Shown here one piece after another: positions 1 through 64,000 of a DNA stretch of 64,000 bases (position 1 is the stretch's first letter; each line of letters opens with the position of its first letter). The DNA comes from Quadrisphaera sp. INWT6 (lineage in GTDB: Bacteria; Actinomycetota; Actinomycetes; Actinomycetales; Quadrisphaeraceae). The position numbers and the translations under genes are program-made. Below the pieces are notes generated by a model. That model did not search any database. It was not told the DNA's origin and saw nothing but the letters and a program-made list of their open reading frames with translations. The stretch is from NCBI RefSeq assembly GCF_015390235.1, contig NZ_VUOH01000005.1, positions 248,001 to 312,000 on the forward strand. Reading direction: 5' to 3'.

Positions 1-384
1 CTAGGTGGGCCGACCCGGACGCTGGTGGCTGCCCCCCCCGACGCGGATGGCAGCGCCCCGGCTCTGGTGCCGGGAAGGACCTTGAAGTGAGTTGACCTGC
101 TCGCGGGCAGCCGCTCGATCCTCGAGGTGCTCACCTCGCGCACCAGCGCCCCCTGACACCTCTTCATCGCCTGGCCCTGGCCCACTGAGCGACCTCCGCC
201 GCCAGCACGTGGCATCAGCACGCGTAGTCGCCCCAGTCGCCCTGTGTCACCCCTCTGCGCATGTACCACTGTCGGCACTGCGCCGACGCCGCCCGCCCCA
301 CGGAACCGTCGGTCTCCACCGCGCGTGCGGGCTTGGGCCGCCGCTCCAGGCACGGACGCAGCGGCTAGGGGCGCTGGAAGCCGC
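1..384. other. No gene supported
   Basis: Both strands were read. The open frames here are short, lack a convincing ribosome binding site and have no family motif. Base composition is less extreme than in the flanking genes and in-frame stops are frequent. This is probably intergenic or decayed sequence at the edge of the flagellar region. Nothing further can be supported. Confidence 0.5.
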
Positions 385-507
385 TCAGTGGACGGCGTTG
401 ACGGACTTGGTGCACAACTCCCAGGAGCGACGCAGCCACTCCGGACGCCGCGGGCCCCGACCGAGGAGCGCGTCATCCACCCGGCCAGGAAGAACACCTG
501 AAGGCAT
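385..507 (-). CDS. Possible small protein downstream of fkbM
   Basis: A 40-codon frame starts with ATG 19 bases after the FkbM methyltransferase stop. It is preceded by a good Shine-Dalgarno-like GAGAGGG about five bases upstream. The peptide is basic and contains PEWLRRSWELCTKSVNAVH at its C-terminus, which looks more protein-like than random high-GC sequence. No family is recognised. It could be a real small protein translated with the methyltransferase, or the remnant of a truncated gene. Evidence is limited to the start signal and position. Confidence 0.3.
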   Translation of the reverse strand: MPSGVLPGRVDDALLGRGPRRPEWLRRSWELCTKSVNAVH

Positions 508-526
508 TGAGACCCTCTCACCACGC

Positions 527-1315
527 CTATGGAAACTGGACGACGACGTAGGGGTGGCTCGGAAGGGCCAGCACGTCGTCGAGGTCCACGACGACCGGGT
601 CGCCCTCCTCGTCCAGGAGGAGAGTGGTGGTCGACCTCCTCGACCTCCACTCGCGCATCAGAGCCGCTAGAGCCGCTGCGTCTCGGTCCCCGAGCATCCT
701 GGGGTTCCACTCCATGACCAAGGTCCTGATGGCACCTCGATCGATGGTCCTCTCCAGTCCGAGGAGCGCCAGGTGCTCCCCGCCTTCGATGTCCATCTTC
801 AGAACATCGACCCGCTCGACGTCCGCCAGCACCTCGTCGAGGGCGACTGCTGGGACACTGACCGTCTGAACGCCTCGCTCGACGATGCCGGAAGCTGATG
901 CATGGACAGACGAGTCGCCGACGAACCTTTCTGACCTGTGGAAGCTGACGGTGCCAGACACGTCGCTGGCAGCGGCCTCTACGAGCGTGATGTCGCGGTC
1001 GGTCAGCCAGTTGGCGGCGAGGCTGTCACGGACGAAGCGCATGGCGTCGGGGTTCGCCTCCACGGCGATGAGCCTGCCGCCGGAACCCAACTTGTGAGCC
1101 GCGAGGACGGAGAAGTACCCGATGTTGGCGCCCACATCGACGAAGACGCTGTCCTGATCGAGCGCCCGCCAGAGGTACTGGGTGAGGGGCGGTTCCATCG
1201 CTCCGTGCACCACCAGTGTGGGCGTGATGCTCAGGTCGGAAGCTGGTGCGAAGAGGAAGCCGCCGTACACCGGGGTAATCAACATCCTCCCCTGACCGAT
1301 GTAGGTACCCTGCAT
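527..1315 (-). CDS. FkbM family SAM-dependent methyltransferase
   Basis: This encodes a class I SAM-dependent methyltransferase of the FkbM type, a family that usually O-methylates sugars, glycans or natural products. The SAM-binding motif FVDVGANIGYFSVLA is clear, as is the downstream acidic loop EANP. The late motif VDVLKMDIEGGEHLALLGLE is the hallmark of FkbM proteins. I chose the ATG at 1315 (262 residues) because GAGGGGGA lies about seven bases upstream. A GTG at 1495 would add 60 residues with no family similarity and would begin inside a repeated intergenic element. Its place beside flagellar genes suggests, but does not prove, a role in flagellin glycan methylation. Confidence 0.85.
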   Translation of the reverse strand: MQGTYIGQGRMLITPVYGGFLFAPASDLSITPTLVVHGAMEPPLTQYLWRALDQDSVFVDVGANIGYFSVLAAHKLGSGGRLIAVEANPDAMRFVRDSLAANWLTDRDITLVEAAASDVSGTVSFHRSERFVGDSSVHASASGIVERGVQTVSVPAVALDEVLADVERVDVLKMDIEGGEHLALLGLERTIDRGAIRTLVMEWNPRMLGDRDAAALAALMREWRSRRSTTTLLLDEEGDPVVVDLDDVLALPSHPYVVVQFP

Positions 1316-1468
1316 GACGTTCTCCCCCTCGACTGTCCCCAGCCTCCAACCAAGCAGGCCGCACGTGCGCTGAGACTGCGACACGCCGATGAGGAGAGCC
1401 GAGGGGTCCGGTCGAGTGACTCCACTGATCAAACGCTCAGTGAGTGCCGATGATCTGTCTGTGACCAC

Positions 1469-1513
1469 TGGCAGGAAGCCGGTGGCCGGGACCACGGAGG
1501 GCTCCCATGATCA
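1469..1513. repeat. Composite intergenic repeat (27-mer plus CATGATCA)
   Basis: Positions 1469-1495 match 22323-22349 on the opposite strand at 22 of 27 bases by hand alignment. Ten bases later is CATGATCA (1506-1513), the octamer shared with several other intergenic elements in this window. The octamer overlaps the start codon of the 1507 gene. It appears to belong to a dispersed non-coding element family. Confidence 0.45.
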
Positions 1514-1917
1514 CTGGCGTGACTGCAGTCGCTCCGAGCGGAGACGGCGGACCTGTCCGGTTCGCACTCTCCACCGCGGCTTCCTCTCAGTCCTCGAGCA
1601 CCGAACAGGCGGCGTCCACGTCGCCCGTCGCGGTCGCGAAGCCCGAGAGCAGCTCGGCGGGCTCGTCGACCCAGAACCAGCAGCAGCCGAACCCGCAGGC
1701 CCAGCGTCGCGACAGCGGAGGCGACTCCGCAGCCACCGGCGCCTACCTCGCGAGCCTGCTCGCCGCGTCCATCACCGGACGCGCCCCCGAGGGCGCGCGA
1801 CCGTCGAAGATCACCCCTGAGCGGCTCTCAATGCTCATCTCCTACCTCGAGTCGGCCGTCGCGTCCACGGCGCCGGACCGCGCCGAGGACGAGCACGCGG
1901 TCGACGTCAAGAGCTGA
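1507..1917 (+). CDS. Hypothetical low-complexity protein beside fliA
   Basis: This 136-residue protein has no recognised family. The start is well supported by GGAGG six bases before the ATG. Residues 20-75 are Ser/Gln/Ala rich and probably disordered. The C-terminal 60 residues, with TGAYLASLLAASITGR and ITPERLSMLISYLESAV, look like two amphipathic helices. It converges on fliA with a strong terminator between them. Two GCCGATGA octamers, resembling the -10 of sigma-28 promoters, lie upstream at 1385 and 1446. A motility-related role, perhaps as a small secreted or regulatory protein, is inference from position. No FlgM-like motif could be made out. Confidence 0.65.
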   Translation: MITGVTAVAPSGDGGPVRFALSTAASSQSSSTEQAASTSPVAVAKPESSSAGSSTQNQQQPNPQAQRRDSGGDSAATGAYLASLLAASITGRAPEGARPSKITPERLSMLISYLESAVASTAPDRAEDEHAVDVKS

Positions 1918-1965
1918 CGCCCGGCCGCCGCCAAGCGGCGGCGAAGACAGCGACAGCAGCAACAG

Positions 1966-1997
1966 AAGGCCCCCGCGCTCGCAGCGCGGGGGCCTTC
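1966..1997. terminator. Bidirectional hairpin terminator
   Basis: A 13-base perfect stem (1966-1978 and 1984-1996) encloses a five-base loop. It sits between the convergent ends of the 1507 gene and fliA, and so can serve both. Confidence 0.8.
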
Positions 1998-2068
1998 GTC
2001 ACGTGGGGCCCCGCCGCCGCCCGGGTGGGGAAGTCACCGGGCGGCGGCCGGGGGTCTGGGGGGGCGCC

Positions 2069-3016
2069 TCAGGCGAGGTGGGCCCAGCCGGTCTGGCGCT
2101 GCGCCGGGAGCGAGCCAGCGCCCGCCGTCGTCGTCAGGGCCACCGGAGCGGCCGAAGGCAGCAGAGCGTCAGCGGCCACCACCGCCGAAGCCGTCGGCCC
2201 CGTCGAGGCGTGCGCGGCCACAGCCGCGAAGTACGCCTGGCGGCGCCGGTCGACCACGCCACCGGGGCGCTCGACCGAGCTCACGAGAGACGGCTCCAGC
2301 GAGGCGTTCATGCCGTCGCGCATCAGGCCGAGGGCCTCGGTCCGGAGCTGGCTGATGCGCGACTCGGTGACGCCGAGCTCGGCGGCCATGTCGGCCACGG
2401 AGCGGTCCTCGAGGTACAGACCGGCGACCACCACGCGCAGCCGCTCGGGCAGGGCGTTCACGGCGGCCTTGAGGTAGCGGATCTGCTCGTTCTGGAGCAG
2501 CGCCTCCTCCGGGCCGGGGCCGGTCTGGGGCAGGACGTCGGCGAGGGTGCCGTCGTAGGCGTCGATGCTGACGACGGCGCGCTGCACGTCGCCCTTGACG
2601 GCGTCGACCTCCTCGGGCGCGACGCCCATGGCGGCGGCGAGCTCGTCGCGGGAGGGCTTGCGGCCCAGCTCGGTGGTGAGCCGCTCCTCGACGCCCTCCA
2701 TCGCCCGCGCCTTGGCGCGGGCCCCGCGGGGCGCCCAGTCCATGCCGCGCAGCTCGTCGAGCAGCGCGCCGCGGATGCGCAGCGTGGCATAGCGGGCGAA
2801 GGGGACACCGGTCGAGGCGTCGAAGCCCGTCGCCGCGGCGGCGAGGGCCGCCATGCCGGCGGAGACCAGGTCGTCGCGCAGCACGTGGCCCGGGAGGCGC
2901 ACGAGCATCTCGTTCACCTGGTAGCCGACGATCGGCAGGTGGGAGGTCACGAGCTCCTCCACGGCGCTGCGCGAGAGCGGCGTCCGGGAGGAGGGCGATG
3001 ACGTCGAGGCGGTCAC
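2069..3016 (-). CDS. fliA: Flagellar sigma factor sigma-28 (FliA/SigD family)
   Basis: This is an alternative sigma factor that directs RNA polymerase to late flagellar and chemotaxis promoters. Region 2 is intact, with GFDASTGVPFARYATLRIRG followed by ALLDELRGMDW, the standard FliA signature. Region 3 contains GRKPSRDELAAAMG. Region 4 ends in the helix-turn-helix SVADMAAELGVTESRISQLR. The GTG at 3016 gives 315 residues. The last 60 residues after region 4 are Ala/Thr rich and not part of the usual fold, making it longer than the typical 240-260 residue FliA. It is divergent from flgN-flgK-flgL, so the 190-base gap holds both promoters. Confidence 0.93.
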   Translation of the reverse strand: MTASTSSPSSRTPLSRSAVEELVTSHLPIVGYQVNEMLVRLPGHVLRDDLVSAGMAALAAAATGFDASTGVPFARYATLRIRGALLDELRGMDWAPRGARAKARAMEGVEERLTTELGRKPSRDELAAAMGVAPEEVDAVKGDVQRAVVSIDAYDGTLADVLPQTGPGPEEALLQNEQIRYLKAAVNALPERLRVVVAGLYLEDRSVADMAAELGVTESRISQLRTEALGLMRDGMNASLEPSLVSSVERPGGVVDRRRQAYFAAVAAHASTGPTASAVVAADALLPSAAPVALTTTAGAGSLPAQRQTGWAHLA

Positions 3017-3205
3017 GCAAGATGTGTCGGCAGGGCGGCGTGTCGGCTTGAGCCGAGCGGGTGGTCCCCCCCGGTCGCGCTCAGGACAGCGGCACCGGCG
3101 GCCGTTCTCCTCGCAGCTTCTCCTCAGCAGCCCGCGGCGCCTGTCGATGGACAGCGTGATGGACCGCACCACCGTGGTGGGGTCGAGCACCGTAGAGGAG
3201 GGCGC

Positions 3206-3685
3206 GTGGGCGTCGCCGAGGTCTCCAACGTGCTGTGGCGCGAGCGCGAGCAGCTGGAGCTGCTCCTGTTCAAGCTGGAGGAGGAGAGGCTCATCCTCAC
3301 CAGCGGGGGCACCCGGTGGGTGGCGCACGCCTCCCACGAGGTGCAGCTCGTCGTCGACCAGCTGCGCGAGACCGAGCTGCTCCGCAGCGTCGAGGTCGAC
3401 GGGTACGCCGCCTCGATCGGGATGCCGCCGTCGTCGTCCCTGAAGGACCTGGCCACCGCCTCCGACGGCCCCTGGGCCTCCATCCTCACGTCGCACCGCG
3501 ACGCGCTGCTCGAGCTCACCACCGAGATCGCCCGCGTCGCCGCCCACAACCGCGAGGTGCTGGCCCTGGCGGCCCGCAACACCCGCGAGACGCTGCTGAG
3601 CCTGACCGGCTCGCTCGAGACCTACGCCCCCACCGGCCGCACCACCTCGCCGGCGCCCGCGCACCTCTTCGACCGAGCGCTCTGA
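3206..3685 (+). CDS. flgN: FlgN-type flagellar export chaperone
   Basis: The 159-residue, largely helical protein lies directly before flgK and flgL, the usual place of FlgN, the cytoplasmic chaperone that holds the hook-associated proteins before export. It begins with a heptad-like helix (VLWREREQLELLLFKLEEER) and has a second long helix near residues 100-135 (EIARVAAHNREVLALAARNT), consistent with the FlgN four-helix fold. The GTG start follows AGAGGAGG by about four bases. The gap to flgK is 33 bases, implying one operon. The family assignment rests on helical pattern and context, since FlgN sequences are poorly conserved. Confidence 0.8.
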   Translation: MGVAEVSNVLWREREQLELLLFKLEEERLILTSGGTRWVAHASHEVQLVVDQLRETELLRSVEVDGYAASIGMPPSSSLKDLATASDGPWASILTSHRDALLELTTEIARVAAHNREVLALAARNTRETLLSLTGSLETYAPTGRTTSPAPAHLFDRAL

Positions 3686-3718
3686 CGCTCCCACCCTGAA
3701 GACCCCGAGGACGAGACC

Positions 3719-5317
3719 ATGAGCACCTTCTCCGGCATCAACGCCTCGGTGACGGCTCTGCGCGCGCACCGCAGCGCGATGGACGTCATCGGGCAGAACG
3801 TCGCCAACGTCAACACCCCCGGGTACACGCGCCAGCGCGCCGACCTGGAGATGCTGAACGCCCCCGGCGGCTCGGGCATGCTCACCGGCAACCCCGTGAC
3901 CGGTGGCGGCGTCCGCATCGTCGGCATCAGCCGCGCCTTCGACGCCGTGCAGTCGGCCCGGGTCAACGTCCAGACCGGTGACCACGCCCTCCAGCAGGAG
4001 CGCGCAGCCACCCTGAGCGACCTCGAGGCGCTCACGCAGGAGCCGAGCGACGCCGGCCTCGCCACGCAGCTCAACAAGATGTGGGCCGCGTACGCCGACG
4101 CCGCCACCAAGGTCGGCTCCACCAACGCCGACGGAGCCGCGCGCCAGTCGGTGCTGGGTGCCGCGCGGAACGTCGTCGCCACCCTCAACGCGGCCTGGAA
4201 CACCGTCGACCAGCAGTGGTCGACCACCCGCACCCAGGTCGGCGCCGACGTCGACTCGGTCAACTCGATGGCGAGCAGCGTCGCGGTGCTGAACGAGCAG
4301 ATCCAGAAGGCGACGACGACGGGCGGCGCCCCCAACGAGCTGATGGACAAGCGCGACCAGCTGGTCACGCGCATCGTCGAGCTCACGGGCGCGACGACGC
4401 AGGCGGGCCGCAACGGCCAGGTCGACCTCTACCTCGGCGGCGGGCTGCTGGTGCAGGGCAACCTCGCCAACGAGCTGACGGTCAGCGAGGACCCGAACAC
4501 CATGAGCGACGTGGTGAACGGCCAGCTGGCCGCCGAGGCCCTGGCGGGGCCCAGCGCGTCCTCCCTGACGTCCGCCCAGGTCACCGCGTACCAGGCGCTC
4601 GTCGCCAAGGGCACCATCACCGTCAAGGTCGGCGACAACACCGCGACCCCGCTCAGCGGCAAGCTGGCCGGCCAGGTGGAGGCGCTGAGCAAGACGCTCC
4701 CGAAGGCCTCGCGCGACTACGACGCCGTCGCCACCAGCCTCGCCGCCAAGGTCAACGCCCTGCAGAAGACCGTGGGCGGCATAGACGGCAACGGGAAGAC
4801 CGTGGTGGCCGACGCGACGGCGCTGACCGCCACCACCGTGCACGGGACCGACCTGTTCACGAGCAACACCCCCAGCCCCTTCACCGACCGCATCACCGCC
4901 GGGAGCATCGCCCTCGGCGAGTCGGTCACCGGGAACGCGCTGGTGCTGGGCATGGCCGCCAACGGCGCCAAGGACGGGTCCGTCGCCGTCAGGATCGCCG
5001 CGATCAGCACGAGCAAGGCCGACCCGACCAGCTCGGTCGCCGCCGACCGCATGGACCCGCCGGACCGCATGTGGGCCAGCTACGTCTCCGACCTCGGCGC
5101 GCGCAGCAGCTCCGCGGAGGCCCGCACGAGCGCCGCCCAGGCGGTCCTGACCTCCTCCATCGCCGACCAGCAGGGCGCCGCCGGCGTCTCGCTCGACGAG
5201 GAGAGCGCCGACCTCATCGCCGCCCAGCGCGCCTACCAGGGCGCGGCCCGGGTGCTGACCGCGGTCGACGAGATGCTCGACACCCTGATCAACAAGACCG
5301 GACTCGTGGGGAGGTGA
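3719..5317 (+). CDS. flgK: Flagellar hook-associated protein 1
   Basis: FlgK forms the hook-filament junction. The N-terminal rod/hook signature STFSGINASVTALRAHRSAM followed by IGQNVANVNTPGYTRQRADL is unmistakable, and the C-terminal helix SADLIAAQRAYQGAARVLTA with EMLDTLINKTGLVGR completes the D0 coiled coil. At 532 residues it is a normal length. The central region is Ala/Thr rich, with variable D2/D3-type domains. The start is ATG with a weak GAGGA upstream. It is followed after four bases by flgL, so the two are almost certainly cotranscribed and translationally linked. Confidence 0.96.
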   Translation: MSTFSGINASVTALRAHRSAMDVIGQNVANVNTPGYTRQRADLEMLNAPGGSGMLTGNPVTGGGVRIVGISRAFDAVQSARVNVQTGDHALQQERAATLSDLEALTQEPSDAGLATQLNKMWAAYADAATKVGSTNADGAARQSVLGAARNVVATLNAAWNTVDQQWSTTRTQVGADVDSVNSMASSVAVLNEQIQKATTTGGAPNELMDKRDQLVTRIVELTGATTQAGRNGQVDLYLGGGLLVQGNLANELTVSEDPNTMSDVVNGQLAAEALAGPSASSLTSAQVTAYQALVAKGTITVKVGDNTATPLSGKLAGQVEALSKTLPKASRDYDAVATSLAAKVNALQKTVGGIDGNGKTVVADATALTATTVHGTDLFTSNTPSPFTDRITAGSIALGESVTGNALVLGMAANGAKDGSVAVRIAAISTSKADPTSSVAADRMDPPDRMWASYVSDLGARSSSAEARTSAAQAVLTSSIADQQGAAGVSLDEESADLIAAQRAYQGAARVLTAVDEMLDTLINKTGLVGR

Positions 5318-5321
5318 CCCG

Positions 5322-6386
5322 ATGACCGAGCGCGTGACCCACCGGTCCATCCAGGAGTCGTCGCTGGCGCGCCTGCAGGGCAACCTGGCGACGATGGGCC
5401 TGCTGCAGGCGCAGATCTCCAGCGGCAAGAAGATCACCAAGCCGTCGGACGACCCCGCCGGCACCGTCTCCAGCCTCGCCGTGCGCCAGCAGCTGCGTCT
5501 CAACGACCAGTACCAGGTGCAGGGACAGGACGGCCTGAGCTGGCTCAACGCCCAGGACACCGCCCTGCAGACGGTCAGCTCCCAGCTCCGCGCCGCGCGC
5601 ACCCTCGTGGTCGGCGCCCTCAACGAGGGCTACGTCACCGACGGGACGCGCACGGCCACCTCGGTGGAGCTCGACGGCATCGCGGCGACGGTCCTCTCAC
5701 TGGCCAACACCCAGTACCAGGGCCGCAGCATCTTCGCGGGCACCGCCGGCGAGAGCTACGCCGTGACCATGACGACGGCGGCGGTCACCGGTCCGGGCAC
5801 CCCGCCCGCCGTGACCTACGCGCCGGCGCAGTACACCTGGGCCAAGACGGGGCTGGTCGCCGACGCGACGAACCCGAAGGGCACCAACACGCCCGTCCTC
5901 CGGCAGATCGACGCCCAGAGCTCGGTCCGCGTGGACACCAACGGCGCCGATGTCTTCGGGGCGGACGTCGTCGGCAACGGCACCGCCGCGAGCCAGTCGG
6001 TCTTCTCCCTGCTGCGACAGATCAGCGACGAGATCAAGACGCCGAAGGACGCCGGCACCGACATCGCGGTCGACCAGTCCGCGACCCCGCTGGTGCCCGT
6101 CGCCAAGGAGCAGCGCCTCAGCACCCTGCTGGGCCGCCTCGACACGGCGATGGGCAAGGTGCTCGAGGGCCTGGCCGACGTCGGTGCCCGCACCAACCGG
6201 ATCGACCACGCGATGGAGATCGCGCAGTCGAACAAGTACGAGCTGACCGACCAGCTGTCGAAGGTCGAGGACGTCGACCTGCCGGCGGTGATGATCCAGA
6301 TGTCCCTGCAGGAGACCGCCTACAAGGCCGCGCTCCAGGTGACGTCCAAGGTGCTGAACACCAGCCTCATGGACTTCATCCGCTGA
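5322..6386 (+). CDS. flgL: Flagellar hook-associated protein 3
   Basis: FlgL is the second hook-filament junction protein and is related to flagellin. The N-terminal motif QISSGKKITKPSDDPAGTVS matches the flagellin/FlgL N-domain, and the C-terminal VDLPAVMIQMSLQETAYKAA followed by SKVLNTSLMDFI is the matching C-domain. These two helices pair in the assembled junction. The 354-residue length is slightly above average, with the variable middle carrying a threonine/alanine-rich insert. The ATG follows GGGGAGGTGACCCG. A hairpin terminator begins five bases after its stop, ending the flgN-flgK-flgL unit. Confidence 0.95.
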   Translation: MTERVTHRSIQESSLARLQGNLATMGLLQAQISSGKKITKPSDDPAGTVSSLAVRQQLRLNDQYQVQGQDGLSWLNAQDTALQTVSSQLRAARTLVVGALNEGYVTDGTRTATSVELDGIAATVLSLANTQYQGRSIFAGTAGESYAVTMTTAAVTGPGTPPAVTYAPAQYTWAKTGLVADATNPKGTNTPVLRQIDAQSSVRVDTNGADVFGADVVGNGTAASQSVFSLLRQISDEIKTPKDAGTDIAVDQSATPLVPVAKEQRLSTLLGRLDTAMGKVLEGLADVGARTNRIDHAMEIAQSNKYELTDQLSKVEDVDLPAVMIQMSLQETAYKAALQVTSKVLNTSLMDFIR

Positions 6387-6390
6387 CCCG

Positions 6391-6416
6391 GCTCCGGCCC
6401 CGCGAGGGGCCGGAGC
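6391..6416 (+). terminator. Hairpin terminator after flgL
   Basis: An 11-base perfect GC-rich stem with a GCGA tetraloop begins five bases after the flgL stop. A second 16-base palindrome follows at 6421-6436. No T-tract is seen, as is common in this GC range. Confidence 0.65.
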
Positions 6417-6494
6417 ACCCGGCGCCCGCGGGCGCCGCCCACGACGACCCCACTCCCCTTGCCACGGACGGCGCTGACCACCCCGAGGAGCCTC

Positions 6495-6938
6495 GTGAGC
6501 AGTACCGTGATCGTGATGGACAGCGAGACGCAGCCCGCCGTCGCCGCCGAGCTGACCGACCTCCCCGAGGTCAGGTTCGCCGCGCCGCTGCTGGGGCTGG
6601 AGCACCTGAGCCGCTTCGCGCTGGTCGAGCTCGACCCGGACAGCCCGCTGCTGTCGCTGGAGAGCCTCGAGGACGCCGCCGTGCGCCTGCTCGTGCTCGA
6701 CCCGGCCGCGGTGGTCGAGGGCTACGCCCCCACCCTGGACGGCGTCTCCCGCGCCGCCGTGGGCCTGGCCCCGGGCGAGGAGGGCCAGCTGTTCGTCGTC
6801 GTCAGCCCCGGCGCCTCGCTGGAGGAGTCGACGATCAACCTGCTCGCCCCGATCCTGGTGAACCCCGCCACCGGCACCGCCGCGCAGGTGGTGCTCACGG
6901 GCAGCAGCTACCCGCTGCGCCAGCCCCTGGCCGCCTGA
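6495..6938 (+). CDS. fliW: Flagellar assembly factor FliW
   Basis: FliW binds flagellin and, in characterised bacteria, antagonises the RNA-binding repressor CsrA. The sequence has the expected order: RFAAPLLGLEHLSRFALVEL near the start, SPLLSLESLEDAAVRLLVLD in the middle, and ESTINLLAPILVNPATGTAA then QVVL and YPLRQPL at the end. I chose the GTG at 6495 (147 residues, normal length) because GAGGAG precedes it by four bases. A TTG at 6459 is possible but unlikely. Normally csrA is adjacent, but none is visible here, and a strong hairpin follows fliW instead. Confidence 0.9.
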   Translation: MSSTVIVMDSETQPAVAAELTDLPEVRFAAPLLGLEHLSRFALVELDPDSPLLSLESLEDAAVRLLVLDPAAVVEGYAPTLDGVSRAAVGLAPGEEGQLFVVVSPGASLEESTINLLAPILVNPATGTAAQVVLTGSSYPLRQPLAA

Positions 6939-6967
6939 GGTCCGCTCTCCCGCACTCCGCTCCACCC

Positions 6968-7007
6968 GCCGAGGCCGGCGCTCCCGACGAGGGGCGCCGG
7001 CCTCGGC
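6968..7007 (+). terminator. Hairpin terminator after fliW
   Basis: A perfect 14-base stem (6968-6981 with 6994-7007) and a 12-base loop lie 30 bases after the fliW stop. It ends the transcript and shows that no csrA is cotranscribed immediately downstream. Confidence 0.75.
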
Positions 7008-7206
7008 GCGTCTGCGGGTGCCCGCCGCTGTCAGCTGCAGAGCGGTGACGAGCCAGCGCCCGTCGTCGTCGCCCGGAGTGCTGGGCCCGGCTGCCTCGTG
7101 CGTCGACCTCGGCGTTCCGCGTGCGCGTGGGTGCTCACGCCGGTGCGGAACGCCGGTTCGATGTGCGCCCGTGCCGTCATCGGCCTCGGGACTCACCTGG
7201 GTGTCT

Positions 7207-7268
7207 GCAGGTCTTGGCGATCGGTGGCCTCCCCGGCCGCCCTCGACCCACCGATCGCCAAGACCTGC
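7207..7268. repeat. 21-bp inverted repeat, 20-bp spacer
   Basis: The arms 7207-7227 and 7248-7268 are perfectly complementary. The right arm is identical, 21 of 21, to the right arm of the element at 62032-62093 some 55 kb away, so this is a dispersed family rather than a simple terminator. Confidence 0.75.
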
Positions 7269-7438
7269 GTCGGGGCAGTGACGAGCCAGCGCCCGTCGTC
7301 GTCGAGCGGGGCGGGTGGCCCCCGCTGGGGGGGTCTGCACCAGTCCCCGAATGGCGCAGGGTGGCCCTGCACCAGTCCTGCTGGCGCGGGGCCACCCTGC
7401 GCCATGCGGAGAGGGGGCGGAGCAGCACCCCGGGCGGG

Positions 7439-7489
7439 ACGACGACGGAGGGCCGGCCCCCACCAGGGGAGCCGGCCCTCCGTCGTCGT
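7439..7489. terminator. Strong terminator hairpin for chemotaxis operon
   Basis: A 19-base perfect stem (7439-7457 with 7471-7489) lies 22 bases beyond the stop of the last chemotaxis gene on the minus strand. Length and position fit an intrinsic terminator that could also act from the other direction. Confidence 0.75.
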
Positions 7490-7511
7490 GCGGCAGCGAG
7501 CCGCCGAGGGG

Positions 7512-7994
7512 TCAGACCAGGACGACCGCCAGGGCGCCCTTGCCGTAGCCCTTGACCTCGACCGAGTAGTCGACGCGGCCGCCGCGCTTGGCGAGGTTCG
7601 CCGACACGTCGCCGGCCAGCCCCTCCCCCGGTGCGTGGTGGGTGTAGAGCCGCAGGTGCGGGGCGCCCGGGGTGTTGAACAGCGACGCCATGATGTTGAG
7701 CACCTCGGCGGCGTTGTCGCGGTGGTTCTTGGGCAGCTCGCCGTCGGCGACCAGGTCCTGGGCCCCGCCGGGGGGCATCAGGCCGATGGCGGCGCCGGTG
7801 AAGACGGCCAGCGGGAGGTCGATGGCCACGAGCGCCCGCAGGACTGTCGTGTCGTCGACGTAGGTGGCCACGAGGTTCTTGCCGGCAGCGTCGAGCGTGC
7901 CGCCCTCGTGGAACTCGCAGCTCTTGCCGAGGAGGCCCTCGAAGAGGTCCTTGACGTCCTTGGCGGCCGGCAGCGGCGTGGTGGCGGTGCTCAT
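7512..7994 (-). CDS. CheC/CheX-like phosphatase candidate
   Basis: This 160-residue protein is the last gene of the chemotaxis operon. No family name is obvious, but it carries DNAAEVLN, an instance of the D-x3-E-x2-N signature of CheC/CheX/FliY phosphatases, with a proline 22 residues after the Asn. These enzymes dephosphorylate CheY-P, with Glu and Asn as active-site residues. Its ATG overlaps the stop of the preceding cheY by one base (TGATG), so the two are translationally coupled. It repeats the pairing seen one gene upstream. Function is inferred from motif and context, and a non-enzymatic CheX relative is possible. Confidence 0.7.
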   Translation of the reverse strand: MSTATTPLPAAKDVKDLFEGLLGKSCEFHEGGTLDAAGKNLVATYVDDTTVLRALVAIDLPLAVFTGAAIGLMPPGGAQDLVADGELPKNHRDNAAEVLNIMASLFNTPGAPHLRLYTHHAPGEGLAGDVSANLAKRGGRVDYSVEVKGYGKGALAVVLV

Positions 7995-8356
7995 CAGCCG
8001 ATCACCGGGGCCAGGTGGTCCTCGAAGGTCTCCGAGGTGAACGGCTTGGCGATGAGGAACAGCGCACCGGCCGCCGAGGCGGTGGAGCGCATGTCGTCGG
8101 AGCCCTCGGAGGTGACGAACCCGAAGGGCACCTGCGAGCCGGAGGCGCGCAGCGCCCGCAGGCACTCGATGCCGGTCATCTCGGGCATGTTCCAGTCCGA
8201 CAGGACCAGGTCGGGGGCCTCGGAGGCGACCTTCTCCAGGGCCTCGCGGCCGTTCTCGGCCTCGACCACCTCGTGGGAGTCGTACCCGGCCTGGCGCAGG
8301 GTGCGGATGACGATCTGCCGCATGACGCGGCTGTCGTCGGCGACGAGGATCTTCAC
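7994..8356 (-). CDS. cheY: CheY-like single-domain response regulator
   Basis: A stand-alone receiver domain of 120 residues that would carry the phosphoryl signal from CheA to the flagellar motor or another target. The acid pocket is D7/D8, the phosphoacceptor is D54 (SDWNMPEM), the switch threonine is T82 (VTSEG) and the lysine is K104 (AKPF), so all key residues are intact. I chose GTG 8356 because it gives a normal CheY length and follows AGGAAGGAAG, whereas the longer frame adds an Arg/Pro leader. It is the second cheY in this operon and is coupled to the CheX-like gene after it. Confidence 0.85.
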   Translation of the reverse strand: MKILVADDSRVMRQIVIRTLRQAGYDSHEVVEAENGREALEKVASEAPDLVLSDWNMPEMTGIECLRALRASGSQVPFGFVTSEGSDDMRSTASAAGALFLIAKPFTSETFEDHLAPVIG

Positions 8357-8394
8357 GGGCTTCCTTCCTCGATCGAGGGGTTCGGGGGGGTGGG

Positions 8395-8889
8395 TCAGTG
8401 CGGCAGCGGGACGCTGCAGACGACGACGTCGACGCGCTCGCCGCGCCACAGGCTCGAGACGAGGTGCTCGTCCGGGCCGCTGGCGGGGGGCTGGGCGCCG
8501 ACCATGGGCAGCGTCAGGGACGACGCCTCGGGCAGCAGGGCCTTGAGGCCGCCGCCGAGGACGTTGGCGAGCTCGCCGAAGCCGTCCTCGACGTCCTCGG
8601 CGTCCAGCACGGCCGGGGCGCGGCCGCGCAGCAGGGCGCGGGTGAGCTCCTCGGCGGCGCTCGCGGACGTCGTCAGGACGACCCGTCCGCGCCAGGGGCC
8701 GTCGATGCCGACCCAGGCGCTGACGGTCGCGGCGGGCAGCTCGCCGTCGAGGGGGACGAGGACCTCGTCCTCCCCGATGAACGACGCCCAGATCTCGTCG
8801 GCGATGGCGCGGACGGTCTCCTCGGGCAGCAGCTCCGCCGCGGTGGCGCCGGAGATCCCGTCGACCGGCGCGCTCAGCAGCTCGCTCAC
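8395..8889 (-). CDS. CheX-type chemotaxis phosphatase
   Basis: The 164-residue protein has DGFGELANVLGGGLKALLP, a clear CheC/CheX-type D-x3-E-x2-N helix containing the Glu and Asn that attack phosphorylated CheY in characterised relatives. A proline follows at about 25 residues. The two-layer alpha/beta pattern and C-terminal VDVVVCSVPL fit the CheX domain. GTG 8889 overlaps the stop of the upstream cheY by four bases. The pair probably sets the lifetime of CheY-P. CheZ is absent from this locus, as expected for an actinobacterium. Confidence 0.8.
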   Translation of the reverse strand: MSELLSAPVDGISGATAAELLPEETVRAIADEIWASFIGEDEVLVPLDGELPAATVSAWVGIDGPWRGRVVLTTSASAAEELTRALLRGRAPAVLDAEDVEDGFGELANVLGGGLKALLPEASSLTLPMVGAQPPASGPDEHLVSSLWRGERVDVVVCSVPLPH

Positions 8890-9266
8890 GGCACCTCCAC
8901 CGGGACCAGGCCCAGCAGCGACAGCTTGTCGCGCAGGGCGTCGGGGGTGAACGGCTTGATGAGGTACTCGTGGGCGCCCGCGGCGAGGGCGCGCACGATC
9001 TGGCCGTGCTCGCTCTCCGTGGTCACCATCATGAGCGTCACGTCGCGCCACTCGGGGTTCTCACGGACGGCGTTGACGAAGCTCAGGCCGTCCATGACGG
9101 GCATGTTCCAGTCGATGCAGGCGAGGTCGGGCACGAAGCCCGCCTCGAGCTTGTCGAGGGCCTCCTGGCCGTCGCCGGCCTGCGTGATCTCGTAGCCGAG
9201 GTCCTCGAGGATCCCCCCGACGATCCGCCGCATGGCACGGGAGTCGTCGATCACCAGAGCGTGCAC
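8886..9266 (-). CDS. cheY: CheY chemotaxis response regulator
   Basis: A 126-residue single receiver domain with D7/D8, phosphoacceptor D52 (CIDWNMPVMDG), T82/T83 (MMVTTESE) and K104 (YLIKPFTPDALR). All catalytic residues are present. The GTG start follows GAGAGGGAGA. It lies 25 bases after cheR and overlaps the CheX-type gene by four bases, so phosphorylation target and phosphatase are made together. It resembles the second cheY at 7994 but is not a near-identical copy, which suggests an old duplication or different targets. Confidence 0.9.
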   Translation of the reverse strand: MHALVIDDSRAMRRIVGGILEDLGYEITQAGDGQEALDKLEAGFVPDLACIDWNMPVMDGLSFVNAVRENPEWRDVTLMMVTTESEHGQIVRALAAGAHEYLIKPFTPDALRDKLSLLGLVPVEVP

Positions 9267-9291
9267 TTCTGTCTCCCTCTCGTTCGGTGGG

Positions 9292-10110
9292 TCAGGCGAT
9301 GGGTCGGTAGGCGGAGGTGCGGCCGAGCGCGACGCGCTCCCACCCCGGGTCGACCCCGAGGGTGGTCTCCGCGGCCCCCAGGAACAGCCAGCCGTCGGGG
9401 CGCATCTGGGCGCGCACCTTGCGGAGGATGTCCTGCTTGGTGGGGACGTCGAAGTAGATGAGCACGTTCCGCAGGAAGACCACGTCGAACGGGCCCATCC
9501 GCGGGTACGGCTGCGCGAGGTTGAGCGTGCTGGTGGTGACCATCGACCGCAGGGCCGGGGACACCTCCCACTCGGTGCCGGCGCGGGTGAAGTGGCGCAC
9601 GAGCATCGGGGCGGGCAGACCGCGGTTGACCTCGAGCTGGCTGAAGCGACCGGCCTTCGTGCGGTCGACCATCTCCTGGGAGAGGTCCGTGGCGGTGATG
9701 GCCACCCGCGACGTCCCGGCCGGGACGACCTCGGAGGCGATCATGCCGATCGTGTACGGCTCCTGGCCGCTGGAGCACGCCGCCGACCAGACCCGGATCT
9801 TCTCCCCGGGGCTGCGCTGCGCGAGCAGCTGCGGGAAGACGCTGGTGCCGAGCTGGGAGAACGGGTCCCCGTCGCGGTACCAGGAGGTCTCGTTGGTGGT
9901 GAGCGCCTCGACGATCGACTGGGTGGTCGCCTTGTCGGGACGGCGGCGCGAGCGCTCCACCAGCTGCGCCACACCGGCGTCGCCGGAGCGGCGCGCGACG
10001 GGCAGCAGGCGCGCCTCGACGAGGTACTCCTTGCCGGGGCTGAGCACGATGGCGCTCTCGCGGCGCACCAGGTCGGCCACGTAGCTGAAGTCGGCGGCGG
10101 CGAGGCTCAT
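9292..10110 (-). CDS. cheR: Chemotaxis protein methyltransferase CheR
   Basis: CheR transfers methyl groups from SAM to glutamates of methyl-accepting chemotaxis proteins. The N-terminal helical domain is followed by TTNETSWYRDGDPF and then the SAM site RVWSAACSSGQEPYTIGM, with ATDLS and VVFLRNVLIYFD further on, all diagnostic for CheR. At 272 residues it is full length, and no C-terminal pentapeptide-binding extension is seen. Its ATG overlaps the cheB stop by four bases, coupling the opposing methylation and demethylation enzymes of adaptation. Confidence 0.96.
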   Translation of the reverse strand: MSLAAADFSYVADLVRRESAIVLSPGKEYLVEARLLPVARRSGDAGVAQLVERSRRRPDKATTQSIVEALTTNETSWYRDGDPFSQLGTSVFPQLLAQRSPGEKIRVWSAACSSGQEPYTIGMIASEVVPAGTSRVAITATDLSQEMVDRTKAGRFSQLEVNRGLPAPMLVRHFTRAGTEWEVSPALRSMVTTSTLNLAQPYPRMGPFDVVFLRNVLIYFDVPTKQDILRKVRAQMRPDGWLFLGAAETTLGVDPGWERVALGRTSAYRPIA

Positions 10111-11309
10111 CGGGCCACCCCCGAGGCCAGGCCCGAGGCCAGGCCCGAGGCCAGGCCCGAGGCCAGGCCCGAGCGCGCGGCGGCGGCGGCGAAGGCACCG
10201 GCGGGCGGAGCGGAGGGGGCGGGGACGCCGGTGCGGGGCACGCGCTTCATGACGGCGTCGGCGACGGCGTCCAGCGGGAGCACCTCGTCGGCGTGGCCGG
10301 CGGTGGCGACGGCGCCCGGCATCCCCCAGACCACCGAGGTGGCCTTGTCCTGGGCGATGACGTACCCGCCGGCGGCGCGCACGGCCTGGGCGCCGAGCTT
10401 GCCGTCCGACCCCATGCCCGTGAGGACGACGGCCAGGACGGCGCCGTCGAACGCCTCGACGGCGGAGCGGAACAGCGGGTCGACCGCCGGTCGGCAGAAG
10501 TTCTCGGGTGGTGACTGCGTCAGCACTGTCCGTCGCTCCCGGTTCTGGTGGGTGACGCTGAGGTGCCAGTCCCCGGGCGCCAGGTGGGCGGTGCCGGGAC
10601 GGAGGACCGACCCGGCCGTCGCCTCGACGACCTGCAGGGCGCAGAGCTTGTCGAGGCGGGTGGCGAAGTGCGTGGTGAACAGGGGCGGCATGTGCTGCAC
10701 CAGCAGCACCGGCAGCGGGAAGGAGGCCGGCAGGCGCGGGAGGAAGCTCGACAGCGCCTCGGGGCCGCCGGTCGACGAGCCGATGACCAGCACGGCGGGG
10801 CTGCGGACCGGCCCGGTGCGCGGCGTGGGCGGTGCGGGGGCGGCGTGCGCGGCGGCGGCCGCGAGGCGCGGCGACGCGGCGGCCGAGGCCGGCGTGGGCT
10901 GGCGGCCGGTGAGGGCCAGGAGCTTGGGCAGCAGCTGCTCGCGCACCTGCGCCATCGAGGCCTGCACGCTGCCCACGTTGGCGGGCTTGGTGACGTAGTC
11001 GGACGCCCCGGCGGTCAGCGCCTCCATCGTCGCGGACGCGCCGCGCTCGGTGAGGGTGCTGAACATGATGATCGGCAGGCGGCGGTCGGTCTTCCGGATC
11101 TCCCGGACCGCCTCGATGCCGTTCATCTCCGGCATCTCGATGTCCATCGTGACGATGTCGGGCCTCAGCGCGGCGATCTTGCCCTGCGCGAGGCGCCCGT
11201 TGGAGGCGGTGCCGACTACCTGGACCTGCGGGTCACCGGACAGGCAGTCCGTGACGATCTTGCGGACGACGACGGAGTCGTCGACCACCAGCACCCTGAC
11301 CGGATCCAC
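10107..11309 (-). CDS. cheB: Chemotaxis methylesterase/glutaminase CheB
   Basis: CheB removes methyl groups from receptors when phosphorylated by CheA. It has an N-terminal receiver (D10/D11, phosphoacceptor D56 in TMDIEMPEMNG, K109) and an Ala/Pro linker around residues 135-170. The esterase domain follows, with the nucleophile in GSSTGGPEAL, the histidine in QHMPP and the aspartate in LTGMGSDG. I chose GTG 11309 (400 residues) because GGGAGG precedes it closely. The C-terminus ends in a short tandem SGLA repeat encoded by a 12-base repeat, which is unusual for CheB. It overlaps cheR by four bases. Confidence 0.95.
   Translation of the reverse strand: MDPVRVLVVDDSVVVRKIVTDCLSGDPQVQVVGTASNGRLAQGKIAALRPDIVTMDIEMPEMNGIEAVREIRKTDRRLPIIMFSTLTERGASATMEALTAGASDYVTKPANVGSVQASMAQVREQLLPKLLALTGRQPTPASAAASPRLAAAAAHAAPAPPTPRTGPVRSPAVLVIGSSTGGPEALSSFLPRLPASFPLPVLLVQHMPPLFTTHFATRLDKLCALQVVEATAGSVLRPGTAHLAPGDWHLSVTHQNRERRTVLTQSPPENFCRPAVDPLFRSAVEAFDGAVLAVVLTGMGSDGKLGAQAVRAAGGYVIAQDKATSVVWGMPGAVATAGHADEVLPLDAVADAVMKRVPRTGVPAPSAPPAGAFAAAAARSGLASGLASGLASGLASGVAR
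10123..10170. repeat. 12-bp tandem repeat, four copies, in the cheB 3' end
   Basis: Four exact copies of GAGGCCAGGCCC run from 10123 to 10170 and encode Ser-Gly-Leu-Ala repeats at the CheB C-terminus. The unit is a multiple of three, so copy-number change would keep the frame. Confidence 0.9.
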
Positions 11310-11375
11310 CCGGACCTCCCGACCTGTCGTGCAGCGCGCCCCCTGGCGCAGCCGCACTCTCTGGATCGGTGGGTG

Positions 11376-11403
11376 GGGGCCCCGGGTTGAGCCCGGGAGC
11401 CCC
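11376..11403 (-). terminator. Hairpin upstream of cheB
   Basis: A GC-rich stem of about 11 pairs with one bulge and a TTGAG loop lies between the unknown 11462 gene and cheB. It may end the upstream transcript, leaving cheB onward to its own promoter. Confidence 0.5.
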
Positions 11404-11461
11404 GTCAGTCGATCAGAGCCCCGGAAGGCCCCGTTCGGGTCAGTCCGGGGTCAGTCCGGGG

Positions 11462-12436
11462 TCAGCTCGCGAGGAGCCCCTCGCCCGTGGCCAGCGCCCA
11501 GGGCTCGGTGAGGACGGCGAGCGCGTCCTCCCCCAGCAGGTCGGCCACCACCAGGCCCTGGACGCAGCCGCTGACGGCGTTCCAGACGCCCGTGGCGCCG
11601 TCACCGGCGTCGAAGCCGGCGTCGGCGAAGGCCTGGACGGCGAGGAGCTGCGCCGCGGCCGCGGCCGGCACGCGCCCGGAGGCGTGCGCCGCCCAGCACG
11701 CGTCGTGCATCGTCGCGGCCCACGGGCGGCGGTCGGCGCGGGTGGCGTCGACGGCGCGGCGCCAGCGCTCGCGCCCGGGGGCGTCGAGGTCGCGCAGCGC
11801 AGCGAGCAGGGAGCGCAGCGGGGTTCCCCAGGGGGTCCGCGGGTCGGGCGCGAGGTCGAAAGTGCCCGGGACGGACCCGGCGACGGCGCGCTCGTAGGGC
11901 TCGGCGAGCCGGCGGCGCAGCGCGCGGGGCAGCTGGCGGGCGGCGTAGGCGGCGACGGCGGCGTCGGCGAGCACGTCGGCGGCCAGGGCGCGGTCGACGC
12001 GGGCGGGGTCGTCGAGGTCGGGGAGCGCGCTCGGCTCGGTGGCCCCGGCGTCCAGCGCCTCGTGGCGCACCAGGCGCTCGAGGGCGGAGGCGCTGCCGAC
12101 CATCGAGGTGCGCAGCTGCTCGGCGAGGGCGGCCACGGAGGTGGGCGCCCCGCCCCCCGCGGCCCCGGGGCCGTCCGCCGCGGCGGGGGCGCCGGTGGTC
12201 TGGGAGAGCCGGGGCGCGGTCTCGGCCAGCTCGCGGGCGCGCGCGGAGTCCTCGGCGGCGAGGAAGGGGTCCGCGGCCGGGTCGGAGGTGCGCAGGGGGT
12301 GGTGGGCCGCCAGCAGGGCCCACTCCGCCGGCCCGCTGCGCAGCGCGGAGACGAGGACGCCGGCCACCTGGCGCCCGCCCGGGAGGCGGACGAGGTCGTA
12401 GCCGAGCGTGGCGGCGCTGGTCAGGGTGTACGGCAC
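11462..12436 (-). CDS. Unknown protein within the chemotaxis locus
   Basis: This 324-residue protein is not one I recognise. It is Ala/Leu/Arg rich, has no signal peptide or transmembrane segment, and contains several likely helices (AELAETAPRLSQ, LAEQLRTSMVGSASALERLV). A Gly/Ala/Pro linker lies around residues 80-97. The end, GLVVADLLGEDALAVLTEPW, is the most conserved-looking part. Strong hairpins on both sides (12500-12540 and 11376-11403) suggest it is transcribed on its own, between mcp-cheA-cheW and cheB-cheR. A chemotaxis or motility role is inferred only from position. Codon use matches its neighbours, so it is probably real. Confidence 0.7.
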   Translation of the reverse strand: MPYTLTSAATLGYDLVRLPGGRQVAGVLVSALRSGPAEWALLAAHHPLRTSDPAADPFLAAEDSARARELAETAPRLSQTTGAPAAADGPGAAGGGAPTSVAALAEQLRTSMVGSASALERLVRHEALDAGATEPSALPDLDDPARVDRALAADVLADAAVAAYAARQLPRALRRRLAEPYERAVAGSVPGTFDLAPDPRTPWGTPLRSLLAALRDLDAPGRERWRRAVDATRADRRPWAATMHDACWAAHASGRVPAAAAAQLLAVQAFADAGFDAGDGATGVWNAVSGCVQGLVVADLLGEDALAVLTEPWALATGEGLLAS

Positions 12437-12499
12437 GGGGACCTCGCTCGGGGTGGTGGTCGGACCACCCAGGGTGCCGGTCGTGCAGAGGGACGGCGA

Positions 12500-12540
12500 A
12501 CCCCGCTCACCCGTCCGTCGTAACGGAGGGTGAGCGGGGT
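12500..12540 (-). terminator. Strong terminator after cheW
   Basis: A 13-base outer stem plus a 5-base inner stem and a CGTA loop form one of the strongest hairpins in the window, 29 bases past the cheW stop. It marks the end of the mcp-cheA-cheW transcript. Confidence 0.85.
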
Positions 12541-12569
12541 GTCGTCGATGCGGACCGGCCGCAGGGGCG

Positions 12570-13043
12570 TCAGCCGGTGACGGCGCGGTCGACGTCGAGC
12601 GCCAGGAGCAGGCGGCCCTGCGTCTTGTAGGCGCCGCGCAGCAGGTCGCGGACGTCGCCGTCCAGGGTGTCGGGGACCGGCTCGAAGGAGCGGTCGTCGA
12701 CCTCCAGCACGTCGGCGATGGAGTCGACCAGCAGGCTGATCGACTCGCCCCGCAGGCGGACCACGATGTTCACCGCGTCCTGGCCCTCCGGCCGCGCCGG
12801 CAGCGACAGGCGCGCCCGCAGGTCGATCGCCGTGACGACCTCGCCGCGCAGGTTGATCAGCCCGGCGATCGCGTCGGTGTGCAGGGGCACCCGCGTGACC
12901 TTCTGGCTGCGGAGCACCTCCTGCACCTGGTCGACCTCGATGCCGTAGAGGTGGTCGGCCAGCTCGAACGTGAGCAGCTGGGTGGTGGGCACCGCCGCGG
13001 CGGCCGCCTTGCGGCTGGCCACGGCCGTCGTCGTCGCGGTCAT
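12570..13043 (-). CDS. cheW: Chemotaxis coupling protein CheW
   Basis: CheW is the adaptor linking receptors to CheA in the polar array. The 157-residue sequence is one CheW domain with LLTFELADHLYGIEVDQVQE, then GLINLRGEVVTAIDLRARL, the typical five-stranded SH3-like core, and LLVDSIADVLEVDD. A short Ala-rich leader of about 20 residues precedes the domain. The ATG at 13043 lies one base after the cheA stop, so translation is coupled and the two are made in proportion. Confidence 0.95.
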   Translation of the reverse strand: MTATTTAVASRKAAAAAVPTTQLLTFELADHLYGIEVDQVQEVLRSQKVTRVPLHTDAIAGLINLRGEVVTAIDLRARLSLPARPEGQDAVNIVVRLRGESISLLVDSIADVLEVDDRSFEPVPDTLDGDVRDLLRGAYKTQGRLLLALDVDRAVTG

Positions 13044-13044
13044 G

Positions 13045-15483
13045 TCAGACCTCCGTCAGGGTCGAGGCGTGCTGGTCGGCGAGGGCGAGGTCCGCCTCGA
13101 TGTGGGAGAAGAACGACGGGTCGGCGGACAGGATCGCCGCGCGGACGTCGAGCATCTCGGTGACGCGGTCGCCGATGACGGCCGAGCCGAGCAGGCCGTG
13201 GTCGTCGATGTCGGAGTGGACGACCGTGCTGGCGTCGACGACGTCGACGATCTCCTCGACCACGATGGCCACGCTGCGGCCGCCCTGGCGCTGGTCGGCG
13301 TAGACGACGACCTCCAGGTCGGTGCGGGTGGCGTCGGCGTAGGCGCCGAGGTACCGGTCGAGGCGGATGATCGGCAGGATCTCGCCGCGGTACTGGACCA
13401 CCTCGCGCGAGCCCACCACCTCCACGGTCGAGGCCGGCACGCGCTCCAGGCGCGTGACCATGTCGAGCGGGATGGCGATCTGGCGCTTGACCTCGCCGGA
13501 GCCGCCGATGCCGGCGACGAGCAGGCGCTCGCCGGTGCCGGTGGAGTCACCGTCGCGGTGCGCGCCGCCGGACAGGTCCAGGCGCTCGGCGGCCAGGGAG
13601 CGCAGGGCGCGGCGGGCCAGGGCCTGCACGTCGAGGATCAGCGCCACGGCGCCGTCGCCCAGGATGGTCGCCCCGGAGAACAGGCCGACCGACTTCAGCT
13701 GGTTGCCCAGCGCCTTGACGACGATCTCCTCGGTGTTCAGCACGCGGTCGACCACGAGGCCGAAGCGGCGGCCCTCGGAGGCCAGGACGGCGACGGTGAG
13801 GCGGCCGGCGGCGGCCTCGCTCTTGACGCCCATGACCTCGGAGAGGTGCACCAGCGGCAGCAGCTCGCCGCGCAGGCGGTAGACCGGCGCGCCGCCGACG
13901 TCCTCCACCAGGCCCGGGTCGGCGTCGACGTCGAGGGCCACGAGCTCCTGCAGGTTGACCTGCGGGACGGCGTAGCGCTCACCGCCGCATGTGACCGTGA
14001 GGGCCGGCATGATCGCCAGGGTCAGCGGGATGCGGAGGCGGCAGGTGGTGCCCTTGCCGGTCACCGACTCCACCTCGATGGTGCCGCCGATGGCCTCGAC
14101 GTTGGTCTTCACCACGTCCATGCCGACGCCGCGCCCGGAGACGTTGGTGACGGCGGCCGCGGTGGAGAAGCCCGGGGCGAAGATCAGCTGCAGCACGTCG
14201 GTCGGCGACATGCGGTCCAGCGCCGCCTGGGTGACGACGCCCTTGCGGACGGCGGAGGCGCCGATGACGGCCGGGTCGATGCCCTTGCCGTCGTCGGAGA
14301 CCTCCACGACGACCTGGCCGCTCTCGTGGCGGGCCGCGAGGCGCAGGACGCCCTCGCGGGGCTTGCCGGCGGCGACGCGGTCGGCGGGGGCCTCGATGCC
14401 GTGGTCGACGGCGTTGCGCACGAGGTGCGTCAGCGGGTCCTTCACGGCCTCGAGCAGGGTGCGGTCGAGCTCGGTCTCGCGGCCGACCATGTCGAGGCGG
14501 ACCTGGCGGCCGCAGGTGGCGCCGAGGTCGCGGACGACGCGGGGCAGCTTGGCCCACAGGGCGTCGATGGGCTGCATGCGCGTCTTCATGACGCCCTCCT
14601 GCAGCTCACCGGCGATGAGGTTCAGCCGCTGGGCGGCGCGCGTCAGGTCGAGGTCGTCGGTGAGCGAGCCCACCTGCTGCAGGATCTGGTTGCGCGCGAG
14701 GACCAGCTCGCCGGTGAGGCGCATCAGGTCGTCGAGCACGTCGACGTCGACGCGGATCGAGGAGTCCGCAGCGCTGCGGCGGTGGGTGTCGGTGTCGGCG
14801 CCGGAGCGGGCGGCCGGAGCGGCCGCGGGGGCCGCAGCGGCGGCCGGGACCGCGGCGGGAGCCGGCTCGTGCGCGTCCTCGACGGTCTCGGCGTCGTGCT
14901 CGTCGGCGCGCTCCTCGACCGCCTCGACCGCCGGGGCGGGGGCGGCGGCGACGGCGGGGGCCGGAGCAGCGGCCTTCGCGGCGGCGGGCTTCGCCGCGCG
15001 ACGGCGCTTGGCGGGCGCGGCCGCGGGCGCGACCCCGGCGACCGCCGCGACGGCGGGCTCGGGGGCGGCGGGGGCGGCGGGGGCGGCGGCCTTCGCGGTG
15101 CCGTCCAGCACGGCCTTGATCTGCGCGACCGTCGGGTCGACGTCGAGGTCGCCCTCGGCGCCGTCGCGCTCGAGGTTGCCGAGCAGGGCGCGGATGGTGT
15201 CGACCATCGCGAGCAGCGCGTCGGCGGTGACCGGGTCCATCGCCATCACGCCGTCGCGCAGCTTGGCGAGCAGGTTCTCGCCGACGTGCGCCACGCTCTC
15301 GAGCTTGCTGAGCGCCAGGAAGCCGCTCGTGCCCTTGATGGTGTGGATCGTGCGGAAGACGCTGGCGAGCAGCTCGCGGGAGCCCGGGGCCTGCTCGAGC
15401 GCGACCAGGTCGCGGTCGAGCTGGTCCAGGTTCTCGTAGCTCTCCACCAGGAACTCGCTGATGATGTCGTCCATGCCGTCCAT
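13045..15483 (-). CDS. cheA: Chemotaxis histidine kinase CheA with two CheW-like domains
   Basis: CheA autophosphorylates in response to receptor state and donates phosphate to CheY and CheB. The P1 domain holds the phosphorylated histidine H47 (FRTIHTIKGTSGFL). An Ala/Pro-rich linker of roughly 120 residues stands where P2 would be. P3 dimerisation and P4 kinase follow, with LVRNAVDHGIE (N box), DDGKGID (G1) and SGRGVGMDVVK (G2). The end holds a P5 CheW-like domain (ALTVTCGGERYAVPQ) and then a second CheW-like domain (VKRQIAIPLDMVTRLERVPA). Residue count is 812, long for CheA. ATG 15483 follows GAGAGGAG. No classical P2 can be seen. Confidence 0.95.
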   Translation of the reverse strand: MDGMDDIISEFLVESYENLDQLDRDLVALEQAPGSRELLASVFRTIHTIKGTSGFLALSKLESVAHVGENLLAKLRDGVMAMDPVTADALLAMVDTIRALLGNLERDGAEGDLDVDPTVAQIKAVLDGTAKAAAPAAPAAPEPAVAAVAGVAPAAAPAKRRRAAKPAAAKAAAPAPAVAAAPAPAVEAVEERADEHDAETVEDAHEPAPAAVPAAAAAPAAAPAARSGADTDTHRRSAADSSIRVDVDVLDDLMRLTGELVLARNQILQQVGSLTDDLDLTRAAQRLNLIAGELQEGVMKTRMQPIDALWAKLPRVVRDLGATCGRQVRLDMVGRETELDRTLLEAVKDPLTHLVRNAVDHGIEAPADRVAAGKPREGVLRLAARHESGQVVVEVSDDGKGIDPAVIGASAVRKGVVTQAALDRMSPTDVLQLIFAPGFSTAAAVTNVSGRGVGMDVVKTNVEAIGGTIEVESVTGKGTTCRLRIPLTLAIMPALTVTCGGERYAVPQVNLQELVALDVDADPGLVEDVGGAPVYRLRGELLPLVHLSEVMGVKSEAAAGRLTVAVLASEGRRFGLVVDRVLNTEEIVVKALGNQLKSVGLFSGATILGDGAVALILDVQALARRALRSLAAERLDLSGGAHRDGDSTGTGERLLVAGIGGSGEVKRQIAIPLDMVTRLERVPASTVEVVGSREVVQYRGEILPIIRLDRYLGAYADATRTDLEVVVYADQRQGGRSVAIVVEEIVDVVDASTVVHSDIDDHGLLGSAVIGDRVTEMLDVRAAILSADPSFFSHIEADLALADQHASTLTEV

Positions 15484-15529
15484 GTCGGCTCCTCTCGGCT
15501 CGTTCTTCAGTCGTTGGGTCGGACGGGCG

Positions 15530-17110
15530 TCAGAGCCGGAAGGCGGAGACGACCTGGCGGAGCTCGCGAGCGGTGGTGAGCAGCTCGCCGGCGGTGGTGG
15601 TGGTCTGCGACGCACCGGACGTGGTCTGGGCGGCTGCGGCGGCGACGCCCTGGATGTTCGTGCTGATCTCCTGGGCCCCGGAGGACACCTCGGTGACCGA
15701 GCGGACCATCTCCGCCGTGGTCGCCGACTGCTCCTCCACGGCCGAGGCGACCGTCGCCTGCAGCGCGTCGATGCGGGAGATGACCTCGCTGATCTGCTCG
15801 ATCGCGCTGCGCGCCCCGGCGGCGTCGGCCTGGGCGGTCTGCACCCGGGCGACGATCTCGTCGGTGGCCCGCGCGGTCTGCGCCGCGAGGTCCTTGACCT
15901 CACCGGCGACGACGGCGAAGCCCTTGCCGGCCTCACCGGCGCGGGCGGCCTCGATGGTCGCGTTCAGGGCCAGCAGGTTGGTCTGCTCGGCGATCGAGGT
16001 GATCAGCTTCACGACGTCGCCGATCTCGCGGGACGAGGTGCCCAGGCGCTCCACGGTGGCGGCGGCGGCCTCGGCGGTGGTGACGGCGTCAGCGGCGGTG
16101 CGCGAGGCGGTCGCGGTGGAGGAGGCGATCTCGCCGATGGCGGAGGTCATCTCCTCACCGGCGGCGGCGATGGTCGACATCGAGGCGGAGATCTGCTCGG
16201 AGGCGGCGGCCACGAGCTGCGCCTGCACGGAGGACTCCTCCGCGCCGGAGGCGAGCTGGCTGGACACGGCGGTGAGCTGCTCGGAGGAGCCGGAGACGCC
16301 GGCGGCCTTCGCGGTGATGTCGCGGACCACGGAGGAGAGCCGCTCGATCGAGGCGTCGGTGGCGGCCGCCAGCTGCCCGACCTCGTCGGCGCTGGTGATG
16401 CCGGTGCGCTGGTCGAGGCGACCGTCGGCCAGGCCCTCCACCACGTCCAGCACCCGGCTCAGGGGGCGCGTGATGCCGCGGCCGATCACCAGGCCGAGGA
16501 CCAGGACCACGGCCAGGCCGACCGCGGCGACGGTGATGAAGAGCGCCAGGCTGCGGGCGTACGCCGCGTTCCCGCTGGCGACGAGGTCGTCGGCGGCCTT
16601 CGCCTCGGCGGCCCTCACCGTCTCCAGGGCGTCGAAGGCGGCGTCGGCAGCAGGGCTGACCTTGCTGTTGCGCAGCTCGTTGTAGCCGTCGGTGTCGCCG
16701 GCCACGGCGAGGGCGACGGACTGGTCGCGCAGGGTGGCCCAGGCGCCGACCGCGTCCCAGAGCGCCGTGCGCTGCGCCGCCGAGGCGCGCGGCGCGGTGC
16801 CCTGGTACGCCGTCCACGCCGCGTCGAGCGCGGTGACGTCGGTCTGGAGGTCCTGGGCGGTGCTCTGCTTGTCGTCAGCGCTCGCGAGCGCCACGCGCAG
16901 CACGTCGCTGCGCACGGTCAGCATCCCCGCGCGGACGTCGCCGAGGGCCGAGACGGACTCGAGCTGGCTGTCGATCGCCCGCCCGCGGTCCTGGGCCCCG
17001 GCGAGCTGGACCACCGCCGTGAGCACGACGGTGGCCACGAGCAGGGTGCTCAGCAGCAGCACGCCGCCGAGCTTGAACGTGATCTTGAGGTCCGCGAACC
17101 GCTGGGACAC
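15530..17110 (-). CDS. Methyl-accepting chemotaxis protein
   Basis: This is a transmembrane chemoreceptor that feeds CheA. The first transmembrane helix is residues ~12-36 ([16 protein letters not shown]). The ligand-binding part (~40-180) is helical, of the four-helix-bundle type. A second membrane helix ([20 protein letters not shown]) leads into a HAMP domain ([20 protein letters not shown]) and the signalling hairpin, whose tip [20 protein letters not shown] is diagnostic. GTG 17110 gives 526 residues and follows AGGAG by seven bases. It lies 46 bases before cheA and is probably the first gene of mcp-cheA-cheW. Its ligand is unknown. Confidence 0.93.
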
Positions 17111-17167
17111 CGGGAGCTCCTGGGGGGGGAAGGTGAGCACCGCCCTCGGAGGAAGGCTGCAGTGGTC

Positions 17168-17196
17168 TCATCGGCGGGGAGGGGTGCTGACCTGAG
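17168..17196 (-). promoter_or_regulatory. Possible sigma-28 promoter for mcp-cheA-cheW
   Basis: On the minus strand GCCGATGA (17168-17175) matches seven of eight bases of the classical FliA -10 (GCCGATAA). CTCAG lies 16 bases further upstream as a weak -35. It precedes the first gene of the operon by 58 bases, and fliA is encoded nearby. This is a motif match only. Confidence 0.35.
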
Positions 17197-17310
17197 CGCC
17201 GCCGGCCCACGAGATCACCAGCCGCGGCCGAGGGGGGTCTCCCGGACGGCCGACACCCCAGCGGGACCGGTCCGCTCAACACCCGGGGACGGGCTGCCGA
17301 TGCAGGGGCC

Positions 17311-17760
17311 ATGACCTCCTCCGCCACGAGCTCCCGCACCCAGAGCGAGCAGTCCGACCCCGGTCGCCGCTGGACGCCGGTGCGCCTGGCGGGTGCCGGC
17401 CTGGGAGCCGTGTACCTGCTCGTCGGCGTGGTGGGCTTCGTGCTCACCGGCGTCAGCGAGTGGTCGATGCACAACCACGCCACGATCCTGCTGTTCCAGA
17501 TCAACCCCGTGCACAACGTCGCCCACCTCGGGCTGGGCGGTGCGCTGCTGGTCGGCGCGCTGCTGGGCACCGAGGCCGCGCGCAGCGTCGACCGCCTCGT
17601 CGGCGTCGTGTTCCTCCTGCTGGGCCTGGTGGGCCCGTTCGTGATGGGCGGCCACATGGACCCCATCGCCCTGAACAGCCCCGACCACGCGCTGCACCTC
17701 GGCACCGCCGCGGTGCTCCTGGGCGTCGTCTGGGCCACCCGCACCCGCCAGCGGGCCTGA
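17311..17760 (+). CDS. DUF4383 integral membrane protein
   Basis: This is a 149-residue membrane protein of the actinobacterial DUF4383 family, whose function is unknown. Four hydrophobic segments are visible: AGLGAVYLLVGVVGFVLTG near residue 28, GLGGALLVGALLG, LVGVVFLLLGLVGPFVMGG and LGTAAVLLGVVWA. The family motif NPVHNVAHLGLGG lies between the first two. It begins with a hydrophilic Ser/Thr/Gln leader of about 20 residues. Transcription is divergent from mcp. It is 13 bases from the GGDEF/EAL gene, so the two may be cotranscribed, although no functional link is known. Confidence 0.88.
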   Translation: MTSSATSSRTQSEQSDPGRRWTPVRLAGAGLGAVYLLVGVVGFVLTGVSEWSMHNHATILLFQINPVHNVAHLGLGGALLVGALLGTEAARSVDRLVGVVFLLLGLVGPFVMGGHMDPIALNSPDHALHLGTAAVLLGVVWATRTRQRA

Positions 17761-17773
17761 GGCGGGTCACCCG

Positions 17774-19681
17774 GTGGACGAGCCGACGGCGCCCCGCGCC
17801 CCCGGACCGCTGCAGCGGACGCGCACGGTCCTCGTGGACCTGGTGCTCGCGGCGTCGGCCCAGACCCCCGTCATCGTCAAGGTCGGCGGCCCGGTCCTGG
17901 CCGTGTCCCTGGGCATGGCCCTCTACCTCGAGGGCGCGCTCGACACGGAGGCCTGCGGCGGCACCCCGGCGTGCACCGAGCTGAGCCAGCAGGTCTCCCT
18001 GGTCACCACCGACGGCACCGCGCTGATGCTCGTGGTGCTCTGGCTGGTCTTCATCGCCTTCGTGGGGCGCCGCACGAAGCGCCTGGCCGACGTCGCCCGT
18101 CGCGTCGCCGAGGGCGACCTGACCGCACGGGTCGGTGACCGCGCCCGGCACGGCGGCTCCGCCCGTCCCCCGCGCGACGAGCTGATGGTGGTGAGCACCC
18201 AGTTCGACACCATGCTCGACACCCTGGTGAGCGAGCAGCAGCGCCTGGTGGGCCTCACCGAGGAGCTGGAGCACCAGGCCACCCACGACGCCGTCACCGG
18301 CCTGGGCAACCGCACGCTGCTGCTGCGGCACCTCGAGGGGATGCTCGCGCAGCCGCGCAGCACCCCCCTGGCCGTGGTGAAGGTGGAGCTGGACGACCTC
18401 GCCACCATCGACGCCACCCTCGGCCACGACGTCGGGGAGCTCGTGGTGTCCACCACGGCCCTGCGCCTGTCCGCCGCCGTGCGCGGCGACGAGCGCGTCG
18501 TCCGCGCGACCGGGTCCGTCTTCGCCGTGCTGGTCGACGACGTCCCCGACGACGCCGACGCGGCCGCCATCGCGCTGCGCCTGCTCGAGGTCGTGAACCG
18601 GCCCGTCGACGTCGAGGGCGCCACCATCGTCGTCAGCGCCTGCGCCGGCGCCGTGCTGCACCGCCCGGGCGAGGACCGCACCGCCGAGGACGTGCTCCGC
18701 GACGCCTCCCTGGCGCTGCACTCCGCCCAGCGCTCCGGCGCCGAGGCCGAGTCCACGGCCCGCACCGTGCTCTACACGTCGCGCCTGCGCGAGGAGGTGC
18801 TGGAGCGCTCGCGCACCGCCGACGAGCTGCGGGCCACCCTCACGGGGCAGCCCGGCACCGGTGCGCTGGAGGTGCACTACCAGCCGTACGCGCTGCTCAC
18901 CGACCCGTCCCGCGTGGCGGGGTTCGAGGCCCTGGTCCGCTGGCAGCACCCCCAGCGCGGGCTGGTGTCGCCGCTGGAGTTCGTGCCGGTCGCCGAGGAG
19001 GTCGGGCTCATCCGCCCGATCGGCCTGCGGGTGCTGCAGGACGCCGCGGAGCGCTCCGCCGCCTGGCACGCCCTCGACCCGTCGCGGGCCTGGACCACCA
19101 GCGTCAACCTCTCGCCGCAGCAGCTCCTCGACGTCGACCTCGTGCACCGCGTCGGCGACGTGCTGGCGCGCACCGGGCTGGCGCCGCACCTGCTCACCCT
19201 CGAGCTCACCGAGACCGCGATGATGCTCGACCTCGACGGCGCCGCCCGCCGCCTGCAGGCGCTGCGCGACATCGGCGTCGGCATCGCCATCGACGACTTC
19301 GGCACCGGCTCGTCGTCGCTGTCGTACCTGCACCAGCTCCCCGTCGACGTCGTCAAGCTCGACCGGGCGTTCATCTCCCGCCTCGAGGACGACACGACGT
19401 CGCTGGCCATGGTGCGCGCGGTGCTCGACATCGCCTCCGCGCTGGGGCTGACCACGATCGCCGAGGGCATCGAGACCCCCGGCCAGCTCCGCATCCTCGG
19501 CGAGCTCGGCTGCGACAAGGCGCAGGGCTTCCTGCTGTCGCGACCGGTGCCCCAGGACGTCGCCCAGGACCTGCTGGTCGGCACCCGCCGGCTCGGGGGC
19601 CAGCCCGGGGACCAGCCCGGGGACCAGCCCGGACGTCACCTCGGAGGCGCCGAGACCGGTGGTCTGCGGGTCACGTCGTGA
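17774..19681 (+). CDS. HAMP-GGDEF-EAL protein with degenerate GGDEF, likely c-di-GMP phosphodiesterase
   Basis: This membrane protein is likely to hydrolyse c-di-GMP. Two membrane segments flank a short outer loop with two cysteines (ACGGTPACTEL). HAMP-like RRTKRLADVARRVAEGDLTA leads to a GGDEF domain beginning THDAVTGLGNRTLL. The catalytic GGDEF is replaced by ATGSVF, so cyclase activity is not expected. The EAL domain is complete: FEALVRWQHP, NLSPQQL, LELTETAMM, IDDFGTGSSSLSYL, KLD and GIET. The 635-residue protein ends in a short repeated QPGD tail. The GTG start has a weak ribosome site. Its stop overlaps the next GGDEF gene by four bases. Confidence 0.9.
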   Translation: MDEPTAPRAPGPLQRTRTVLVDLVLAASAQTPVIVKVGGPVLAVSLGMALYLEGALDTEACGGTPACTELSQQVSLVTTDGTALMLVVLWLVFIAFVGRRTKRLADVARRVAEGDLTARVGDRARHGGSARPPRDELMVVSTQFDTMLDTLVSEQQRLVGLTEELEHQATHDAVTGLGNRTLLLRHLEGMLAQPRSTPLAVVKVELDDLATIDATLGHDVGELVVSTTALRLSAAVRGDERVVRATGSVFAVLVDDVPDDADAAAIALRLLEVVNRPVDVEGATIVVSACAGAVLHRPGEDRTAEDVLRDASLALHSAQRSGAEAESTARTVLYTSRLREEVLERSRTADELRATLTGQPGTGALEVHYQPYALLTDPSRVAGFEALVRWQHPQRGLVSPLEFVPVAEEVGLIRPIGLRVLQDAAERSAAWHALDPSRAWTTSVNLSPQQLLDVDLVHRVGDVLARTGLAPHLLTLELTETAMMLDLDGAARRLQALRDIGVGIAIDDFGTGSSSLSYLHQLPVDVVKLDRAFISRLEDDTTSLAMVRAVLDIASALGLTTIAEGIETPGQLRILGELGCDKAQGFLLSRPVPQDVAQDLLVGTRRLGGQPGDQPGDQPGRHLGGAETGGLRVTS

Positions 19682-20685
19682 CCCCCCGCCCCGGAGCGGC
19701 GGCGCGCGCCCTGGGCCTCGTGGGGCTGCTGTCGTCGGCGCTCGTCCTGGTGTCGACGCTCTTCCCGTCAGCGGTGGACGACACCACCGCCGTCCGCGCG
19801 GTCGCCCTCTCGGCCGGGCTGGTCGCCGCCGGCATGTTCCTGCCGGTGTGGCGGCGCCTGCCCGCCCGGGCGACGCTCGTCATGCTGCCGCTGGCGATGG
19901 CGCTCATCGCCGTCCACAACACCGTCGGTGACGACGACCCCTACCGCTACGGCGTCTTCTTCCTGCTGCTCTTCGTCTGGGTCGGGATGCACCACCCGCG
20001 CTGGACCTCGCTGACGGCCGGACCCCTGGCGCTGGTGGCGTACACGGTGCCCCTCCTGCTGCACCACCACCCCGACGCCGCGTGGACCGCCGTCTACGCC
20101 GTCCCGGTGTTCGTGGTGGTCGGCGAGGTCATCGCCGCGCGCTCGCGGGCGCTCGGGCGGGCCACCGCCGAGCTGCGCCGCCTGGCGCACACCGACCCCC
20201 TCACGGGCCTGCTGGACCGCCGGGCGTTCACGACGTCGGTGGAGCGGCTCCGCGCGACCGGGGAGACCGGGGCGCTGGTGGCGTTCCTCGACCTCGACGG
20301 GTTCAAGCCGGTCAACGACACCCTCGGGCACGCCGCCGGCGACGCCCTCCTGCTGCGCATCTCCGCCTACCTCGTGAGCGACGTGCGCTCGGGTGACCTG
20401 GTGGCGCGCCTCGGCGGCGACGAGTTCGGGCTGCTGCTGCGCCACGCCGCCGGTGACGAGGACGAGTCCGTGCTCGACCGCCTGTCCGCCGCCGTGGCGG
20501 AGGCCTCTCCCCCGGGCGTCCCCGTGGGCGTCAGCGTCGGGCTGGCCCGCCTGGACGACCACCCGGACGTCGAGGCCGCGCTGCGGACCGCCGACGAGGC
20601 GATGTACGCCGCCAAGCGCTCGGCGCGGGCGAGCGGCGCCCAGTCACCGGCCGGGCGGCGCGAGGGCCAGCCCCTGGCCGGCTGA
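19678..20685 (+). CDS. Membrane diguanylate cyclase (GGDEF)
   Basis: The 335-residue protein has five or six N-terminal hydrophobic segments (residues ~10-150, such as LVMLPLAMALIAVHN and FFLLLFVWVGM). A GGDEF domain follows, starting HTDPLTGLLDRRAF with FLDLDGFKPVNDTLGHAAGD and the intact active site ARLGGDEFGLLL. It should make c-di-GMP. No RxxD inhibitory site is seen at the usual spot (VSDVRSGDLVARLGG). It is coupled by a four-base overlap to the phosphodiesterase-like gene before it, so synthesis and breakdown are produced together. These probably tune motility from the adjacent flagellar locus. Confidence 0.92.
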   Translation: MTPRPGAAARALGLVGLLSSALVLVSTLFPSAVDDTTAVRAVALSAGLVAAGMFLPVWRRLPARATLVMLPLAMALIAVHNTVGDDDPYRYGVFFLLLFVWVGMHHPRWTSLTAGPLALVAYTVPLLLHHHPDAAWTAVYAVPVFVVVGEVIAARSRALGRATAELRRLAHTDPLTGLLDRRAFTTSVERLRATGETGALVAFLDLDGFKPVNDTLGHAAGDALLLRISAYLVSDVRSGDLVARLGGDEFGLLLRHAAGDEDESVLDRLSAAVAEASPPGVPVGVSVGLARLDDHPDVEAALRTADEAMYAAKRSARASGAQSPAGRREGQPLAG

Positions 20686-20716
20686 CGGCACCGCTCCGGC
20701 CGCCCGACCCGTCGGG

Positions 20717-20804
20717 CGGAGGGCGTGGGATTCGAACCCACGGACTGGCAGGACCAGTCAGCAGTTTTCAAGACTGCCCCGTTCGGCCGCTCCGGCAGCC
20801 CTCC
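20717..20804 (-). tRNA. tRNA-Ser (UGA anticodon)
   Basis: The 88-base sequence folds into a class II tRNA. The acceptor arm is GGAGGGC with GCCCTCC, the anticodon stem is GCAGT/ACTGC with loop CTTGAAA (anticodon TGA), the long variable arm is serine-like, and the T-loop is GGTTCGAATCC. The discriminator is G, and the CCA end is not encoded. Confidence 0.95.
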
Positions 20805-20862
20805 TCGACCCCGCCCATCCTGCCGCACCGCGACCCCGGGGCGCAGGCGCCCGCCGGACGCC

Positions 20863-22146
20863 TCAGAAGCCGGTGCCGAGCTGCGGCTCCCGCTCCCCCA
20901 GCAGCGCGGTGCCGAGCCGCGCCAGAAGCTCGGGGCGCTCGGCCTCGACCAGGCCGGCGCGCGCCAGCGGGGCGAGCCGTGTGCCGCCGAGGTACGTCGC
21001 TCCCAGCGCGGCCACGCCGAGGCGCACGTCGGCGGGGGTGTCGGTCCGGGTGCACTCGGCGCCGTCCGGGCCGCCGCGCAGGCGCACCCGCGCCGAGGCG
21101 TCGACGCCCGGCAGCCCCGCGCCGCCGGGCTGGTCGACGACGTCGAGCACGACGTCGACCTCGCAGGAGTAGGTGCGCGCCGCGAGCGCGGCGGGCACGT
21201 CCAGGAGGCGCACCCACACGCCGTCGGCGACGGCCGTGGTCTCGACGGCGCGGGCGTCGGTGAGCAGGTGGGGCAGGGCGTCGTCGAGGGGGGTGCCGCG
21301 GCCGGTGGTGATCTCGTCGACGAGGTCGAGGGCGAGCAGCGAGCGCCACAGGGAGGCGTGCGCCGACGGGGTGGTGGAGACCAGCTCGCTCGTGCGGGCG
21401 CGCCCGTCCTGCAGGCGGTAGGTGGCGTACCCGTCGGGGTGCACGAGGGCGAAGAGCTCGGTGGCGCCGGAGCGCTGGCCGGGGGTGTCGGCGAGCAGCT
21501 GGTCCCACCACCCTGAGGTGCGCGTGAGGGCGCCCGGGGTCTGGGCGCACCAGCGCTCGTGCACGTCGGCGAGGTGCCGCCGGGCGGTGGCGGGACGCGC
21601 GTGGCGGGCGACCTGCGGCCCGGCGAGCGCCTCCGCCGCGGGGGTCAGGCGGGCGCGGCGGCGGTCGACGCGCGCGGTGCGCTCGGTGGTGGCGGCGCCG
21701 TAGCCGTAGCGGCCGTAGATGGTGGCCTCGCTGGCGGTGAGGACGGCGAGGGGCGCCCCCTCGGCGACCAGGCGGGTGTGCAGCTCGCCGAGCATCCGGC
21801 GCAGCAGGCCCCGGCGGCGCTGGTGCAGCGCCACGGCCACCCAGGTCACGCCGGGGACCGGCAGGCGCGCGCCGCCGGGCGCGGTCATCGTGAAGGAGCA
21901 GGAGCCGGCGGCGCCGACGAGCGCGTCGTGGGCGGGCAGGCCGTGGTCGCCGGTCTCCTCGGCCACCACGAAGCGCTCCGGCTCGATGACGCCCTCCAGG
22001 AGCGCGGCGTCGGCGTCCTCCCACGTGAAGCCGAAGGCCCGGCCGTCGAGCACCCGCACGGCGGCCGCGTCCTCGGCGGTGGCCCAGCGGACGGCGACGT
22101 CGGCGGTGGCGCCTGCGGGCGGGGTGGAGGGGGTCGGGCTGCTCAC
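20863..22146 (-). CDS. Eis-like GNAT N-acetyltransferase
   Basis: The protein resembles the Eis family: an N-terminal GNAT domain, a second GNAT-like domain and a C-terminal SCP2-like domain, usually hexameric and acetylating amines or aminoglycosides. The acetyl-CoA motif is VTWVAVALHQRRRGLLRRML, followed by LTASEATIYGRYGYG, a strong family signature. The last residue is Phe, as in Eis, where the free carboxylate serves as a catalytic base. I chose GTG 22146 (427 residues); a GTG at 22179 would add 11 residues and neither has a clear ribosome site. It stands alone downstream of repeat elements. Its substrate is unknown. Confidence 0.85.
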   Translation of the reverse strand: MSSPTPSTPPAGATADVAVRWATAEDAAAVRVLDGRAFGFTWEDADAALLEGVIEPERFVVAEETGDHGLPAHDALVGAAGSCSFTMTAPGGARLPVPGVTWVAVALHQRRRGLLRRMLGELHTRLVAEGAPLAVLTASEATIYGRYGYGAATTERTARVDRRRARLTPAAEALAGPQVARHARPATARRHLADVHERWCAQTPGALTRTSGWWDQLLADTPGQRSGATELFALVHPDGYATYRLQDGRARTSELVSTTPSAHASLWRSLLALDLVDEITTGRGTPLDDALPHLLTDARAVETTAVADGVWVRLLDVPAALAARTYSCEVDVVLDVVDQPGGAGLPGVDASARVRLRGGPDGAECTRTDTPADVRLGVAALGATYLGGTRLAPLARAGLVEAERPELLARLGTALLGEREPQLGTGF

Positions 22147-22198
22147 CCCGGGCAGTCTGGCTCCGCGCTCCCCCGCCACGCCACCGGGTTCCCTCCCC

Positions 22199-22436
22199 CG
22201 TGATCATGGGCTTCCCGAGCACTTCCTCGGTCGTGGTGTCAGCGGGCCTCCGGAGCAGCCACGACCGGCGGCGCCCGGGCGCCCGTGACGATCGACGGGC
22301 AGAGTCCCCCAGGAGGGCACTAGTGATCCCCGCCACGGGCCTCCTGCCCGTCCGGCGTCACACCGCTCTCCGGCGGCGCGTTCGGGAAGCCCATGATCAC
22401 GGCCCGGCAGCGTTCCGGAGGTCCATGATCACGGGG
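22199..22436. repeat. Intergenic TGATCATG inverted-repeat cluster
   Basis: The 20-base arm at 22199-22218 is perfectly inverted at 22382-22401. A third copy of the core occurs at 22424-22431 beside a run of ten G. Between them, 22323-22349 matches the 27-mer at 1469-1495. No gene is supportable from 22147 to 22493. A frame open through it merely extends the PAC2 gene. Confidence 0.7.
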
Positions 22437-22493
22437 GGGGGGTGGGATGGATCAGGGGCACCGCGGGGTTGCACCTGCGGAGGAGGTGGCGCC

Positions 22494-23477
22494 GTGCTGG
22501 CACCCGAGGACCTGTACGAGGTGGTCGCCGAGGCGACCGCCACCGCGGACGGCGAGGCCGGCCCCGTGCTGCTGCACGCGCTGACCGGGTTCGTGGACGC
22601 CGGGTCGGCGTCGGAGCTGCTCGCGCAGCGGCTCCTGGCCGACCTCGACTCCCGCGTCCTGGCGCGCTTCGACGTCGACCTGGTGCACGACTACCGCGGC
22701 CGCCGCCCGCCGATGGCCTTCGCGGGCGACAGGTTCGCCTCGGTGGAGCTGCCCGAGCTGCTGCTGCACGAGGTCGTCGACGACGCCGGCACCCGGTTCC
22801 TGCTGCTCACCGGCCCGGAGCCCGACCTGCACTGGCAGCGCTTCACCGTCGCCGTCCACCAGCTCGCGCAGCGGTGGGGCGTGCGCCTGGCCGTCTCGGT
22901 GCAGGGAATCCCCTGGGCAGCGCCCCACACCCGTCCGGCCGCGCTGACGGCGCACGCCAGCGACCGCGCGCTCATCGCCGGTCGTCCCCGCTGGTTCAGC
23001 GACGTCGTGGTGCCGGGGCACGCCGGCGCCTTCCTCGAGCTGCAGCTGGGCGAGGCCGGTCTGCCCTCGATGGGCTTCTCGGTGCACGTGCCCCACTACC
23101 TGGGGGCCACGTCCTTCCCGCCGTCGACGGCGGCGCTGCTGGACGCCGTCGCCCAGGCGGCGGGCCTGCGCTTCGACGAGTCGCTGGCGGTGCTGTCGGC
23201 GGCCGCCGTCGACGTGCTCTCCCAGGTCGACGAGCAGGTCGCCGCCAGCGCCGAGACCCGCTCGGCCGTGGTCGCGCTGGAGGCGCAGTACGACGCCGTG
23301 CTCGCGGGCCGCGGCCTGCAGGGCGCCGACGGCTCGGTGATGGGCACCCCCCGGCTGCCCGACGACGAGGTCGCCGACGGCGACGAGCTGGCCGCCGAGC
23401 TGGAGCGGTTCCTGCGCTCGCAGGGCGGGGCCGACGGCTCCTCGGCGGGAGGCGCTCAGGCGCCCGACGGCTCCTGA
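22494..23477 (+). CDS. PAC2 family protein
   Basis: PAC2 proteins are relatives of eukaryotic proteasome assembly chaperone 2. Actinobacterial members are common, but their function is not established. GPVLLHALTGFVDAGSASEL is the family's opening motif, followed by FDVDLVHDYRGRRPPMAF, LLLTGPEPDLHWQRF and GFSVHVPHYLGATSFPPSTA. The GTG at 22494 gives 327 residues and follows GGAGGAGG by seven bases. The longer frame reaching 22200 reads through repeats and is not used. Its 3' end overlaps cysE on the opposite strand by 22 bases. The window also encodes the proteasome activator Bpa, but at a distance. Confidence 0.9.
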   Translation: MLAPEDLYEVVAEATATADGEAGPVLLHALTGFVDAGSASELLAQRLLADLDSRVLARFDVDLVHDYRGRRPPMAFAGDRFASVELPELLLHEVVDDAGTRFLLLTGPEPDLHWQRFTVAVHQLAQRWGVRLAVSVQGIPWAAPHTRPAALTAHASDRALIAGRPRWFSDVVVPGHAGAFLELQLGEAGLPSMGFSVHVPHYLGATSFPPSTAALLDAVAQAAGLRFDESLAVLSAAAVDVLSQVDEQVAASAETRSAVVALEAQYDAVLAGRGLQGADGSVMGTPRLPDDEVADGDELAAELERFLRSQGGADGSSAGGAQAPDGS

Positions 23478-24061
23478 GGCACCTCGAGGCGCGCCGGCAG
23501 CACCTTCGCCGGCACGCCCACCGCGGTCGCGCCGTCCGGCACGTCGACCAGGACGACGGCGCCCGCCCCCACGCGGGCGCCGCGGCCGACGTGCACCGGT
23601 CCGAGCACCGTGGCCCCGGCGCCGACGACCGCGCCGTCGCCCACGCTGGGGTGGCGGCGCGCCTGGCGCTGGTCGTCCACGGCCACCACCCGGCCGCCGA
23701 GGGTGGTCCCGTGGAAGAGCAGCACGTCGTCGCCGACGACGGCCGTCTCCCCGATGACCACGCCCGTGCCGTGGTCGATGACGAGCCGCCGCCCGATGCG
23801 CGCACCGGGGTGGATCTCCACCCCGGTGCGGCGGCGCGCCCAGTGCGCCACGAGCCGGGCGGGCAGCCGCCCCGCAGGGCCGGAGGTCCACAGGGCGTGG
23901 GCGAGGCGGTGCAGCCACACCGCGTGCAGCCCCGGGGTGACCAGCAGCACCTCGAGGCGCGAGCGGGCCGCGGGGTCGCGCAGCAGCACGGCCGCCACGT
24001 CCTCGCGGGCCCGCTCGCGCCAGGTGGCGGTCTGCCGGGTCAGCCGGGTCAGGCGGGTCAC
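23456..24061 (-). CDS. cysE: Serine O-acetyltransferase
   Basis: CysE makes O-acetylserine from serine and acetyl-CoA, the first step of cysteine synthesis. It is a left-handed beta-helix enzyme with hexapeptide repeats: [20 protein letters not shown], then [40 protein letters not shown] and [20 protein letters not shown]. The DHGTG motif carries the catalytic histidine. At 201 residues it is the short form typical of actinobacteria. The GTG start overlaps the cysK stop by four bases, so both enzymes are coupled. The C-terminal 22 bases overlap the convergent PAC2 gene. Confidence 0.93.
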
Positions 24062-24987
24062 TGCATCAGGTCGCTGTACAGCACCGTCGACAGGTAGCGC
24101 TCCCCGAAGGAGGGGATGACGACGACGACGAGCTTCCCGTCCATCTCCGGCCGGCTGGCCACCTCGACGGCGGCCTTGAGCGCGGCGCCGGAGGACAGCC
24201 CCGCGAGGATGCCCTCCTCGGCGGCGGCGCGGCGGGCCCAGGCGACGGAGGTGTCGACGTCGACGTCGACCACCTCGTCGTAGACCGACGTGTCCAGGAC
24301 CTCCGGCACGAAGTTCGGCCCGATGCCCTGGATCTTGTGGGGGCCGGGCTGGCCGCCGTTGAGGATCGGGCTCTCGGCCGGCTCGACCGCCACGACGCGC
24401 AGGCCGGGCTTGCGCTGCTTCAGCACCTGGCCGACGCCGGTGATCGTGCCGCCGGTCCCGATGCCGGCGACGACGACGTCGACGCGGCCGTCGGTGTCCT
24501 CCCAGATCTCCTCGGCGGTGGTGCGGCGGTGCACCTCGGGGTTGGCGGCGTTCGCGAACTGGCGGACCTGCACCGCACCGCGCTCGGTGGCCACCTCGAC
24601 GGCGCGGGCCACGGCGCCCTTCATGCCCTCGCTGCCCGGGGTCAGCACGACCTCGGCGCCGTAGGCCCTCAGCAGCGCGCGGCGCTCCAGGCTCATCGTC
24701 TCGGGCATGGTCAGCACCACGCGGTAGCCGCGGGCCGCGCCCGCCATGGCCAGGCCGATGCCGGTGTTGCCGCTGGTGGCCTCGACCACCGTGCCGCCGG
24801 GCCGCAGCTCGCCGGAGGCCTCGGCGGCGTCGAGCATCGCGACCGCGATGCGGTCCTTGACGCTCGCGGAGGGGTTGTAGAACTCGAGCTTGGCGACCAC
24901 CTCCGCCCGTGCTCCCTCGGCGAGGCGGTTCAGCCTGACCAGCGGGGTCCGGCCGACGAGCTGGGTGACGTCGTCGTAGATGCGCAC
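24058..24987 (-). CDS. cysK: Cysteine synthase A
   Basis: CysK is a PLP enzyme forming cysteine from O-acetylserine and sulfide. Residues starting [20 protein letters not shown] match the usual beginning. The PLP lysine is in [10 protein letters not shown], the substrate loop is [12 protein letters not shown], and the phosphate-binding glycine loop is [15 protein letters not shown] 24987 gives 309 residues, the family norm. A GTG at 25002 would add five and sits against GGGAG, so the exact start is uncertain. It is followed in coupled fashion by cysE, forming a cysteine biosynthesis pair. No operator could be recognised. Confidence 0.94.
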
Positions 24988-25049
24988 GTCCGCATCGAAC
25001 ACCTCCCGGCCCCCGGACCTTCCAGCGGACCCCTCGTCCGGGCCAGCCG

Positions 25050-25721
25050 TCAGCCGGCCGACTGGGAGACGGCCAGCTGCACCAGCGTCACGAGCGCCTG
25101 CTTGGTGGCGGGGCGGGTGCGCGCGTCGGTGTAGAGCACCGGCACGTGCTCGGGCACCGCGAGGGCCTCGCGGACGTCGTCCAGCTCGTGGCGGGCCACG
25201 CCGTCGAAGCAGTTGACCGCGACGACGAAGGGGATGCCGCGGCTCTCGAAGTAGTCGACCGCCGTGAAGCACTGGTCGAGGCGTTCGGTGTCGACCAGCA
25301 CGACGGCGCCGATCGCGCCCCGGACGAGGTCGTCCCACATGAACAGGAACCGGTCCTGGCCGGGCGTCCCGAACAGGTACAGCCACAGGTTGCCCGGCAG
25401 GGCGATGCGGCCGAAGTCCATGGCCACGGTGGTGGTGGTCTTGCGGTCGCTGACCCCGCCGGCGTCGTCGACGCCCACGGAGTGCTCGGTCATGGCCGCC
25501 TCGGTGCTCAGCGGCTCGATGTCGGACAGCGACCCGATGAAGGTCGTCTTGCCGACGGCGAACCCGCCGGCGACGACGATCTTGACCGTGGTCGGTGCCT
25601 CGGCGGGCTCGCGGGCCGGGGCCGCGTCCGCGGCGCCCCCCGGGTCGACCGGGTCGACGGCGTCGACGGCGTCGACGGCGTCGACGGGGGACGCGTGGGC
25701 CTCAGAGGGTGCTGATGCCAT
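25050..25721 (-). CDS. cvnD: Conservon GTP-binding protein CvnD
   Basis: CvnD is the small GTPase-like member of an actinobacterial conservon, a membrane-associated four-protein complex likened to a G-protein system. The P-loop is [12 protein letters not shown], followed by [11 protein letters not shown] and GTPGQDRF in place of DxxG, and AVNCFDG replaces the usual NKxD, as in other CvnD proteins. The first 40 residues carry a repeated Val-Asp-Ala run encoded by 9-base repeats (about 25653-25690) and are probably disordered. It is the last gene, overlapping cvnC by 20 bases. Four such genes in order make the assignment secure. Confidence 0.93.
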
Positions 25722-26142
25722 CGAGGACGCTCTCCAGCAGGGTGCGGGGGGTCGTGGCCACCCAGCCGTCCGCGGGCCGGGTGCCGCCGGCGCCCGGGGC
25801 GCCGGACGCTGGGACGGGGGGCAGCTCGGGGGCGTGCACGCGGACGGCGCGGCTGCGCTGCAGGTCGCCGACGACGACCCTCATCACCGGCACGGGCAGC
25901 CGCACGTGCGCGGACAGCTCCGCCACGGAGAGCCACCCGCCGGCGGTGAGCTCCAGGACGCGGCGGCTCTCCTGCGTCATGCCGGTGGTGGGCGTGCCGA
26001 GGGCCTGCACCAGGGCCTCCAGGGGCAGCTCGGCGGCGCTGGGGGCGCGGCGGCCCCCGGTGACGGCGTAGGGCCTGACGGTGCGGACCTCCTCCGCGTC
26101 GTCGACGTCGTCGGCGCCGGACGGCGGGGGCACCACGCTCAT
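25702..26142 (-). CDS. cvnC: Conservon DUF742 protein CvnC
   Basis: CvnC proteins are small DUF742 proteins with a winged-helix-like fold. They form the third gene of conservons and may link the roadblock protein and the GTPase. Diagnostic stretches are VRPYAVTGGRR near residue 23, LEALVQALG, ELTAGGWLSVAELSAHVRLP and VMRVVVGDLQRSRAVRVH. At 146 residues it is normal. The ATG overlaps the cvnB stop by four bases and its end overlaps cvnD by 20 bases, so all conservon genes are coupled. No DNA-binding activity is implied by the sequence alone. Confidence 0.93.
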   Translation of the reverse strand: MSVVPPPSGADDVDDAEEVRTVRPYAVTGGRRAPSAAELPLEALVQALGTPTTGMTQESRRVLELTAGGWLSVAELSAHVRLPVPVMRVVVGDLQRSRAVRVHAPELPPVPASGAPGAGGTRPADGWVATTPRTLLESVLDGISTL

Positions 26143-26627
26143 CCCTCCCGGGGGCCGCGGCCGGGGCCGTCGACCGGGAGGGAAGCGCGCATCTCAGCCA
26201 CGAGCTGCGGGGTGAGGGCGGCGTCGGCGCGGGAGACGAGCATCGCCATCTCGTAGCCGACCATGCCGACGTCGCAGGTGGCGTCGGCCACGACGGCGAG
26301 GACGGACCCGTCCGAGACGCTCATGGTGAACAGGAACAGCTCGTCCATCTCGACGATGGCCTGGCGCACCTCACCGCCGCGGAGCTGGCGGGCGGCGCCG
26401 CGGGTGAGGCTGGACATGCCCGCGACGATCGCCGAGAGCTGGTCGCCCTCGGTGCGGTCGAGCTCGGCGGACATCGCCATGAGGAGGCCGTCGGCCGAGA
26501 CGGCGAGCGTGGTGCGCGCGCCGGGGACGCGGCGGACGAAGTCGTCGAGCAGCCAGCTGAAGCCGGCCGCCGTCGTCGCCCCTCCTGCACCGCTCGGGCT
26601 CGCCGAGCCGCTGGTCTGCGTGGTCAA
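26139..26627 (-). CDS. cvnB: Conservon roadblock/LC7 protein CvnB
   Basis: CvnB is a roadblock/LC7 domain protein, a class that often modulates small GTPases. The domain runs from FSWLLDDFVRRVPGARTTLA through VSADGLLMAMS to SSLTRGAARQL and GYEMAMLVSRA. I chose the rare TTG at 26627 because AGGAGG lies four bases upstream and it overlaps the cvnA stop by four bases. The longer frame has no such signal. At 162 residues it has a Gly/Ser-rich leader of about 20 residues. It is coupled to cvnA and cvnC and probably binds the GTPase CvnD. Confidence 0.93.
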   Translation of the reverse strand: MTTQTSGSASPSGAGGATTAAGFSWLLDDFVRRVPGARTTLAVSADGLLMAMSAELDRTEGDQLSAIVAGMSSLTRGAARQLRGGEVRQAIVEMDELFLFTMSVSDGSVLAVVADATCDVGMVGYEMAMLVSRADAALTPQLVAEMRASLPVDGPGRGPREG

Positions 26628-29600
26628 CGGTCCTCCTGGGGTTCCTGGGCGGGCACCTGGCCGTGGGCCTGCTCGGCGCGCCGCGCCCGGCTCACGCCCG
26701 AGGTGTACCCGGCCAGCATTGTGCGCACGTCGGCGGGCTCGCGACGGCGGGGCGGGTGCTGGCCGCCGGCGGACCTGCTGACCGCCGGGCTCCCCGCGGG
26801 CCGGGTGGGCAGCGCCGACCCCGAGGTCCGGCGCACCAGCGGCGCCGCCCCGGAGGACACCGCTGCGGGGCGGTAGGCCTCGCGCGGGATCTCCCCGGTC
26901 TCGAAGACGGCCAGGGCCAGCGGGCGCCCGCCGGGGCCGCCGGCTGCGGGAGCGGCCGGCATCGGCGGCAGCGGGCGCAGCGGGGCCGCGGGCTGGGCCA
27001 GCCACCCGGCGGCGCGCTCGGCGGTGGAGCCGAGGTCGTCGGAGGCGGCCGCGGGGGCTGCAGGGGTGCTGCGGCGCGGCAGGGCGCTCGGAGAGGCGGA
27101 GGCGGCCGGCACCGGGGTGAAGGCGGGCTCCGCACGGGGGGCGCGGAGGCCCAGCGGCACGGTCGGGCGGCCGGACGCCGCGGGCTGCGCGACGACGGGC
27201 CCGGGGGCCAGCGGCGGAGCGGCAGGCGGCGCGCTGGCCGGGCTCGTCGCCACCGCGGCCTCGCGCGCCGGCTGCGGCGACGGGGTCGAGGGGGTCGAGG
27301 GGGCCGTCGAGGCCGCGGCTGCCGGGGCCTGCTGCCCCGCGCCCGCGGTGTCGGAGGACGCGCGGACGGCGGCCTGGCGGCCGGTCGTGCGGACCGCGGA
27401 CCGCGGACCGGTGCGCACGGCGGACAGCTGGCCGCTGGCCTCCAGCGCGCGGAGCTCGCGGCGCGTCATGGGGCGGACCTCGGCGGCGTCCGCGTCCTCG
27501 GAGGTCGCGGCGGCACCGGGGCTGGTGGCCGAGCCGGTGGCCGTGTTGGCCGCCGCCGCGGGGACGACCGCCTGCTGACCGGAGGTGGTCTCACCGCGGC
27601 CGAGACGGGCGAGCAGGCCGCGCTTGGGGGCGGCGTGCGCGCCGCGGACCCGCTCGTCGTCGCGCGACGGCAGCGCCGTCGACCCGGTGGCCGGGGCGCG
27701 GTCGGGCACGTAGGGGGCGGCGGCGTCGAGGTCCACGGCGAGCGGCTGCGCCGGGGGGCCGGTGCGGGTCAGCACCGGGGTGGGGACGGCCGTGAGGTCG
27801 ACCACCGCGCCGGCATCGGAGTCCGGGCCGCCGGAGGGCTCGAGCTCTCCGCGGCGGGCGGTGAAGGTGCGGAAGACGGCGCTGCGGCGGGCGACCGAGG
27901 GGTCGTCCTCGCGGGCGGCGGCGGCCTCGGCGGGGGCGGCGGCCACCGGGACGGCGGTGGCCGCCACGGGCGCGGTGAGGGCGGGGGCGGGCCCGGAGGA
28001 GCGCGGGGCCCGCCGCGGCAGGCCGCCGGGCGTCGAGCCGGCGCCCGCGGCAGCGGGGGCGGCCGCAGCCGCGGCGCGGTCGGGCGCCGGGGCGAGCGGC
28101 TCGGCCGGGGCCGGCCCGGCGGCGCGGGTCGGCGGCAGCTGGAGCGCCGACAGGGCGCCCGTGGCGGGCCCGCGCACGGGCAGCGCCTGCACCGGCGCCA
28201 CGGCGCTCGGCTCGACGGACGCCACCGACCCGGCGAACACCGCGGTGGGCAGCGAGAGGGCCACGACCGTGCCGCGCACCGCTCCCGCGTGGACCTCCAC
28301 GCGGGCGCCGAGGCGGCGGGCGATGCGGCCGACCACGAAGTAGCCGAGCTCGGAGGCCCCGACGGCGGCGCTGGCGGAGGGGTCGGCCAGGCGGGCGGTG
28401 ACCTCGGCGAGCTGGGCGGGCGACATGCCGATGCCGTCGTCGGTGATCGTCAGCTGCACGCCGCTCGACTGCTGGGTGGTGGAGACCCGGACGCGGGTGC
28501 CCGGGTCGGAGGAGCGGGTGGCGTTCTCGAGCAGCTCGGCGACCAGGTGCGCCGCCGGGAGGGCCAGGTGGCCGAGCACCGCGGGGTCGGTGCCGAGGGC
28601 GAGGTCGATGCGGCGGTAGTCCTCGATCTCGCTCGAGGCGGTGCGCACGACGTCGCTCAGCGGCATGGGCGCGCGCAGGCGGCGCCCGCCGTCGATGCCG
28701 GCGAGCACGAGCAGCGACTCGGCGTTGCGCCGCATCCGGGTGGCGAGGTGGTCGAGGGTGAAGAGGTCCTCCAGGGTGCGGGGGTCCTCCTCGGCGCGCT
28801 CGAGGGTGTCGATGAAGGCCAGCTGGCGGTTGAGCAGCGCCTGGTCGCGGCGGGCCACGGTGACGAAGGTGCTGGAGATGGCCGCGCGGAGCGCCGCCTG
28901 CTCCCGGGCCACCTGCACCGTGGTCGAGTTCACGTCGTTGAAGGCCGCGGCGAGGCGCCCCACCTCGTCGCGGGAGCGGACCGGGATCGGCTCGAGCTCG
29001 GCGTCCTCGGCGGCGGCTCCGGAGGTCGAGTGCGCCGCCTCGACCAGGCGGGGCAGGCGCGAGCGGACGTCGCCGGCGGCGCGCGTCAGCGCCCGCAGCG
29101 GCTGGGTGATGCCGCGGGCGATGAGCAGCCCGAACAGCAGCGGCAGCACGACGGCGGCGAGGCCTCCGAGGGCGATCGCCACGGCCGTGGTGCGGGCGCT
29201 GTCGACCTGCTGGGCCACGCCGTCGGCGCCGGCAGCGGCGAGCGCCGCTGCCGACGGCGCGAGGGCGTCGACCTCCGCGTCGAGGGCCGCGCGCCACGTG
29301 GCCACGGAGGGCTGGGCGAACCCGGCGCCCGGGTCTCCCTCGACGGCGGCGCGCAGCTGCACGACCTCCACGCCCGGCGGCGGGACCTGCACGCCGGCGC
29401 CGCGGCCCAGGCGGACGGCGTCGGCGCGGGTGGAGGCGATGCGCGCGGCGACCCCCACCAGGGAGGCGCGCTCGGCGGAGTTGACGCCACCGCCGGACTG
29501 CAGGGCGCGGGCGCCGACGTCGCGCTCGTCGGCGAGCAGGCCGACGAGCTGCTGCAGCGAGGTCGCGGCGCGCAGCGCGTCGGGGGTGCCCGAGGCGGGG

Positions 29601-30094
29601 TCGGCGTCGGCGGCGAGAGCCTCCGGCAGCGCGGCCTGGGCGCTGATGACCGTGGAGTAGCGGGCCGAGGCGCTGGTGGCGCTCTGGCGGCCCTCGTCGA
29701 CGACGGAGCGGACGGTGGCGACCTGGCTCTGCGTGCGGACGGCGGCGGCGATGCCCTGGGCGGCCTCGCCCGACAGGCGGGAGGTGTCGACGGCGGCGAG
29801 CTCGTCGGTGACGGTCTGCAGCAGCGGGTCGGTCGTGGCGCGGGCCTGCGCCACGCCCTCGGCGGCGCTGGCGTCTCCGGACAGCAGGGCCACCGAGGCG
29901 GTGCGCTCGTCGTCGAGGGCGGTGACCAGCGCCGGCAGGCTCCGTGCGGCGTCGACGGCCCGCTGCAGCTGGCCCGCCTCGCGCACCGTGGTCCAGCTGG
30001 ACCACGACAGGACGGCGGACGCCGCGACGAGCACCAGCACCGGCAGGGCCAGGACGGCCAGGATCCGGGACCGGATGCTGAGGTTGCGGACCAT
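26624..30094 (-). CDS. cvnA: Conservon sensor histidine kinase-like protein CvnA
   Basis: CvnA is the membrane sensor of the conservon. A membrane helix lies near residues 12-32 (ILAVLALPVLVLVAASAVL), followed by an extracellular nitrate/indolamine-sensor-like region, a second membrane helix (GLAAVVLPLLFGLLIARG) and a HAMP region. An ATPase domain follows with VAELLENATRSSDPG (N box), DDGIGMSP (G1) and GYFVVGRIARRLGA. No standard H-box histidine is evident, as in many conservon kinases. The last 500 or so residues are a Pro/Ala/Ser-rich tail, making 1,156 residues, long even for this family. ATG 30094 follows GAAGGG. It overlaps cvnB by four bases. Confidence 0.92.
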   Translation of the reverse strand: MVRNLSIRSRILAVLALPVLVLVAASAVLSWSSWTTVREAGQLQRAVDAARSLPALVTALDDERTASVALLSGDASAAEGVAQARATTDPLLQTVTDELAAVDTSRLSGEAAQGIAAAVRTQSQVATVRSVVDEGRQSATSASARYSTVISAQAALPEALAADADPASGTPDALRAATSLQQLVGLLADERDVGARALQSGGGVNSAERASLVGVAARIASTRADAVRLGRGAGVQVPPPGVEVVQLRAAVEGDPGAGFAQPSVATWRAALDAEVDALAPSAAALAAAGADGVAQQVDSARTTAVAIALGGLAAVVLPLLFGLLIARGITQPLRALTRAAGDVRSRLPRLVEAAHSTSGAAAEDAELEPIPVRSRDEVGRLAAAFNDVNSTTVQVAREQAALRAAISSTFVTVARRDQALLNRQLAFIDTLERAEEDPRTLEDLFTLDHLATRMRRNAESLLVLAGIDGGRRLRAPMPLSDVVRTASSEIEDYRRIDLALGTDPAVLGHLALPAAHLVAELLENATRSSDPGTRVRVSTTQQSSGVQLTITDDGIGMSPAQLAEVTARLADPSASAAVGASELGYFVVGRIARRLGARVEVHAGAVRGTVVALSLPTAVFAGSVASVEPSAVAPVQALPVRGPATGALSALQLPPTRAAGPAPAEPLAPAPDRAAAAAAPAAAGAGSTPGGLPRRAPRSSGPAPALTAPVAATAVPVAAAPAEAAAAREDDPSVARRSAVFRTFTARRGELEPSGGPDSDAGAVVDLTAVPTPVLTRTGPPAQPLAVDLDAAAPYVPDRAPATGSTALPSRDDERVRGAHAAPKRGLLARLGRGETTSGQQAVVPAAAANTATGSATSPGAAATSEDADAAEVRPMTRRELRALEASGQLSAVRTGPRSAVRTTGRQAAVRASSDTAGAGQQAPAAAASTAPSTPSTPSPQPAREAAVATSPASAPPAAPPLAPGPVVAQPAASGRPTVPLGLRAPRAEPAFTPVPAASASPSALPRRSTPAAPAAASDDLGSTAERAAGWLAQPAAPLRPLPPMPAAPAAGGPGGRPLALAVFETGEIPREAYRPAAVSSGAAPLVRRTSGSALPTRPAGSPAVSRSAGGQHPPRRREPADVRTMLAGYTSGVSRARRAEQAHGQVPAQEPQEDR

Positions 30095-30316
30095 GTCCAC
30101 CCTTCGTCTCGCGCGCGGTGCGCCGTGCGGAGCACCACCTGGAGGGCGACGGCGGCCGCGGAGCCACGCGCCTTCACGGTGGGCGACCCGTCCCCCCGAA
30201 CGGCCCACCCGCCGCACATCCTCCCCCAGGTCCCGCGTCTCGTCGACGCCCCGACCGCCCAGAACCTCCCGGCCCCCCGGTGGGCCGCCCCGCGGGAGGG
30301 GCGCGAGGATCGCCGG

Positions 30317-31000
30317 GTGCTCGTGAGCCGCGGCCCCGCAGGCGCTGGCGACGCGCTCTGGGACGGCGTCTGCGCCGTCGTCCCGGCGGGCGGCGCGGGC
30401 CGCCGGCTGGGCGGCGCTGACAAGCCCGCGGTGCTGGTGGGCGGCCGCTCGCTCCTCGCGCACGTCCTCGGCCGCCTGCCGGCGGGCGTCCCGGTGGCGG
30501 TGGTGGGCCCGGAGCGCCACGGCCCCGCCGACGCCGCCGACGCCGGCGGAGGTGCCCGGGTGGTCCTCACGTGCCGCGAGGACCCGCCCGGCGGCGGGCC
30601 CGCTGCGGCGGTGGCGGCGGGGCTCGCGGCGCTGGAGGGCGCCGGCCTGCTGGGGCGGGTCGTCGTCGTCGTGCCCGCTGACGCCCCCCGTGCTCCCGAG
30701 GCCCTGCCGGGGCTGCTCGACGCGCTGCGCCGCGGAGCGCCGGAGGTCACCACCGCCGTGGCCCTCGACGGCGGGGGCCACCGCCAGGTGCTGGTCGCCG
30801 CGCACGACGCCGTCGCCCTGCGGGAGCGGGTCGCCGCCCTGGGCGACCCGGCCGGCGTCGCGGCGAGCCGCCTCCTCCCCCGCGGGCCCGCGCTGGCCGA
30901 GGTGCCGGCGCCCGCCGAGCTCCTGGCCGACGTCGACACCCCGGCCGACCTCGACGCCGCCCGGGCGGCCCACCGGGCGCAGGGCGACCGCCCTGCCTAG
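30317..31000 (+). CDS. MobA-like nucleotidyltransferase
   Basis: The 227-residue protein opens with AVVPAGGAGRRLGGADKPAV, the GGxGxRMGxxK signature of MobA/GlmU-type NTP transferases. VVVPADAPRAPEALPGLL follows as the metal-binding Asp region. The closest fit is molybdenum cofactor guanylyltransferase, which adds GMP to molybdopterin, but some actinobacterial homologues act on other substrates. GTG 30317 follows GAGGAT by eight bases, and a second GTG two codons later is possible. It is divergent from the conservon and 10 bases before the oxidoreductase gene. No other molybdenum cofactor gene is in the window, so the role remains tentative. Confidence 0.8.
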   Translation: MLVSRGPAGAGDALWDGVCAVVPAGGAGRRLGGADKPAVLVGGRSLLAHVLGRLPAGVPVAVVGPERHGPADAADAGGGARVVLTCREDPPGGGPAAAVAAGLAALEGAGLLGRVVVVVPADAPRAPEALPGLLDALRRGAPEVTTAVALDGGGHRQVLVAAHDAVALRERVAALGDPAGVAASRLLPRGPALAEVPAPAELLADVDTPADLDAARAAHRAQGDRPA

Positions 31001-31010
31001 GGTCGGCAGC

Positions 31011-32030
31011 ATGCGTGCTGTCGTCGCGCGTGAGCCCGGAGGACCCGAGGTCCTGGAGCTCCGCGAGCTGCCCGACCCGGAGCCCGGACCGGGCGAGGTG
31101 CTCCTGCGGGTGGCCGCCTCCGGGGTGAACCGCGCCGACGTCGCGCAGCGCGGCGGCACCTACCCGCCGCCCCCCGGCGCCAGCGACGTGCTGGGGCTGG
31201 AGGTGTCGGGCACCGTGCTCGCCCTCGGGGAGGGCGCCGAGACGGCCACCGACCTGCGCGTCGGTGACCAGGCGTGCGCGCTGCTCGCCGGAGGGGGCTG
31301 CGCCGAGCTCGTCGTGGTGCCCGCGGGACAGGTCATGCCCGTGCCGGCCGGGGTCGACCTCGTCGACGCCGCGGCGCTGCCCGAGGTCGCGGCCACGGTG
31401 TGGTCGACGGTCTTCATGTCCGCGGGCCTGCGCCCGGGCGAGGTCCTCCTCGTGCACGGCGGCGGCAGCGGCGTCGGCACCATGGCGGTGCAGCTGGCGG
31501 CGCAGGCCGGGGCCGTCGTCGCCGTGACCGCGGGCAGCGAGCGCAAGCTGCGGGCCTGCGCCGAGCTCGGCGCCACCGTGCTGGTCGACTACTCGACCCA
31601 GGACTTCGTGGAGGCCGTCAGGGGGGCCACGGACGGGCGGGGCGCCGACGTGGTCCTCGACGTGGTCGGCGGGCCCTACCTCGACCGCAACGTGCGGGTG
31701 CTCGCCCCCGGCGGGCGCCTGGTGCAGCTGGGCCTCCAGGGCGGCCGGAAGGCCGAGCTCGACCTCGGGCTGGTGATGGCCAAGCGGCTGAGCGTGCTCG
31801 GCAGCACGCTGCGCGCCCGTCCCGTCGACGGGCCCGACGGCAAGGCGGCGATCTGCGCGAGCGTGGTCGAGCACGTCTGGCCCCTGGTCGCCGAGGGCCG
31901 GGTGCGCCCGGTGGTCTCCGAGCGGGTGGTGGTCCGCACGGCGGCGGACGTCGCCCGCGCGCACGCCGACCTCGAGGCCGGCGCTCACGTCGGGAAGGTC
32001 CTGCTGGTCTGGGAGACGATGGCCCGGTGA
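31011..32030 (+). CDS. Zinc-free quinone oxidoreductase (MDR family)
   Basis: This is a 339-residue NADPH-dependent quinone oxidoreductase of the medium-chain dehydrogenase family. It starts MRAVVAREPGGPEVLELREL and contains the family motif VAASGVNRADVAQRGGTYPP, the quinone/substrate entry region LPEVAATVWSTVF and the nucleotide loop VHGGGSGVGTMAVQLA. Zinc-binding cysteines are absent, as expected for the QOR/p53-inducible-protein-3 branch. Its start codon is 10 bases after the preceding gene, and its stop overlaps the start of bpa. The physiological substrate is not evident from the neighbours. Confidence 0.93.
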   Translation: MRAVVAREPGGPEVLELRELPDPEPGPGEVLLRVAASGVNRADVAQRGGTYPPPPGASDVLGLEVSGTVLALGEGAETATDLRVGDQACALLAGGGCAELVVVPAGQVMPVPAGVDLVDAAALPEVAATVWSTVFMSAGLRPGEVLLVHGGGSGVGTMAVQLAAQAGAVVAVTAGSERKLRACAELGATVLVDYSTQDFVEAVRGATDGRGADVVLDVVGGPYLDRNVRVLAPGGRLVQLGLQGGRKAELDLGLVMAKRLSVLGSTLRARPVDGPDGKAAICASVVEHVWPLVAEGRVRPVVSERVVVRTAADVARAHADLEAGAHVGKVLLVWETMAR

Positions 32031-32554
32031 GCGAGCAGCAGCAGCCCGATCCGGTCGTCGTGGTCTCCGGCTCCGCCCTGGCGGCGGGCGGCGGCGAGGA
32101 GTCCGACGCGGCCCGCGCCGTCGGCTCCGTGGAGCAGCCGGCCAAGGTCATGCGGATCGGCAGCATGGTGCGCCAGCTGCTGGAGGAGGTCCGCGGGGCG
32201 CCGCTCGACGACGCCGGCCGCGCCCGCCTGGCGCAGGTGCACGAGCGCTCCCTCGCCGAGCTGGAGGACGGCCTGTCCCCCGAGCTGGTGGCCGAGCTGC
32301 GGCGCATCTCGCTGCCCTTCGGCGAGGGCGAGACGCCGACCGACGCCGAGCTGCGCATCGCCCAGGCGCAGCTGGTGGGCTGGCTCGAGGGCCTGTTCCA
32401 CGGCATCCAGACCGCGCTCGTGGCGCAGCAGGTGGCCGCGCGCAGCCAGCTGGAGCAGATGCGCCGGGCCCTGCCGGCGGGTGCGGGTGACGGGCACGGC
32501 GGTCCGGGCGGTCCGGGCGTCGACCAGCGCCCCTCCCCCGGCCAGTACCTCTGA
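32027..32554 (+). CDS. bpa: Bacterial proteasome activator Bpa/PafE
   Basis: Bpa is the ATP-independent ring activator of the actinobacterial 20S proteasome. The protein ends in GQYL, the C-terminal motif that docks into the proteasome alpha-ring and opens the gate. The central helical part matches the family: VMRIGSMVRQLLEEVRGAPL, RLAQVHERSLAELEDGLSPE and QLVGWLEGLFHGIQTALVAQ. At 175 residues it is a normal length, with disordered termini. The GTG start overlaps the previous stop by four bases. Proteasome core genes are not in the window. It is followed by an uncharacterised small gene. Confidence 0.95.
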   Translation: MSEQQQPDPVVVVSGSALAAGGGEESDAARAVGSVEQPAKVMRIGSMVRQLLEEVRGAPLDDAGRARLAQVHERSLAELEDGLSPELVAELRRISLPFGEGETPTDAELRIAQAQLVGWLEGLFHGIQTALVAQQVAARSQLEQMRRALPAGAGDGHGGPGGPGVDQRPSPGQYL

Positions 32555-32589
32555 CCCTCCGCCGGCCCTCCTGACCCCGGACCCCGACC

Positions 32590-33072
32590 GTGGTGCGTCG
32601 GCGCCTGCGCGACGTCCTCGCGCGCCGCTCCCCCGACGACCTCGAGCTGGGGCAGGGGGTGTGGCGGCGCCTGCACGACAGGTTCCGCCGCGCCGTCGAC
32701 AGGTTCCACCAGGTGCTCGAGGGGGTGCCCGCCTCCCCGCTGCGCGACGCGCTGGAGGTCTGCGGGGCCCGGCTCGCGGCCTGCCTCGACGAGGTGCGCG
32801 CGGCGTGCGCCGCCGAGCAGGCCGCGCACCCCAGCCAGGGCCTGGAGGTGCCCGGCGGCGAGGCCGGCCAGCACCACGCGCGCCTCTCCCGCGCCGCGAC
32901 GCTGGCCGCGCAGGCGAGCGAGGCCGCGACGATGGCGCGGGTCCGGGCCCGCTCCGGACCCGACGGGGGCGCCGCCGCGCTGGCCGACCCGGCGGGGGCC
33001 GCGGCCGCCGAGCGCTCCGTGGCCCAGGTGGAGGCCCTGGTCAGGGAGCCGGGGAGCCCGCCCGCTCGCTGA
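32590..33072 (+). CDS. Hypothetical helical protein after bpa
   Basis: This 160-residue protein is not recognised. It is rich in Ala and Arg, predicted mostly helical (VWRRLHDRFRRAVDRFHQVL; LSRAATLAAQASEAATMARV), and has no signal peptide or membrane segment. It follows bpa by 35 bases on the same strand, so cotranscription is likely. GTG at 32590 or 32593 may be the start, but no Shine-Dalgarno site is clear. Its last 32 bases overlap the convergent HAD gene. Codon use resembles its neighbours, which supports a real gene. A link to proteasome activation is only positional. Confidence 0.65.
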   Translation: MVRRRLRDVLARRSPDDLELGQGVWRRLHDRFRRAVDRFHQVLEGVPASPLRDALEVCGARLAACLDEVRAACAAEQAAHPSQGLEVPGGEAGQHHARLSRAATLAAQASEAATMARVRARSGPDGGAAALADPAGAAAAERSVAQVEALVREPGSPPAR

Positions 33073-33865
33073 GCAGCTGCTCGACGACGCGCGCGACGCC
33101 GTCGTCGTCGCACGGAGGGGCCAGCGCCGTGGCCGCGGCCACGGCGTCGGGGTGGCCGCCGGTCATGGCGTAGGAGCGGCCCGCCCACCGCAGCATGGGC
33201 AGGTCGTTGGGCATGTCGCCGAAGGCCACCACCTCGGAGGCGTCGATGCCCAGGTCTCCCGCCAGCGCCGCGAGGGCGCTGGCCTTGCTGGTGCCGCGGG
33301 CGGAGACCTCCACGAGGCCGTCCATGCCGGAGTGGGTGGGCTCGACGATGTCGCCGGCGGCGTCGCGGACGGCGCGCAGGACGGCGTCGGCGGGCAGGTC
33401 CCCGGCGCGCAGGAGGAGCTTGACCACGCCGGGGTCGACGGCGAGGAGCTCCTCGAGGGTGCCGGTGACGGGGTTGCGCTTGGCGTCGTACTTGGGCACG
33501 TAGGCCGGCTCGTGGCGGAAGCCCTCGAGGGTCTCCATCGCGGCGGCGACCTCGGGCAGGGCGGCGCGGACGGCGGCGACGGCGGCGAGGACCACCGCGG
33601 CGGGGATCGTGCGGGCGGAGACGACGCGGTGCTCGGCGAGGTCGTAGGTGAGGGCGCCGTTGGCGCAGACGACGGTCACGGGGCCGAAGACGTCGTCGAG
33701 GTCGGTGACCCAGCGCGGCGGGCGGCCGGTGACGGCGACCACGTGCACGCCCGCGGCGCGGCAGGCCTCGAAGGCGGCGCGGGTGCGGGGGGAGACGGAG
33801 CCGTCGCTGCGCACGACGGTGCCGTCGAGGTCGGTGGCGACCAGGCGGAGCGGGGGACGGGTCAC
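33041..33865 (-). CDS. HAD superfamily (Cof-type) phosphatase
   Basis: A 274-residue haloacid-dehalogenase hydrolase of the Cof/IIB type, which usually dephosphorylates sugar phosphates or other metabolites. Motif I is ATDLDGTVVRSDG with the nucleophilic Asp, motif II is VVAVTGRPPRW, the C2B cap is in the middle, motif III lysine is in GTSKASALAALAGDLGID and motif IV is VVAFGDMPNDLPML. The GTG start overlaps the stop of the other HAD gene by four bases. The two are related and may be an ancient tandem duplication. The end overlaps the convergent hypothetical gene by 32 bases. Confidence 0.9.
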   Translation of the reverse strand: MTRPPLRLVATDLDGTVVRSDGSVSPRTRAAFEACRAAGVHVVAVTGRPPRWVTDLDDVFGPVTVVCANGALTYDLAEHRVVSARTIPAAVVLAAVAAVRAALPEVAAAMETLEGFRHEPAYVPKYDAKRNPVTGTLEELLAVDPGVVKLLLRAGDLPADAVLRAVRDAAGDIVEPTHSGMDGLVEVSARGTSKASALAALAGDLGIDASEVVAFGDMPNDLPMLRWAGRSYAMTGGHPDAVAAATALAPPCDDDGVARVVEQLLSERAGSPAP

Positions 33866-34713
33866 GAGGCGGCCGGCTCGGCCGGGACCGCCGGGCCGCC
33901 GGTGCCGGCGAGCAGGCCCTCGAGGACGTCGGCGAGGCCGTCGTCGCCGACGGTGCCGGTGACCTCGTCGGCGGCGTCGTGGACCTCCGGGGGCCCCTGC
34001 CCCATGGCCACGCCGCGGCCGGCCCAGCGGAGCATCTCGACGTCGTTGCGGCCGTCACCGACCGCCACCGTCCGCTCCGGCGGCACCCCGAGGCGCGTGC
34101 GCACGAGCTCGAGCGCGCTGGCCTTGGTCACGCCCTGCGGGGCGAGGTCGAGCCAGGCGGTCCAGCCGACCGCGTAGTTGACCCCGGCCAGGCCCACCCG
34201 GCCGACGAGCTCGACGAAGTCCTGGGTGGTGTGCTCGGGGCTGCGGACCACGACGCGCGTGGCCCGCGCGTCGACCAGGCCCGCCAGCTCGGCCAGCTCG
34301 ACGGTGCGCAGCGGCCCGTCGAGCTCGCCGTCGGGGAAGGGGCCGGCCACGAGCACGTCGTCGCCGGGGACCTCGACGGCGAAGGCGGCTCCGGGCAGCT
34401 CGGCGCTGAGCAGCGCCAGCGCGGGGGCCGGGTCGAACGTCACGACCTCGACGTCCTCGGCCCCGCCGGGCAGCGCCGGGTCGAGGCGGGAGGTGACGGC
34501 GCCGTTGCTGGTGACCACGTAGCCGGTGGCGAGCCCGAGGGAGGCGAGCACCGGCTGCACCGAGACCAGGGAGCGGCCGGTGGCGACGACCACGTGGTGC
34601 CCGGCCGCCGCGACGGCGCGGACGGCGTCGCGCACGCGGTCGGTGAGGACCATGTCGTGGTCGACGACGGTGCCGTCGACGTCCAGGGCCACCAGCAGGG
34701 GGTCGAACGGCAC
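33862..34713 (-). CDS. HAD superfamily (Cof-type) phosphatase
   Basis: This is a second Cof-type HAD phosphatase, with LLVALDVDGTVVDHDM (motif I), VVATGRSLVSVQP (motif II), GVTKASALELVRTRLGVPPE (lysine) and TVAVGDGRNDVEML (motif IV). I used GTG 34713 (283 residues), with AGGG eight bases upstream; GTG 34722 would add three residues. It is translationally coupled to the HAD gene after it and follows the transaldolase-like gene by about 20 bases. It may therefore be expressed with the polyol operon and act on sugar phosphates made there, which is inference. Confidence 0.9.
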   Translation of the reverse strand: MPFDPLLVALDVDGTVVDHDMVLTDRVRDAVRAVAAAGHHVVVATGRSLVSVQPVLASLGLATGYVVTSNGAVTSRLDPALPGGAEDVEVVTFDPAPALALLSAELPGAAFAVEVPGDDVLVAGPFPDGELDGPLRTVELAELAGLVDARATRVVVRSPEHTTQDFVELVGRVGLAGVNYAVGWTAWLDLAPQGVTKASALELVRTRLGVPPERTVAVGDGRNDVEMLRWAGRGVAMGQGPPEVHDAADEVTGTVGDDGLADVLEGLLAGTGGPAVPAEPAAS

Positions 34714-34734
34714 GATCGCCACCCTACGGCGCGC

Positions 34735-35391
34735 TCAGGAGGCGGCCTCCTCGAAGGTGCGGTCGGCCGCGAGGGTCAGCTCGTGGGTGAAGAGGGCCTC
34801 GGCCAGGGGCACGCCGAGCGTGGCCGCCGGGACCCCGGCGGCGGCGAGGGCGCCGACCGCGTCGAGGCTGCGCAGGCTCGCGGCGAGCACGGCCGTCGGC
34901 CCGGTGCCGAGCGCGCGGTGCATGGCCACGACGACGTCGACCGCGGTGGCCTCGTCGGAGGAGATCCGGCTGACGTACGGGGCCACCCACGACGCACCGA
35001 CCCCGGCGGACAGGACGGCGTGCGCGGGTGTGAACGCCCCGGTGAGCAGCGTCGGCACGCCCTCGGTGACCAGCCGGGCGCAGGCCGTGGCGCCGGCAAG
35101 GGTCGCGGTCACCTTGACCACCACGCGGTCGCTGAGGGCCGCCAGCTCGCGCCCGCGCCGGGTGACCTCGTCGGCGGAGGCGCCCCAGGACTGCAGGAAG
35201 ACCCGCTCGGCCCCGCCGGCCACGGCCCAGTCGTGCACGGCCGGCGCGTCGGCGACGGTCAGGCCCGCCCGCTGGAGGATGACGGGGTTGGTGGTGACGC
35301 CGCGGAAGGCGCCGGTGGCCAGCAGGGCCAGGGCGGCGTCGCGGTCGGCGGTGTCGAGGTACAGGTCCACGGGGTCGTCAGGGCCCTTCAC
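34735..35391 (-). CDS. Small transaldolase-like aldolase (fructose-6-phosphate aldolase type)
   Basis: This 218-residue TIM barrel resembles the short transaldolase / fructose-6-phosphate aldolase group. VDLYLDTADRDAALALLATG and GVTTNPVIL form the N-terminal signature. The Schiff-base lysine is in RVVVKVTATLAGATAC and the later strand is TLLTGAFTPAHAVLSAGVGA. GTG 35391 lies just after the SDR stop; GTG 35370 is a possible alternative start with AAGGG upstream. It is the last gene of the polyol operon and probably splits or rearranges the ketose produced there. Substrate cannot be told from sequence. Confidence 0.8.
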   Translation of the reverse strand: MKGPDDPVDLYLDTADRDAALALLATGAFRGVTTNPVILQRAGLTVADAPAVHDWAVAGGAERVFLQSWGASADEVTRRGRELAALSDRVVVKVTATLAGATACARLVTEGVPTLLTGAFTPAHAVLSAGVGASWVAPYVSRISSDEATAVDVVVAMHRALGTGPTAVLAASLRSLDAVGALAAAGVPAATLGVPLAEALFTHELTLAADRTFEEAAS

Positions 35392-35393
35392 GG

Positions 35394-36185
35394 TCAGGAG
35401 AGGTACATGCCGCCGTCGACGACGACGGACTGGCCGGTCATGTAGGCCGCGTCGGGCGACGCGAGGAAGGAGACCACACCGGCCACGTCGTCGGGGGACT
35501 GGAGCCTCCCGAGGGCGATCTGCCCGGTCATGGCGGCCATCGGCGCGCCGCGGGCGGCGCCCGTGCGCTGCGACAGGTCGGCGTCGATGGAGTCCCACAT
35601 GGGGGTCTCCACCACCCCGGGGCTGTAGCAGTTGGCGGTGATGCCGTGCTCGGCCAGCTCGAGGGCCACGGCCTGCGTCAGCCCGCGGACGGCGAACTTC
35701 GAGGCGGAGTAGGCGCTCTGCCACCGGCCGGCGCGGTGGGCGGCCACGGAGGCCGCGCCGATGAGCCGGCCCCCGCGGCCCTGGGCGACCATCTGCCGGG
35801 CGCCGGCGCGGTAGCAGTTGGCGACGCCGCGCACGTTGACGGCCATGGTGGTGTCCCACTGGGCGGTGGTCGTCTCCAGCAGCGGGGCGGTGACGGCGAT
35901 GCCGGCGTTGGCGACGACGACGTCCAGCCCGCCGAGGGCGGCGACGTGGTCGCGGACGGCGCGCTCGACGTCGTCCTCGTCGGTGACGTCGACGTGGTCG
36001 GACCGGACGGGCTGCGCGCTGGCTCCCCCGGTGGCGCGCAGCCCGTCCTCCACCCCGCGCAGCGCGTCGGCGCTGCGCGGGAGGTCGAGCAGGGTGACGG
36101 CGAGGCCGTCGGCGTGCAGCCGCGCGGCGACCGCCCGGCCGATGCCGCCGGCGGCACCCGTGACGACGGCGGAGCGAGGGGTCAC
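35394..36185 (-). CDS. SDR family polyol dehydrogenase
   Basis: This is a 263-residue classical short-chain dehydrogenase. The NAD(P) loop is VTGAAGGIGRAVAARL, the adenine motif is NAG, the catalytic Ser is in GAASVAAHR and the catalytic pair is YSASK. The C-terminal VSFLASPDAAYMTGQSVVVD with GGMYLS is typical. It overlaps the upstream permease gene by four bases (GTGA), so it belongs to the sugar-alcohol transport operon. It is best read as a polyol (sorbitol, arabitol or mannitol) dehydrogenase. The exact alcohol is not predictable, and a 3-ketoacyl reductase-like role is less likely in this setting. Confidence 0.88.
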   Translation of the reverse strand: MTPRSAVVTGAAGGIGRAVAARLHADGLAVTLLDLPRSADALRGVEDGLRATGGASAQPVRSDHVDVTDEDDVERAVRDHVAALGGLDVVVANAGIAVTAPLLETTTAQWDTTMAVNVRGVANCYRAGARQMVAQGRGGRLIGAASVAAHRAGRWQSAYSASKFAVRGLTQAVALELAEHGITANCYSPGVVETPMWDSIDADLSQRTGAARGAPMAAMTGQIALGRLQSPDDVAGVVSFLASPDAAYMTGQSVVVDGGMYLS

Positions 36186-37066
36186 TTCACCGCGCCGAGG
36201 GAGAGGCCCTGGACCAGCTTGTCCTGGGCGGCGAAGCCCGCGGCGAGCACCGGCAGGGAGATGACGACGGCGGCCGCGCACACCTGCGCCAGGAACAGGC
36301 CCTGGCTGGTGGCGAAGCTGGTGAGGAACACCGGGGAGGTGCTCGCCACCGTCGAGGTCAGCGTGCGGGCCAGGAGCAGCTCGTTCCAGCTGAAGATGAA
36401 GCAGATCAGCGAGGTGGCCGCGATGCCGGGCAGCGCCACCGGCGCCACCACGGAGCGGAGCATGGTGATGAGGCCGGCGCCGTCGAGCTGGGCCGCCTCC
36501 ATCATCTCCACCGGCACCTCGGCGAGGAAGCTGCGCATCATCCACACCGCGATCGGCAGGTTCATCGAGGTGTACAGCAGGATCAGGAAGGTGATGTTGT
36601 CGAGCACGCCGATGGAGTTGGCGAACAGGTACAGCGGCAGCAGCCCGGCCACGATCGGCAGGAACTTGGTGGAGAGGAAGAAGAAGAGGACGTCGGTCCA
36701 CTTCTCCACCGGCTTGATGCTCAGCGCGTAGGCCGCGGGGACCGCCAGCACCAGCACCAGCAGCGTCGAGACCACCGACGCCGTGAGGGAGTTGATGAGC
36801 GGCGGCCAGGGCTGGCCCGCGAAGAACGAGCGGTACCCGTCGAGGGTGAGCGGCGCCAGGACCGACGGCGGGTTGGTGGCGGCGTCGGTCTCGGAGTGGA
36901 ACGACGTCAGCAGCATGAAGAGCACGGGCGCCGCGAAGAGCAGGCCCACCGCCCACGCGGCGATCCCCCACGCCGGGTGCCCGCCCTGCTCGGGGGTGCG
37001 CCGCTTCTTCGCGCGGCCGCCCTTGAAGGAGGTGGCGGCGACGGCCGGGTTGGTGTGCGTGGTCAT
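36182..37066 (-). CDS. Carbohydrate ABC transporter permease, MalG-like
   Basis: This is one of two membrane subunits of a CUT1-type sugar/polyol importer. Six hydrophobic segments are present, starting with WGIAAWAVGLLFAAPVLFML. The cytoplasmic EAA loop is EAAQLDGAGLITMLRSVVAP, the contact for the ATPase. At 294 residues it is typical of MalG/SmoG proteins. The ATG overlaps the stop of the other permease by four bases. No ATPase gene is found in the operon, so a shared MsmK/MsmX-type ATPase encoded elsewhere is presumably used. Confidence 0.93.
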   Translation of the reverse strand: MTTHTNPAVAATSFKGGRAKKRRTPEQGGHPAWGIAAWAVGLLFAAPVLFMLLTSFHSETDAATNPPSVLAPLTLDGYRSFFAGQPWPPLINSLTASVVSTLLVLVLAVPAAYALSIKPVEKWTDVLFFFLSTKFLPIVAGLLPLYLFANSIGVLDNITFLILLYTSMNLPIAVWMMRSFLAEVPVEMMEAAQLDGAGLITMLRSVVAPVALPGIAATSLICFIFSWNELLLARTLTSTVASTSPVFLTSFATSQGLFLAQVCAAAVVISLPVLAAGFAAQDKLVQGLSLGAVK

Positions 37067-38040
37067 CGGCCGGTCTCCTCGTCGAACAGGCTGGACACGG
37101 TGCGCAGCGCGAAGGTCGCGATGATGATCGTGCCGATCACCACGACCACGCCCTGCGCCGAGGCCAGGCCGTAGTTCTGCTGCTGGAAGAAGGTCGCGTA
37201 GATCGTGTACGGCAGGTTCGCCGTGCCCAGCGCGCCGGCGGTGATGATGAACACCGAGTCGAAGGCCTGGACGATGTAGATCGACCCGAGCAGGCCGCCG
37301 AGCTCGAGGTAGCGGCGCAGGTGCGGGAACGTGATGTAGCGGAAGATCTGCCAGCTCCCGGCGCCGTCCATGCGGGCGGCCTCGACCACGTCACCGGGCT
37401 TGGACTGCAGGCCCGCCAGCAGGATCAGCATCATGAACGGCGTCCACTGCCAGATGAGCGAGAGCTCGATCGAGATCAGCGGGTAGTCGCTCAGCCACTG
37501 GGGCTGCGGGGGGCTGTCGGACCCGAAGATCCCCCAGACCCACGTCAGCACGCCGTTGAGCAGGCCGTAGCCGGAGTTCAGGATGCCGTGCTTCCAGAGC
37601 AGGGCCGCGGCCACGGGGACCACGAGGAACGGCGCGATCATCATCGTGCGCACCGCGCCGCGGCCGAAGAACTTCCGGTCCAGCAGCAGGGCGATGGCCG
37701 TGCCCAGGACCAGGCTGACGATGACGACGGTGGCCGTCAGCAGGATCGTGGTGAGCACCGCGCTGCGGATCGCGGGGTTGGTGAAGACCTGGACGTAGTT
37801 GTCGAAGCCGGTGAAGCCGCGCTGGTCGGGCCGCAGGGCCCGGTAGTCCATGAACGAGATGACGATGGTCGCGAGGAACGGCAGCTGCGTCGCGGCGATC
37901 GTGAAGACCAGCGCCGGCAGCAGCGGGATCCGGCGGCGCCGGGCCTCGCGCTTGTCGCGGGCGGCCTGCCCCTGGGGGGCCTGGTAGGTGGTGCGCTGCT
38001 CCGGCGTCAGCTCCGACGCCGCAGGTGTGGCTGTGGTCAC
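37063..38040 (-). CDS. Carbohydrate ABC transporter permease, MalF-like
   Basis: This is the second membrane subunit of the polyol importer, 325 residues. The cytoplasmic leader of about 35 residues is Gln/Arg rich, followed by LLPALVFTIAATQLPFLATI and five further membrane segments. The EAA loop is EAARMDGAGSWQIFRYITFP. The long periplasmic insertion around IFGSDSPPQPQWLSDYPL is usual for the SmoF/MtlF subgroup, which supports sorbitol/mannitol-type substrates. It begins 111 bases after the binding-protein gene, with a long hairpin in the gap that could lower permease expression relative to the binding protein. Confidence 0.93.
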   Translation of the reverse strand: MTTATPAASELTPEQRTTYQAPQGQAARDKREARRRRIPLLPALVFTIAATQLPFLATIVISFMDYRALRPDQRGFTGFDNYVQVFTNPAIRSAVLTTILLTATVVIVSLVLGTAIALLLDRKFFGRGAVRTMMIAPFLVVPVAAALLWKHGILNSGYGLLNGVLTWVWGIFGSDSPPQPQWLSDYPLISIELSLIWQWTPFMMLILLAGLQSKPGDVVEAARMDGAGSWQIFRYITFPHLRRYLELGGLLGSIYIVQAFDSVFIITAGALGTANLPYTIYATFFQQQNYGLASAQGVVVVIGTIIIATFALRTVSSLFDEETGR

Positions 38041-38068
38041 GGGAGTCCTTCTTCCGCCGGGTGGGCGC

Positions 38069-38126
38069 CCCTCCCCGGCCCGCCGCCGCCCAGCACGGGG
38101 CTGGCCGGACGACGGGCCGGGGAGGG
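38069..38126 (-). promoter_or_regulatory. Intercistronic hairpin (partial attenuator)
   Basis: Perfect 14-base arms at 38069-38082 and 38113-38126 enclose a 30-base spacer, between the binding-protein stop and the permease start. Such structures commonly protect the upstream message or cause partial termination, which fits the excess of binding protein needed. Function is inferred. Confidence 0.55.
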
Positions 38127-38151
38127 TGCGCTCACCACCGGATGGGTGGGC

Positions 38152-39528
38152 TTACTTGTTGGCGTCGCCAGCGGCCTGGGCCAGCGGCTGGCCGGCCTCG
38201 AGGGCCTGCTCGACGGTCTGCTGGCCGGCGATCGCGGCGCTCACGCCCTGGCTCACCTGGGTGGCCATGCCGGCGAACTCGGGGATGGCGACGAACTGGA
38301 TGCCCGGCGCCGGACGGGGCTGCACGCCCGGGTTGTTGGGGTCAGCGGCGTTGATGGCCGCCTCGGTGGCCTGGTAGAAGGCCTGCGCCGACTGCTGGTA
38401 GTCGGCGTTCTGGTAGGTCGAGGAGCGCTTGCCGGCGGGCACGTTGGACCAGCCGATCTGCTCACCCACGAGCTCCTCGTACTCCTTGCTGGTGGCCCAG
38501 GAGATGAACTTCCAGGCGGCGTCCTTCTTCTGCGAGGACTCCTGCGTGGCGAACGCCCAGCTGTAGAGCCAGCCGGAGGAGGCGGTCTCCTTCACCGGGG
38601 CCGCGGCGTAGCCCATCTTCCCCTTGACCGGGGAGTCGTCGGCCTCGAGCGAGCCGGCGGCGGAGGTCGCGTCGTACCACATGGCCACGCCGCCCTGGGT
38701 CATGGCGTTCAGGCACTCGGTGAAGCCGGCGTTGGCCGCGTCGGGCTCACCGTGCTGCTGCACGAGGTCGACGTAGAACTTCGTCGCCTCCTCGAAGGGG
38801 GCGGCGGTGAGCTGCGCGTTGAAGTCGGCGTCGAACCAGGTGCCGCCGAAGGTGTTGACCACCGTGGTCAGCGGGGCGAAGACCTGGCCCCAGCCGGCCT
38901 GGCCGCGCAGGCAGATGCCGCGCATCCCGCCCTGGCCCTCGTCGACCTGCGCCGCGAGCTCCGCGACCTGGTCCCACGTGGGGTTGGCGGGCATGGTCAG
39001 GCCCTTGGCGTCGAAGACGTCCTTGCGGTACATCAGGAACGAGCTCTCGCCGTAGAACGGCTCGGCGTACTGCGAGCCGTCGGCGCCCTTGAGGCCGTCG
39101 GCGATGGGCTTGAGGACGTCGTCCTGGTCGTAGGCCGAGTCCGCCGCGATGTTCTCGTCGAGGTTCGCGATCCACTTGTTCGCCGAGAAGAACGGCACCT
39201 CGTAGTTGGAGATGGTGGCGACGTCGTACTGGCCCGACTGCTGGGAGAAGTCGGTCTGGATGGTGTCGCGGGCGTCGTTCTCGGGCAGCACCTTGTAGTT
39301 GACCGTGATACCGGTCTCCTTGGTGAAGTTGTCCGCCGTGAGCTTCTGCAGGTCGACCATCTGCGGGTTGTTCACCATCACGACGTTGATGGAGTCGGCG
39401 TCACCGCTGCCGGCGCTCCCACCGCTGCCGCTGCCACCCCCGCCGCCGGCGCCCGCGCACCCTGAGGCGAGGACGGCGACGCCGGCTGCTGCGGCGATGG
39501 AGGCCAGGACACGTCGTCGTGCTGCCAT
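38152..39528 (-). CDS. Polyol ABC transporter substrate-binding lipoprotein
   Basis: This is the extracellular solute-binding protein of the importer, 458 residues. The N-terminus is a lipoprotein signal: RRR, a hydrophobic stretch, then the lipobox LASGC with Cys24 as the lipidated residue, and a Gly/Ser-rich spacer. The mature part has the family 1 binding fold, with INVVMVNNPQMVDLQKLTAD and ITVNYKVLPENDARD close to mannitol/sorbitol-binding proteins (SmoE/MtlE). GGTWFDADFNAQL and AMWYDATSAAG line the ligand site. It lies just downstream of the LacI regulator. Substrate as a hexitol is inference from this resemblance and the linked dehydrogenases. Confidence 0.93.
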   Translation of the reverse strand: MAARRRVLASIAAAAGVAVLASGCAGAGGGGGSGSGGSAGSGDADSINVVMVNNPQMVDLQKLTADNFTKETGITVNYKVLPENDARDTIQTDFSQQSGQYDVATISNYEVPFFSANKWIANLDENIAADSAYDQDDVLKPIADGLKGADGSQYAEPFYGESSFLMYRKDVFDAKGLTMPANPTWDQVAELAAQVDEGQGGMRGICLRGQAGWGQVFAPLTTVVNTFGGTWFDADFNAQLTAAPFEEATKFYVDLVQQHGEPDAANAGFTECLNAMTQGGVAMWYDATSAAGSLEADDSPVKGKMGYAAAPVKETASSGWLYSWAFATQESSQKKDAAWKFISWATSKEYEELVGEQIGWSNVPAGKRSSTYQNADYQQSAQAFYQATEAAINAADPNNPGVQPRPAPGIQFVAIPEFAGMATQVSQGVSAAIAGQQTVEQALEAGQPLAQAAGDANK

Positions 39529-39591
39529 GAGGTGGGACCTCTTCCTTCTGGTGGTGCCCGGCCGCTGGTGCGCGCCCGGGACGTGGGTGTG

Positions 39592-40662
39592 TCAGGGGGT
39601 CTGGGAGGGGGTGCTCGTGGTGAGCGCCCGCGGGGGGAGCTCGCCGGAGCCCCGCTCGATGAGGTGCAGGGGCACCAGCTCGTGCGCCGGCGGCCCGTCC
39701 CACCCGTCGATGCGGGCGAAGAGGAGCTCGGCCGCGCGCGCGCCGATGGCCTCGACGTCCTGCTCGAGGACGGTCAGGGGCGTGGCGAAGGCGTCGGCGC
39801 CGGCGAGGTCGTCGATGGCGACGTAGGCGAGGTCGCGCAGGCCCAGGCGGGCGATGGCCGAGGCCAGGCCCATGGTCACGCGGGCCACGCCGGACACGAC
39901 GGCGGTGATGCCGCCGCCGTCGGCGCCGCTGCCGGTGAGGTCGGCGAGGGTCCCGACGGCCCGCTCGGTGACCTCGCTGGGCAGGTACCCCATCCAGGTG
40001 GCGCGGGGGTCGAGCCCGGCCTCGCGCATCGCCGCCTCGTAGCCCTGGCGGCGGAGCTGGACCGTGGTCGCCGCCGGGCCGGAGCCCACGAAGAGGATCC
40101 GCCGGTGGCCGCGCGCGATGAGGTGCTCGGTCACCTGGCGGCCGGCGGCCTCGTTGTCGATGCCGATGGCGTCGGAGAACGGGCTGGCCGCCGGGGCGTC
40201 GACCTGCACCACGGGCAGCTCGGTGGCCACCTCGGCGAGGTAGCCCTTCGGGGCGCCCGCGGTGCCGGTGGCGACGACGAGCCCGGCGACGCTGCGGGAC
40301 AGCAGCGGCTCGACGGCCTCCTCCTCCGAGCGCCCGGAGCCGGCGCAGGTGATGACGACGCCGTAGCCGCGGGCGTGGGCCGCCCGCTCGACCTCGGCCA
40401 CGATGCGGCCGAAGAAGGGGATGGTGAAGTCCTCGATGGCGACGCCGATGGCGGTGTCCTTGCCGCGGCGCAGGGAGCGCGCCTGGCGGTTCACCGAGTA
40501 GCCGAGGTCGGACGCCGCCTGGCGGACGCGGGCCGTGAGCTCGTCGGTGACCCCGGCGCCGCCGTGGAGCACCCGCGAGACGGTGGAGGGGCTGGTGCCT
40601 GCGAGGGCGGCGACGTCGGTGAGCGTGGCGCGGCCGGCACGGCTCTTCGTGGTGTTGACCAT
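39592..40662 (-). CDS. LacI family regulator of the polyol operon
   Basis: This 356-residue repressor-type regulator has its DNA-binding helix-turn-helix at ATLTDVAALAGTSPSTVSRV with the hinge helix RQARSLRRGK. The ligand domain follows (TAIGVAIEDFTIPFFGRIVA), with effector-pocket stretches such as VAIDDLAGADAFATPLTVLE. ATG 40662 is used because GGGAGG lies seven bases upstream; the longer frame adds an unlikely leader. It is transcribed toward the binding protein 63 bases away. A LacI-type palindrome overlaps its -35 region and recurs at 42657, so it probably controls itself and the neighbouring dehydrogenase. The effector is probably the imported polyol. Confidence 0.92.
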   Translation of the reverse strand: MVNTTKSRAGRATLTDVAALAGTSPSTVSRVLHGGAGVTDELTARVRQAASDLGYSVNRQARSLRRGKDTAIGVAIEDFTIPFFGRIVAEVERAAHARGYGVVITCAGSGRSEEEAVEPLLSRSVAGLVVATGTAGAPKGYLAEVATELPVVQVDAPAASPFSDAIGIDNEAAGRQVTEHLIARGHRRILFVGSGPAATTVQLRRQGYEAAMREAGLDPRATWMGYLPSEVTERAVGTLADLTGSGADGGGITAVVSGVARVTMGLASAIARLGLRDLAYVAIDDLAGADAFATPLTVLEQDVEAIGARAAELLFARIDGWDGPPAHELVPLHLIERGSGELPPRALTTSTPSQTP

Positions 40663-40719
40663 GGTCCAGCCTCCCGCCCTGACGTCGTCGTCTGCAGCAG
40701 GCATGAGTCTGGCCAGTCC

Positions 40720-40735
40720 CTGCAAACGTTGTCAA
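40720..40735 (-). promoter_or_regulatory. LacI-type operator overlapping a TTGACA -35
   Basis: On the minus strand TTGACAACGTTTGCAG combines an exact -35 hexamer with an imperfect palindrome centred on AACGTT, the usual LacI-family operator core. It lies about 60 bases upstream of the lacI start. A nearly identical 15-mer occurs at 42657-42671. Confidence 0.7.
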
Positions 40736-40887
40736 CGCGCCTTTGGTCACGATCAGGTCACGGGAGGCCCACAGGCCGTTGCCGGTCTCCCGACAGGAAG
40801 ACGGGCTACCCGCCCCTCCCCGTGATCATGGACGTCCGGTGCACTTCCGCGCCCTGATCATGGGCGTCCCGACCACCCGCGCGCGCC

Positions 40888-41033
40888 GCAGCCGAGCGCC
40901 TGCTTGCGGTTCCTGCCCCCTCACGAACCGCAGCCGAGCGCCTGCTTGCGGTTCCTGCCCCCTCACGAACCGCAGCCGAGCGCCTGCTTGCGGTTCCTGC
41001 CCCCTCACGAACCGCAGCCGAGCGCTCGGCTGC
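40888..41033. repeat. 42-bp tandem repeat (3 copies) ending in a 20-bp palindrome
   Basis: Three exact 42-base units run 40888-40929, 40930-40971 and 40972-41013. Each can fold a GCGGTTC/GAACCGC hairpin across the unit boundary. A partial fourth copy becomes a perfect 20-base palindrome at 41014-41033, 10 bases beyond the stop of the dehydrogenase gene. The palindrome probably terminates that gene; the repeated hairpins are unexplained. Confidence 0.85.
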
Positions 41034-41043
41034 GACCTGACGG

Positions 41044-42549
41044 TCAGAGGAGGCGCTCCAGGGTGGCGCGGGCGCCCTCGGCGTGGAGGCCGCGCAGCGC
41101 GTCGAGGTAGGCCTCGGTGAAGCGCTCGTCGTCGACCAGGTCGCCGAAGAGCTCGCGGTCGCGCACGAAGGCCAGCGGGTCGCCGTCCTCCCCCGTCTGG
41201 CGCTGCGCGGCGGCCGTGGTGCGCTCGGCGCGGCGGTCGACCACCTGGATCGGTGCGCCGTGCTCGTCCACGCCCTCGGCGTAGCGCGCCCAGCTGGCGA
41301 TGACGGCGGCCGAGCGGTGCACGTCGCGCCCCGCGGCCAGGTTCGCCCGCACCACCGGGACCAGCCACTTGGGGATGCGGTCGGAGCTCTCCGCACCCAG
41401 CCGCGCCGTCGTGTCGCGCACGTGGGGGTTGCCGAAGCGCTCCTCGAGGGTGTCCTTGTACTCGTCGAGGTCGACGCCGGGCACCGGCGACAGCGTCGGG
41501 GTGGCCTCGCGGTCCATGTAGGCGCGCACGAACGGCTTCAGCGCCGGGTCGGTGGCGGCGCCGTCGACCAGCTCGTGGTCGAGCAGGCGCCCGAAGTACG
41601 CCAGCGCCTGGTGGCTGGCGTTGAGCAGGCGCAGCTTCATCAGCTCGTACGGCTCGACGTCGGGCACCACCTGCACCCCGACCTGCTCCAGCGGCGGGCG
41701 GCCGGCGCCGAAGGAGTCCTCCAGGGCCCACTGCGTGAACGGCTCGCACACCACGGGCCAGGCGTCGGCGATGCCGAACTCCCGCTCGACCAGCTCCACG
41801 TCGGACGGCGTGGTGGCCGGGGTGATCCTGTCGACCATCGAGTTCGGGAAGCGGACGTGCTCGCGCACCCACTCCCCCAGCGCCTCCTCCCGCAGGGACG
41901 CGAACGCCGCGAACGCCGTCTGCGCGAGGTGGCCGTTGCCCTGCAGGTTGTCGCAGCTCATCACCGTGAACGGCTCCAGCCCCCGGTCGCGGCGGCGCAC
42001 GAGCGCCTCGACCACGAGCCCGAACACCGTCGTGAGCGCAGCCGCGTCGGAGCCGGCCGCGGCGTCGGCGGCGACGGCGGGGGTGCTGGTGAGGAACTCC
42101 CCGGTGATGTCGTCGAGGTTGTAGCCGCCCTCGGTGACCGTCAGGGAGACGATCCGCGTGGTGGGCGCCGCCATCTTCTCGACCACGGCCTCAGGGTCGT
42201 CGGGGGCGAAGAGGTACTCGACCACCGAGCCGATGACGCGCGGCTCCAGCGAGCCGTCGGGGTGCTTGAGCACGAGCGTGTAGAGGCAGTCCTGGCTGGC
42301 CATCGTGTCGCGCATGCGCGCGTCGCCGGGCAGGACGCCCACGCCGCAGATCCCGTAGTCGGTCGCGCCCTCGGCGCCGTCGGCCAGGAGCCTGTCGAGG
42401 TACATGGCCTGGTGGGCCCGGTGGAAGCCCCCGACCCCGAAGTGCACGACGCCCGCGGTGACGGCGGACCTGTCGTACGTCGGCACCGGCACGCGCTCGG
42501 CGACGGCGGCCAGGTTCTGGGCGTTCAGGGCAGTGGCCTGCTCGGGCAT
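41044..42549 (-). CDS. Long-chain mannitol 2-dehydrogenase family protein
   Basis: This is a 501-residue polyol-specific long-chain dehydrogenase, which typically oxidises mannitol, arabitol or related polyols to the 2-ketose with NAD. Family motifs are complete: VVHFGVGGFHRAHQAMYLD, MSCDNLQGNGHLAQ, RFPNSMVDRITPATTP, and LMKLRLLNASHQALAY, which holds the catalytic Lys and the Asn/His pair. The ATG at 42549 follows GGAGG by five bases. It lies upstream of the LacI regulator and transporter but is separated by repeats, so it has its own promoter. A LacI-type operator occurs about 110 bases upstream. Fructuronate or altronate reductase activity is an alternative. Confidence 0.9.
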   Translation of the reverse strand: MPEQATALNAQNLAAVAERVPVPTYDRSAVTAGVVHFGVGGFHRAHQAMYLDRLLADGAEGATDYGICGVGVLPGDARMRDTMASQDCLYTLVLKHPDGSLEPRVIGSVVEYLFAPDDPEAVVEKMAAPTTRIVSLTVTEGGYNLDDITGEFLTSTPAVAADAAAGSDAAALTTVFGLVVEALVRRRDRGLEPFTVMSCDNLQGNGHLAQTAFAAFASLREEALGEWVREHVRFPNSMVDRITPATTPSDVELVEREFGIADAWPVVCEPFTQWALEDSFGAGRPPLEQVGVQVVPDVEPYELMKLRLLNASHQALAYFGRLLDHELVDGAATDPALKPFVRAYMDREATPTLSPVPGVDLDEYKDTLEERFGNPHVRDTTARLGAESSDRIPKWLVPVVRANLAAGRDVHRSAAVIASWARYAEGVDEHGAPIQVVDRRAERTTAAAQRQTGEDGDPLAFVRDRELFGDLVDDERFTEAYLDALRGLHAEGARATLERLL

Positions 42550-42656
42550 CGTCGCCTCCAGGGAGTGTGCGGACCGCCGCGCCGCCTCGCGGGCCGCGGC
42601 ACACAGGGCACCCTAGGGCGCTCCGGGGCCGAGGTCACGACGATCGGCCGCACGGA

Positions 42657-42671
42657 TGACATCGTTTGCAG
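42657..42671. promoter_or_regulatory. Second copy of the polyol LacI operator
   Basis: TGACATCGTTTGCAG here matches TGACAACGTTTGCAG upstream of lacI (40720-40734, other strand) at 14 of 15 bases. It lies between the mannitol-type dehydrogenase and the IolH-like gene, in the region where a promoter for the dehydrogenase is expected. Confidence 0.65.
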
Positions 42672-42754
42672 CCTGGTGGTCGCGAGAGGCCGCCGACGAC
42701 CGGGCGTCCGTGGTCACGGAGATCACGGGCACCCGGCCGCTCCGACGGTGTGGG

Positions 42755-43645
42755 TCAGCTGGTGGCGAGGCGGGCGCGGGCCGCGGCGACGCCGTCGCGC
42801 AGGGCGCTCAGCTGGTAGCGGGAGACGGCCACGGCGTCCTCGTCCTCGGCGAAGACGCTGGAACACATGACGGTGTCGTCGCGCTGGTCGAAGCCCAGGC
42901 GGACCAGGCCGTCGAAGAAGGCGTCGAAGTCGACGTCGCCGTCGCCGACCTTGAGGTGGCTGTGCACGCGCGCGGTGTTGCCGGGCGGGTTGCTGATGTA
43001 GCGCAGCCCGTGGGAGCGGGTGTGGTCGAAGGTGTCGCTGACGTGCACCAGCTGCAGCAGGTCGCCCGCCGCCTCCATGACCGGCTCGACGGGGTGGCCG
43101 TAGTGGAAGGTGTGGCTGGAGACGTACACGAAGCCGACGTTCGGGCTGTTCAGGCCGCGGATGACGCGGAGGGCCTCGAGGGCGTCCTCGACGAAGTCGT
43201 CGGGGTGCGGGTCGATGAGCACCCGCACGCCCTCGCGCTCGATGATCGGCAGCAGCTCCTCCATGGAGCGGTAGAACGCCGCGTCGGAGCGCTCGGCGGC
43301 CTCGGGGCGCCCGGAGAACTCGGTGCCGATGACGTCGACGCCGAGGTCGACGGTGATCTGGATGACGCGCTTCCAGGCGCGGACCGCGGCCTCGCGGTCG
43401 ACCTCGTCGGGACCGGACCAGCGCAGCACCGGCAGCACGGAGGCGATGCCGACGCCGGCGGCGTCGCACTCGGCCCTGAAGCGCTTCACGAGGGCGTCGT
43501 CGGCGCGGGGGTGGCGGAAGAAGGGGATGACGTCGCGGTGGGGCGTCAGCTGCAGGTGCTCGAAGCCGAGGTCCGAGGCCAGGCGCGGGAGCTCGAGCAG
43601 GGAGTGGCTGTGGTGGAACGGCGTGGGGTCGAGGGCGATCTTCAC
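42755..43645 (-). CDS. IolH-like sugar phosphate isomerase/epimerase
   Basis: This is a 296-residue TIM-barrel protein of the xylose-isomerase-like (AP endonuclease 2) superfamily, beginning MKIALDPTPFHHSHSLLELP. Metal-ligand candidates are in GTEFSGRP, VLIDPHPDDFVED and LVHVSDTFDH. Its place at the end of the inositol cluster and general pattern match IolH, whose exact reaction is not established, or it may supply the missing inosose dehydratase (IolE). The GTG start follows GGAGGAG by five bases. It is separated from the upstream binding-protein gene by a 21-base hairpin. The name IolH is tentative. Confidence 0.75.
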   Translation of the reverse strand: MKIALDPTPFHHSHSLLELPRLASDLGFEHLQLTPHRDVIPFFRHPRADDALVKRFRAECDAAGVGIASVLPVLRWSGPDEVDREAAVRAWKRVIQITVDLGVDVIGTEFSGRPEAAERSDAAFYRSMEELLPIIEREGVRVLIDPHPDDFVEDALEALRVIRGLNSPNVGFVYVSSHTFHYGHPVEPVMEAAGDLLQLVHVSDTFDHTRSHGLRYISNPPGNTARVHSHLKVGDGDVDFDAFFDGLVRLGFDQRDDTVMCSSVFAEDEDAVAVSRYQLSALRDGVAAARARLATS

Positions 43646-43672
43646 GGGTGCTCCTCCGTGGGCGGACGTGGA

Positions 43673-43717
43673 GGTGGCCAGCGCCCATGATCACGATGAT
43701 CATGGGCGCTGGCCACC
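43673..43717. repeat. 21-bp perfect hairpin element (TGATCATG family)
   Basis: Arms 43673-43693 and 43697-43717 are perfectly complementary with a three-base loop. The same arm sequence recurs as an inverted repeat at 48241-48296. It lies 16 bases past the binding-protein stop and could terminate or stabilise that message. Confidence 0.85.
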
Positions 43718-43732
43718 CGGGTCAGGACGAGG

Positions 43733-44746
43733 TCAGCGCAGGCCCTGCGCCGCGAAGTCAGCGGTCGCGTCGACGTTCGTGGAGTCGACGAAGGCCGGAC
43801 CGGTCAGCACCGGCTGGCCACCGCCGAGCACGATGCCGGCGTTCTTGTTCATCCACAGCGAGTCGACGGCGAGGTAGCCCTGCGCGTAGGGCTGCTGGTC
43901 GATGGCCCACCCCACGTCGCCCGACTGGATGGCCTTCACGACGTCGGCGCTGTTGTCGAAGGTGACGACCTTCGTCTGGCTGCCGGCGTCGCCCTTGGCC
44001 TGCACGGCCGCCAGGGCGAACTGCCCGCCGAGGGTGATGACGTGGTCGATGCTCGGGTCCTGCTGGAGCTTGGAGGAGATCGTCGACTGGCTCTGGGGGA
44101 GGTCCGTGCCGTTGATGTAGAGGCGCTCGACGTCGGTGCCGAGGCCCTTGGACACGCCGTCGCAGCGGGCCTCGAGCTGGCTCTGGCCCTGGGCCTGGAT
44201 GACGCAGAGCACCTTCTGCGCACCCTCGGACTTGAGGCGCTCACCAGCGGCCTCGCCGGCGATGGCCTCGTCCTGGCCGAAGTAGCTGAGGGCCCCGAGC
44301 GTCTTCCAGTCGTTGGCCCCGGCGTTGAACATCGTCACGGGGATGCCCGCGGCGATGGCCGCCTGGATCGGGGCGCCGAGAGCGCCGGTGTTGGGGCTGG
44401 TCACCGCGATGGCGTCGACCTTGGCGTCGATCGCGTTCTGGATCAGCGTGGCCTGGTTGTTGGCGTCGCCGTCGGAGGAGTACTGCAGGTCGACGCCGTC
44501 GTTCGCGGCAGCGGCCTCGGCGCCCTTGCGGATGGTGTCCCAGAAGGTGTCGCCGGCGGCGCCGTGGGTGATCATCGCGACCTTCATGGTCGTCGGCTTG
44601 TCGCCACCGCCGCCGCCCTGCGCGGCGGTGTCGTCCTGCTGGGCGCCGCCGGTGCTGGAGCAGGCCGCGAGGCTGCCCGCCAGCACGAGCGCGGACACGA
44701 GGGCGGTAGCGCGGCCGCCGCGGCGGCCCATCGTGAGGAGAGACAT
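43733..44746 (-). CDS. Inositol ABC transporter substrate-binding lipoprotein (candidate)
   Basis: This is a periplasmic-binding protein type 1 (RbsB-like) lipoprotein, 337 residues. The signal peptide runs to the lipobox SLAAC with Cys29. The mature domain starts KVAMITHGAAGDTFWDTIRK, and VTSPNTGALGAPIQAAIAAG and NAGANDWKTLGALSYFGQDE are typical. Together with the adjacent permease and ATPase it should import inositol, judged from the surrounding iol genes rather than from binding-site residues. It has its own promoter region, with TTGACA and a palindrome, and a terminator separates it from the ATPase gene, so it may be expressed independently at a higher level. Confidence 0.88.
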   Translation of the reverse strand: MSLLTMGRRGGRATALVSALVLAGSLAACSSTGGAQQDDTAAQGGGGGDKPTTMKVAMITHGAAGDTFWDTIRKGAEAAAANDGVDLQYSSDGDANNQATLIQNAIDAKVDAIAVTSPNTGALGAPIQAAIAAGIPVTMFNAGANDWKTLGALSYFGQDEAIAGEAAGERLKSEGAQKVLCVIQAQGQSQLEARCDGVSKGLGTDVERLYINGTDLPQSQSTISSKLQQDPSIDHVITLGGQFALAAVQAKGDAGSQTKVVTFDNSADVVKAIQSGDVGWAIDQQPYAQGYLAVDSLWMNKNAGIVLGGGQPVLTGPAFVDSTNVDATADFAAQGLR

Positions 44747-44838
44747 CGAGGAGATCCCATCTGTCGTCGTCGCCAGAGTGGTGCGGGGAGTGCTGTGGAG
44801 CAGAGGGTCGGACGGCTTCGTCCTGACCTGCTGACAGG

Positions 44839-44867
44839 AGCATGTCCATGTCCGGACATCGTGTCAA
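44839..44867 (-). promoter_or_regulatory. Promoter with GntR-type palindrome upstream of binding protein
   Basis: On the minus strand an exact -35 TTGACA (44862-44867) is followed after 17 bases by a weak -10 CATGCT. The spacer holds a perfect 12-base palindrome ATGTCCGGACAT (44848-44859), related to the two other inositol-cluster operators. A regulator bound here would block the promoter. Confidence 0.6.
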
Positions 44868-44907
44868 TAACGTTCTGGTCACGGATCCGGTGGGAGGACC
44901 GGTGGGC

Positions 44908-44957
44908 GCAGGACGCCCCGGGAGGCGTCGCTGAGGAGGCCTTCCGGGGCGTTCTGC
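44908..44957 (-). terminator. Hairpin terminator after the ABC ATPase gene
   Basis: Fourteen-base arms 44908-44921 and 44944-44957 pair with one mismatch and a 22-base loop, starting 16 bases past the ATPase stop. It separates the permease-ATPase transcript from the binding-protein gene. Confidence 0.6.
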
Positions 44958-44972
44958 GGGAGGAGGGGGACG

Positions 44973-45830
44973 TCAGCTGGCGTGCAGCTGGGCACCTTCC
45001 TCCATCTGCTTCACGGAGGCGCCCAGCTCGTGACCCAGGGCCTCCAGCTCGGCACCGCCGGCCATCTCGTTGGTCAGGCGCTCGAGGCTGATCTCCGCCC
45101 GTGAGCCGTCGAGGGAGACCCGGCCGCGGTTGAGGATGACGAAGTGGTTGCCCACCAGGTACGCGTGGTGCGGGTTGTGGGTGATGAAGACGACGCCGAG
45201 GCCGGCGTCGCGGGCCCGTGCCACGTACTTGAGCACCACACCCGACTGCTTGACGCCCAGCGCAGCCGTGGGCTCGTCGAGGATCAGCACCTTGGCGCCG
45301 AAGTAGACGGCCCGGGCGATGGCGATGCACTGCCGCTGGCCGCCCGACAGGCCGCCCACGGGCCTGTCGAGGTCGGGGACGTCGATGCCCATCTTGAGCA
45401 GCTCGTCGGCGACGATGCCCTTCATCGTCGCCACGTCGAGCATGCGGAACGGGCCCTTGCGGAGCTCGGCGCCCATGAAGAAGTTGCGCCAGATGCTCAT
45501 CAGCGGGACCAGGGCCAGGTCCTGGTAGACGGTCGCGATGCCCCGCTCCAGCGCCTCGCGCGGCGAGGAGAAGGTCACCGGCTCGCCGTTGATGACGACC
45601 TCGCCCTCGGAGTGGGCGTGCAGCCCGGCGAGGATCTTGATGAGGGTCGACTTGCCGGCGCCGTTGTCGCCCAGGACGCAGGTCACCTCTCCCTGGCGCA
45701 CCACCAGGGAGACCCCGCGGAGGGCGTGGACGTTGCCGTAGCTCTTGCCGACCTCGCGCAGCGAGACGATCTCGCTGACGGGGCTGGTCGGCTCGACGAC
45801 AGTGGCTGTGCTGGCTCGAGACACCGCCAT
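44973..45830 (-). CDS. Sugar ABC transporter ATP-binding protein (inositol type)
   Basis: This is a single-domain ATPase of a CUT2-type importer, 285 residues. Walker A is GDNGAGKST, the Q-loop region is [11 protein letters not shown], the signature is LSGGQRQ, Walker B is [12 protein letters not shown] and the switch histidine is in [16 protein letters not shown]2 ATPases usually have two fused domains, but this is the half-length FrcA-like form. I chose ATG 45830, which overlaps the permease stop (TGATG); a GTG one codon earlier is possible. It partners with the permease before it and the RbsB-like protein after it. Confidence 0.92.
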
Positions 45831-46912
45831 CACCTCTTCTCGGCCTGGGTCTTGACGACGAGGTTGACGATCGTGGCGAGGAGCAGCATCACGCCGAGGA
45901 ACAGCCGGAACCAGTCCGGGTTCCAGGCCGCGTAGACGATGCCGTTCACCGTCATGCCGAAGATGAAGGCGCCGACGGCCGCACCGATGGTCGAGCCGTA
46001 GCCACCCGTCATGAGGCAGCCGCCGACCACGGCCGCGATGATGTAGAGGAACTCGTTGCCGATGCCCTGCCCGGACTGCACCACGTTGAAGTTGAAGAGC
46101 GTGTGCATGCCGAGGAACCAGGCCGTGAAGCCGACGAACATGAACAGACCGATCTTGGTCTTGCGCACCGGGACGCCGACGGCCCGGGAGGCCTTCGGGT
46201 CACCGCCGACCGCGAACACCCAGTTGCCCGCGCGGGTGCGGAGCAGGAACCAGGTGGAGACGGCGACCAGCAGGAGCCACCAGAAGACGGTGATCTGGAT
46301 GTTGACCCCGCCCACCGAGACCGTGGAGGCGAAGACGGCCTTGGCGGAGGCGAAGCCCTCCATGTCGGAGATGTTCTGGGTGCTCACCCCGTCGGCCACG
46401 AGGCGCGTGACGCCGAGGTTCAGGCCGGTCAGCATGAAGAACGTGCCGAGCGTGATGATGAAGCTCGGCAGGCCCGTCCTCATGAGGAGCCAGCCGTTGA
46501 AGGCCCCGATGCCGACGGAGACCACCAGGGCGATGAAGACGCCCACCCAGACGTTGAGCCCGAGCTGGTAGGCGGTCATCGAGGCCGTCAGGCCGCTCGT
46601 GGTCACCGCGACACCGGCAGACAGGTCGAACTCCCCGCCGATCATCAGCAGCGCGACCGAGACGGCCATGATGCCGATGGTCGAGCTCGTGTAGAGCACG
46701 GTGCCCTGCGAGGCGGGGTTGCGGAACACGGGCGCGACGACCAGGAAGAGGACGAAGATGACGACCGCGCCGAGGACGGACCCGACCTCGGGGCGCGAGA
46801 GCAGCGTGGCGACGAGCGGGCGCTTGCCGACGCGGTCGTCGCGGGTCGCGGGGGGCGGGGTCGCCCCGCCTGTCGAGCCCGCCGCAGCGGGTGAGGGTGC
46901 AGTGGTGGCCAT
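45830..46912 (-). CDS. Sugar ABC transporter permease (inositol type)
   Basis: This is an RbsC-like membrane subunit, 360 residues with about ten hydrophobic segments, including [18 protein letters not shown] and [20 protein letters not shown]. Family motifs are [20 protein letters not shown] and [20 protein letters not shown]. The ATG follows AGGAG by six bases. Upstream lie a TTGACA box and the palindromes at 47041-47082, so it begins a transcript with the ATPase gene. Inositol as the substrate follows from the neighbours; ribose or fructose importers look alike. Confidence 0.92.
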
Positions 46913-47040
46913 AGGACGCTCCTGACGCGGTGACTCAGCAGTGAGTTCGGCAGCGAGATCGACGGTGACTTCGGTGTGGAGCGGCGGACACCCTCCTCGG
47001 CGTCCGGAGCACGGCGAGCCTCGCCCACCACGGCTGACCG

Positions 47041-47082
47041 TGTCAACCCTTTGTCATGACATTCTGACGGAAACGCGTTTCC
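47041..47082 (-). promoter_or_regulatory. Inositol transporter promoter with two palindromic operators
   Basis: The TGTCATGACA palindrome (47052-47061) fits the GntR/IolR-type core I recall for Corynebacterium inositol genes, and lies just upstream of an exact minus-strand -35 TTGACA (47041-47046). A second perfect 14-base palindrome GGAAACGCGTTTCC (47069-47082) resembles a LacI-family operator. Two regulators may act here. Confidence 0.6.
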
Positions 47083-47188
47083 GCTCCAGCTCAGCCCCCT
47101 CCCCCGGGGGACGGACGGCGCCCGCTCGGGCCGCTCCCGAGCGGTCGGGGAGCGGCCCGAGCGGACGCCGTCGGTCGAGGGCGGGAGG

Positions 47189-48211
47189 TCAGGGGCGCGC
47201 CGCGAGCCTGACCTCGGTGCGGCGGCCCGAGCGGAGCGCCTCGACACCGGCGGTGGTGACCGCCGTCGCGGCGTAGCCGTCCCACGCCGTGGGGCCGGTG
47301 GCCGTGCCGCGGCGCGCTGCGTCGGCCCAGGCCTGGAACTCGAGGTCGTAGGCCAGCTCGAAGCGCTCGACGAACGACGGCGGCACCGCGCGCCCGCGGG
47401 CGGCGGAGCCGGCGGTGCCCGTGGCGATGACCGGCCCGCCCTCCAGCCCGATCATCGCGGTGCCGCGCTCGGCGACCAGCTCGGTGCGGACCTCGTAGCC
47501 GACGCCGGTGGCCACGTTGACCTCGACGTCGACCAGCGCGCCGCTCTCGGTCTCCAGCAGCGCGAAGGTCGGGTCGGACAGGCCGTCAGGGGCGCCTCGC
47601 CGCGACCGGGGGTGCATCACCGTGATGGCGGTGATCTCCTCGCCGAGCAGGAAGCGCGTGCAGTCGACCTCGTGGACGAGGCTGTCGAGCACCACCATCT
47701 CGGAGGTGAAGTACGGCGGCACCGAGGCGTTGCGGTGGGCGCAGTGCAGCATCAGCGGGCGGCCGAGCTCGTCGGACTCCACCAGGCGCCGCAGGGCGGC
47801 GTACTCCGGGTCGAAGCGGCGCATGAAACCCACCTGGATGAGCCGGCGCCCCGTCGCGCGCTCGGCCTCGACGAGGCGCAGCGAGCTCTCGACGTCGGTC
47901 GTCAGCGGCTTCTCGCACAGCACCGGCTTGCCGTGCTCGAGGCAGGCGCGCACCAGCTCCTCGTGCGTGTTGCCGGGCGTGGCGATGACGACGGCGTCGA
48001 CCTCGTCGTCGGCGATGGCGGCCAGCGGGTCGGCGGCGACCCGCACCCCCGCCCAGGCGGCGGCGACCTTCTCGGCGGTGGCGGGGAAGGCGTCGGCCAC
48101 CACCACGGCGCGGGCCCCGGCGGTGCGGGTCTGCAGGCGCCGCACGTGGTCGGCCCCCATCATCCCGACGCCCACCACGGCGACCCGCAGGTCGGACAGC
48201 TGCTCGGTCAT
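47189..48211 (-). CDS. iolG: Inositol 2-dehydrogenase (Gfo/Idh/MocA)
   Basis: IolG oxidises myo-inositol to 2-keto-myo-inositol with NAD, the first step of the pathway. The Rossmann motif is [16 protein letters not shown]; the family motif [10 protein letters not shown] carries the catalytic lysine. [22 protein letters not shown] and [15 protein letters not shown] match inositol dehydrogenases, with the His/Asp pair of the active site. At 340 residues it is normal. ATG 48211 follows a 108-base gap after iolA that holds a 22-base inverted repeat. The other Gfo/Idh gene, at 59664, is more distant from IolG. Confidence 0.9.
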
Positions 48212-48240
48212 GCTCTCGTGCTCCTCACATCAGAGACGGA

Positions 48241-48296
48241 GGTGGCCAGCGCCCATGATCACGACCAGTCGTCGGTGATCATGGGCGCTGGCCACC
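48241..48296. repeat. 22-bp inverted repeat (TGATCATG family)
   Basis: Arms 48241-48262 and 48275-48296 are perfectly complementary with a 12-base spacer. The arm is the same sequence as in the hairpin at 43673-43717, with a longer spacer. It lies between iolA and iolG and could modulate read-through. Confidence 0.85.
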
Positions 48297-48319
48297 TCAC
48301 GGGGTCAGTACCGGTCGGG

Positions 48320-49825
48320 TCAGGCGTTGGTCGGGAAGCCCAGGTCGATGCCCGCGCTGGCCTGCGTGGCCGCCGGGTCCGCCCAGCGCGTGGTGACGAC
48401 CTTGCCGCGGGTGAAGAAGTGCACGCCCTCGGTGCCGTGGGCGTGGGTGTCACCGAACAGCGAGTTCTTCCAGCCGCCGAAGGAGTAGTACGACATCGGC
48501 ACCGGCACCGGCACGTTCACGCCGATCATGCCGACCTGGATCTCGTTGGCGAAGCGCCGCGCGGCGCCGCCGTCGTTGGTGAAGATCGCCACGCCGTTGC
48601 CGTAGGGGTTGGCGTTGATCAGGTCCACGGCCTCGGTGTAGGTGTCCACCCGCAGCACGCTCAGCACCGGGCCGAAGATCTCCTCGGTGTACGCCTTGGA
48701 GGAGGTGGGCACCCGGTCCAGCAGGGTCGGGCCGAGGAAGAAGCCCGAGCCGTCGGCGTCGGGGGTGATGGTGCGCCCGTCGACCACGACGTCGGCGCCG
48801 TCACCGGCGGCGACGTCGATGTAGGAGGCGACCTTGTCGCGGTGGACCTTGGTCACCAGCGGGCCCATGTCGCAGGAGCGGCGGCCGTCACCGGTGCGGA
48901 TCTTGCCGGCGCGGTCGGCGATCTTGGCGACGAGCTCGTCACCGACGCCGCCCACGGCCACCAGCGCCGAGATCGCCATGCAGCGCTCCCCCGCGGAGCC
49001 GAAGCCGGCGTTGACGGCCTGGTCGGCGGCCAGGTCCAGGTCGGCGTCGGGCAGCACCACCATGTGGTTCTTGGCCCCGCCCAGGGCCTGCACGCGCTTG
49101 CCGTTGGCGGTGCCGCGCTCGTAGACGTACTTCGCGATCGGGGTGGACCCGACGAAGGAGACCGAGGCGACGTCGGGGTGGTCCAGCAGCCCGTCGACGG
49201 AGACCTTGTCGCCCTGCAGCACGGTGAAGACGCCGTCGGGCAGGCCGGCCTCCTTCCACAGGTTCGCGATGAACAGGGAGGCCGAGGGGTCCTTCTCGGA
49301 GGGCTTGAGGATGACGGCGTTGCCGGTGGCGATCGCGACGGGGAAGAACCACATCGGGACCATCGCCGGGAAGTTGAACGGGCTGATGACCGCCGTCACG
49401 CCCAGGGGCTGGCGCACCGAGTGCACGTCGACGTTGGTGGAGGCGTTCTCGGTGAAGCCGCCCTTGAGCAGGTGGGGGATGCCGCAGGCGAACTCCACGA
49501 CCTCCTGGCCGCGGGCGACCTCGCCGGCGGCGTCGGAGACGACCTTGCCGTGCTCGGAGGTGATGATCTCGGCGAGCTCCGGGGCGCGCTCGTTGAGCAG
49601 CTCGCGGAAGCGGAAGAGCACCTGGGTGCGCTTGGCCAGCGACGTGTCGCGCCAGGCGGGGAAGGCCTTCTTCGCCGAGGCGACGGCGGCCTCGACGTCG
49701 GCGGGCTCGGCGAGCACCACCTGGCGGGAGACCTCGCCGGTGGCGGGGTCGAAGACGTCGGCGGTGCGGGTGGAGGAGCCGGAAGTGGCAGCTCCGTCGA
49801 TCCAGTGCTGGACGGTCTCGCTCAT
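48320..49825 (-). CDS. iolA: Methylmalonate-semialdehyde dehydrogenase (acylating)
   Basis: IolA converts malonic semialdehyde to acetyl-CoA and CO2 at the end of inositol breakdown, and can act in valine degradation. The aldehyde dehydrogenase fold is clear: VISPFNFPAMVPMWFFPVAI, ILKPSEKDPSAS and SFVGSTPIAKYVYERG, with the catalytic Cys282 in GSAGERCMAISALV. The conserved catalytic glutamate of other ALDHs is replaced by the LGGAKNH motif, diagnostic for the CoA-acylating group. At 501 residues it is full length, and ATG 49825 is 11 bases after iolD. It is cotranscribed with iolD and upstream genes. Confidence 0.95.
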   Translation of the reverse strand: MSETVQHWIDGAATSGSSTRTADVFDPATGEVSRQVVLAEPADVEAAVASAKKAFPAWRDTSLAKRTQVLFRFRELLNERAPELAEIITSEHGKVVSDAAGEVARGQEVVEFACGIPHLLKGGFTENASTNVDVHSVRQPLGVTAVISPFNFPAMVPMWFFPVAIATGNAVILKPSEKDPSASLFIANLWKEAGLPDGVFTVLQGDKVSVDGLLDHPDVASVSFVGSTPIAKYVYERGTANGKRVQALGGAKNHMVVLPDADLDLAADQAVNAGFGSAGERCMAISALVAVGGVGDELVAKIADRAGKIRTGDGRRSCDMGPLVTKVHRDKVASYIDVAAGDGADVVVDGRTITPDADGSGFFLGPTLLDRVPTSSKAYTEEIFGPVLSVLRVDTYTEAVDLINANPYGNGVAIFTNDGGAARRFANEIQVGMIGVNVPVPVPMSYYSFGGWKNSLFGDTHAHGTEGVHFFTRGKVVTTRWADPAATQASAGIDLGFPTNA

Positions 49826-49836
49826 GGTCGTGCTCC

Positions 49837-51792
49837 TCAGTTCTCGGAGGGCTTCAGGAAGGGGCGCTGGCGCGCCTTGTGCTGCTCGTAGGCACCGCGG
49901 GCGCGCTGGGTGCTCTCGAGGGTCGAGACCTCGCTGACCGGCACGTCCCACCAGCTCTCGCTGGAGGGGGCGTCGACGAACGGGTCGGTGTCGACGTGGA
50001 TGACCGTCGACTCGGTGGACGCCTTGGCGTCGAGGATCGCGGCCTCGAGCTCCTTGCGGGTGCTCGTGCGGACGACGTGCATGCCGAGGCTGGCAGCGTT
50101 GGCGGCGAGGTCGACGGGGAGGAAGTCGCCGTCGAGCCGGCCGGAGGAGGTGCGCGCCCGGTAGCGGGTGCCGAAGCGCTGGCTGCCCAGCGACTCCGAC
50201 AGGGAGCCGATGGAGGCGTAGCCGTGGTTCTGCACCAGGACGATGATGACCTTGACGCCCTCCTGGACGGCGGTCACCAGCTCGGTGGCCATCATCAGGT
50301 AGGAGCCGTCGCCGACCATGACGAAGACGTCGCGGGGCGCGGCGCCGTTCCGGGCGTCGTCCTCCGCCGCCATCGCCACGCCGATGCCGCCGGCCACCTC
50401 GTAGCCCATGCAGGAGTACCCGTACTCGACGTGGTACCCCTTCGCGTCGCGGACCTGCCAGAGCTTGTGGAGGTCACCGGGCATGGAGCCGGCGGCGCAC
50501 ACGACGACGTCGCGCGGGTCGGACAGCTCGTTGACGGCGCCGAGCACCTGGTTCTGGTCGGGCTGGGCATCCAGATCACCGGTGGTCGCCCCGGAGACGT
50601 CGCGGGAGTAGACGGACGCGACGGTCGCGTCCCACGCCGCCTTGAGCTCCGCGGTGCGGGCGCGGTGGGCGTCGCCGACGTCGTACCCGTCGAGCGCGGA
50701 GGCCAGGGCCTCCAGGCCCTCCTTCGCGTCGGCCACCACGGACACCGCGGAGTGCTTCGCGGCGTCGAGGGCGGCGACGTTCAGGGTCACGAACCGCACG
50801 TCCGGGTCCTGGAACGCCGTGCGCGAGGCCGTGGTGAAGTCCTGGAAGCGGGTGCCCACGCCGATGACGACGTCGGCCTCGCGGGCGAGGGCGTTGGCCG
50901 CCGTCGTCCCCGTGGAGCCGATGGCGCCGACCGACTGCGGGTGGTCGAAGGGCAGCGCGCCCTTGCCGGCCTGGCTCTGGCCCACGGGGATGCCCGTGGC
51001 CTCGGCGAGGGCCGCCAGCGCGGCCTGCGCGCCGGAGTAGTGGACGCCGCCGCCCGCGATGAGCAGCGGGTTCTTCGCCGACCGGATGACCTCGACGGCC
51101 CGGGCGAGCGCGGCGCGCTCGGGCAGCGGGCGACCGACGTGCCAGGTGCGCTCGGCGAAGAGGTCCTCGTCCCAGTCGTGGGCCTCGGCCTGGACGTCCT
51201 GCGGGAAGCAGACCGTGACAGCACCGGTCTCGGCAGGGTCGGTGAGGACGCGGATCGCGCCGAGCAGCGCGCCCGGCAGCTGCTCGGGGCGCCAGACCCT
51301 GTCGAAGTAGCGCGACAGCGGGCGGAAGGCGTCGTTGACCGTCACGTCGCCCGAGGCCGGGAGCTCGAGCTCCTGCAGCAGCGGGCCGGCCGAGCGGGTG
51401 GCGAAGGTGTCGGCGGGCAGCAGCAGCACCGGGAGGCGGTTGATGGTGGCCAGCGCCGCACCGGTGAGCATGTTGGTGGAGCCGGGGCCCACCGAAGCGG
51501 TGATCGCCCAGGTCTGCAGGCGGTCCTTGGCGCGGGCGTAGGCCACCGCGGTGTGCACCATCGCCTGCTCGTTGCGGCCGAGCACGTAGGGCAGGCCGGG
51601 CTCACGACCGGCCTCGAGGGCCTCGAGCTCGTCCTGCAGCAGCGCCTGGCCGAGGCCGGCCACGTTGCCGTGGCCGAAGATGCCGAGCGCGCCGGCGAAG
51701 AGCTTGGTGCGCACGCCGTCGCGCTCGACGTGCTGGTTCGCGAGGAACCTGACGGTCGCCTGCGCGACCGTCAGGCGGGTGGTGCTGGTCAT
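49837..51792 (-). CDS. iolD: 3D-(3,5/4)-trihydroxycyclohexane-1,2-dione hydrolase
   Basis: IolD is a thiamine-diphosphate enzyme that opens the inositol ring, giving 5-deoxyglucuronate. It has the three-domain ThDP layout: PYR domain with the conserved glutamate in GRNEQAMVHTAVAYA, a central domain with AGGGVHYSGAQ, and the PP domain with the cofactor motif GDGSYLMM followed by QNHGYASIGSLSESLGSQRF. The 651-residue length and YSCMGYEVAGGIGVAMA are typical of IolD. The ATG overlaps the iolB stop by four bases. It is flanked by iolB and iolA, which secures the assignment. Confidence 0.96.
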   Translation of the reverse strand: MTSTTRLTVAQATVRFLANQHVERDGVRTKLFAGALGIFGHGNVAGLGQALLQDELEALEAGREPGLPYVLGRNEQAMVHTAVAYARAKDRLQTWAITASVGPGSTNMLTGAALATINRLPVLLLPADTFATRSAGPLLQELELPASGDVTVNDAFRPLSRYFDRVWRPEQLPGALLGAIRVLTDPAETGAVTVCFPQDVQAEAHDWDEDLFAERTWHVGRPLPERAALARAVEVIRSAKNPLLIAGGGVHYSGAQAALAALAEATGIPVGQSQAGKGALPFDHPQSVGAIGSTGTTAANALAREADVVIGVGTRFQDFTTASRTAFQDPDVRFVTLNVAALDAAKHSAVSVVADAKEGLEALASALDGYDVGDAHRARTAELKAAWDATVASVYSRDVSGATTGDLDAQPDQNQVLGAVNELSDPRDVVVCAAGSMPGDLHKLWQVRDAKGYHVEYGYSCMGYEVAGGIGVAMAAEDDARNGAAPRDVFVMVGDGSYLMMATELVTAVQEGVKVIIVLVQNHGYASIGSLSESLGSQRFGTRYRARTSSGRLDGDFLPVDLAANAASLGMHVVRTSTRKELEAAILDAKASTESTVIHVDTDPFVDAPSSESWWDVPVSEVSTLESTQRARGAYEQHKARQRPFLKPSEN

Positions 51793-52718
51793 CGGGCGTC
51801 TCCGAGGGGCAGCCGGGGGTCGGTGGGCTGGTCGGCCCAGGTGGAGCGCACCCAGGCCAGGTCCGGATCGTCGACGATCCGCCAGGCGCGGTCGTCAGCG
51901 GGGCCGGCCATCGCGTTCAGGTAGTACAGGTGGTTGCCCGGCGCGGCCATGCAGGGCCCGTGCCAGCCGTGGGGCACGAGCACGGTGTCGCGGTCGCGCA
52001 CCTCGACGAGCAGGTCGATCTGGCGGTCGTCGCGGTCGGACGTCGAGTAGGTGCGGTGGTAGCCGACCCCGGGCTCGCCGCTCGGCCCGGGGGCCACCTC
52101 GAAGTAGTAGACCTCCTCGAGCTCGCTCTCGTGCTCGGTGGTCTCGTCGTGCTTGTGCGGCGGGTAGCTCGACCAGTTGCCGCCCGGGGTGACCACCTCG
52201 ACGGCCACGAGCTTGCTGGCGACGTCGACGTCTGCGGAGGCGAAGTTGCGCACCTCGCGGGTGCAGCCGCCCGCGCCGCGCAGCTCGACGGAGACCTCGT
52301 CGACGGGGATGTGCCGCACGGGCTTGCGGACGCCGTCGGGCAGCTGGCCGGTCACGGCGCCGGGGACGCCGACGCGCGCGCCCCCGCCGTCCGGAGACGT
52401 GCTCAGCACCGCCTTGGAGCCGGCGGGGAGGTAGAGGACGTCGGTCGGGCCGGCGAACACCGACGCCCGGCCGGCGAGCTCGTACACGGCGGACTCCCCC
52501 GCAGGGCTGTCGACAGCGACGCGCAGGCCGCCGCGCAGCGGGACGAGGACGACCTCCTCGTCACCGGTCTCGAGCGCCAGCTCCTGGCCGGGGGCCAGGT
52601 CGGCGGCGCGCAGCGACGTCCAGCCCCAGCCGGCGACCTCGGGCGTGATCCAGGCGTCCCAGGCGCCCCGGGCCGAGGCCCCGGCGCGCAGGTGCAGGTC
52701 AGCCGACGACGAGGTCAC
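51789..52718 (-). CDS. iolB: 5-deoxy-glucuronate isomerase
   Basis: IolB isomerises 5-deoxyglucuronate to 2-deoxy-5-keto-gluconate. The cupin-type fold shows NWSSYPPHKHDETTEHESEL, carrying the metal-binding His/His/Glu set, then EEVYYFEVAP, GYHRTYS and VPHGWHGPCMAAPGNHLYYL with the remaining histidines. At 309 residues it is a normal length, and GTG 52718 overlaps the transaldolase-like stop by four bases. The C-terminal WRIVDDPDLAWVRSTW is also typical. It is coupled to iolD. Confidence 0.94.
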   Translation of the reverse strand: MTSSSADLHLRAGASARGAWDAWITPEVAGWGWTSLRAADLAPGQELALETGDEEVVLVPLRGGLRVAVDSPAGESAVYELAGRASVFAGPTDVLYLPAGSKAVLSTSPDGGGARVGVPGAVTGQLPDGVRKPVRHIPVDEVSVELRGAGGCTREVRNFASADVDVASKLVAVEVVTPGGNWSSYPPHKHDETTEHESELEEVYYFEVAPGPSGEPGVGYHRTYSTSDRDDRQIDLLVEVRDRDTVLVPHGWHGPCMAAPGNHLYYLNAMAGPADDRAWRIVDDPDLAWVRSTWADQPTDPRLPLGDAR

Positions 52719-53839
52719 GGGGCCACCAGCACGTCGCGCACGATCGCGTCGAGCTGGGCGTCGGCCTCGAGGAACTGGCGCAGCGTCTTGCGGGTGGCGC
52801 CGAAGTCCTCGAACTCCTCGACGGTCATGCCGTCGACGTCGTAGGCGCGGTGCCACTCGGGGATGGCCGAGAGGGCCTCGAGGTGCTCGGAGGCGACGGG
52901 CTCGTCGATCGCGTGAGGGTTCACGGGGATGCGGTTCTCGTTGATGCGGGCCTGCCAGTCGAACGGCGGGGAGACCACGAGGTCGCCGCCCTGCAGCTCG
53001 CTCCACTGGAGGGAGTTGCGGAAGGCGGCCGAGAGGATGCGCACGCGGTAGCCGCGCTCGACGAAGAGGTGGTGGGCCTTCTTCAGCGCCGCGACGCCGG
53101 CCCACTCCAGGTGGCCCGGGTCGAGCAGGAGGCGGTTCTTGGCCACGTAGGCCTTCATCCAGTCGTCGAGGCGTCCGCCCATGATCGTGCAGACGTGGCC
53201 GAACTCCGGCATGGGCAGGCCCTCGGCCTCACGGCGCTGCATGCCGCGCTCGATGGCCTCGGCCACGGCGATCGCCTGCGGCACGGTGAAGGAGACGGTG
53301 GCGTTGAGGGAGACGCCGCGGTAGGCGGCCTCCTCCATGGCCTCGATGCCCGTCTTGGTGGCGGGGATCTTGACGATGATGTTCTTCGCGAGCTTCGAGA
53401 AGCGCTCGGCCTGGTCGGCCAGGGCCGCGGCGTCGCGGTGGAAGCGGGGGTCGGTCTGCATCGACAGGCGGCCGTTGCGGCCGCCGGAGGCCTCGAAGGC
53501 CGGCTCGAGCAGCTTCGCGGCCTCGACGGAGAGCTCCTCGACGACCATCCAGCCCAGCGCGGACTCCCCCGCGGTCGGGTTCTCGGCGGCGAGCTCGCGC
53601 AGGCGGGCGGTCCAGCGCGGCTCGTCGGCGTTGATGGCGGCCAGGGCGATGACCGGGTTGCAGGTCGCGCCGACGGCGCCCCAGGCGATCGACTTCGTGA
53701 GCTCGCCGATCTCGGCGGAGTCGTTCCAGAGGGCGGTCGGGGTGGTGCGGGCGGCGAGCGCGGTGGGCAGCTCGGTCTCGCTGGCCTGGGTGCCCGTGGC
53801 GGCGTCGGTGCCGGCGGGGGCCGGAGCGGTGGTGGTCAT
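52715..53839 (-). CDS. Transaldolase family protein in the inositol cluster
   Basis: This is a 374-residue TIM barrel of the transaldolase family. GAVGATCNPVIALAA is the N-terminal signature, and the Schiff-base Lys157 lies in KNIIVKIPATKTGIEAMEEA. GVSLNATVSFTVPQAIAVAE and RVRILSAAFRNSLQW follow. It is unlike the standard pentose-phosphate transaldolase in its long N-terminal leader and C-terminal extension. It sits between the Cgl0159-like aldolase and iolB, with tight spacing and overlap, so it is expressed with the inositol pathway. A transaldolase is not required in the textbook route, so its substrate is unknown. Confidence 0.85.
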   Translation of the reverse strand: MTTTAPAPAGTDAATGTQASETELPTALAARTTPTALWNDSAEIGELTKSIAWGAVGATCNPVIALAAINADEPRWTARLRELAAENPTAGESALGWMVVEELSVEAAKLLEPAFEASGGRNGRLSMQTDPRFHRDAAALADQAERFSKLAKNIIVKIPATKTGIEAMEEAAYRGVSLNATVSFTVPQAIAVAEAIERGMQRREAEGLPMPEFGHVCTIMGGRLDDWMKAYVAKNRLLLDPGHLEWAGVAALKKAHHLFVERGYRVRILSAAFRNSLQWSELQGGDLVVSPPFDWQARINENRIPVNPHAIDEPVASEHLEALSAIPEWHRAYDVDGMTVEEFEDFGATRKTLRQFLEADAQLDAIVRDVLVAP

Positions 53840-53867
53840 GGTTCCTCCTGGGGAGTGCTGGAGCGGG

Positions 53868-54818
53868 TCAGCGGACGAGGGACACGGCGGTGTCGACGGC
53901 GGTGGCGACGTCGTCGTCGGGCGGGAACAGCAGGGCGCGGCCGACGACCAGGCCGCGCACGGCGGGCAGCGCGAGCGCCTTCCGCCAGGTCTCGTAGGTG
54001 GCGTCGGGGGCGGCGACCGGGTCTCCGCCGAGGATCAGCGTCGGGAGGGTGGTGGCCTCCATGACGCGCTCCATGTCGTCGACGACGGGCAGCTTCAGCC
54101 AGGTGCGGGCCGAGGAGGCGCCGATGCCCTGGCCGACGTGGATGGAGGTGATGACGCCCTCGGGGGTGAGGTCGTTGACCACCTTGCCGCCGCCCGCGCC
54201 CGAGCTGCTGCGGCTGCTGAGGAACGGCTCGACCATGGCGACCTTGCCGGCGCGGTTCAGCTCGGTGACCGCCCTGGCGCAGGTCTCCATCGTGGAGACG
54301 GTGCCCGGGTCGTCGCGGTCGATGCGCAGCAGCATCTTGCCGGCGTCGAAGCCCGACTCGACGATGCCGGGCACGTCGTAGGCGGTCATCCGGTCGTCCA
54401 TCTCGAACACCGAGCCGGCGAGGCCGCCGCGGTTCATCGAGGCGATGACCACCTTGTCCTCCAGGGCGCCGAGGAGCAGCAGGTCCTCGGCGATGTCGGC
54501 GGTGGCGAGCAGCCCGTCGACGCCGGGGCGGGCCAGCGCGGTGCGCAGCCTGTCGAGCAGCTCGGTGCGGCTGGCCATGGCGTCGGCGCGGCCGCGGGCC
54601 GAGAGCGCGCCCCGGGCGGGGTGGTCGGCGGCCACGACCATGAGGCGGCCGTCGTCGGGGACGAAGGAGGTCCGGCGCACGCGGTCCGCGAGCGCGGCGG
54701 CGACGGCTTCGGGGTGGCGGGCGCGCAGCTCGGTGACCTCGGCGTACGTGCGGGCGCGCGGTGCGCTGGCGATGCCGCTCGCGGCACCGGGCGCGCGGCG
54801 GGTCAGGAGGTCAGCCAC
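53868..54818 (-). CDS. Cgl0159 family (beta/alpha)8 aldolase-like protein
   Basis: This protein, 316 residues, resembles the Cgl0159 family of Corynebacterium inositol clusters, a class I aldolase-like TIM barrel. MVVAADHPARGALSARGRAD is the characteristic opening of the barrel. LMTADI-type strands follow as DGLLATADIAEDLLLLGALE, and then KMLLRID, KVAMVEPF and WLKLPVVDDMERVM, with the probable Schiff-base lysine in the last. No canonical IolJ is present, so this gene is the best candidate for cleaving 2-deoxy-5-keto-gluconate 6-phosphate into dihydroxyacetone phosphate and malonic semialdehyde. The GTG start overlaps iolC by eight bases. Confidence 0.85.
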   Translation of the reverse strand: MADLLTRRAPGAASGIASAPRARTYAEVTELRARHPEAVAAALADRVRRTSFVPDDGRLMVVAADHPARGALSARGRADAMASRTELLDRLRTALARPGVDGLLATADIAEDLLLLGALEDKVVIASMNRGGLAGSVFEMDDRMTAYDVPGIVESGFDAGKMLLRIDRDDPGTVSTMETCARAVTELNRAGKVAMVEPFLSSRSSSGAGGGKVVNDLTPEGVITSIHVGQGIGASSARTWLKLPVVDDMERVMEATTLPTLILGGDPVAAPDATYETWRKALALPAVRGLVVGRALLFPPDDDVATAVDTAVSLVR

Positions 54819-55803
54819 GGGTGAACTCCTGGATCTCGGCGGGGGTGGGCATCGCGGTGGAGCACTCGAGCCGGGAGGCGACGATCGCGCCCGCGGCGTT
54901 GCACCGCGTGAGCAGCTCGGTGAGCGACAGCCCCGCGAGCAGGCCGTCGACCAGGGAGCCGCCGAAGGCGTCGCCCGCCCCGAGGCCGTTGACGACGTCG
55001 ACGGGGGTCGCGGGCACGACGACGCGCTCGTGGCGGGTGGCGCCCAGCACGCCGCGGGGACCCTGCTTCACGATGGCGAGCTCGACGCCGAGGTCGAGCA
55101 GCGCGTCGGCGGCCGCGTCGGCGTCGTCCTCCCCCGTGGCCACGTGGCACTCCTGGCGGTTGCCGACGGCGACCGTGACCCCCGGCAGCGCGCGCTGCGC
55201 CTGCTCGCGGGCCTCCTCGACGCCGGAGCGACCGTCGTGGCCCGGCCAGAAGTCACCGCGGTAGTCGAGGTCGAGGACGGTGTGGCGGCCCTCCCCCGTC
55301 CCGTCACCCGCACCGGCGCGGGCCGCGAGCGCCGCGTGGTGGGCGCTGCGGCTGGGCTCCTCCGACAGGCCGGTGAGCGTGACCCACAGCAGGTCGGTGC
55401 CGGTCACGGCGTCGAGGTCGAGGTCGGCGGTGGCCAGCTGCAGGTCCGGTGTGGTGGGGCGGCGGTAGAACCAGATGGGGAACTCGTCGGGCGGGAAGAT
55501 CTCGCAGAACGTGACCGGCGTGAGGTGGGCGGCGTCGGTGGCGACGTGCCGGTCGTCGACGCCGAGCTCGCGCAGGGAGCGGCGGACGTACCGGCCGAAG
55601 GGGTCGTCGCCGACGCCCGAGAGCAGGGCCGGTCGCCGGCCGAGGCGCGCCGCGGCGACGGCGACGTTGGCCGCGCTGCCACCCAGGAACTTGCCGAAGG
55701 TCTCGACGTCCTCCAGGCCCACGCCGGTCTGGAGCGGGTAGATGTCGACGCCGCAGCGACCGACCACGAGCACCTCGGGGGCGCTGGGCGCGGGCGTGCT
55801 CAC
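54811..55803 (-). CDS. iolC: 5-dehydro-2-deoxygluconokinase
   Basis: IolC phosphorylates 2-deoxy-5-keto-gluconate. It is a PfkB-family sugar kinase, 330 residues: VVGRCGVDIYPLQTGVGLED at the start, then FLGGSAANVAVAAARLG, the PfkB signature 1, and NGLGAGDAFGGSLVDGLLAG, with the catalytic Asp and anion hole, as signature 2. YPLQTG is a feature of IolC proteins. The ATG or GTG at 55803 starts the first gene of the operon. The palindrome TGTCCTGACA and a TTGACA box lie about 90-110 bases upstream in the divergent region shared with the GntR gene. Confidence 0.94.
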   Translation of the reverse strand: MSTPAPSAPEVLVVGRCGVDIYPLQTGVGLEDVETFGKFLGGSAANVAVAAARLGRRPALLSGVGDDPFGRYVRRSLRELGVDDRHVATDAAHLTPVTFCEIFPPDEFPIWFYRRPTTPDLQLATADLDLDAVTGTDLLWVTLTGLSEEPSRSAHHAALAARAGAGDGTGEGRHTVLDLDYRGDFWPGHDGRSGVEEAREQAQRALPGVTVAVGNRQECHVATGEDDADAAADALLDLGVELAIVKQGPRGVLGATRHERVVVPATPVDVVNGLGAGDAFGGSLVDGLLAGLSLTELLTRCNAAGAIVASRLECSTAMPTPAEIQEFTRG

Positions 55804-55891
55804 GCGGGGCCTCCACGTCGTCGTGCGGTCGGGGGGCGGTCAGCCATCGGCTGCGACGCCGGGTCCGACATTCCTCCCTGCGCCCGCTCCG

Positions 55892-55911
55892 TGTCAAGTG
55901 TTGTCCTGACA
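55892..55911 (-). promoter_or_regulatory. iolC promoter region with IolR-type operator
   Basis: On the minus strand the palindrome TGTCAGGACA (55902-55911) is followed by an exact -35 TTGACA (55892-55897). The arrangement is the same as at 47041-47061, with nearly the same spacing. The sequence fits the KGWCHTRACA consensus I recall for Corynebacterium IolR. It lies between iolC and the divergent GntR gene. Confidence 0.65.
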
Positions 55912-56001
55912 TATGGATGACCGGCGGTCCTGACGGGCGTGCGGGTGGTGGCGGTGCGGCGCCTCTGGCCCACCCCGCCGTCCACCTGCGATGATGGGTC
56001 G

Positions 56002-56781
56002 ATGAGCGCGACCGCCGCAGATCCCCGCGGGGCCGTGCCGGACCTCGCGGCGCTGCTGGCGCGGGGCGTCGACCGGTCGAGCCCCGTCCCCCTCTACCAC
56101 CAGCTGGCCGAGCTGCTGCGCGGCGCGATCGCCGACGGCACGCTCCCCCCGGGCTCGCGCCTGGAGAACGAGGTGGCCCTGGCCGAGCGGCTGGGGCTCT
56201 CCCGGCCGACCATGCGCCAGGCCCTGCAGGAGCTCGTCGACAAGGGCCTCCTGGTGCGGCGGCGCGGGGTGGGCACCCAGGTGGTGCACCCGCACGTCAA
56301 CCGCTCGATGGCGCTGACCAGCCTCCACGACGACCTCGCCCGCAGCGGGCGCACGTCCACCACGCGCGTGCTCGACCACGACGAGGCCCCGGCGTCCCAC
56401 GACATGGCCGAGGCCCTCGGGATCGCCCCCGGCACGCCGGTCGTCACCGTGCGCCGGCTGCGCCTCGCCGACGACGAGCCGCTCGCCATCCTGACCAACC
56501 ACATCCCCGCCGCCACGGCCCCCACGCGCGAGCAGCTGGAGACCGAGGGGCTGTACGAGGTGATGCGCGCCCGCGGCGTGCAGTTCCGCGTGGCCCGGCA
56601 GAGCGTCGGGGCCCGCCTCGCCACGGCGGCCGAGGCGCGCCTGCTCGACGAGCGGCCGCGCGCGGCTCTGGTGACCATGCACCGCACCGCCTACGACGAC
56701 GCCGGCACCGTCATCGAGCTGGGCGACCACGTCTACCGCGCGTCGCGGTACGCCTTCGAGACCACCCTCGTCGACCGCTGA
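56002..56781 (+). CDS. GntR family regulator of inositol genes (IolR-like)
   Basis: This is a GntR/HutC-type repressor of 259 residues. The winged helix is VPLYHQLAELLRGAIADGTL then LPPGSRLENEVALAERLGLS and RPTMRQALQELVDKGLLVRR. The ligand domain is UTRA type: RTSTTRVLDHDEAPASHDMA, VVTVRRLRLADDEPLAILTN and ALVTMHRTAYDDAG. ATG 56002 gives the family's usual size. It is transcribed divergently from iolC, with the TGTCCTGACA palindrome between them, so it is the likely repressor, released by an inositol intermediate. Ligand identity is inference. Confidence 0.9.
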   Translation: MSATAADPRGAVPDLAALLARGVDRSSPVPLYHQLAELLRGAIADGTLPPGSRLENEVALAERLGLSRPTMRQALQELVDKGLLVRRRGVGTQVVHPHVNRSMALTSLHDDLARSGRTSTTRVLDHDEAPASHDMAEALGIAPGTPVVTVRRLRLADDEPLAILTNHIPAATAPTREQLETEGLYEVMRARGVQFRVARQSVGARLATAAEARLLDERPRAALVTMHRTAYDDAGTVIELGDHVYRASRYAFETTLVDR

Positions 56782-56790
56782 CGCAGCGGG

Positions 56791-57723
56791 TCAGCCCTTC
56801 CAGCCCCCGGCGGGCCAGGTCCGCTGGTCAGCCGGGGGGCGCAGCGCGAGCACCGCGGCGAGCAGGTCCTCGTCGACCGGCTCGCTCGCGGCCTCGACGG
56901 CGGCGCGGACGTTCGCGGGCTTCCGGGTGCCGATGACCGTGGTCGCGGCGCCGCTGCACTGGATCGAGTACTGGTTGGCGAGCCGGGCGACGTCGACCCC
57001 CTCGCGCTCGCACAGGGCCACCACGGCGGCGGCTGCCTCGCGGATCACCGGGGTCGCGGGGTGGTCGGCGGCCATCGAGCCGCCGTTCGGCGTGAGCAGC
57101 CCGAGCGAGACCGCGGCGGCGTTCATCACGGCGGTGCCGTTCGCCTCCGCCACCGGGAGCACCCGCGTCTGCAGCGAGTCGTCGAGCAGGGTGGCGTGCG
57201 CGTACGTCAGCACGACGTCGAGGTCGAACTCCTCCACCAGCGCGCAGATGGTCTCGACGGGGTACCCGGTGACGCCGACGGCGCGGACCAGGCCCTCCTC
57301 GCGCAGCGCGAGCAGCGCCGGCACGGCGACCTCGCGGATCTGCTCCAGCGGCACGAACTCGACGTCGTGCAGCTGGAAGACGTCGACGTGGTCGGTCTGC
57401 AGCAGGTCGAGGCTGCGCTGCAGGCTGCTCCGGATCCGGGAGGCGGAGAAGTCGAAGTCGTCGCCGCCGTAGCGGCCGGCCTTGGTGGCCAGCACCACCC
57501 GGTCGCGGCGTCCTCCGCGGAGCGCGCGGCCGAGCCGCTCCTCGGCGTCGCCGTAGTAGGGCGAGGTGTCGACGAGGGTGATCCCGAGGTCGAGGGCCTC
57601 GTGGACCACGCGCTCGGCCTGCTGCTCGTCGCAGTCGCCGAAGAGGCCGCTGCCCAGGGGCGCGGTGCCGAGCGCCACCTGCGAGACCTGCAGGCCGGTG
57701 GGTCCGAGGGGTGAGTGCTGCAC
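56791..57723 (-). CDS. Aldo/keto reductase
   Basis: A 310-residue aldo/keto reductase, TIM barrel with NADPH. It has LGTAPLGSGLFGDCDEQQAE, the catalytic Asp/Tyr in TLVDTSPYYGDAEERLGRAL, the lysine in VVLATKAGRYG and the histidine in DVFQLHDVEFV. The pattern is closest to the plant L-galactose dehydrogenase / L-fucose dehydrogenase-like group, so it probably oxidises an aldose at C1. GTG 57723 follows GGAGCAG. It converges on the GntR gene with nine bases between stops and is followed upstream by the hydroxypyruvate-isomerase-like gene, forming part of a separate sugar module. Confidence 0.9.
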   Translation of the reverse strand: MQHSPLGPTGLQVSQVALGTAPLGSGLFGDCDEQQAERVVHEALDLGITLVDTSPYYGDAEERLGRALRGGRRDRVVLATKAGRYGGDDFDFSASRIRSSLQRSLDLLQTDHVDVFQLHDVEFVPLEQIREVAVPALLALREEGLVRAVGVTGYPVETICALVEEFDLDVVLTYAHATLLDDSLQTRVLPVAEANGTAVMNAAAVSLGLLTPNGGSMAADHPATPVIREAAAAVVALCEREGVDVARLANQYSIQCSGAATTVIGTRKPANVRAAVEAASEPVDEDLLAAVLALRPPADQRTWPAGGWKG

Positions 57724-57764
57724 GGGACTGCTCCGTCCGTCGGGCTGGTGGGGGCGCTCGTCGG

Positions 57765-58550
57765 TCAGACCGTGAAGGCGCGGCGGAAGTCTTCCAGGGC
57801 CGCCTCGTCGTCGCCGCGGGCGAAGGCCTCCAGGGCCACGACGCCGTCGTAGCCGAGCCGGTCCAGCGCCGTGGCGACCGCGGGGTAGTGGACCTCGCCG
57901 GTGCCCGGCTGGCAGCGGCCGGGCACGTCGGCGACCTGGACCTCACCCACCCACGGCAGCGCCCGCTCCACGAGCTCCACGAGGTTCCCCTCGCCGATCT
58001 GCGCGTGGTACAGGTCGAGGTTCAGCCTCAGCCACGGCGAGCCGACGGCCTCGACCAGCGCGATCGTGTCGGCGGCCCTGGCGAACGGCACCCCGGGGTG
58101 GTCGACGGCGGTGTTGAGGTTCTCGAGCACGAAGACCTGCTGGTGGGCCTCCCCCAGCGCGGCCAGCGCCTCCAGGGTCTTCGCCGCGCGCAGCCACATC
58201 GCCGGGGTGGCTCCGCCGGAGTCGACGGCGACCACGGGCAGGCCCTTGCCGTCCAGGCCGGTGCCATGCACGTTGAGGCGCTCCACCCCGAGCCGCTCGG
58301 CAACCGCCAGCGCGTCCTTGGCGGTGGCGAGCAGCCGCTCAGCCCCGTCCTCGTCGGCCAGGGTGCCCTCGGCGTACCCGGTCATCGAGGAGTACCAGGT
58401 GCCGCCGCCGCGCAGGGCCGCGAGCGCGTCGACGTCCTTGGCGCGCCAGTCCCAGAGCACGACGCCGTAGCCGAGCTCGGTCAGGCGCCGCACCCGCTGC
58501 TCGAACGGCAGGTCCAGCAGCACCATCTCCGCGCACACCGCGAGCCTCAT
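57765..58550 (-). CDS. Hydroxypyruvate isomerase-like TIM barrel
   Basis: The 261-residue protein matches the Hyi / OtnI group of sugar phosphate isomerases. Metal and active-site regions are VLENLNTAVDHPGVPF, WLRLNLDLYHAQIGEGNLVE and GEVQVADVPGRCQPGTGEV, the last being a specific signature of hydroxypyruvate isomerase. The first residues are MRLAVCAEMVLLDLPFEQRV. I chose the ATG at 58550; an ATG at 58583 lies in the repeat-like GATC sequence. It is between the LacI gene and the aldo/keto reductase, 19 bases after LacI, so probably cotranscribed. Its real substrate in this module is unknown. Confidence 0.88.
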   Translation of the reverse strand: MRLAVCAEMVLLDLPFEQRVRRLTELGYGVVLWDWRAKDVDALAALRGGGTWYSSMTGYAEGTLADEDGAERLLATAKDALAVAERLGVERLNVHGTGLDGKGLPVVAVDSGGATPAMWLRAAKTLEALAALGEAHQQVFVLENLNTAVDHPGVPFARAADTIALVEAVGSPWLRLNLDLYHAQIGEGNLVELVERALPWVGEVQVADVPGRCQPGTGEVHYPAVATALDRLGYDGVVALEAFARGDDEAALEDFRRAFTV

Positions 58551-58569
58551 CGCCACCACTCCCTCGTGA

Positions 58570-59568
58570 TCATGCAGGTCCACCGCCGTCGAGCCGGCCC
58601 GTCGAGCCGCGCACCACCAGGCGGGGGGTGAGGACGACGTCGACGGGATCCTCCCGGCCGCCGTCCAGCCTCTCGACGGCGGTCCGCACCGCGGCCGCCG
58701 CGAGCGCCGCCGGGTCCTGGCTGACGGACGTCAGCCGGACGTGCCCGAGCCGGGCGAGGGGGCTGTCGTCGTAGCCGACCACCGAGAGGGCTGCGCCCCC
58801 TCGCAGACCCGCCGAGCGAGCGGCGTCGAGGAGGCCGACGGCCACGCGGTCGTTGGCCGCGAACACCCCCGTGGCTCCCGCAGCGAGCACCTCCGCGGCC
58901 GCCGCGGCGCCGGCGTCCTCGCTGAACGCCCCCTCCACCACCAGCGGGTCGAGCCCCTGGGCGCGCGCCGCGGCGAGGAAGCCGTCGCGGCGCTCGCGGG
59001 CGACCTCGCTGCTGCCGCCGCTGACGTGCGCGAGGCGGGTGTGCCCGAGCCCCGTGAGGTGCTCGACCACGAGCGCCGTGCCGGCCGCCTCGTCGGCTCT
59101 GACGACGTCGAGCCCCCGGGCGCGGCGCCCCACCAGGACCACCGGGTCGTGGGCGTCGAGCGCTGCGAGCTGTGACGACGGCAGCTCGGTGCCCAGGAGC
59201 AGCAGCGCCTCGCAGCGGGAGTCGAGCAGGACGTCGACGGCGCCCGCCTCACCGCGACGGGCGGTGACCGGGTGCAGCAGCACCTGGTACCCGGCGTCCT
59301 CGGCGGCGTCCTGGAGGGCCTCGGCGAGCTCGGCGTGGAAGGTGTTGCGGATGGTCAGCGTCACGCCCAGCAGCCGGGTGCGGCGGGCGGCGAGCCGGCT
59401 GGCGGTGCGGTCGGCGCGGTAGCCGAGGGCGCTCGCGGCGGCGCGGACGCGCTCGGCGGAGGCGGCGCTCGGACCGGGCGCTCCGCGCAGGGCGAGCGAG
59501 GCGGTGCCGGGCGAGACGCCGGCGCGGGAGGCGACGTCGGCGAGGGTCGGGCGCCGCTGCTCGGCCAC
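58570..59568 (-). CDS. LacI family regulator of sugar module
   Basis: A LacI/GalR repressor, 332 residues. The helix-turn-helix is PTLADVASRAGVSPGTASLA, followed by RTASRLAARRTRLLGVTLTI. The ligand domain includes VVLVGRRARGLDVVRADEAA and FAANDRVAVGLLDAARSAGL. GTG 59568 is used, with AGGGGG eight bases upstream; GTG 59577 is the alternative. The frame continues into the operator, which argues against a longer start. A perfect 14-base LacI-type palindrome lies 53 bases upstream, between this gene and the divergent Gfo/Idh operon, and is presumably its binding site. Confidence 0.9.
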   Translation of the reverse strand: MAEQRRPTLADVASRAGVSPGTASLALRGAPGPSAASAERVRAAASALGYRADRTASRLAARRTRLLGVTLTIRNTFHAELAEALQDAAEDAGYQVLLHPVTARRGEAGAVDVLLDSRCEALLLLGTELPSSQLAALDAHDPVVLVGRRARGLDVVRADEAAGTALVVEHLTGLGHTRLAHVSGGSSEVARERRDGFLAAARAQGLDPLVVEGAFSEDAGAAAAAEVLAAGATGVFAANDRVAVGLLDAARSAGLRGGAALSVVGYDDSPLARLGHVRLTSVSQDPAALAAAAVRTAVERLDGGREDPVDVVLTPRLVVRGSTGRLDGGGPA

Positions 59569-59620
59569 TCCTGCCACCCCCTTGACGCGATCGACCGGAC
59601 GGCCCGATGCTAGCCGGGTC

Positions 59621-59634
59621 TTAAAGCGCTTTAA
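59621..59634. promoter_or_regulatory. Perfect LacI-type operator TTAAAGCGCTTTAA
   Basis: This 14-base palindrome is perfect and strikingly AT-rich in this genome. It lies in the 95-base gap between the divergent LacI and Gfo/Idh genes. A plus-strand TTGACG (59582-59587) is a candidate -35 for the oxidoreductase operon, so the operator would cover the transcription start. Confidence 0.8.
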
Positions 59635-59663
59635 AGAGCGCACCCGTGCAGAGAGGCACCCCC

Positions 59664-60860
59664 ATGAGCTCGACCCCCTCGTCGATCGGCGTCGCCGTCA
59701 TCGGCGCCGGCATGGCCGGCCGCGCCCACGTCGCGGGCTACCGCGCCGCCAGCTCCCTCTACGGCGGCGGCCTGCCCGAGGTGCGCCTGGTCGCCGTCGC
59801 CGACGCCCACGCCCCCTTCGCCGAGTCCGCCGCCCGCCGCTGGGGCTACGCGAAGGCCGTCACCAGCTGGCAGGAGGTGGCCGAGGACCCCGAGGTCGAC
59901 GCCGTCAGCGTGGTCGTGGCCAACTCCCTGCACCGCGAGGTGGTCGAGGGCCTGCTGGCCGCCGGCAAGCACGTGCTGTGCGAGAAGCCGCTGGCCCCGT
60001 CGATCGCCGACGCCGAGGCGATGGTGGCCGCCGGCGAGCGCGCCGCCGCCGAGCACGGTTCCGTCTCCGGGGTCGGCTTCACCTTCCGCCGCTCCCCCGC
60101 CATCGGCGCCGTCCAGCGGCTCGTGGCCGGCGGGTCGATCGGCGAGCTGCGCCACGTCGACGGCCACTACTGGTGCGACTACGCCGTCGACCCCGACGCC
60201 CCCATGAGCTGGCGCTACCGCGGCGGTCCGGGCTCGGGCGCGCTGGCCGACATCGGCAGCCACCTCGTCGACCTCGCCGAGTTCCTCGGCGGCCCGGTCA
60301 CCTCCGTGCGCGGGACGACGTTCACCACGGTCACCACCTCGCGCCCGAAGCCCGTCGGCGTCGTCGTCGGGCACGCGAAGAGCGCCGTCTCCGACGAGCG
60401 CGAGCCCGTGGAGAACGAGGACCTGGTCAGCTTCACCGCCACCCTCGCCTCGGGGGCGTCGGCGACCCTGACCGCGTCGCGCATCTCCCACGGCCACGCC
60501 AACGGCCTCGGCTTCTCGGTGTTCTGCGACCGCGGGGCCGCGGTGTTCGACCTCGAGCGCCCCGCCGAGCTGCTGGTCTCCGACGACTCCGCCCCGGCCG
60601 GCCTGGGCGGCTACCGCCAGGTGCTGGTCGGCCCCGACCACCCCTACGTCGCGGGCGGCCTGGCGATGGACTTCCCCTCGGTCGGCCACGGCCAGAACGA
60701 CTTCTTCACCTTCCAGTGCCGGGCGTTCCTGGAGCAGGTCGCCGGGACGGGTGACACGCCGCCCCTGCTCCCGCTGGGCCACGGCATGCACAACCTGCGG
60801 GTGCTCGACGCCGTCACCCGTGCGGCGTCCGCGCCCGGCACCGACGTCGTCGTCGGCTGA
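59664..60860 (+). CDS. Gfo/Idh/MocA family oxidoreductase
   Basis: A 398-residue NAD(P)-dependent sugar oxidoreductase. The nucleotide motif is GVAVIGAGMAGRAHVAGY, the family lysine is in VLCEKPLAPSIADAEAMVA, and the second domain opens with GFTFRRSPAIGAVQRLV. YWCDYAVDPDAPMSWRYRGG and DIGSHLVDLAEFLGGP match the group with long C-terminal domains that often make 3-keto-sugars or scyllo-inosose. ATG 59664 follows GAGAGG by seven bases, while the GTG at 59646 is less likely. It is regulated by the palindrome upstream and precedes an epimerase gene by 40 bases. Substrate is not known. Confidence 0.9.
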   Translation: MSSTPSSIGVAVIGAGMAGRAHVAGYRAASSLYGGGLPEVRLVAVADAHAPFAESAARRWGYAKAVTSWQEVAEDPEVDAVSVVVANSLHREVVEGLLAAGKHVLCEKPLAPSIADAEAMVAAGERAAAEHGSVSGVGFTFRRSPAIGAVQRLVAGGSIGELRHVDGHYWCDYAVDPDAPMSWRYRGGPGSGALADIGSHLVDLAEFLGGPVTSVRGTTFTTVTTSRPKPVGVVVGHAKSAVSDEREPVENEDLVSFTATLASGASATLTASRISHGHANGLGFSVFCDRGAAVFDLERPAELLVSDDSAPAGLGGYRQVLVGPDHPYVAGGLAMDFPSVGHGQNDFFTFQCRAFLEQVAGTGDTPPLLPLGHGMHNLRVLDAVTRAASAPGTDVVVG

Positions 60861-60900
60861 CCGCTCCCTCGAAGCCCCAGACCACCGGAAGGACCTGACC

Positions 60901-61914
60901 ATGGAGATCGGCGTCTACACCGCCGTCCTGCACGACCGCGACCTGCGCTCCGCGCTGGCCACCGCCAAGGAGCTCGGGCTCGAGGGCGTGGAGGTGAACG
61001 CCGGTGGCTTCATCGGCACGCCGCACCTGCCCGTCGACGCGGTCCTGAGCTCGGACGACGCCCGCGACGAGTACCTCGGCCTCTTCGAGGAGGCCGGCGT
61101 CCACCTCAACGGGCTCAACGTCAACGGCAACGCGCTCCACGTGAACCCCGCCGTGCGCGCCAAGCACTCGGGCGACCTCGTGCGCTCCATCGAGCTGGCG
61201 CGCCGGCTCGGGCAGACCCGGGTGGTCTGCATGTCCGGCCTGCCGGAGGGCGCGCCCGGTGCCGTCGCCCCCACGTGGATCGTCAACCCCTGGGACTCCT
61301 CCTGGCTCGACGCCCTCGAGCACCAGTGGTCGCTCGCCGTGCCGTACTGGCGCGAGCTCGACCGCCGCGCCGCCGACGCCGGGGTCCACCTCTGCATCGA
61401 GATGCACCCGCAGAACCTCGTCTTCAACCCCTCCACGCTGGAGCGGCTGGTCGAGCAGACGGGGGCCACGCACGTGGGCGCCGAGATGGACCCCTCGCAC
61501 CTGTTCTGGCAGCAGATCGACCCGGTCGCGGCCACCCGTCACCTGGGGTCGCTGGTCCGCCACGCCGCCGCCAAGGACGTGCGGATCAACCCCGCGGCCG
61601 CCGTCCACGGCGTGCTCGACGACAGGTTCCGCCGCCTGCGCCCCGACGAGGCCCGCACGGGCCTCGGCACCGGCCCGGGCACCGACGGCGAGCACTACGT
61701 CAACGAGTGGCCGACCGACTCCGCGTGGGACTTCGTCGCCGTCGGCAACGGCCACGGCGTCGACTTCTGGGCCGAGTTCCTGCGGGCGCTGCACGAGGTC
61801 GACCCGGACATGAAGGTCAACATCGAGCACGAGGACACCGCGCTCGGCCGCATCGAGGGCCTGCAGGTGGCGGCGTCCTCCCTGGCGCAGGCGCGCGCAG
61901 CCGCCGGGGTCTGA
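60901..61914 (+). CDS. Sugar phosphate isomerase/epimerase (xylose-isomerase-like TIM barrel)
   Basis: The 337-residue protein starts MEIGVYTAVLHDRDLRSALA and has the metal-binding Glu/Asp/His/Glu set of this superfamily in LGLEGVEVNAGGF, LCIEMHPQNLVFN, VGAEMDPSHLFWQQ and MKVNIEHEDTALG. It lies 40 bases after the Gfo/Idh gene with GGAAGG before the ATG, so the two form an operon. The pairing of a Gfo/Idh enzyme with such an isomerase is common in pathways that process oxidised sugars or inositols. No precise reaction can be assigned. Confidence 0.88.
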   Translation: MEIGVYTAVLHDRDLRSALATAKELGLEGVEVNAGGFIGTPHLPVDAVLSSDDARDEYLGLFEEAGVHLNGLNVNGNALHVNPAVRAKHSGDLVRSIELARRLGQTRVVCMSGLPEGAPGAVAPTWIVNPWDSSWLDALEHQWSLAVPYWRELDRRAADAGVHLCIEMHPQNLVFNPSTLERLVEQTGATHVGAEMDPSHLFWQQIDPVAATRHLGSLVRHAAAKDVRINPAAAVHGVLDDRFRRLRPDEARTGLGTGPGTDGEHYVNEWPTDSAWDFVAVGNGHGVDFWAEFLRALHEVDPDMKVNIEHEDTALGRIEGLQVAASSLAQARAAAGV

Positions 61915-62031
61915 CGGTGACACCCGCGCCACCAGAGCCGCTCCAGCCGCTCCAGCCGCGACGATCAAGGGCCTGAGCGCCACAACGGCACCTCGGGCAC
62001 CCACCACGGGGCCGGCCGCACCAGCGGGCGT

Positions 62032-62093
62032 GCAGATCTCGGCGATCGACGGGCTCCTGTCGCCTCGACGGCCCACCGATCGCCAAGACCTGC
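62032..62093. repeat. Inverted-repeat element related to 7207-7268
   Basis: The right arm 62073-62093 is identical to 7248-7268. The left arm 62032-62052 has a few changes, so the inverted repeat is imperfect. The spacer is 20 bases, as in the first copy. It lies between two convergent genes. Confidence 0.7.
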
Positions 62094-62145
62094 TCACGCC
62101 CTGTCCGAAGCTGTTCGAGGGAGCTGGGTCCGGCTCAGCGCCCGC

Positions 62146-62520
62146 TCACAGCACGCGAGCGGCGATGAGCCGGGCCAGCTCCCGCACGTCGACCTGGGGT
62201 CGGAACTCCAGGCGCACGTTGCCGAGCCCGCTGAACCACAGGTCGAGCTCGGCGTCGAGGTCCAAGGTGCCGGCGGTCTCCACGCTGAACGCCTGCACCC
62301 GGGAGTACGGCAGCGACGTGAAGTCGCGCTTCCTGCCCGTGAGCCCCTGGACGTCGACGACGACCAGCCGCTTGTCGGTGAACACCACGAAGTCGCGGAT
62401 CCCCTTGAAGGCCCGGAGCACCTGCTCACCGGGCACCAGGAGGTCGTGGACCCCGTCGACCACCTCGGCGGGGTCCACCGCCCCCAGCCTCACGATGGAC
62501 CCGTTGGTGAGCTCGATCAC
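62146..62520 (-). CDS. Bacterial PH domain protein
   Basis: This small protein, 124 residues, is a bacterial pleckstrin-homology-like domain protein. The pattern is of seven strands and a final helix: LVPGEQVLRAFKGIRDFVVF, TDKRLVVVDVQGLTGRKRDF, SLPYSRVQAFSVETAGTLDL, DAELDLWFSGLGNVRLEF and ELARLIAARVL. Such proteins (YvbH-like) are widespread with unknown function. No signal or membrane segment is present. The ATG at 62520 has no strong ribosome site. It is 21 bases downstream of the LacI-type regulator stop on the same strand and is not obviously linked in function. Confidence 0.88.
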   Translation of the reverse strand: MIELTNGSIVRLGAVDPAEVVDGVHDLLVPGEQVLRAFKGIRDFVVFTDKRLVVVDVQGLTGRKRDFTSLPYSRVQAFSVETAGTLDLDAELDLWFSGLGNVRLEFRPQVDVRELARLIAARVL

Positions 62521-62541
62521 CCCGCCACGGTAGGTGCGCGG

Positions 62542-63642
62542 TCAGCGCAGCGGGACGTTGAAGCGGGTGACCACCTGCACCGGTGCCGCCCAGGAGCGCG
62601 CTGGGCCGGGGAGCGCCCCGCGGGCCTGCAGCAGCACGCGGGCGGCGCGCCGCAGGTGGGTGCGCAGGTCGTGGTGCAGCACGGCGGAGACACGGCCGGC
62701 GCGCAGGAGCGCGAGGTGCTCGGCGGCCAGGTCGTGCACGACGACGACGCGGGGGTGCTGCCCGGCGGCGGCCAGCGAGTCGAGCACGCGCGCCGCTCCC
62801 CCGGCGCCGGCGTACATCGCGTAGACCGCCGCGACGGCAGGGCCCCCTGCGCTGGCGAGCACCCAGCGCACCCCGTCGACCACGACCCCGGGCCGCTGCT
62901 CGTCGTCGACCACCTCGATGACCTCGCGCGGCCCGAGCACCTCGGTGAACCCCTCGGCGCGCTCGTCCTCGCCGAGGTCAGCCCCACCGCTGCGGACCAC
63001 CAGCACCCGAGCGCGGTGACCATGCAGAAGACCCCCGCGCAGCGACCCGGCGTGCGGGTCTTCTGCATGATCGCGGGGAGGGGCCGCGCCGAGCCACTGG
63101 TCCACCAGGTGCGCCGCGGTGCGACCCGCCCCGCGGTTGTCGAGCCCCGTGTAGGCGACCCGCGCGGACCCCGGCAGGTCGGTGACCAGCGTGACCACCG
63201 GCACGCCCGCTGCGGCGAGCTCGGCGACCGCCGCCACCACGTCGGGGTGCTGCGGCGCCTTGAGGACCACGCCGTCGCTGCGGGAGCGCACCGCCTTGCG
63301 CAGCGCTGCGACGACGGGGGCCGGCCCCGCGCCGTCCTGCCCCTCGAGCAGGTGGAACCGGGCGCGGACGACGGCGGGCCGCAGCCCCGGCAGCTCGGCC
63401 TCCAGCGCCGCGCGGACCTCCACGGAGAAGCGCAGCGGCGCCTGGACGACGACGTCGAGGGTCCAGGTGCGGCCCCCGAGCTGCAGCTGGTCGGCCTGGC
63501 GCTGCAGGTCGGCGATGGCCCGCTCCACCTGGCGGGCGGTGGAGGGCCGCACGCCCTCGCGGCCGTGCAGGGCGCGGTCGACCGTGGCCTCGGACAGGCC
63601 CGCCTGGGCCGCGATCTCGCGGACGCGGAAGGGGTGGCGCAC
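62542..63642 (-). CDS. LacI family regulator with an in-frame palindromic insertion
   Basis: This is a LacI-type regulator of 366 residues. HPFRVREIAAQAGLSEATVD and RALHGREGVRPSTARQVERA form the DNA-binding domain of the subgroup with a VDR motif. The ligand domain starts WTLDVVVQAPLRFSVEVRAA. Between VDQWLG and RVLVVRSGGADLGEDERAEG lies an extra stretch of about 25 residues, including DHAEDPHAGSLRGG, encoded by a near-palindrome at 63021-63069. Without it the protein would be of usual length. GTG 63642 is chosen from the family start. It is divergent from the gene beginning at 63781, its likely target. Confidence 0.85.
   Translation of the reverse strand: MRHPFRVREIAAQAGLSEATVDRALHGREGVRPSTARQVERAIADLQRQADQLQLGGRTWTLDVVVQAPLRFSVEVRAALEAELPGLRPAVVRARFHLLEGQDGAGPAPVVAALRKAVRSRSDGVVLKAPQHPDVVAAVAELAAAGVPVVTLVTDLPGSARVAYTGLDNRGAGRTAAHLVDQWLGAAPPRDHAEDPHAGSLRGGLLHGHRARVLVVRSGGADLGEDERAEGFTEVLGPREVIEVVDDEQRPGVVVDGVRWVLASAGGPAVAAVYAMYAGAGGAARVLDSLAAAGQHPRVVVVHDLAAEHLALLRAGRVSAVLHHDLRTHLRRAARVLLQARGALPGPARSWAAPVQVVTRFNVPLR
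63021..63069. repeat. Palindromic element inside a coding sequence
   Basis: Perfect 14-base outer arms (63021-63034 and 63056-63069), with partly paired inner sequence, form a hairpin within the LacI-type gene. The outer flank reads CATGATCGCG, echoing the CATGATCA core of the intergenic elements. The reading frame stays open through it. Confidence 0.7.
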
Positions 63643-63780
63643 GGGTCCAGCATGGAGGAGCTGCTGAGGGGTTTCTGAGGGGTTCAGGGCCTCCGCCGCG
63701 ACCGGCGCGCACCTAGCGTCGTCGTCACGGCGAACCCTCCTCACCCCGCCACCGCTCCTCGACGCTGAGAGGCACCACGA

Positions 63781-64000
63781 TGACCGCCACCCCGACCCGG
63801 CCCGCCACCACGCCGGCGCGCACCAGCGCACCCACCGGCTGGTACTCCCCCGCCGACTGCTCCCTGGACGACTTCCGCGCCCTGGTCGAGGGCGGCCTGG
63901 CGTCCACCGACCTGGCCGACTACCCGTGCGCCGACTCCCTCGAGCAGGGCGTGCTCGTCTACGGCGCGCGGCTGCGCGAGCACACCACCACGCCGGAGGG
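63781..64000 (+). CDS. Partial gene, possible phytanoyl-CoA dioxygenase family
   Basis: An open frame starts at ATG 63781 with GAGAGG upstream and runs off the window end, so only the first 73 residues are seen. After a Thr/Pro-rich leader it reads TGWYSPADCSLDDFRALVEG and then ADYPCADSLEQGVLVYGARL, which resembles the N-terminus of bacterial phytanoyl-CoA dioxygenase (iron/2-oxoglutarate) proteins found next to LacI regulators. The metal-binding motifs would be beyond the window, so the family is a tentative call. It is divergent from the LacI gene, which probably regulates it. Confidence 0.5.

Follow-up and report, generated by a model that had tools for sequence, protein, structure and literature searches.

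An in-frame coding copy of a dispersed, terminator-like palindrome in a LacI-type regulator gene of Quadrisphaera

The window analyzed here is a 64,000-nt stretch of the genome of Quadrisphaera sp. INWT6 (contig NZ_VUOH01000005.1, positions 248,001 to 312,000). Close to its end lie a gene for a LacI-type transcriptional regulator, which contains a palindromic element, and the beginning of a divergently oriented neighbor. The features are as follows:

62542..63642, minus strand: LacI-type transcriptional regulator, host of the element (GTG start, 366 aa, stop codon at 62542-62544)
63015..63075, no strand assigned: 61-nt palindromic element, a family member lying in frame within the regulator gene and encoding R190-H209 on the minus strand
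63018..63040, no strand assigned: left arm of the hairpin, from a repeat search
63050..63072, no strand assigned: right arm of the hairpin, from a repeat search
63780..64000, plus strand: start of the divergent neighbor gene (about 405 aa), which runs off the window and adjoins the regulator gene both with and without the insert

The reading frame of the regulator (62542-63642, minus strand) is uninterrupted despite the hairpin inside it. Pfam identified Peripla_BP_4 (4.8e-22) and LacI HTH (2.1e-6) domains in the protein, and the combination of an N-terminal LacI HTH with a periplasmic-binding-like ligand domain that defines the LacI type was found with Pfam, AlphaFold2 and Foldseek. The AlphaFold2 model, for which eight sequences served as input, reached a mean pLDDT of 80.5, and its Foldseek neighbors were sugar-binding proteins and LacI regulators. 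Residues 191-209 of the model, located between a helix (169-184) and a strand (212-218), have pLDDT values <50, and the loop encoded by the insert is predicted to be disordered.

A preliminary description of this DNA reported a palindrome lying in frame inside a LacI-family gene, and this is confirmed. The two arms of the hairpin (23 nt each, 87% complementary) are spaced 9 nt apart, and the coding-strand RNA of the element has a folding energy of -41 kcal/mol compared to -22.2 ± 3.1 kcal/mol in 200 dinucleotide shuffles (z = -6.1). The same description was right about an extra in-frame stretch but overestimated its coding length and underestimated the DNA unit: the excess over orthologues at the same place is 20 residues (R190-H209) rather than about 25, and the unit is 61 nt rather than 49 nt. 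When translated in the frame of the insert, the family consensus gives GDHAEDPHPGARGAGLLHDH, which is almost identical to the inserted residues, so the insert represents the element translated. On either strand, the consensus can be read through in two frames; the remaining frame meets a TGA at each end, since TGATCA contains this stop codon in both orientations. With an element 61 nt long, the frame is preserved only if the junctions lose one base or gain two, and these junctions, along with any target duplication, can be placed only approximately because loop length also varies among the orthologues without the element.

The hairpin is one copy of a dispersed family with the consensus GGTGATCATGCAGAAGACCCGCACC..loop..GGTGCGGGTCTTCTGCATGATCACC, usually 61 nt in length. 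We built a covariance model from 29 copies, including 28 units of 61 nt and one of 62 nt; their consensus starts with GGTGATC, ends with GATCACC and has a 28-bp stem. Covariation between paired positions was higher than in shuffles (score of 0.151 versus 0.096), and none of 500 shuffles reached the observed score. Exact matches to the arm numbered 12 in the genome, compared to 0 for a reversed-pattern control, and a BLAST search with the full unit gave 20 matches distributed over both strands. As the preliminary description had anticipated, nucleotide search thus recovered other copies in the genome, a dozen or so in number, and each of the genus genomes contains about as many clear copies. 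Near-identical arms of about 19 nt are shared by copies at unrelated loci and in the coding region.

We compared six genomes of the genus, namely that of the window (G000) and G001, G002, G003, G004 and G005. Copies were counted with pattern and covariance-model searches, and for weak matches the counts are lower bounds. The covariance model found the family in all six genus genomes; outside the genus it gave only weak hits, which among the matches listed came from 5 of the 295 other genomes searched in the phylum. The arm itself was found in this genus alone among 59 related genomes. Rfam, applied to the whole window, gave no match at the gathering threshold.

To place the copies relative to genes, we used gene calls from a simple codon-usage caller written for this analysis, which are not curated annotation. 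The loci with checked flanks held 56 strong copies, 54 of them intergenic, and both of the intragenic ones were located in the LacI-type regulator (G000 and G004); the copy in the regulator of G005 was read separately. Intergenic copies were found between convergent (n = 32), tandem (n = 21) and divergent (n = 1) genes, compared to 11, 44 and 21 background gene pairs, respectively (Fisher 1.4e-7). In 53 cases a neighboring gene ends towards the copy; in 51 of these the copy begins within 39 nt of the stop codon, and 11 copies overlap it. The base of the stem reads UCUUCUGCAUGAUC, which is not a clean U-run. Behind asd, where the element is present in all six species, 8 base pairs showed compensatory changes on both sides, and the number of both-sided cells was 14 compared to 6.1 in shuffles and 1-2 when the partner was slid by one to three columns. 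Outgroup genera of the taxonomic family have unrelated hairpins behind asd. Judged by position and covariation, the palindrome looks like a bidirectional, terminator-like hairpin of gene 3' ends, and its intergenic copies would most likely act in the manner of intrinsic terminators or protect mRNA 3' ends in a REP-like way.

As at the asd slot, all six species have the element next to an MFS-type gene and next to one for an aldehyde dehydrogenase, and most copies with an examinable orthologous slot are common to other species. Other slots are patchy. At one of these (L125, G000:C1:508612; orthologues L214, L215 and L216), the family is present in G000, G005 and G001, and a differently sequenced hairpin (GACGATCAAGGA.. 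type) lies in G004, G002 and G003, as if terminators had been exchanged. At two further slots (L124), a family copy is present in G000, G005 and G004, and the remaining species have other sequence that is partly hairpin-forming by eye. Based on these shared and patchy slots, the family appears to be old and mostly vertically inherited, while copies were gained, lost or replaced on the time scale of species.

In whole-genome searches, orthologues of the regulator were found in four other species of the genus, with none found in G003. The 61-nt element is present in the regulator of three species (G000, G005 and G004), whereas the genes of G001 and G002, together with a second G002 copy (a paralogue), are 57-66 nt shorter and cleanly without it. 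Two more distant homologues (G057 and G058) are also without the insert. Because the same divergent 405-aa neighbor faces every filled or empty regulator gene of the genus, these genes represent the same locus or its paralogue. Public records that match in these genes include L063 (Actinomycetales bacterium M60), which corresponds to G005, and L064/L065 (listed as Streptomyces sp. NP160), which correspond to G002. Remnants of the element in the empty orthologues were not above the level of shuffles, of which fractions of 0.12, 0.41 and 0.65 scored as high.

In a tree built from asd and lysC, which are adjacent genes, and rooted on five other genomes of the taxonomic family as outgroup, the genus splits with strong support into (G000, G005) and (G004, G001, G002, G003), which places the coding copy on both sides of the genus root. 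With its three carrier species spanning the deepest split of the genus, the insert is therefore old and not strain-specific. The preliminary description had named an insert confined to this strain or species, in an alignment with related homologues, as support for its reading; the absence from close orthologues is borne out, but the confinement is not. The insert is not common to all close homologues and the palindrome does have other copies in the genome, the two points on which that description had staked its reading. For the history of the coding copy, one gain followed by losses and two separate gains are both defensible. That G004 acquired its regulator horizontally from the G000 lineage is disfavored, since the G004 gene is nearer to those of G001 and G002 (12-15% DNA difference) than to those of G000 and G005 (18%).

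The explanation that we consider likely is that one copy of a genus-specific family of 3'-end hairpins entered the regulator gene and now encodes a tolerated loop. Behind stop codons, and most often where two genes converge, members of the family would serve as 3'-end hairpins in both directions. Either once, at an early stage of the genus, or on two occasions, a copy would have entered the regulator gene in a stop-free frame and lengthened it by a multiple of three bases. We infer this past entry from the presence, absence and frame of the insert, which are directly observed. The inserted copy now encodes a loop of 20 residues, placed in the ligand-binding domain after a helix and before a strand. 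The regulator seems to tolerate this loop, which is probably without a separate function. Between species, the DNA of the insert has diverged by 31-36% compared to 9-18% for the rest of the gene, as would a tolerated and weakly constrained loop. Ectopic or template-switch copying of hairpins and a transposase that has since been lost are equally plausible ways in which the family may have spread.

Alternatively, the hairpin may be functional in the regulator mRNA, as an intragenic terminator or attenuator that lowers expression when translation lags and is kept by selection. In its favor, the outer stem of the coding copy retains 19, 19 and 21 of 21 pairs in the three species, near the intergenic mean of 19.7, the coding copies fold at -41 to -50 kcal/mol, and G005 has one double compensatory change together with several changes that preserve pairing as G-U. 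However, the inner stem has decayed in G000, two species manage without the hairpin, and the changes between G000 and G005 comprise 1 both-sided, 3 one-sided and 3 broken pairs, whereas those at the asd slot are mostly both-sided. Between species, changes in the coding copy thus disrupt pairs roughly as often as they preserve them, selection for RNA structure within the gene is at most putative, and we regard this alternative as unlikely.

Somewhat less likely again is a currently mobile miniature element of the REP or MITE type, moved by a transposase and recently inserted into the gene. Its appeal lies in the near-identical arms at unrelated loci, in presence and absence that differ between species at orthologous slots and in the lineage-limited expansion of another palindrome family in the same genome. 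Yet the Y1_Tnp (RAYT) transposase was absent from all six genus genomes, with control genomes positive in the same search (PF01797), which was limited to that transposase family; a RAYT-driven REP is rejected on this basis. Inspection by eye revealed no consistent target-site duplication in the flanks of the family copies. A 6-bp direct repeat, ACCACA, surrounds the coding copy of G004 (L137 / L035), is missing in G000 and G005 and may be due to chance. In addition, the asd, MFS-type and aldehyde dehydrogenase slots are filled throughout the genus, most examinable slots are shared between species and the coding copy is common to both sides of the deepest split, all of which argue against an element that is mobile at present; the mobility suggested in the preliminary description is not supported.

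We consider it very improbable that the terminator hairpin is a copying element that entered the same regulator loop twice independently and today both codes for protein and attenuates transcription of the regulator from within the gene. Least credible is that the copies are not related by copying, with terminators that converged through function and a coding copy due to chance or slippage: the link to gene ends and the compensatory conservation are what a constrained functional site would show, but the near-identical arms and near-constant length recur at unrelated loci and in a coding region, and other slots use quite different hairpins.

The preferred explanation, a 3'-end hairpin turned into coding sequence, can be compared to known systems. 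Repetitive extragenic palindromes (REPs) are found between convergent and unidirectional genes, where the stop codon of a flanking gene can come from the REP itself, and certain species also have in-frame REPs that encode 20-30 residues inside genes; the REP superfamilies have a GTAG or CGTC terminal tetranucleotide and a stem of 5-13 bp, and the text of this source does not mention Actinobacteria, Streptomyces or Mycobacterium (PMC3733652). Like REPs, the present family is dispersed and multicopy, is located mainly 3' of genes in convergent and unidirectional gaps, can provide the flanking gene with its stop codon and has one in-frame copy. In contrast to REPs, it has a stem of 28 bp, lacks a GTAG or CGTC tail (consensus GGTGATC...GATCACC), occurs as single units of near-fixed length and belongs to an actinobacterial genus; unlike GTAG-type REPs, it has no RAYT transposase in the six genomes.

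Rickettsia palindromic elements (RPEs) are palindromic repeats of 105-146 bp that lie between genes and also within protein genes, to which they are joined in frame; 19 reading frames were reported to carry one, apparently tolerated there (PMC2229807). The present palindrome resembles them in being both intergenic and in frame in a protein gene, but differs in its length of 61 nt, in the single gene affected and in the strong placement of all other copies at 3' ends. It was accordingly in behavior, and not in membership, that the element matched the Rickettsia counterpart proposed in the preliminary description. Bidirectional intrinsic terminators share with this family a location directly behind stop codons, mostly between convergent genes, as well as covariation and a GC-rich stem with a base that is purine-rich 5' and pyrimidine-rich 3'; unlike them, the family is highly similar at unrelated loci, has one copy in coding sequence and lacks a clean U-tract. 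In the literature on actinobacterial REP or bidirectional-terminator repeats, we found nothing direct. We file the family as a palindrome of actinobacteria that is both REP-like and terminator-like and of which one copy is coding and in frame.

This extends a phenomenon of the Rickettsia/REP type, in which a dispersed palindrome is turned into protein, to a genus of actinobacteria that has no detectable RAYT transposase. With their filled, empty and substituted slots, the six related genomes can be used to study how terminator hairpins spread and displace one another, and also how a coding sequence survives the arrival of a hairpin.

The window contains further palindromes. The preliminary description had linked the regulator hairpin to the other TGATCATG palindromes of the window, but only an octamer is shared and other matches of the family model in the window have E-values of 0.0012 or worse. 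These palindromes were rejected as members, as they represent different families without a meaningful E-value from the model.

A second palindrome family, with the core TTGGCGATCGGTGG, is located at 7207-7268 and about 62031-62087. Its exact matches number 14 in this genome, 4 in G005, 1 in G003 and 0 in the remaining three of the genus, and this expansion limited to a lineage makes it a better candidate for recent spread. A third family, GGTGGCCAGCGCCCATGATCA, has perfect arms of 21-24 nt at 43673-43717 and 48239-48298, with 15 exact matches in G000, 12 in G003 and few or none in other species. At 40971-41034 and just after, there is a tandem-like repeat with inverted CGCAGCCGAGCGCCTGCTTGCGGTTC copies, and at 1965-1997 an ordinary GC-rich, terminator-like hairpin, AGAAGGCCCCCGCGCTCGCAGCGCGGGGGCCTTC, which is a weak match of the family model.
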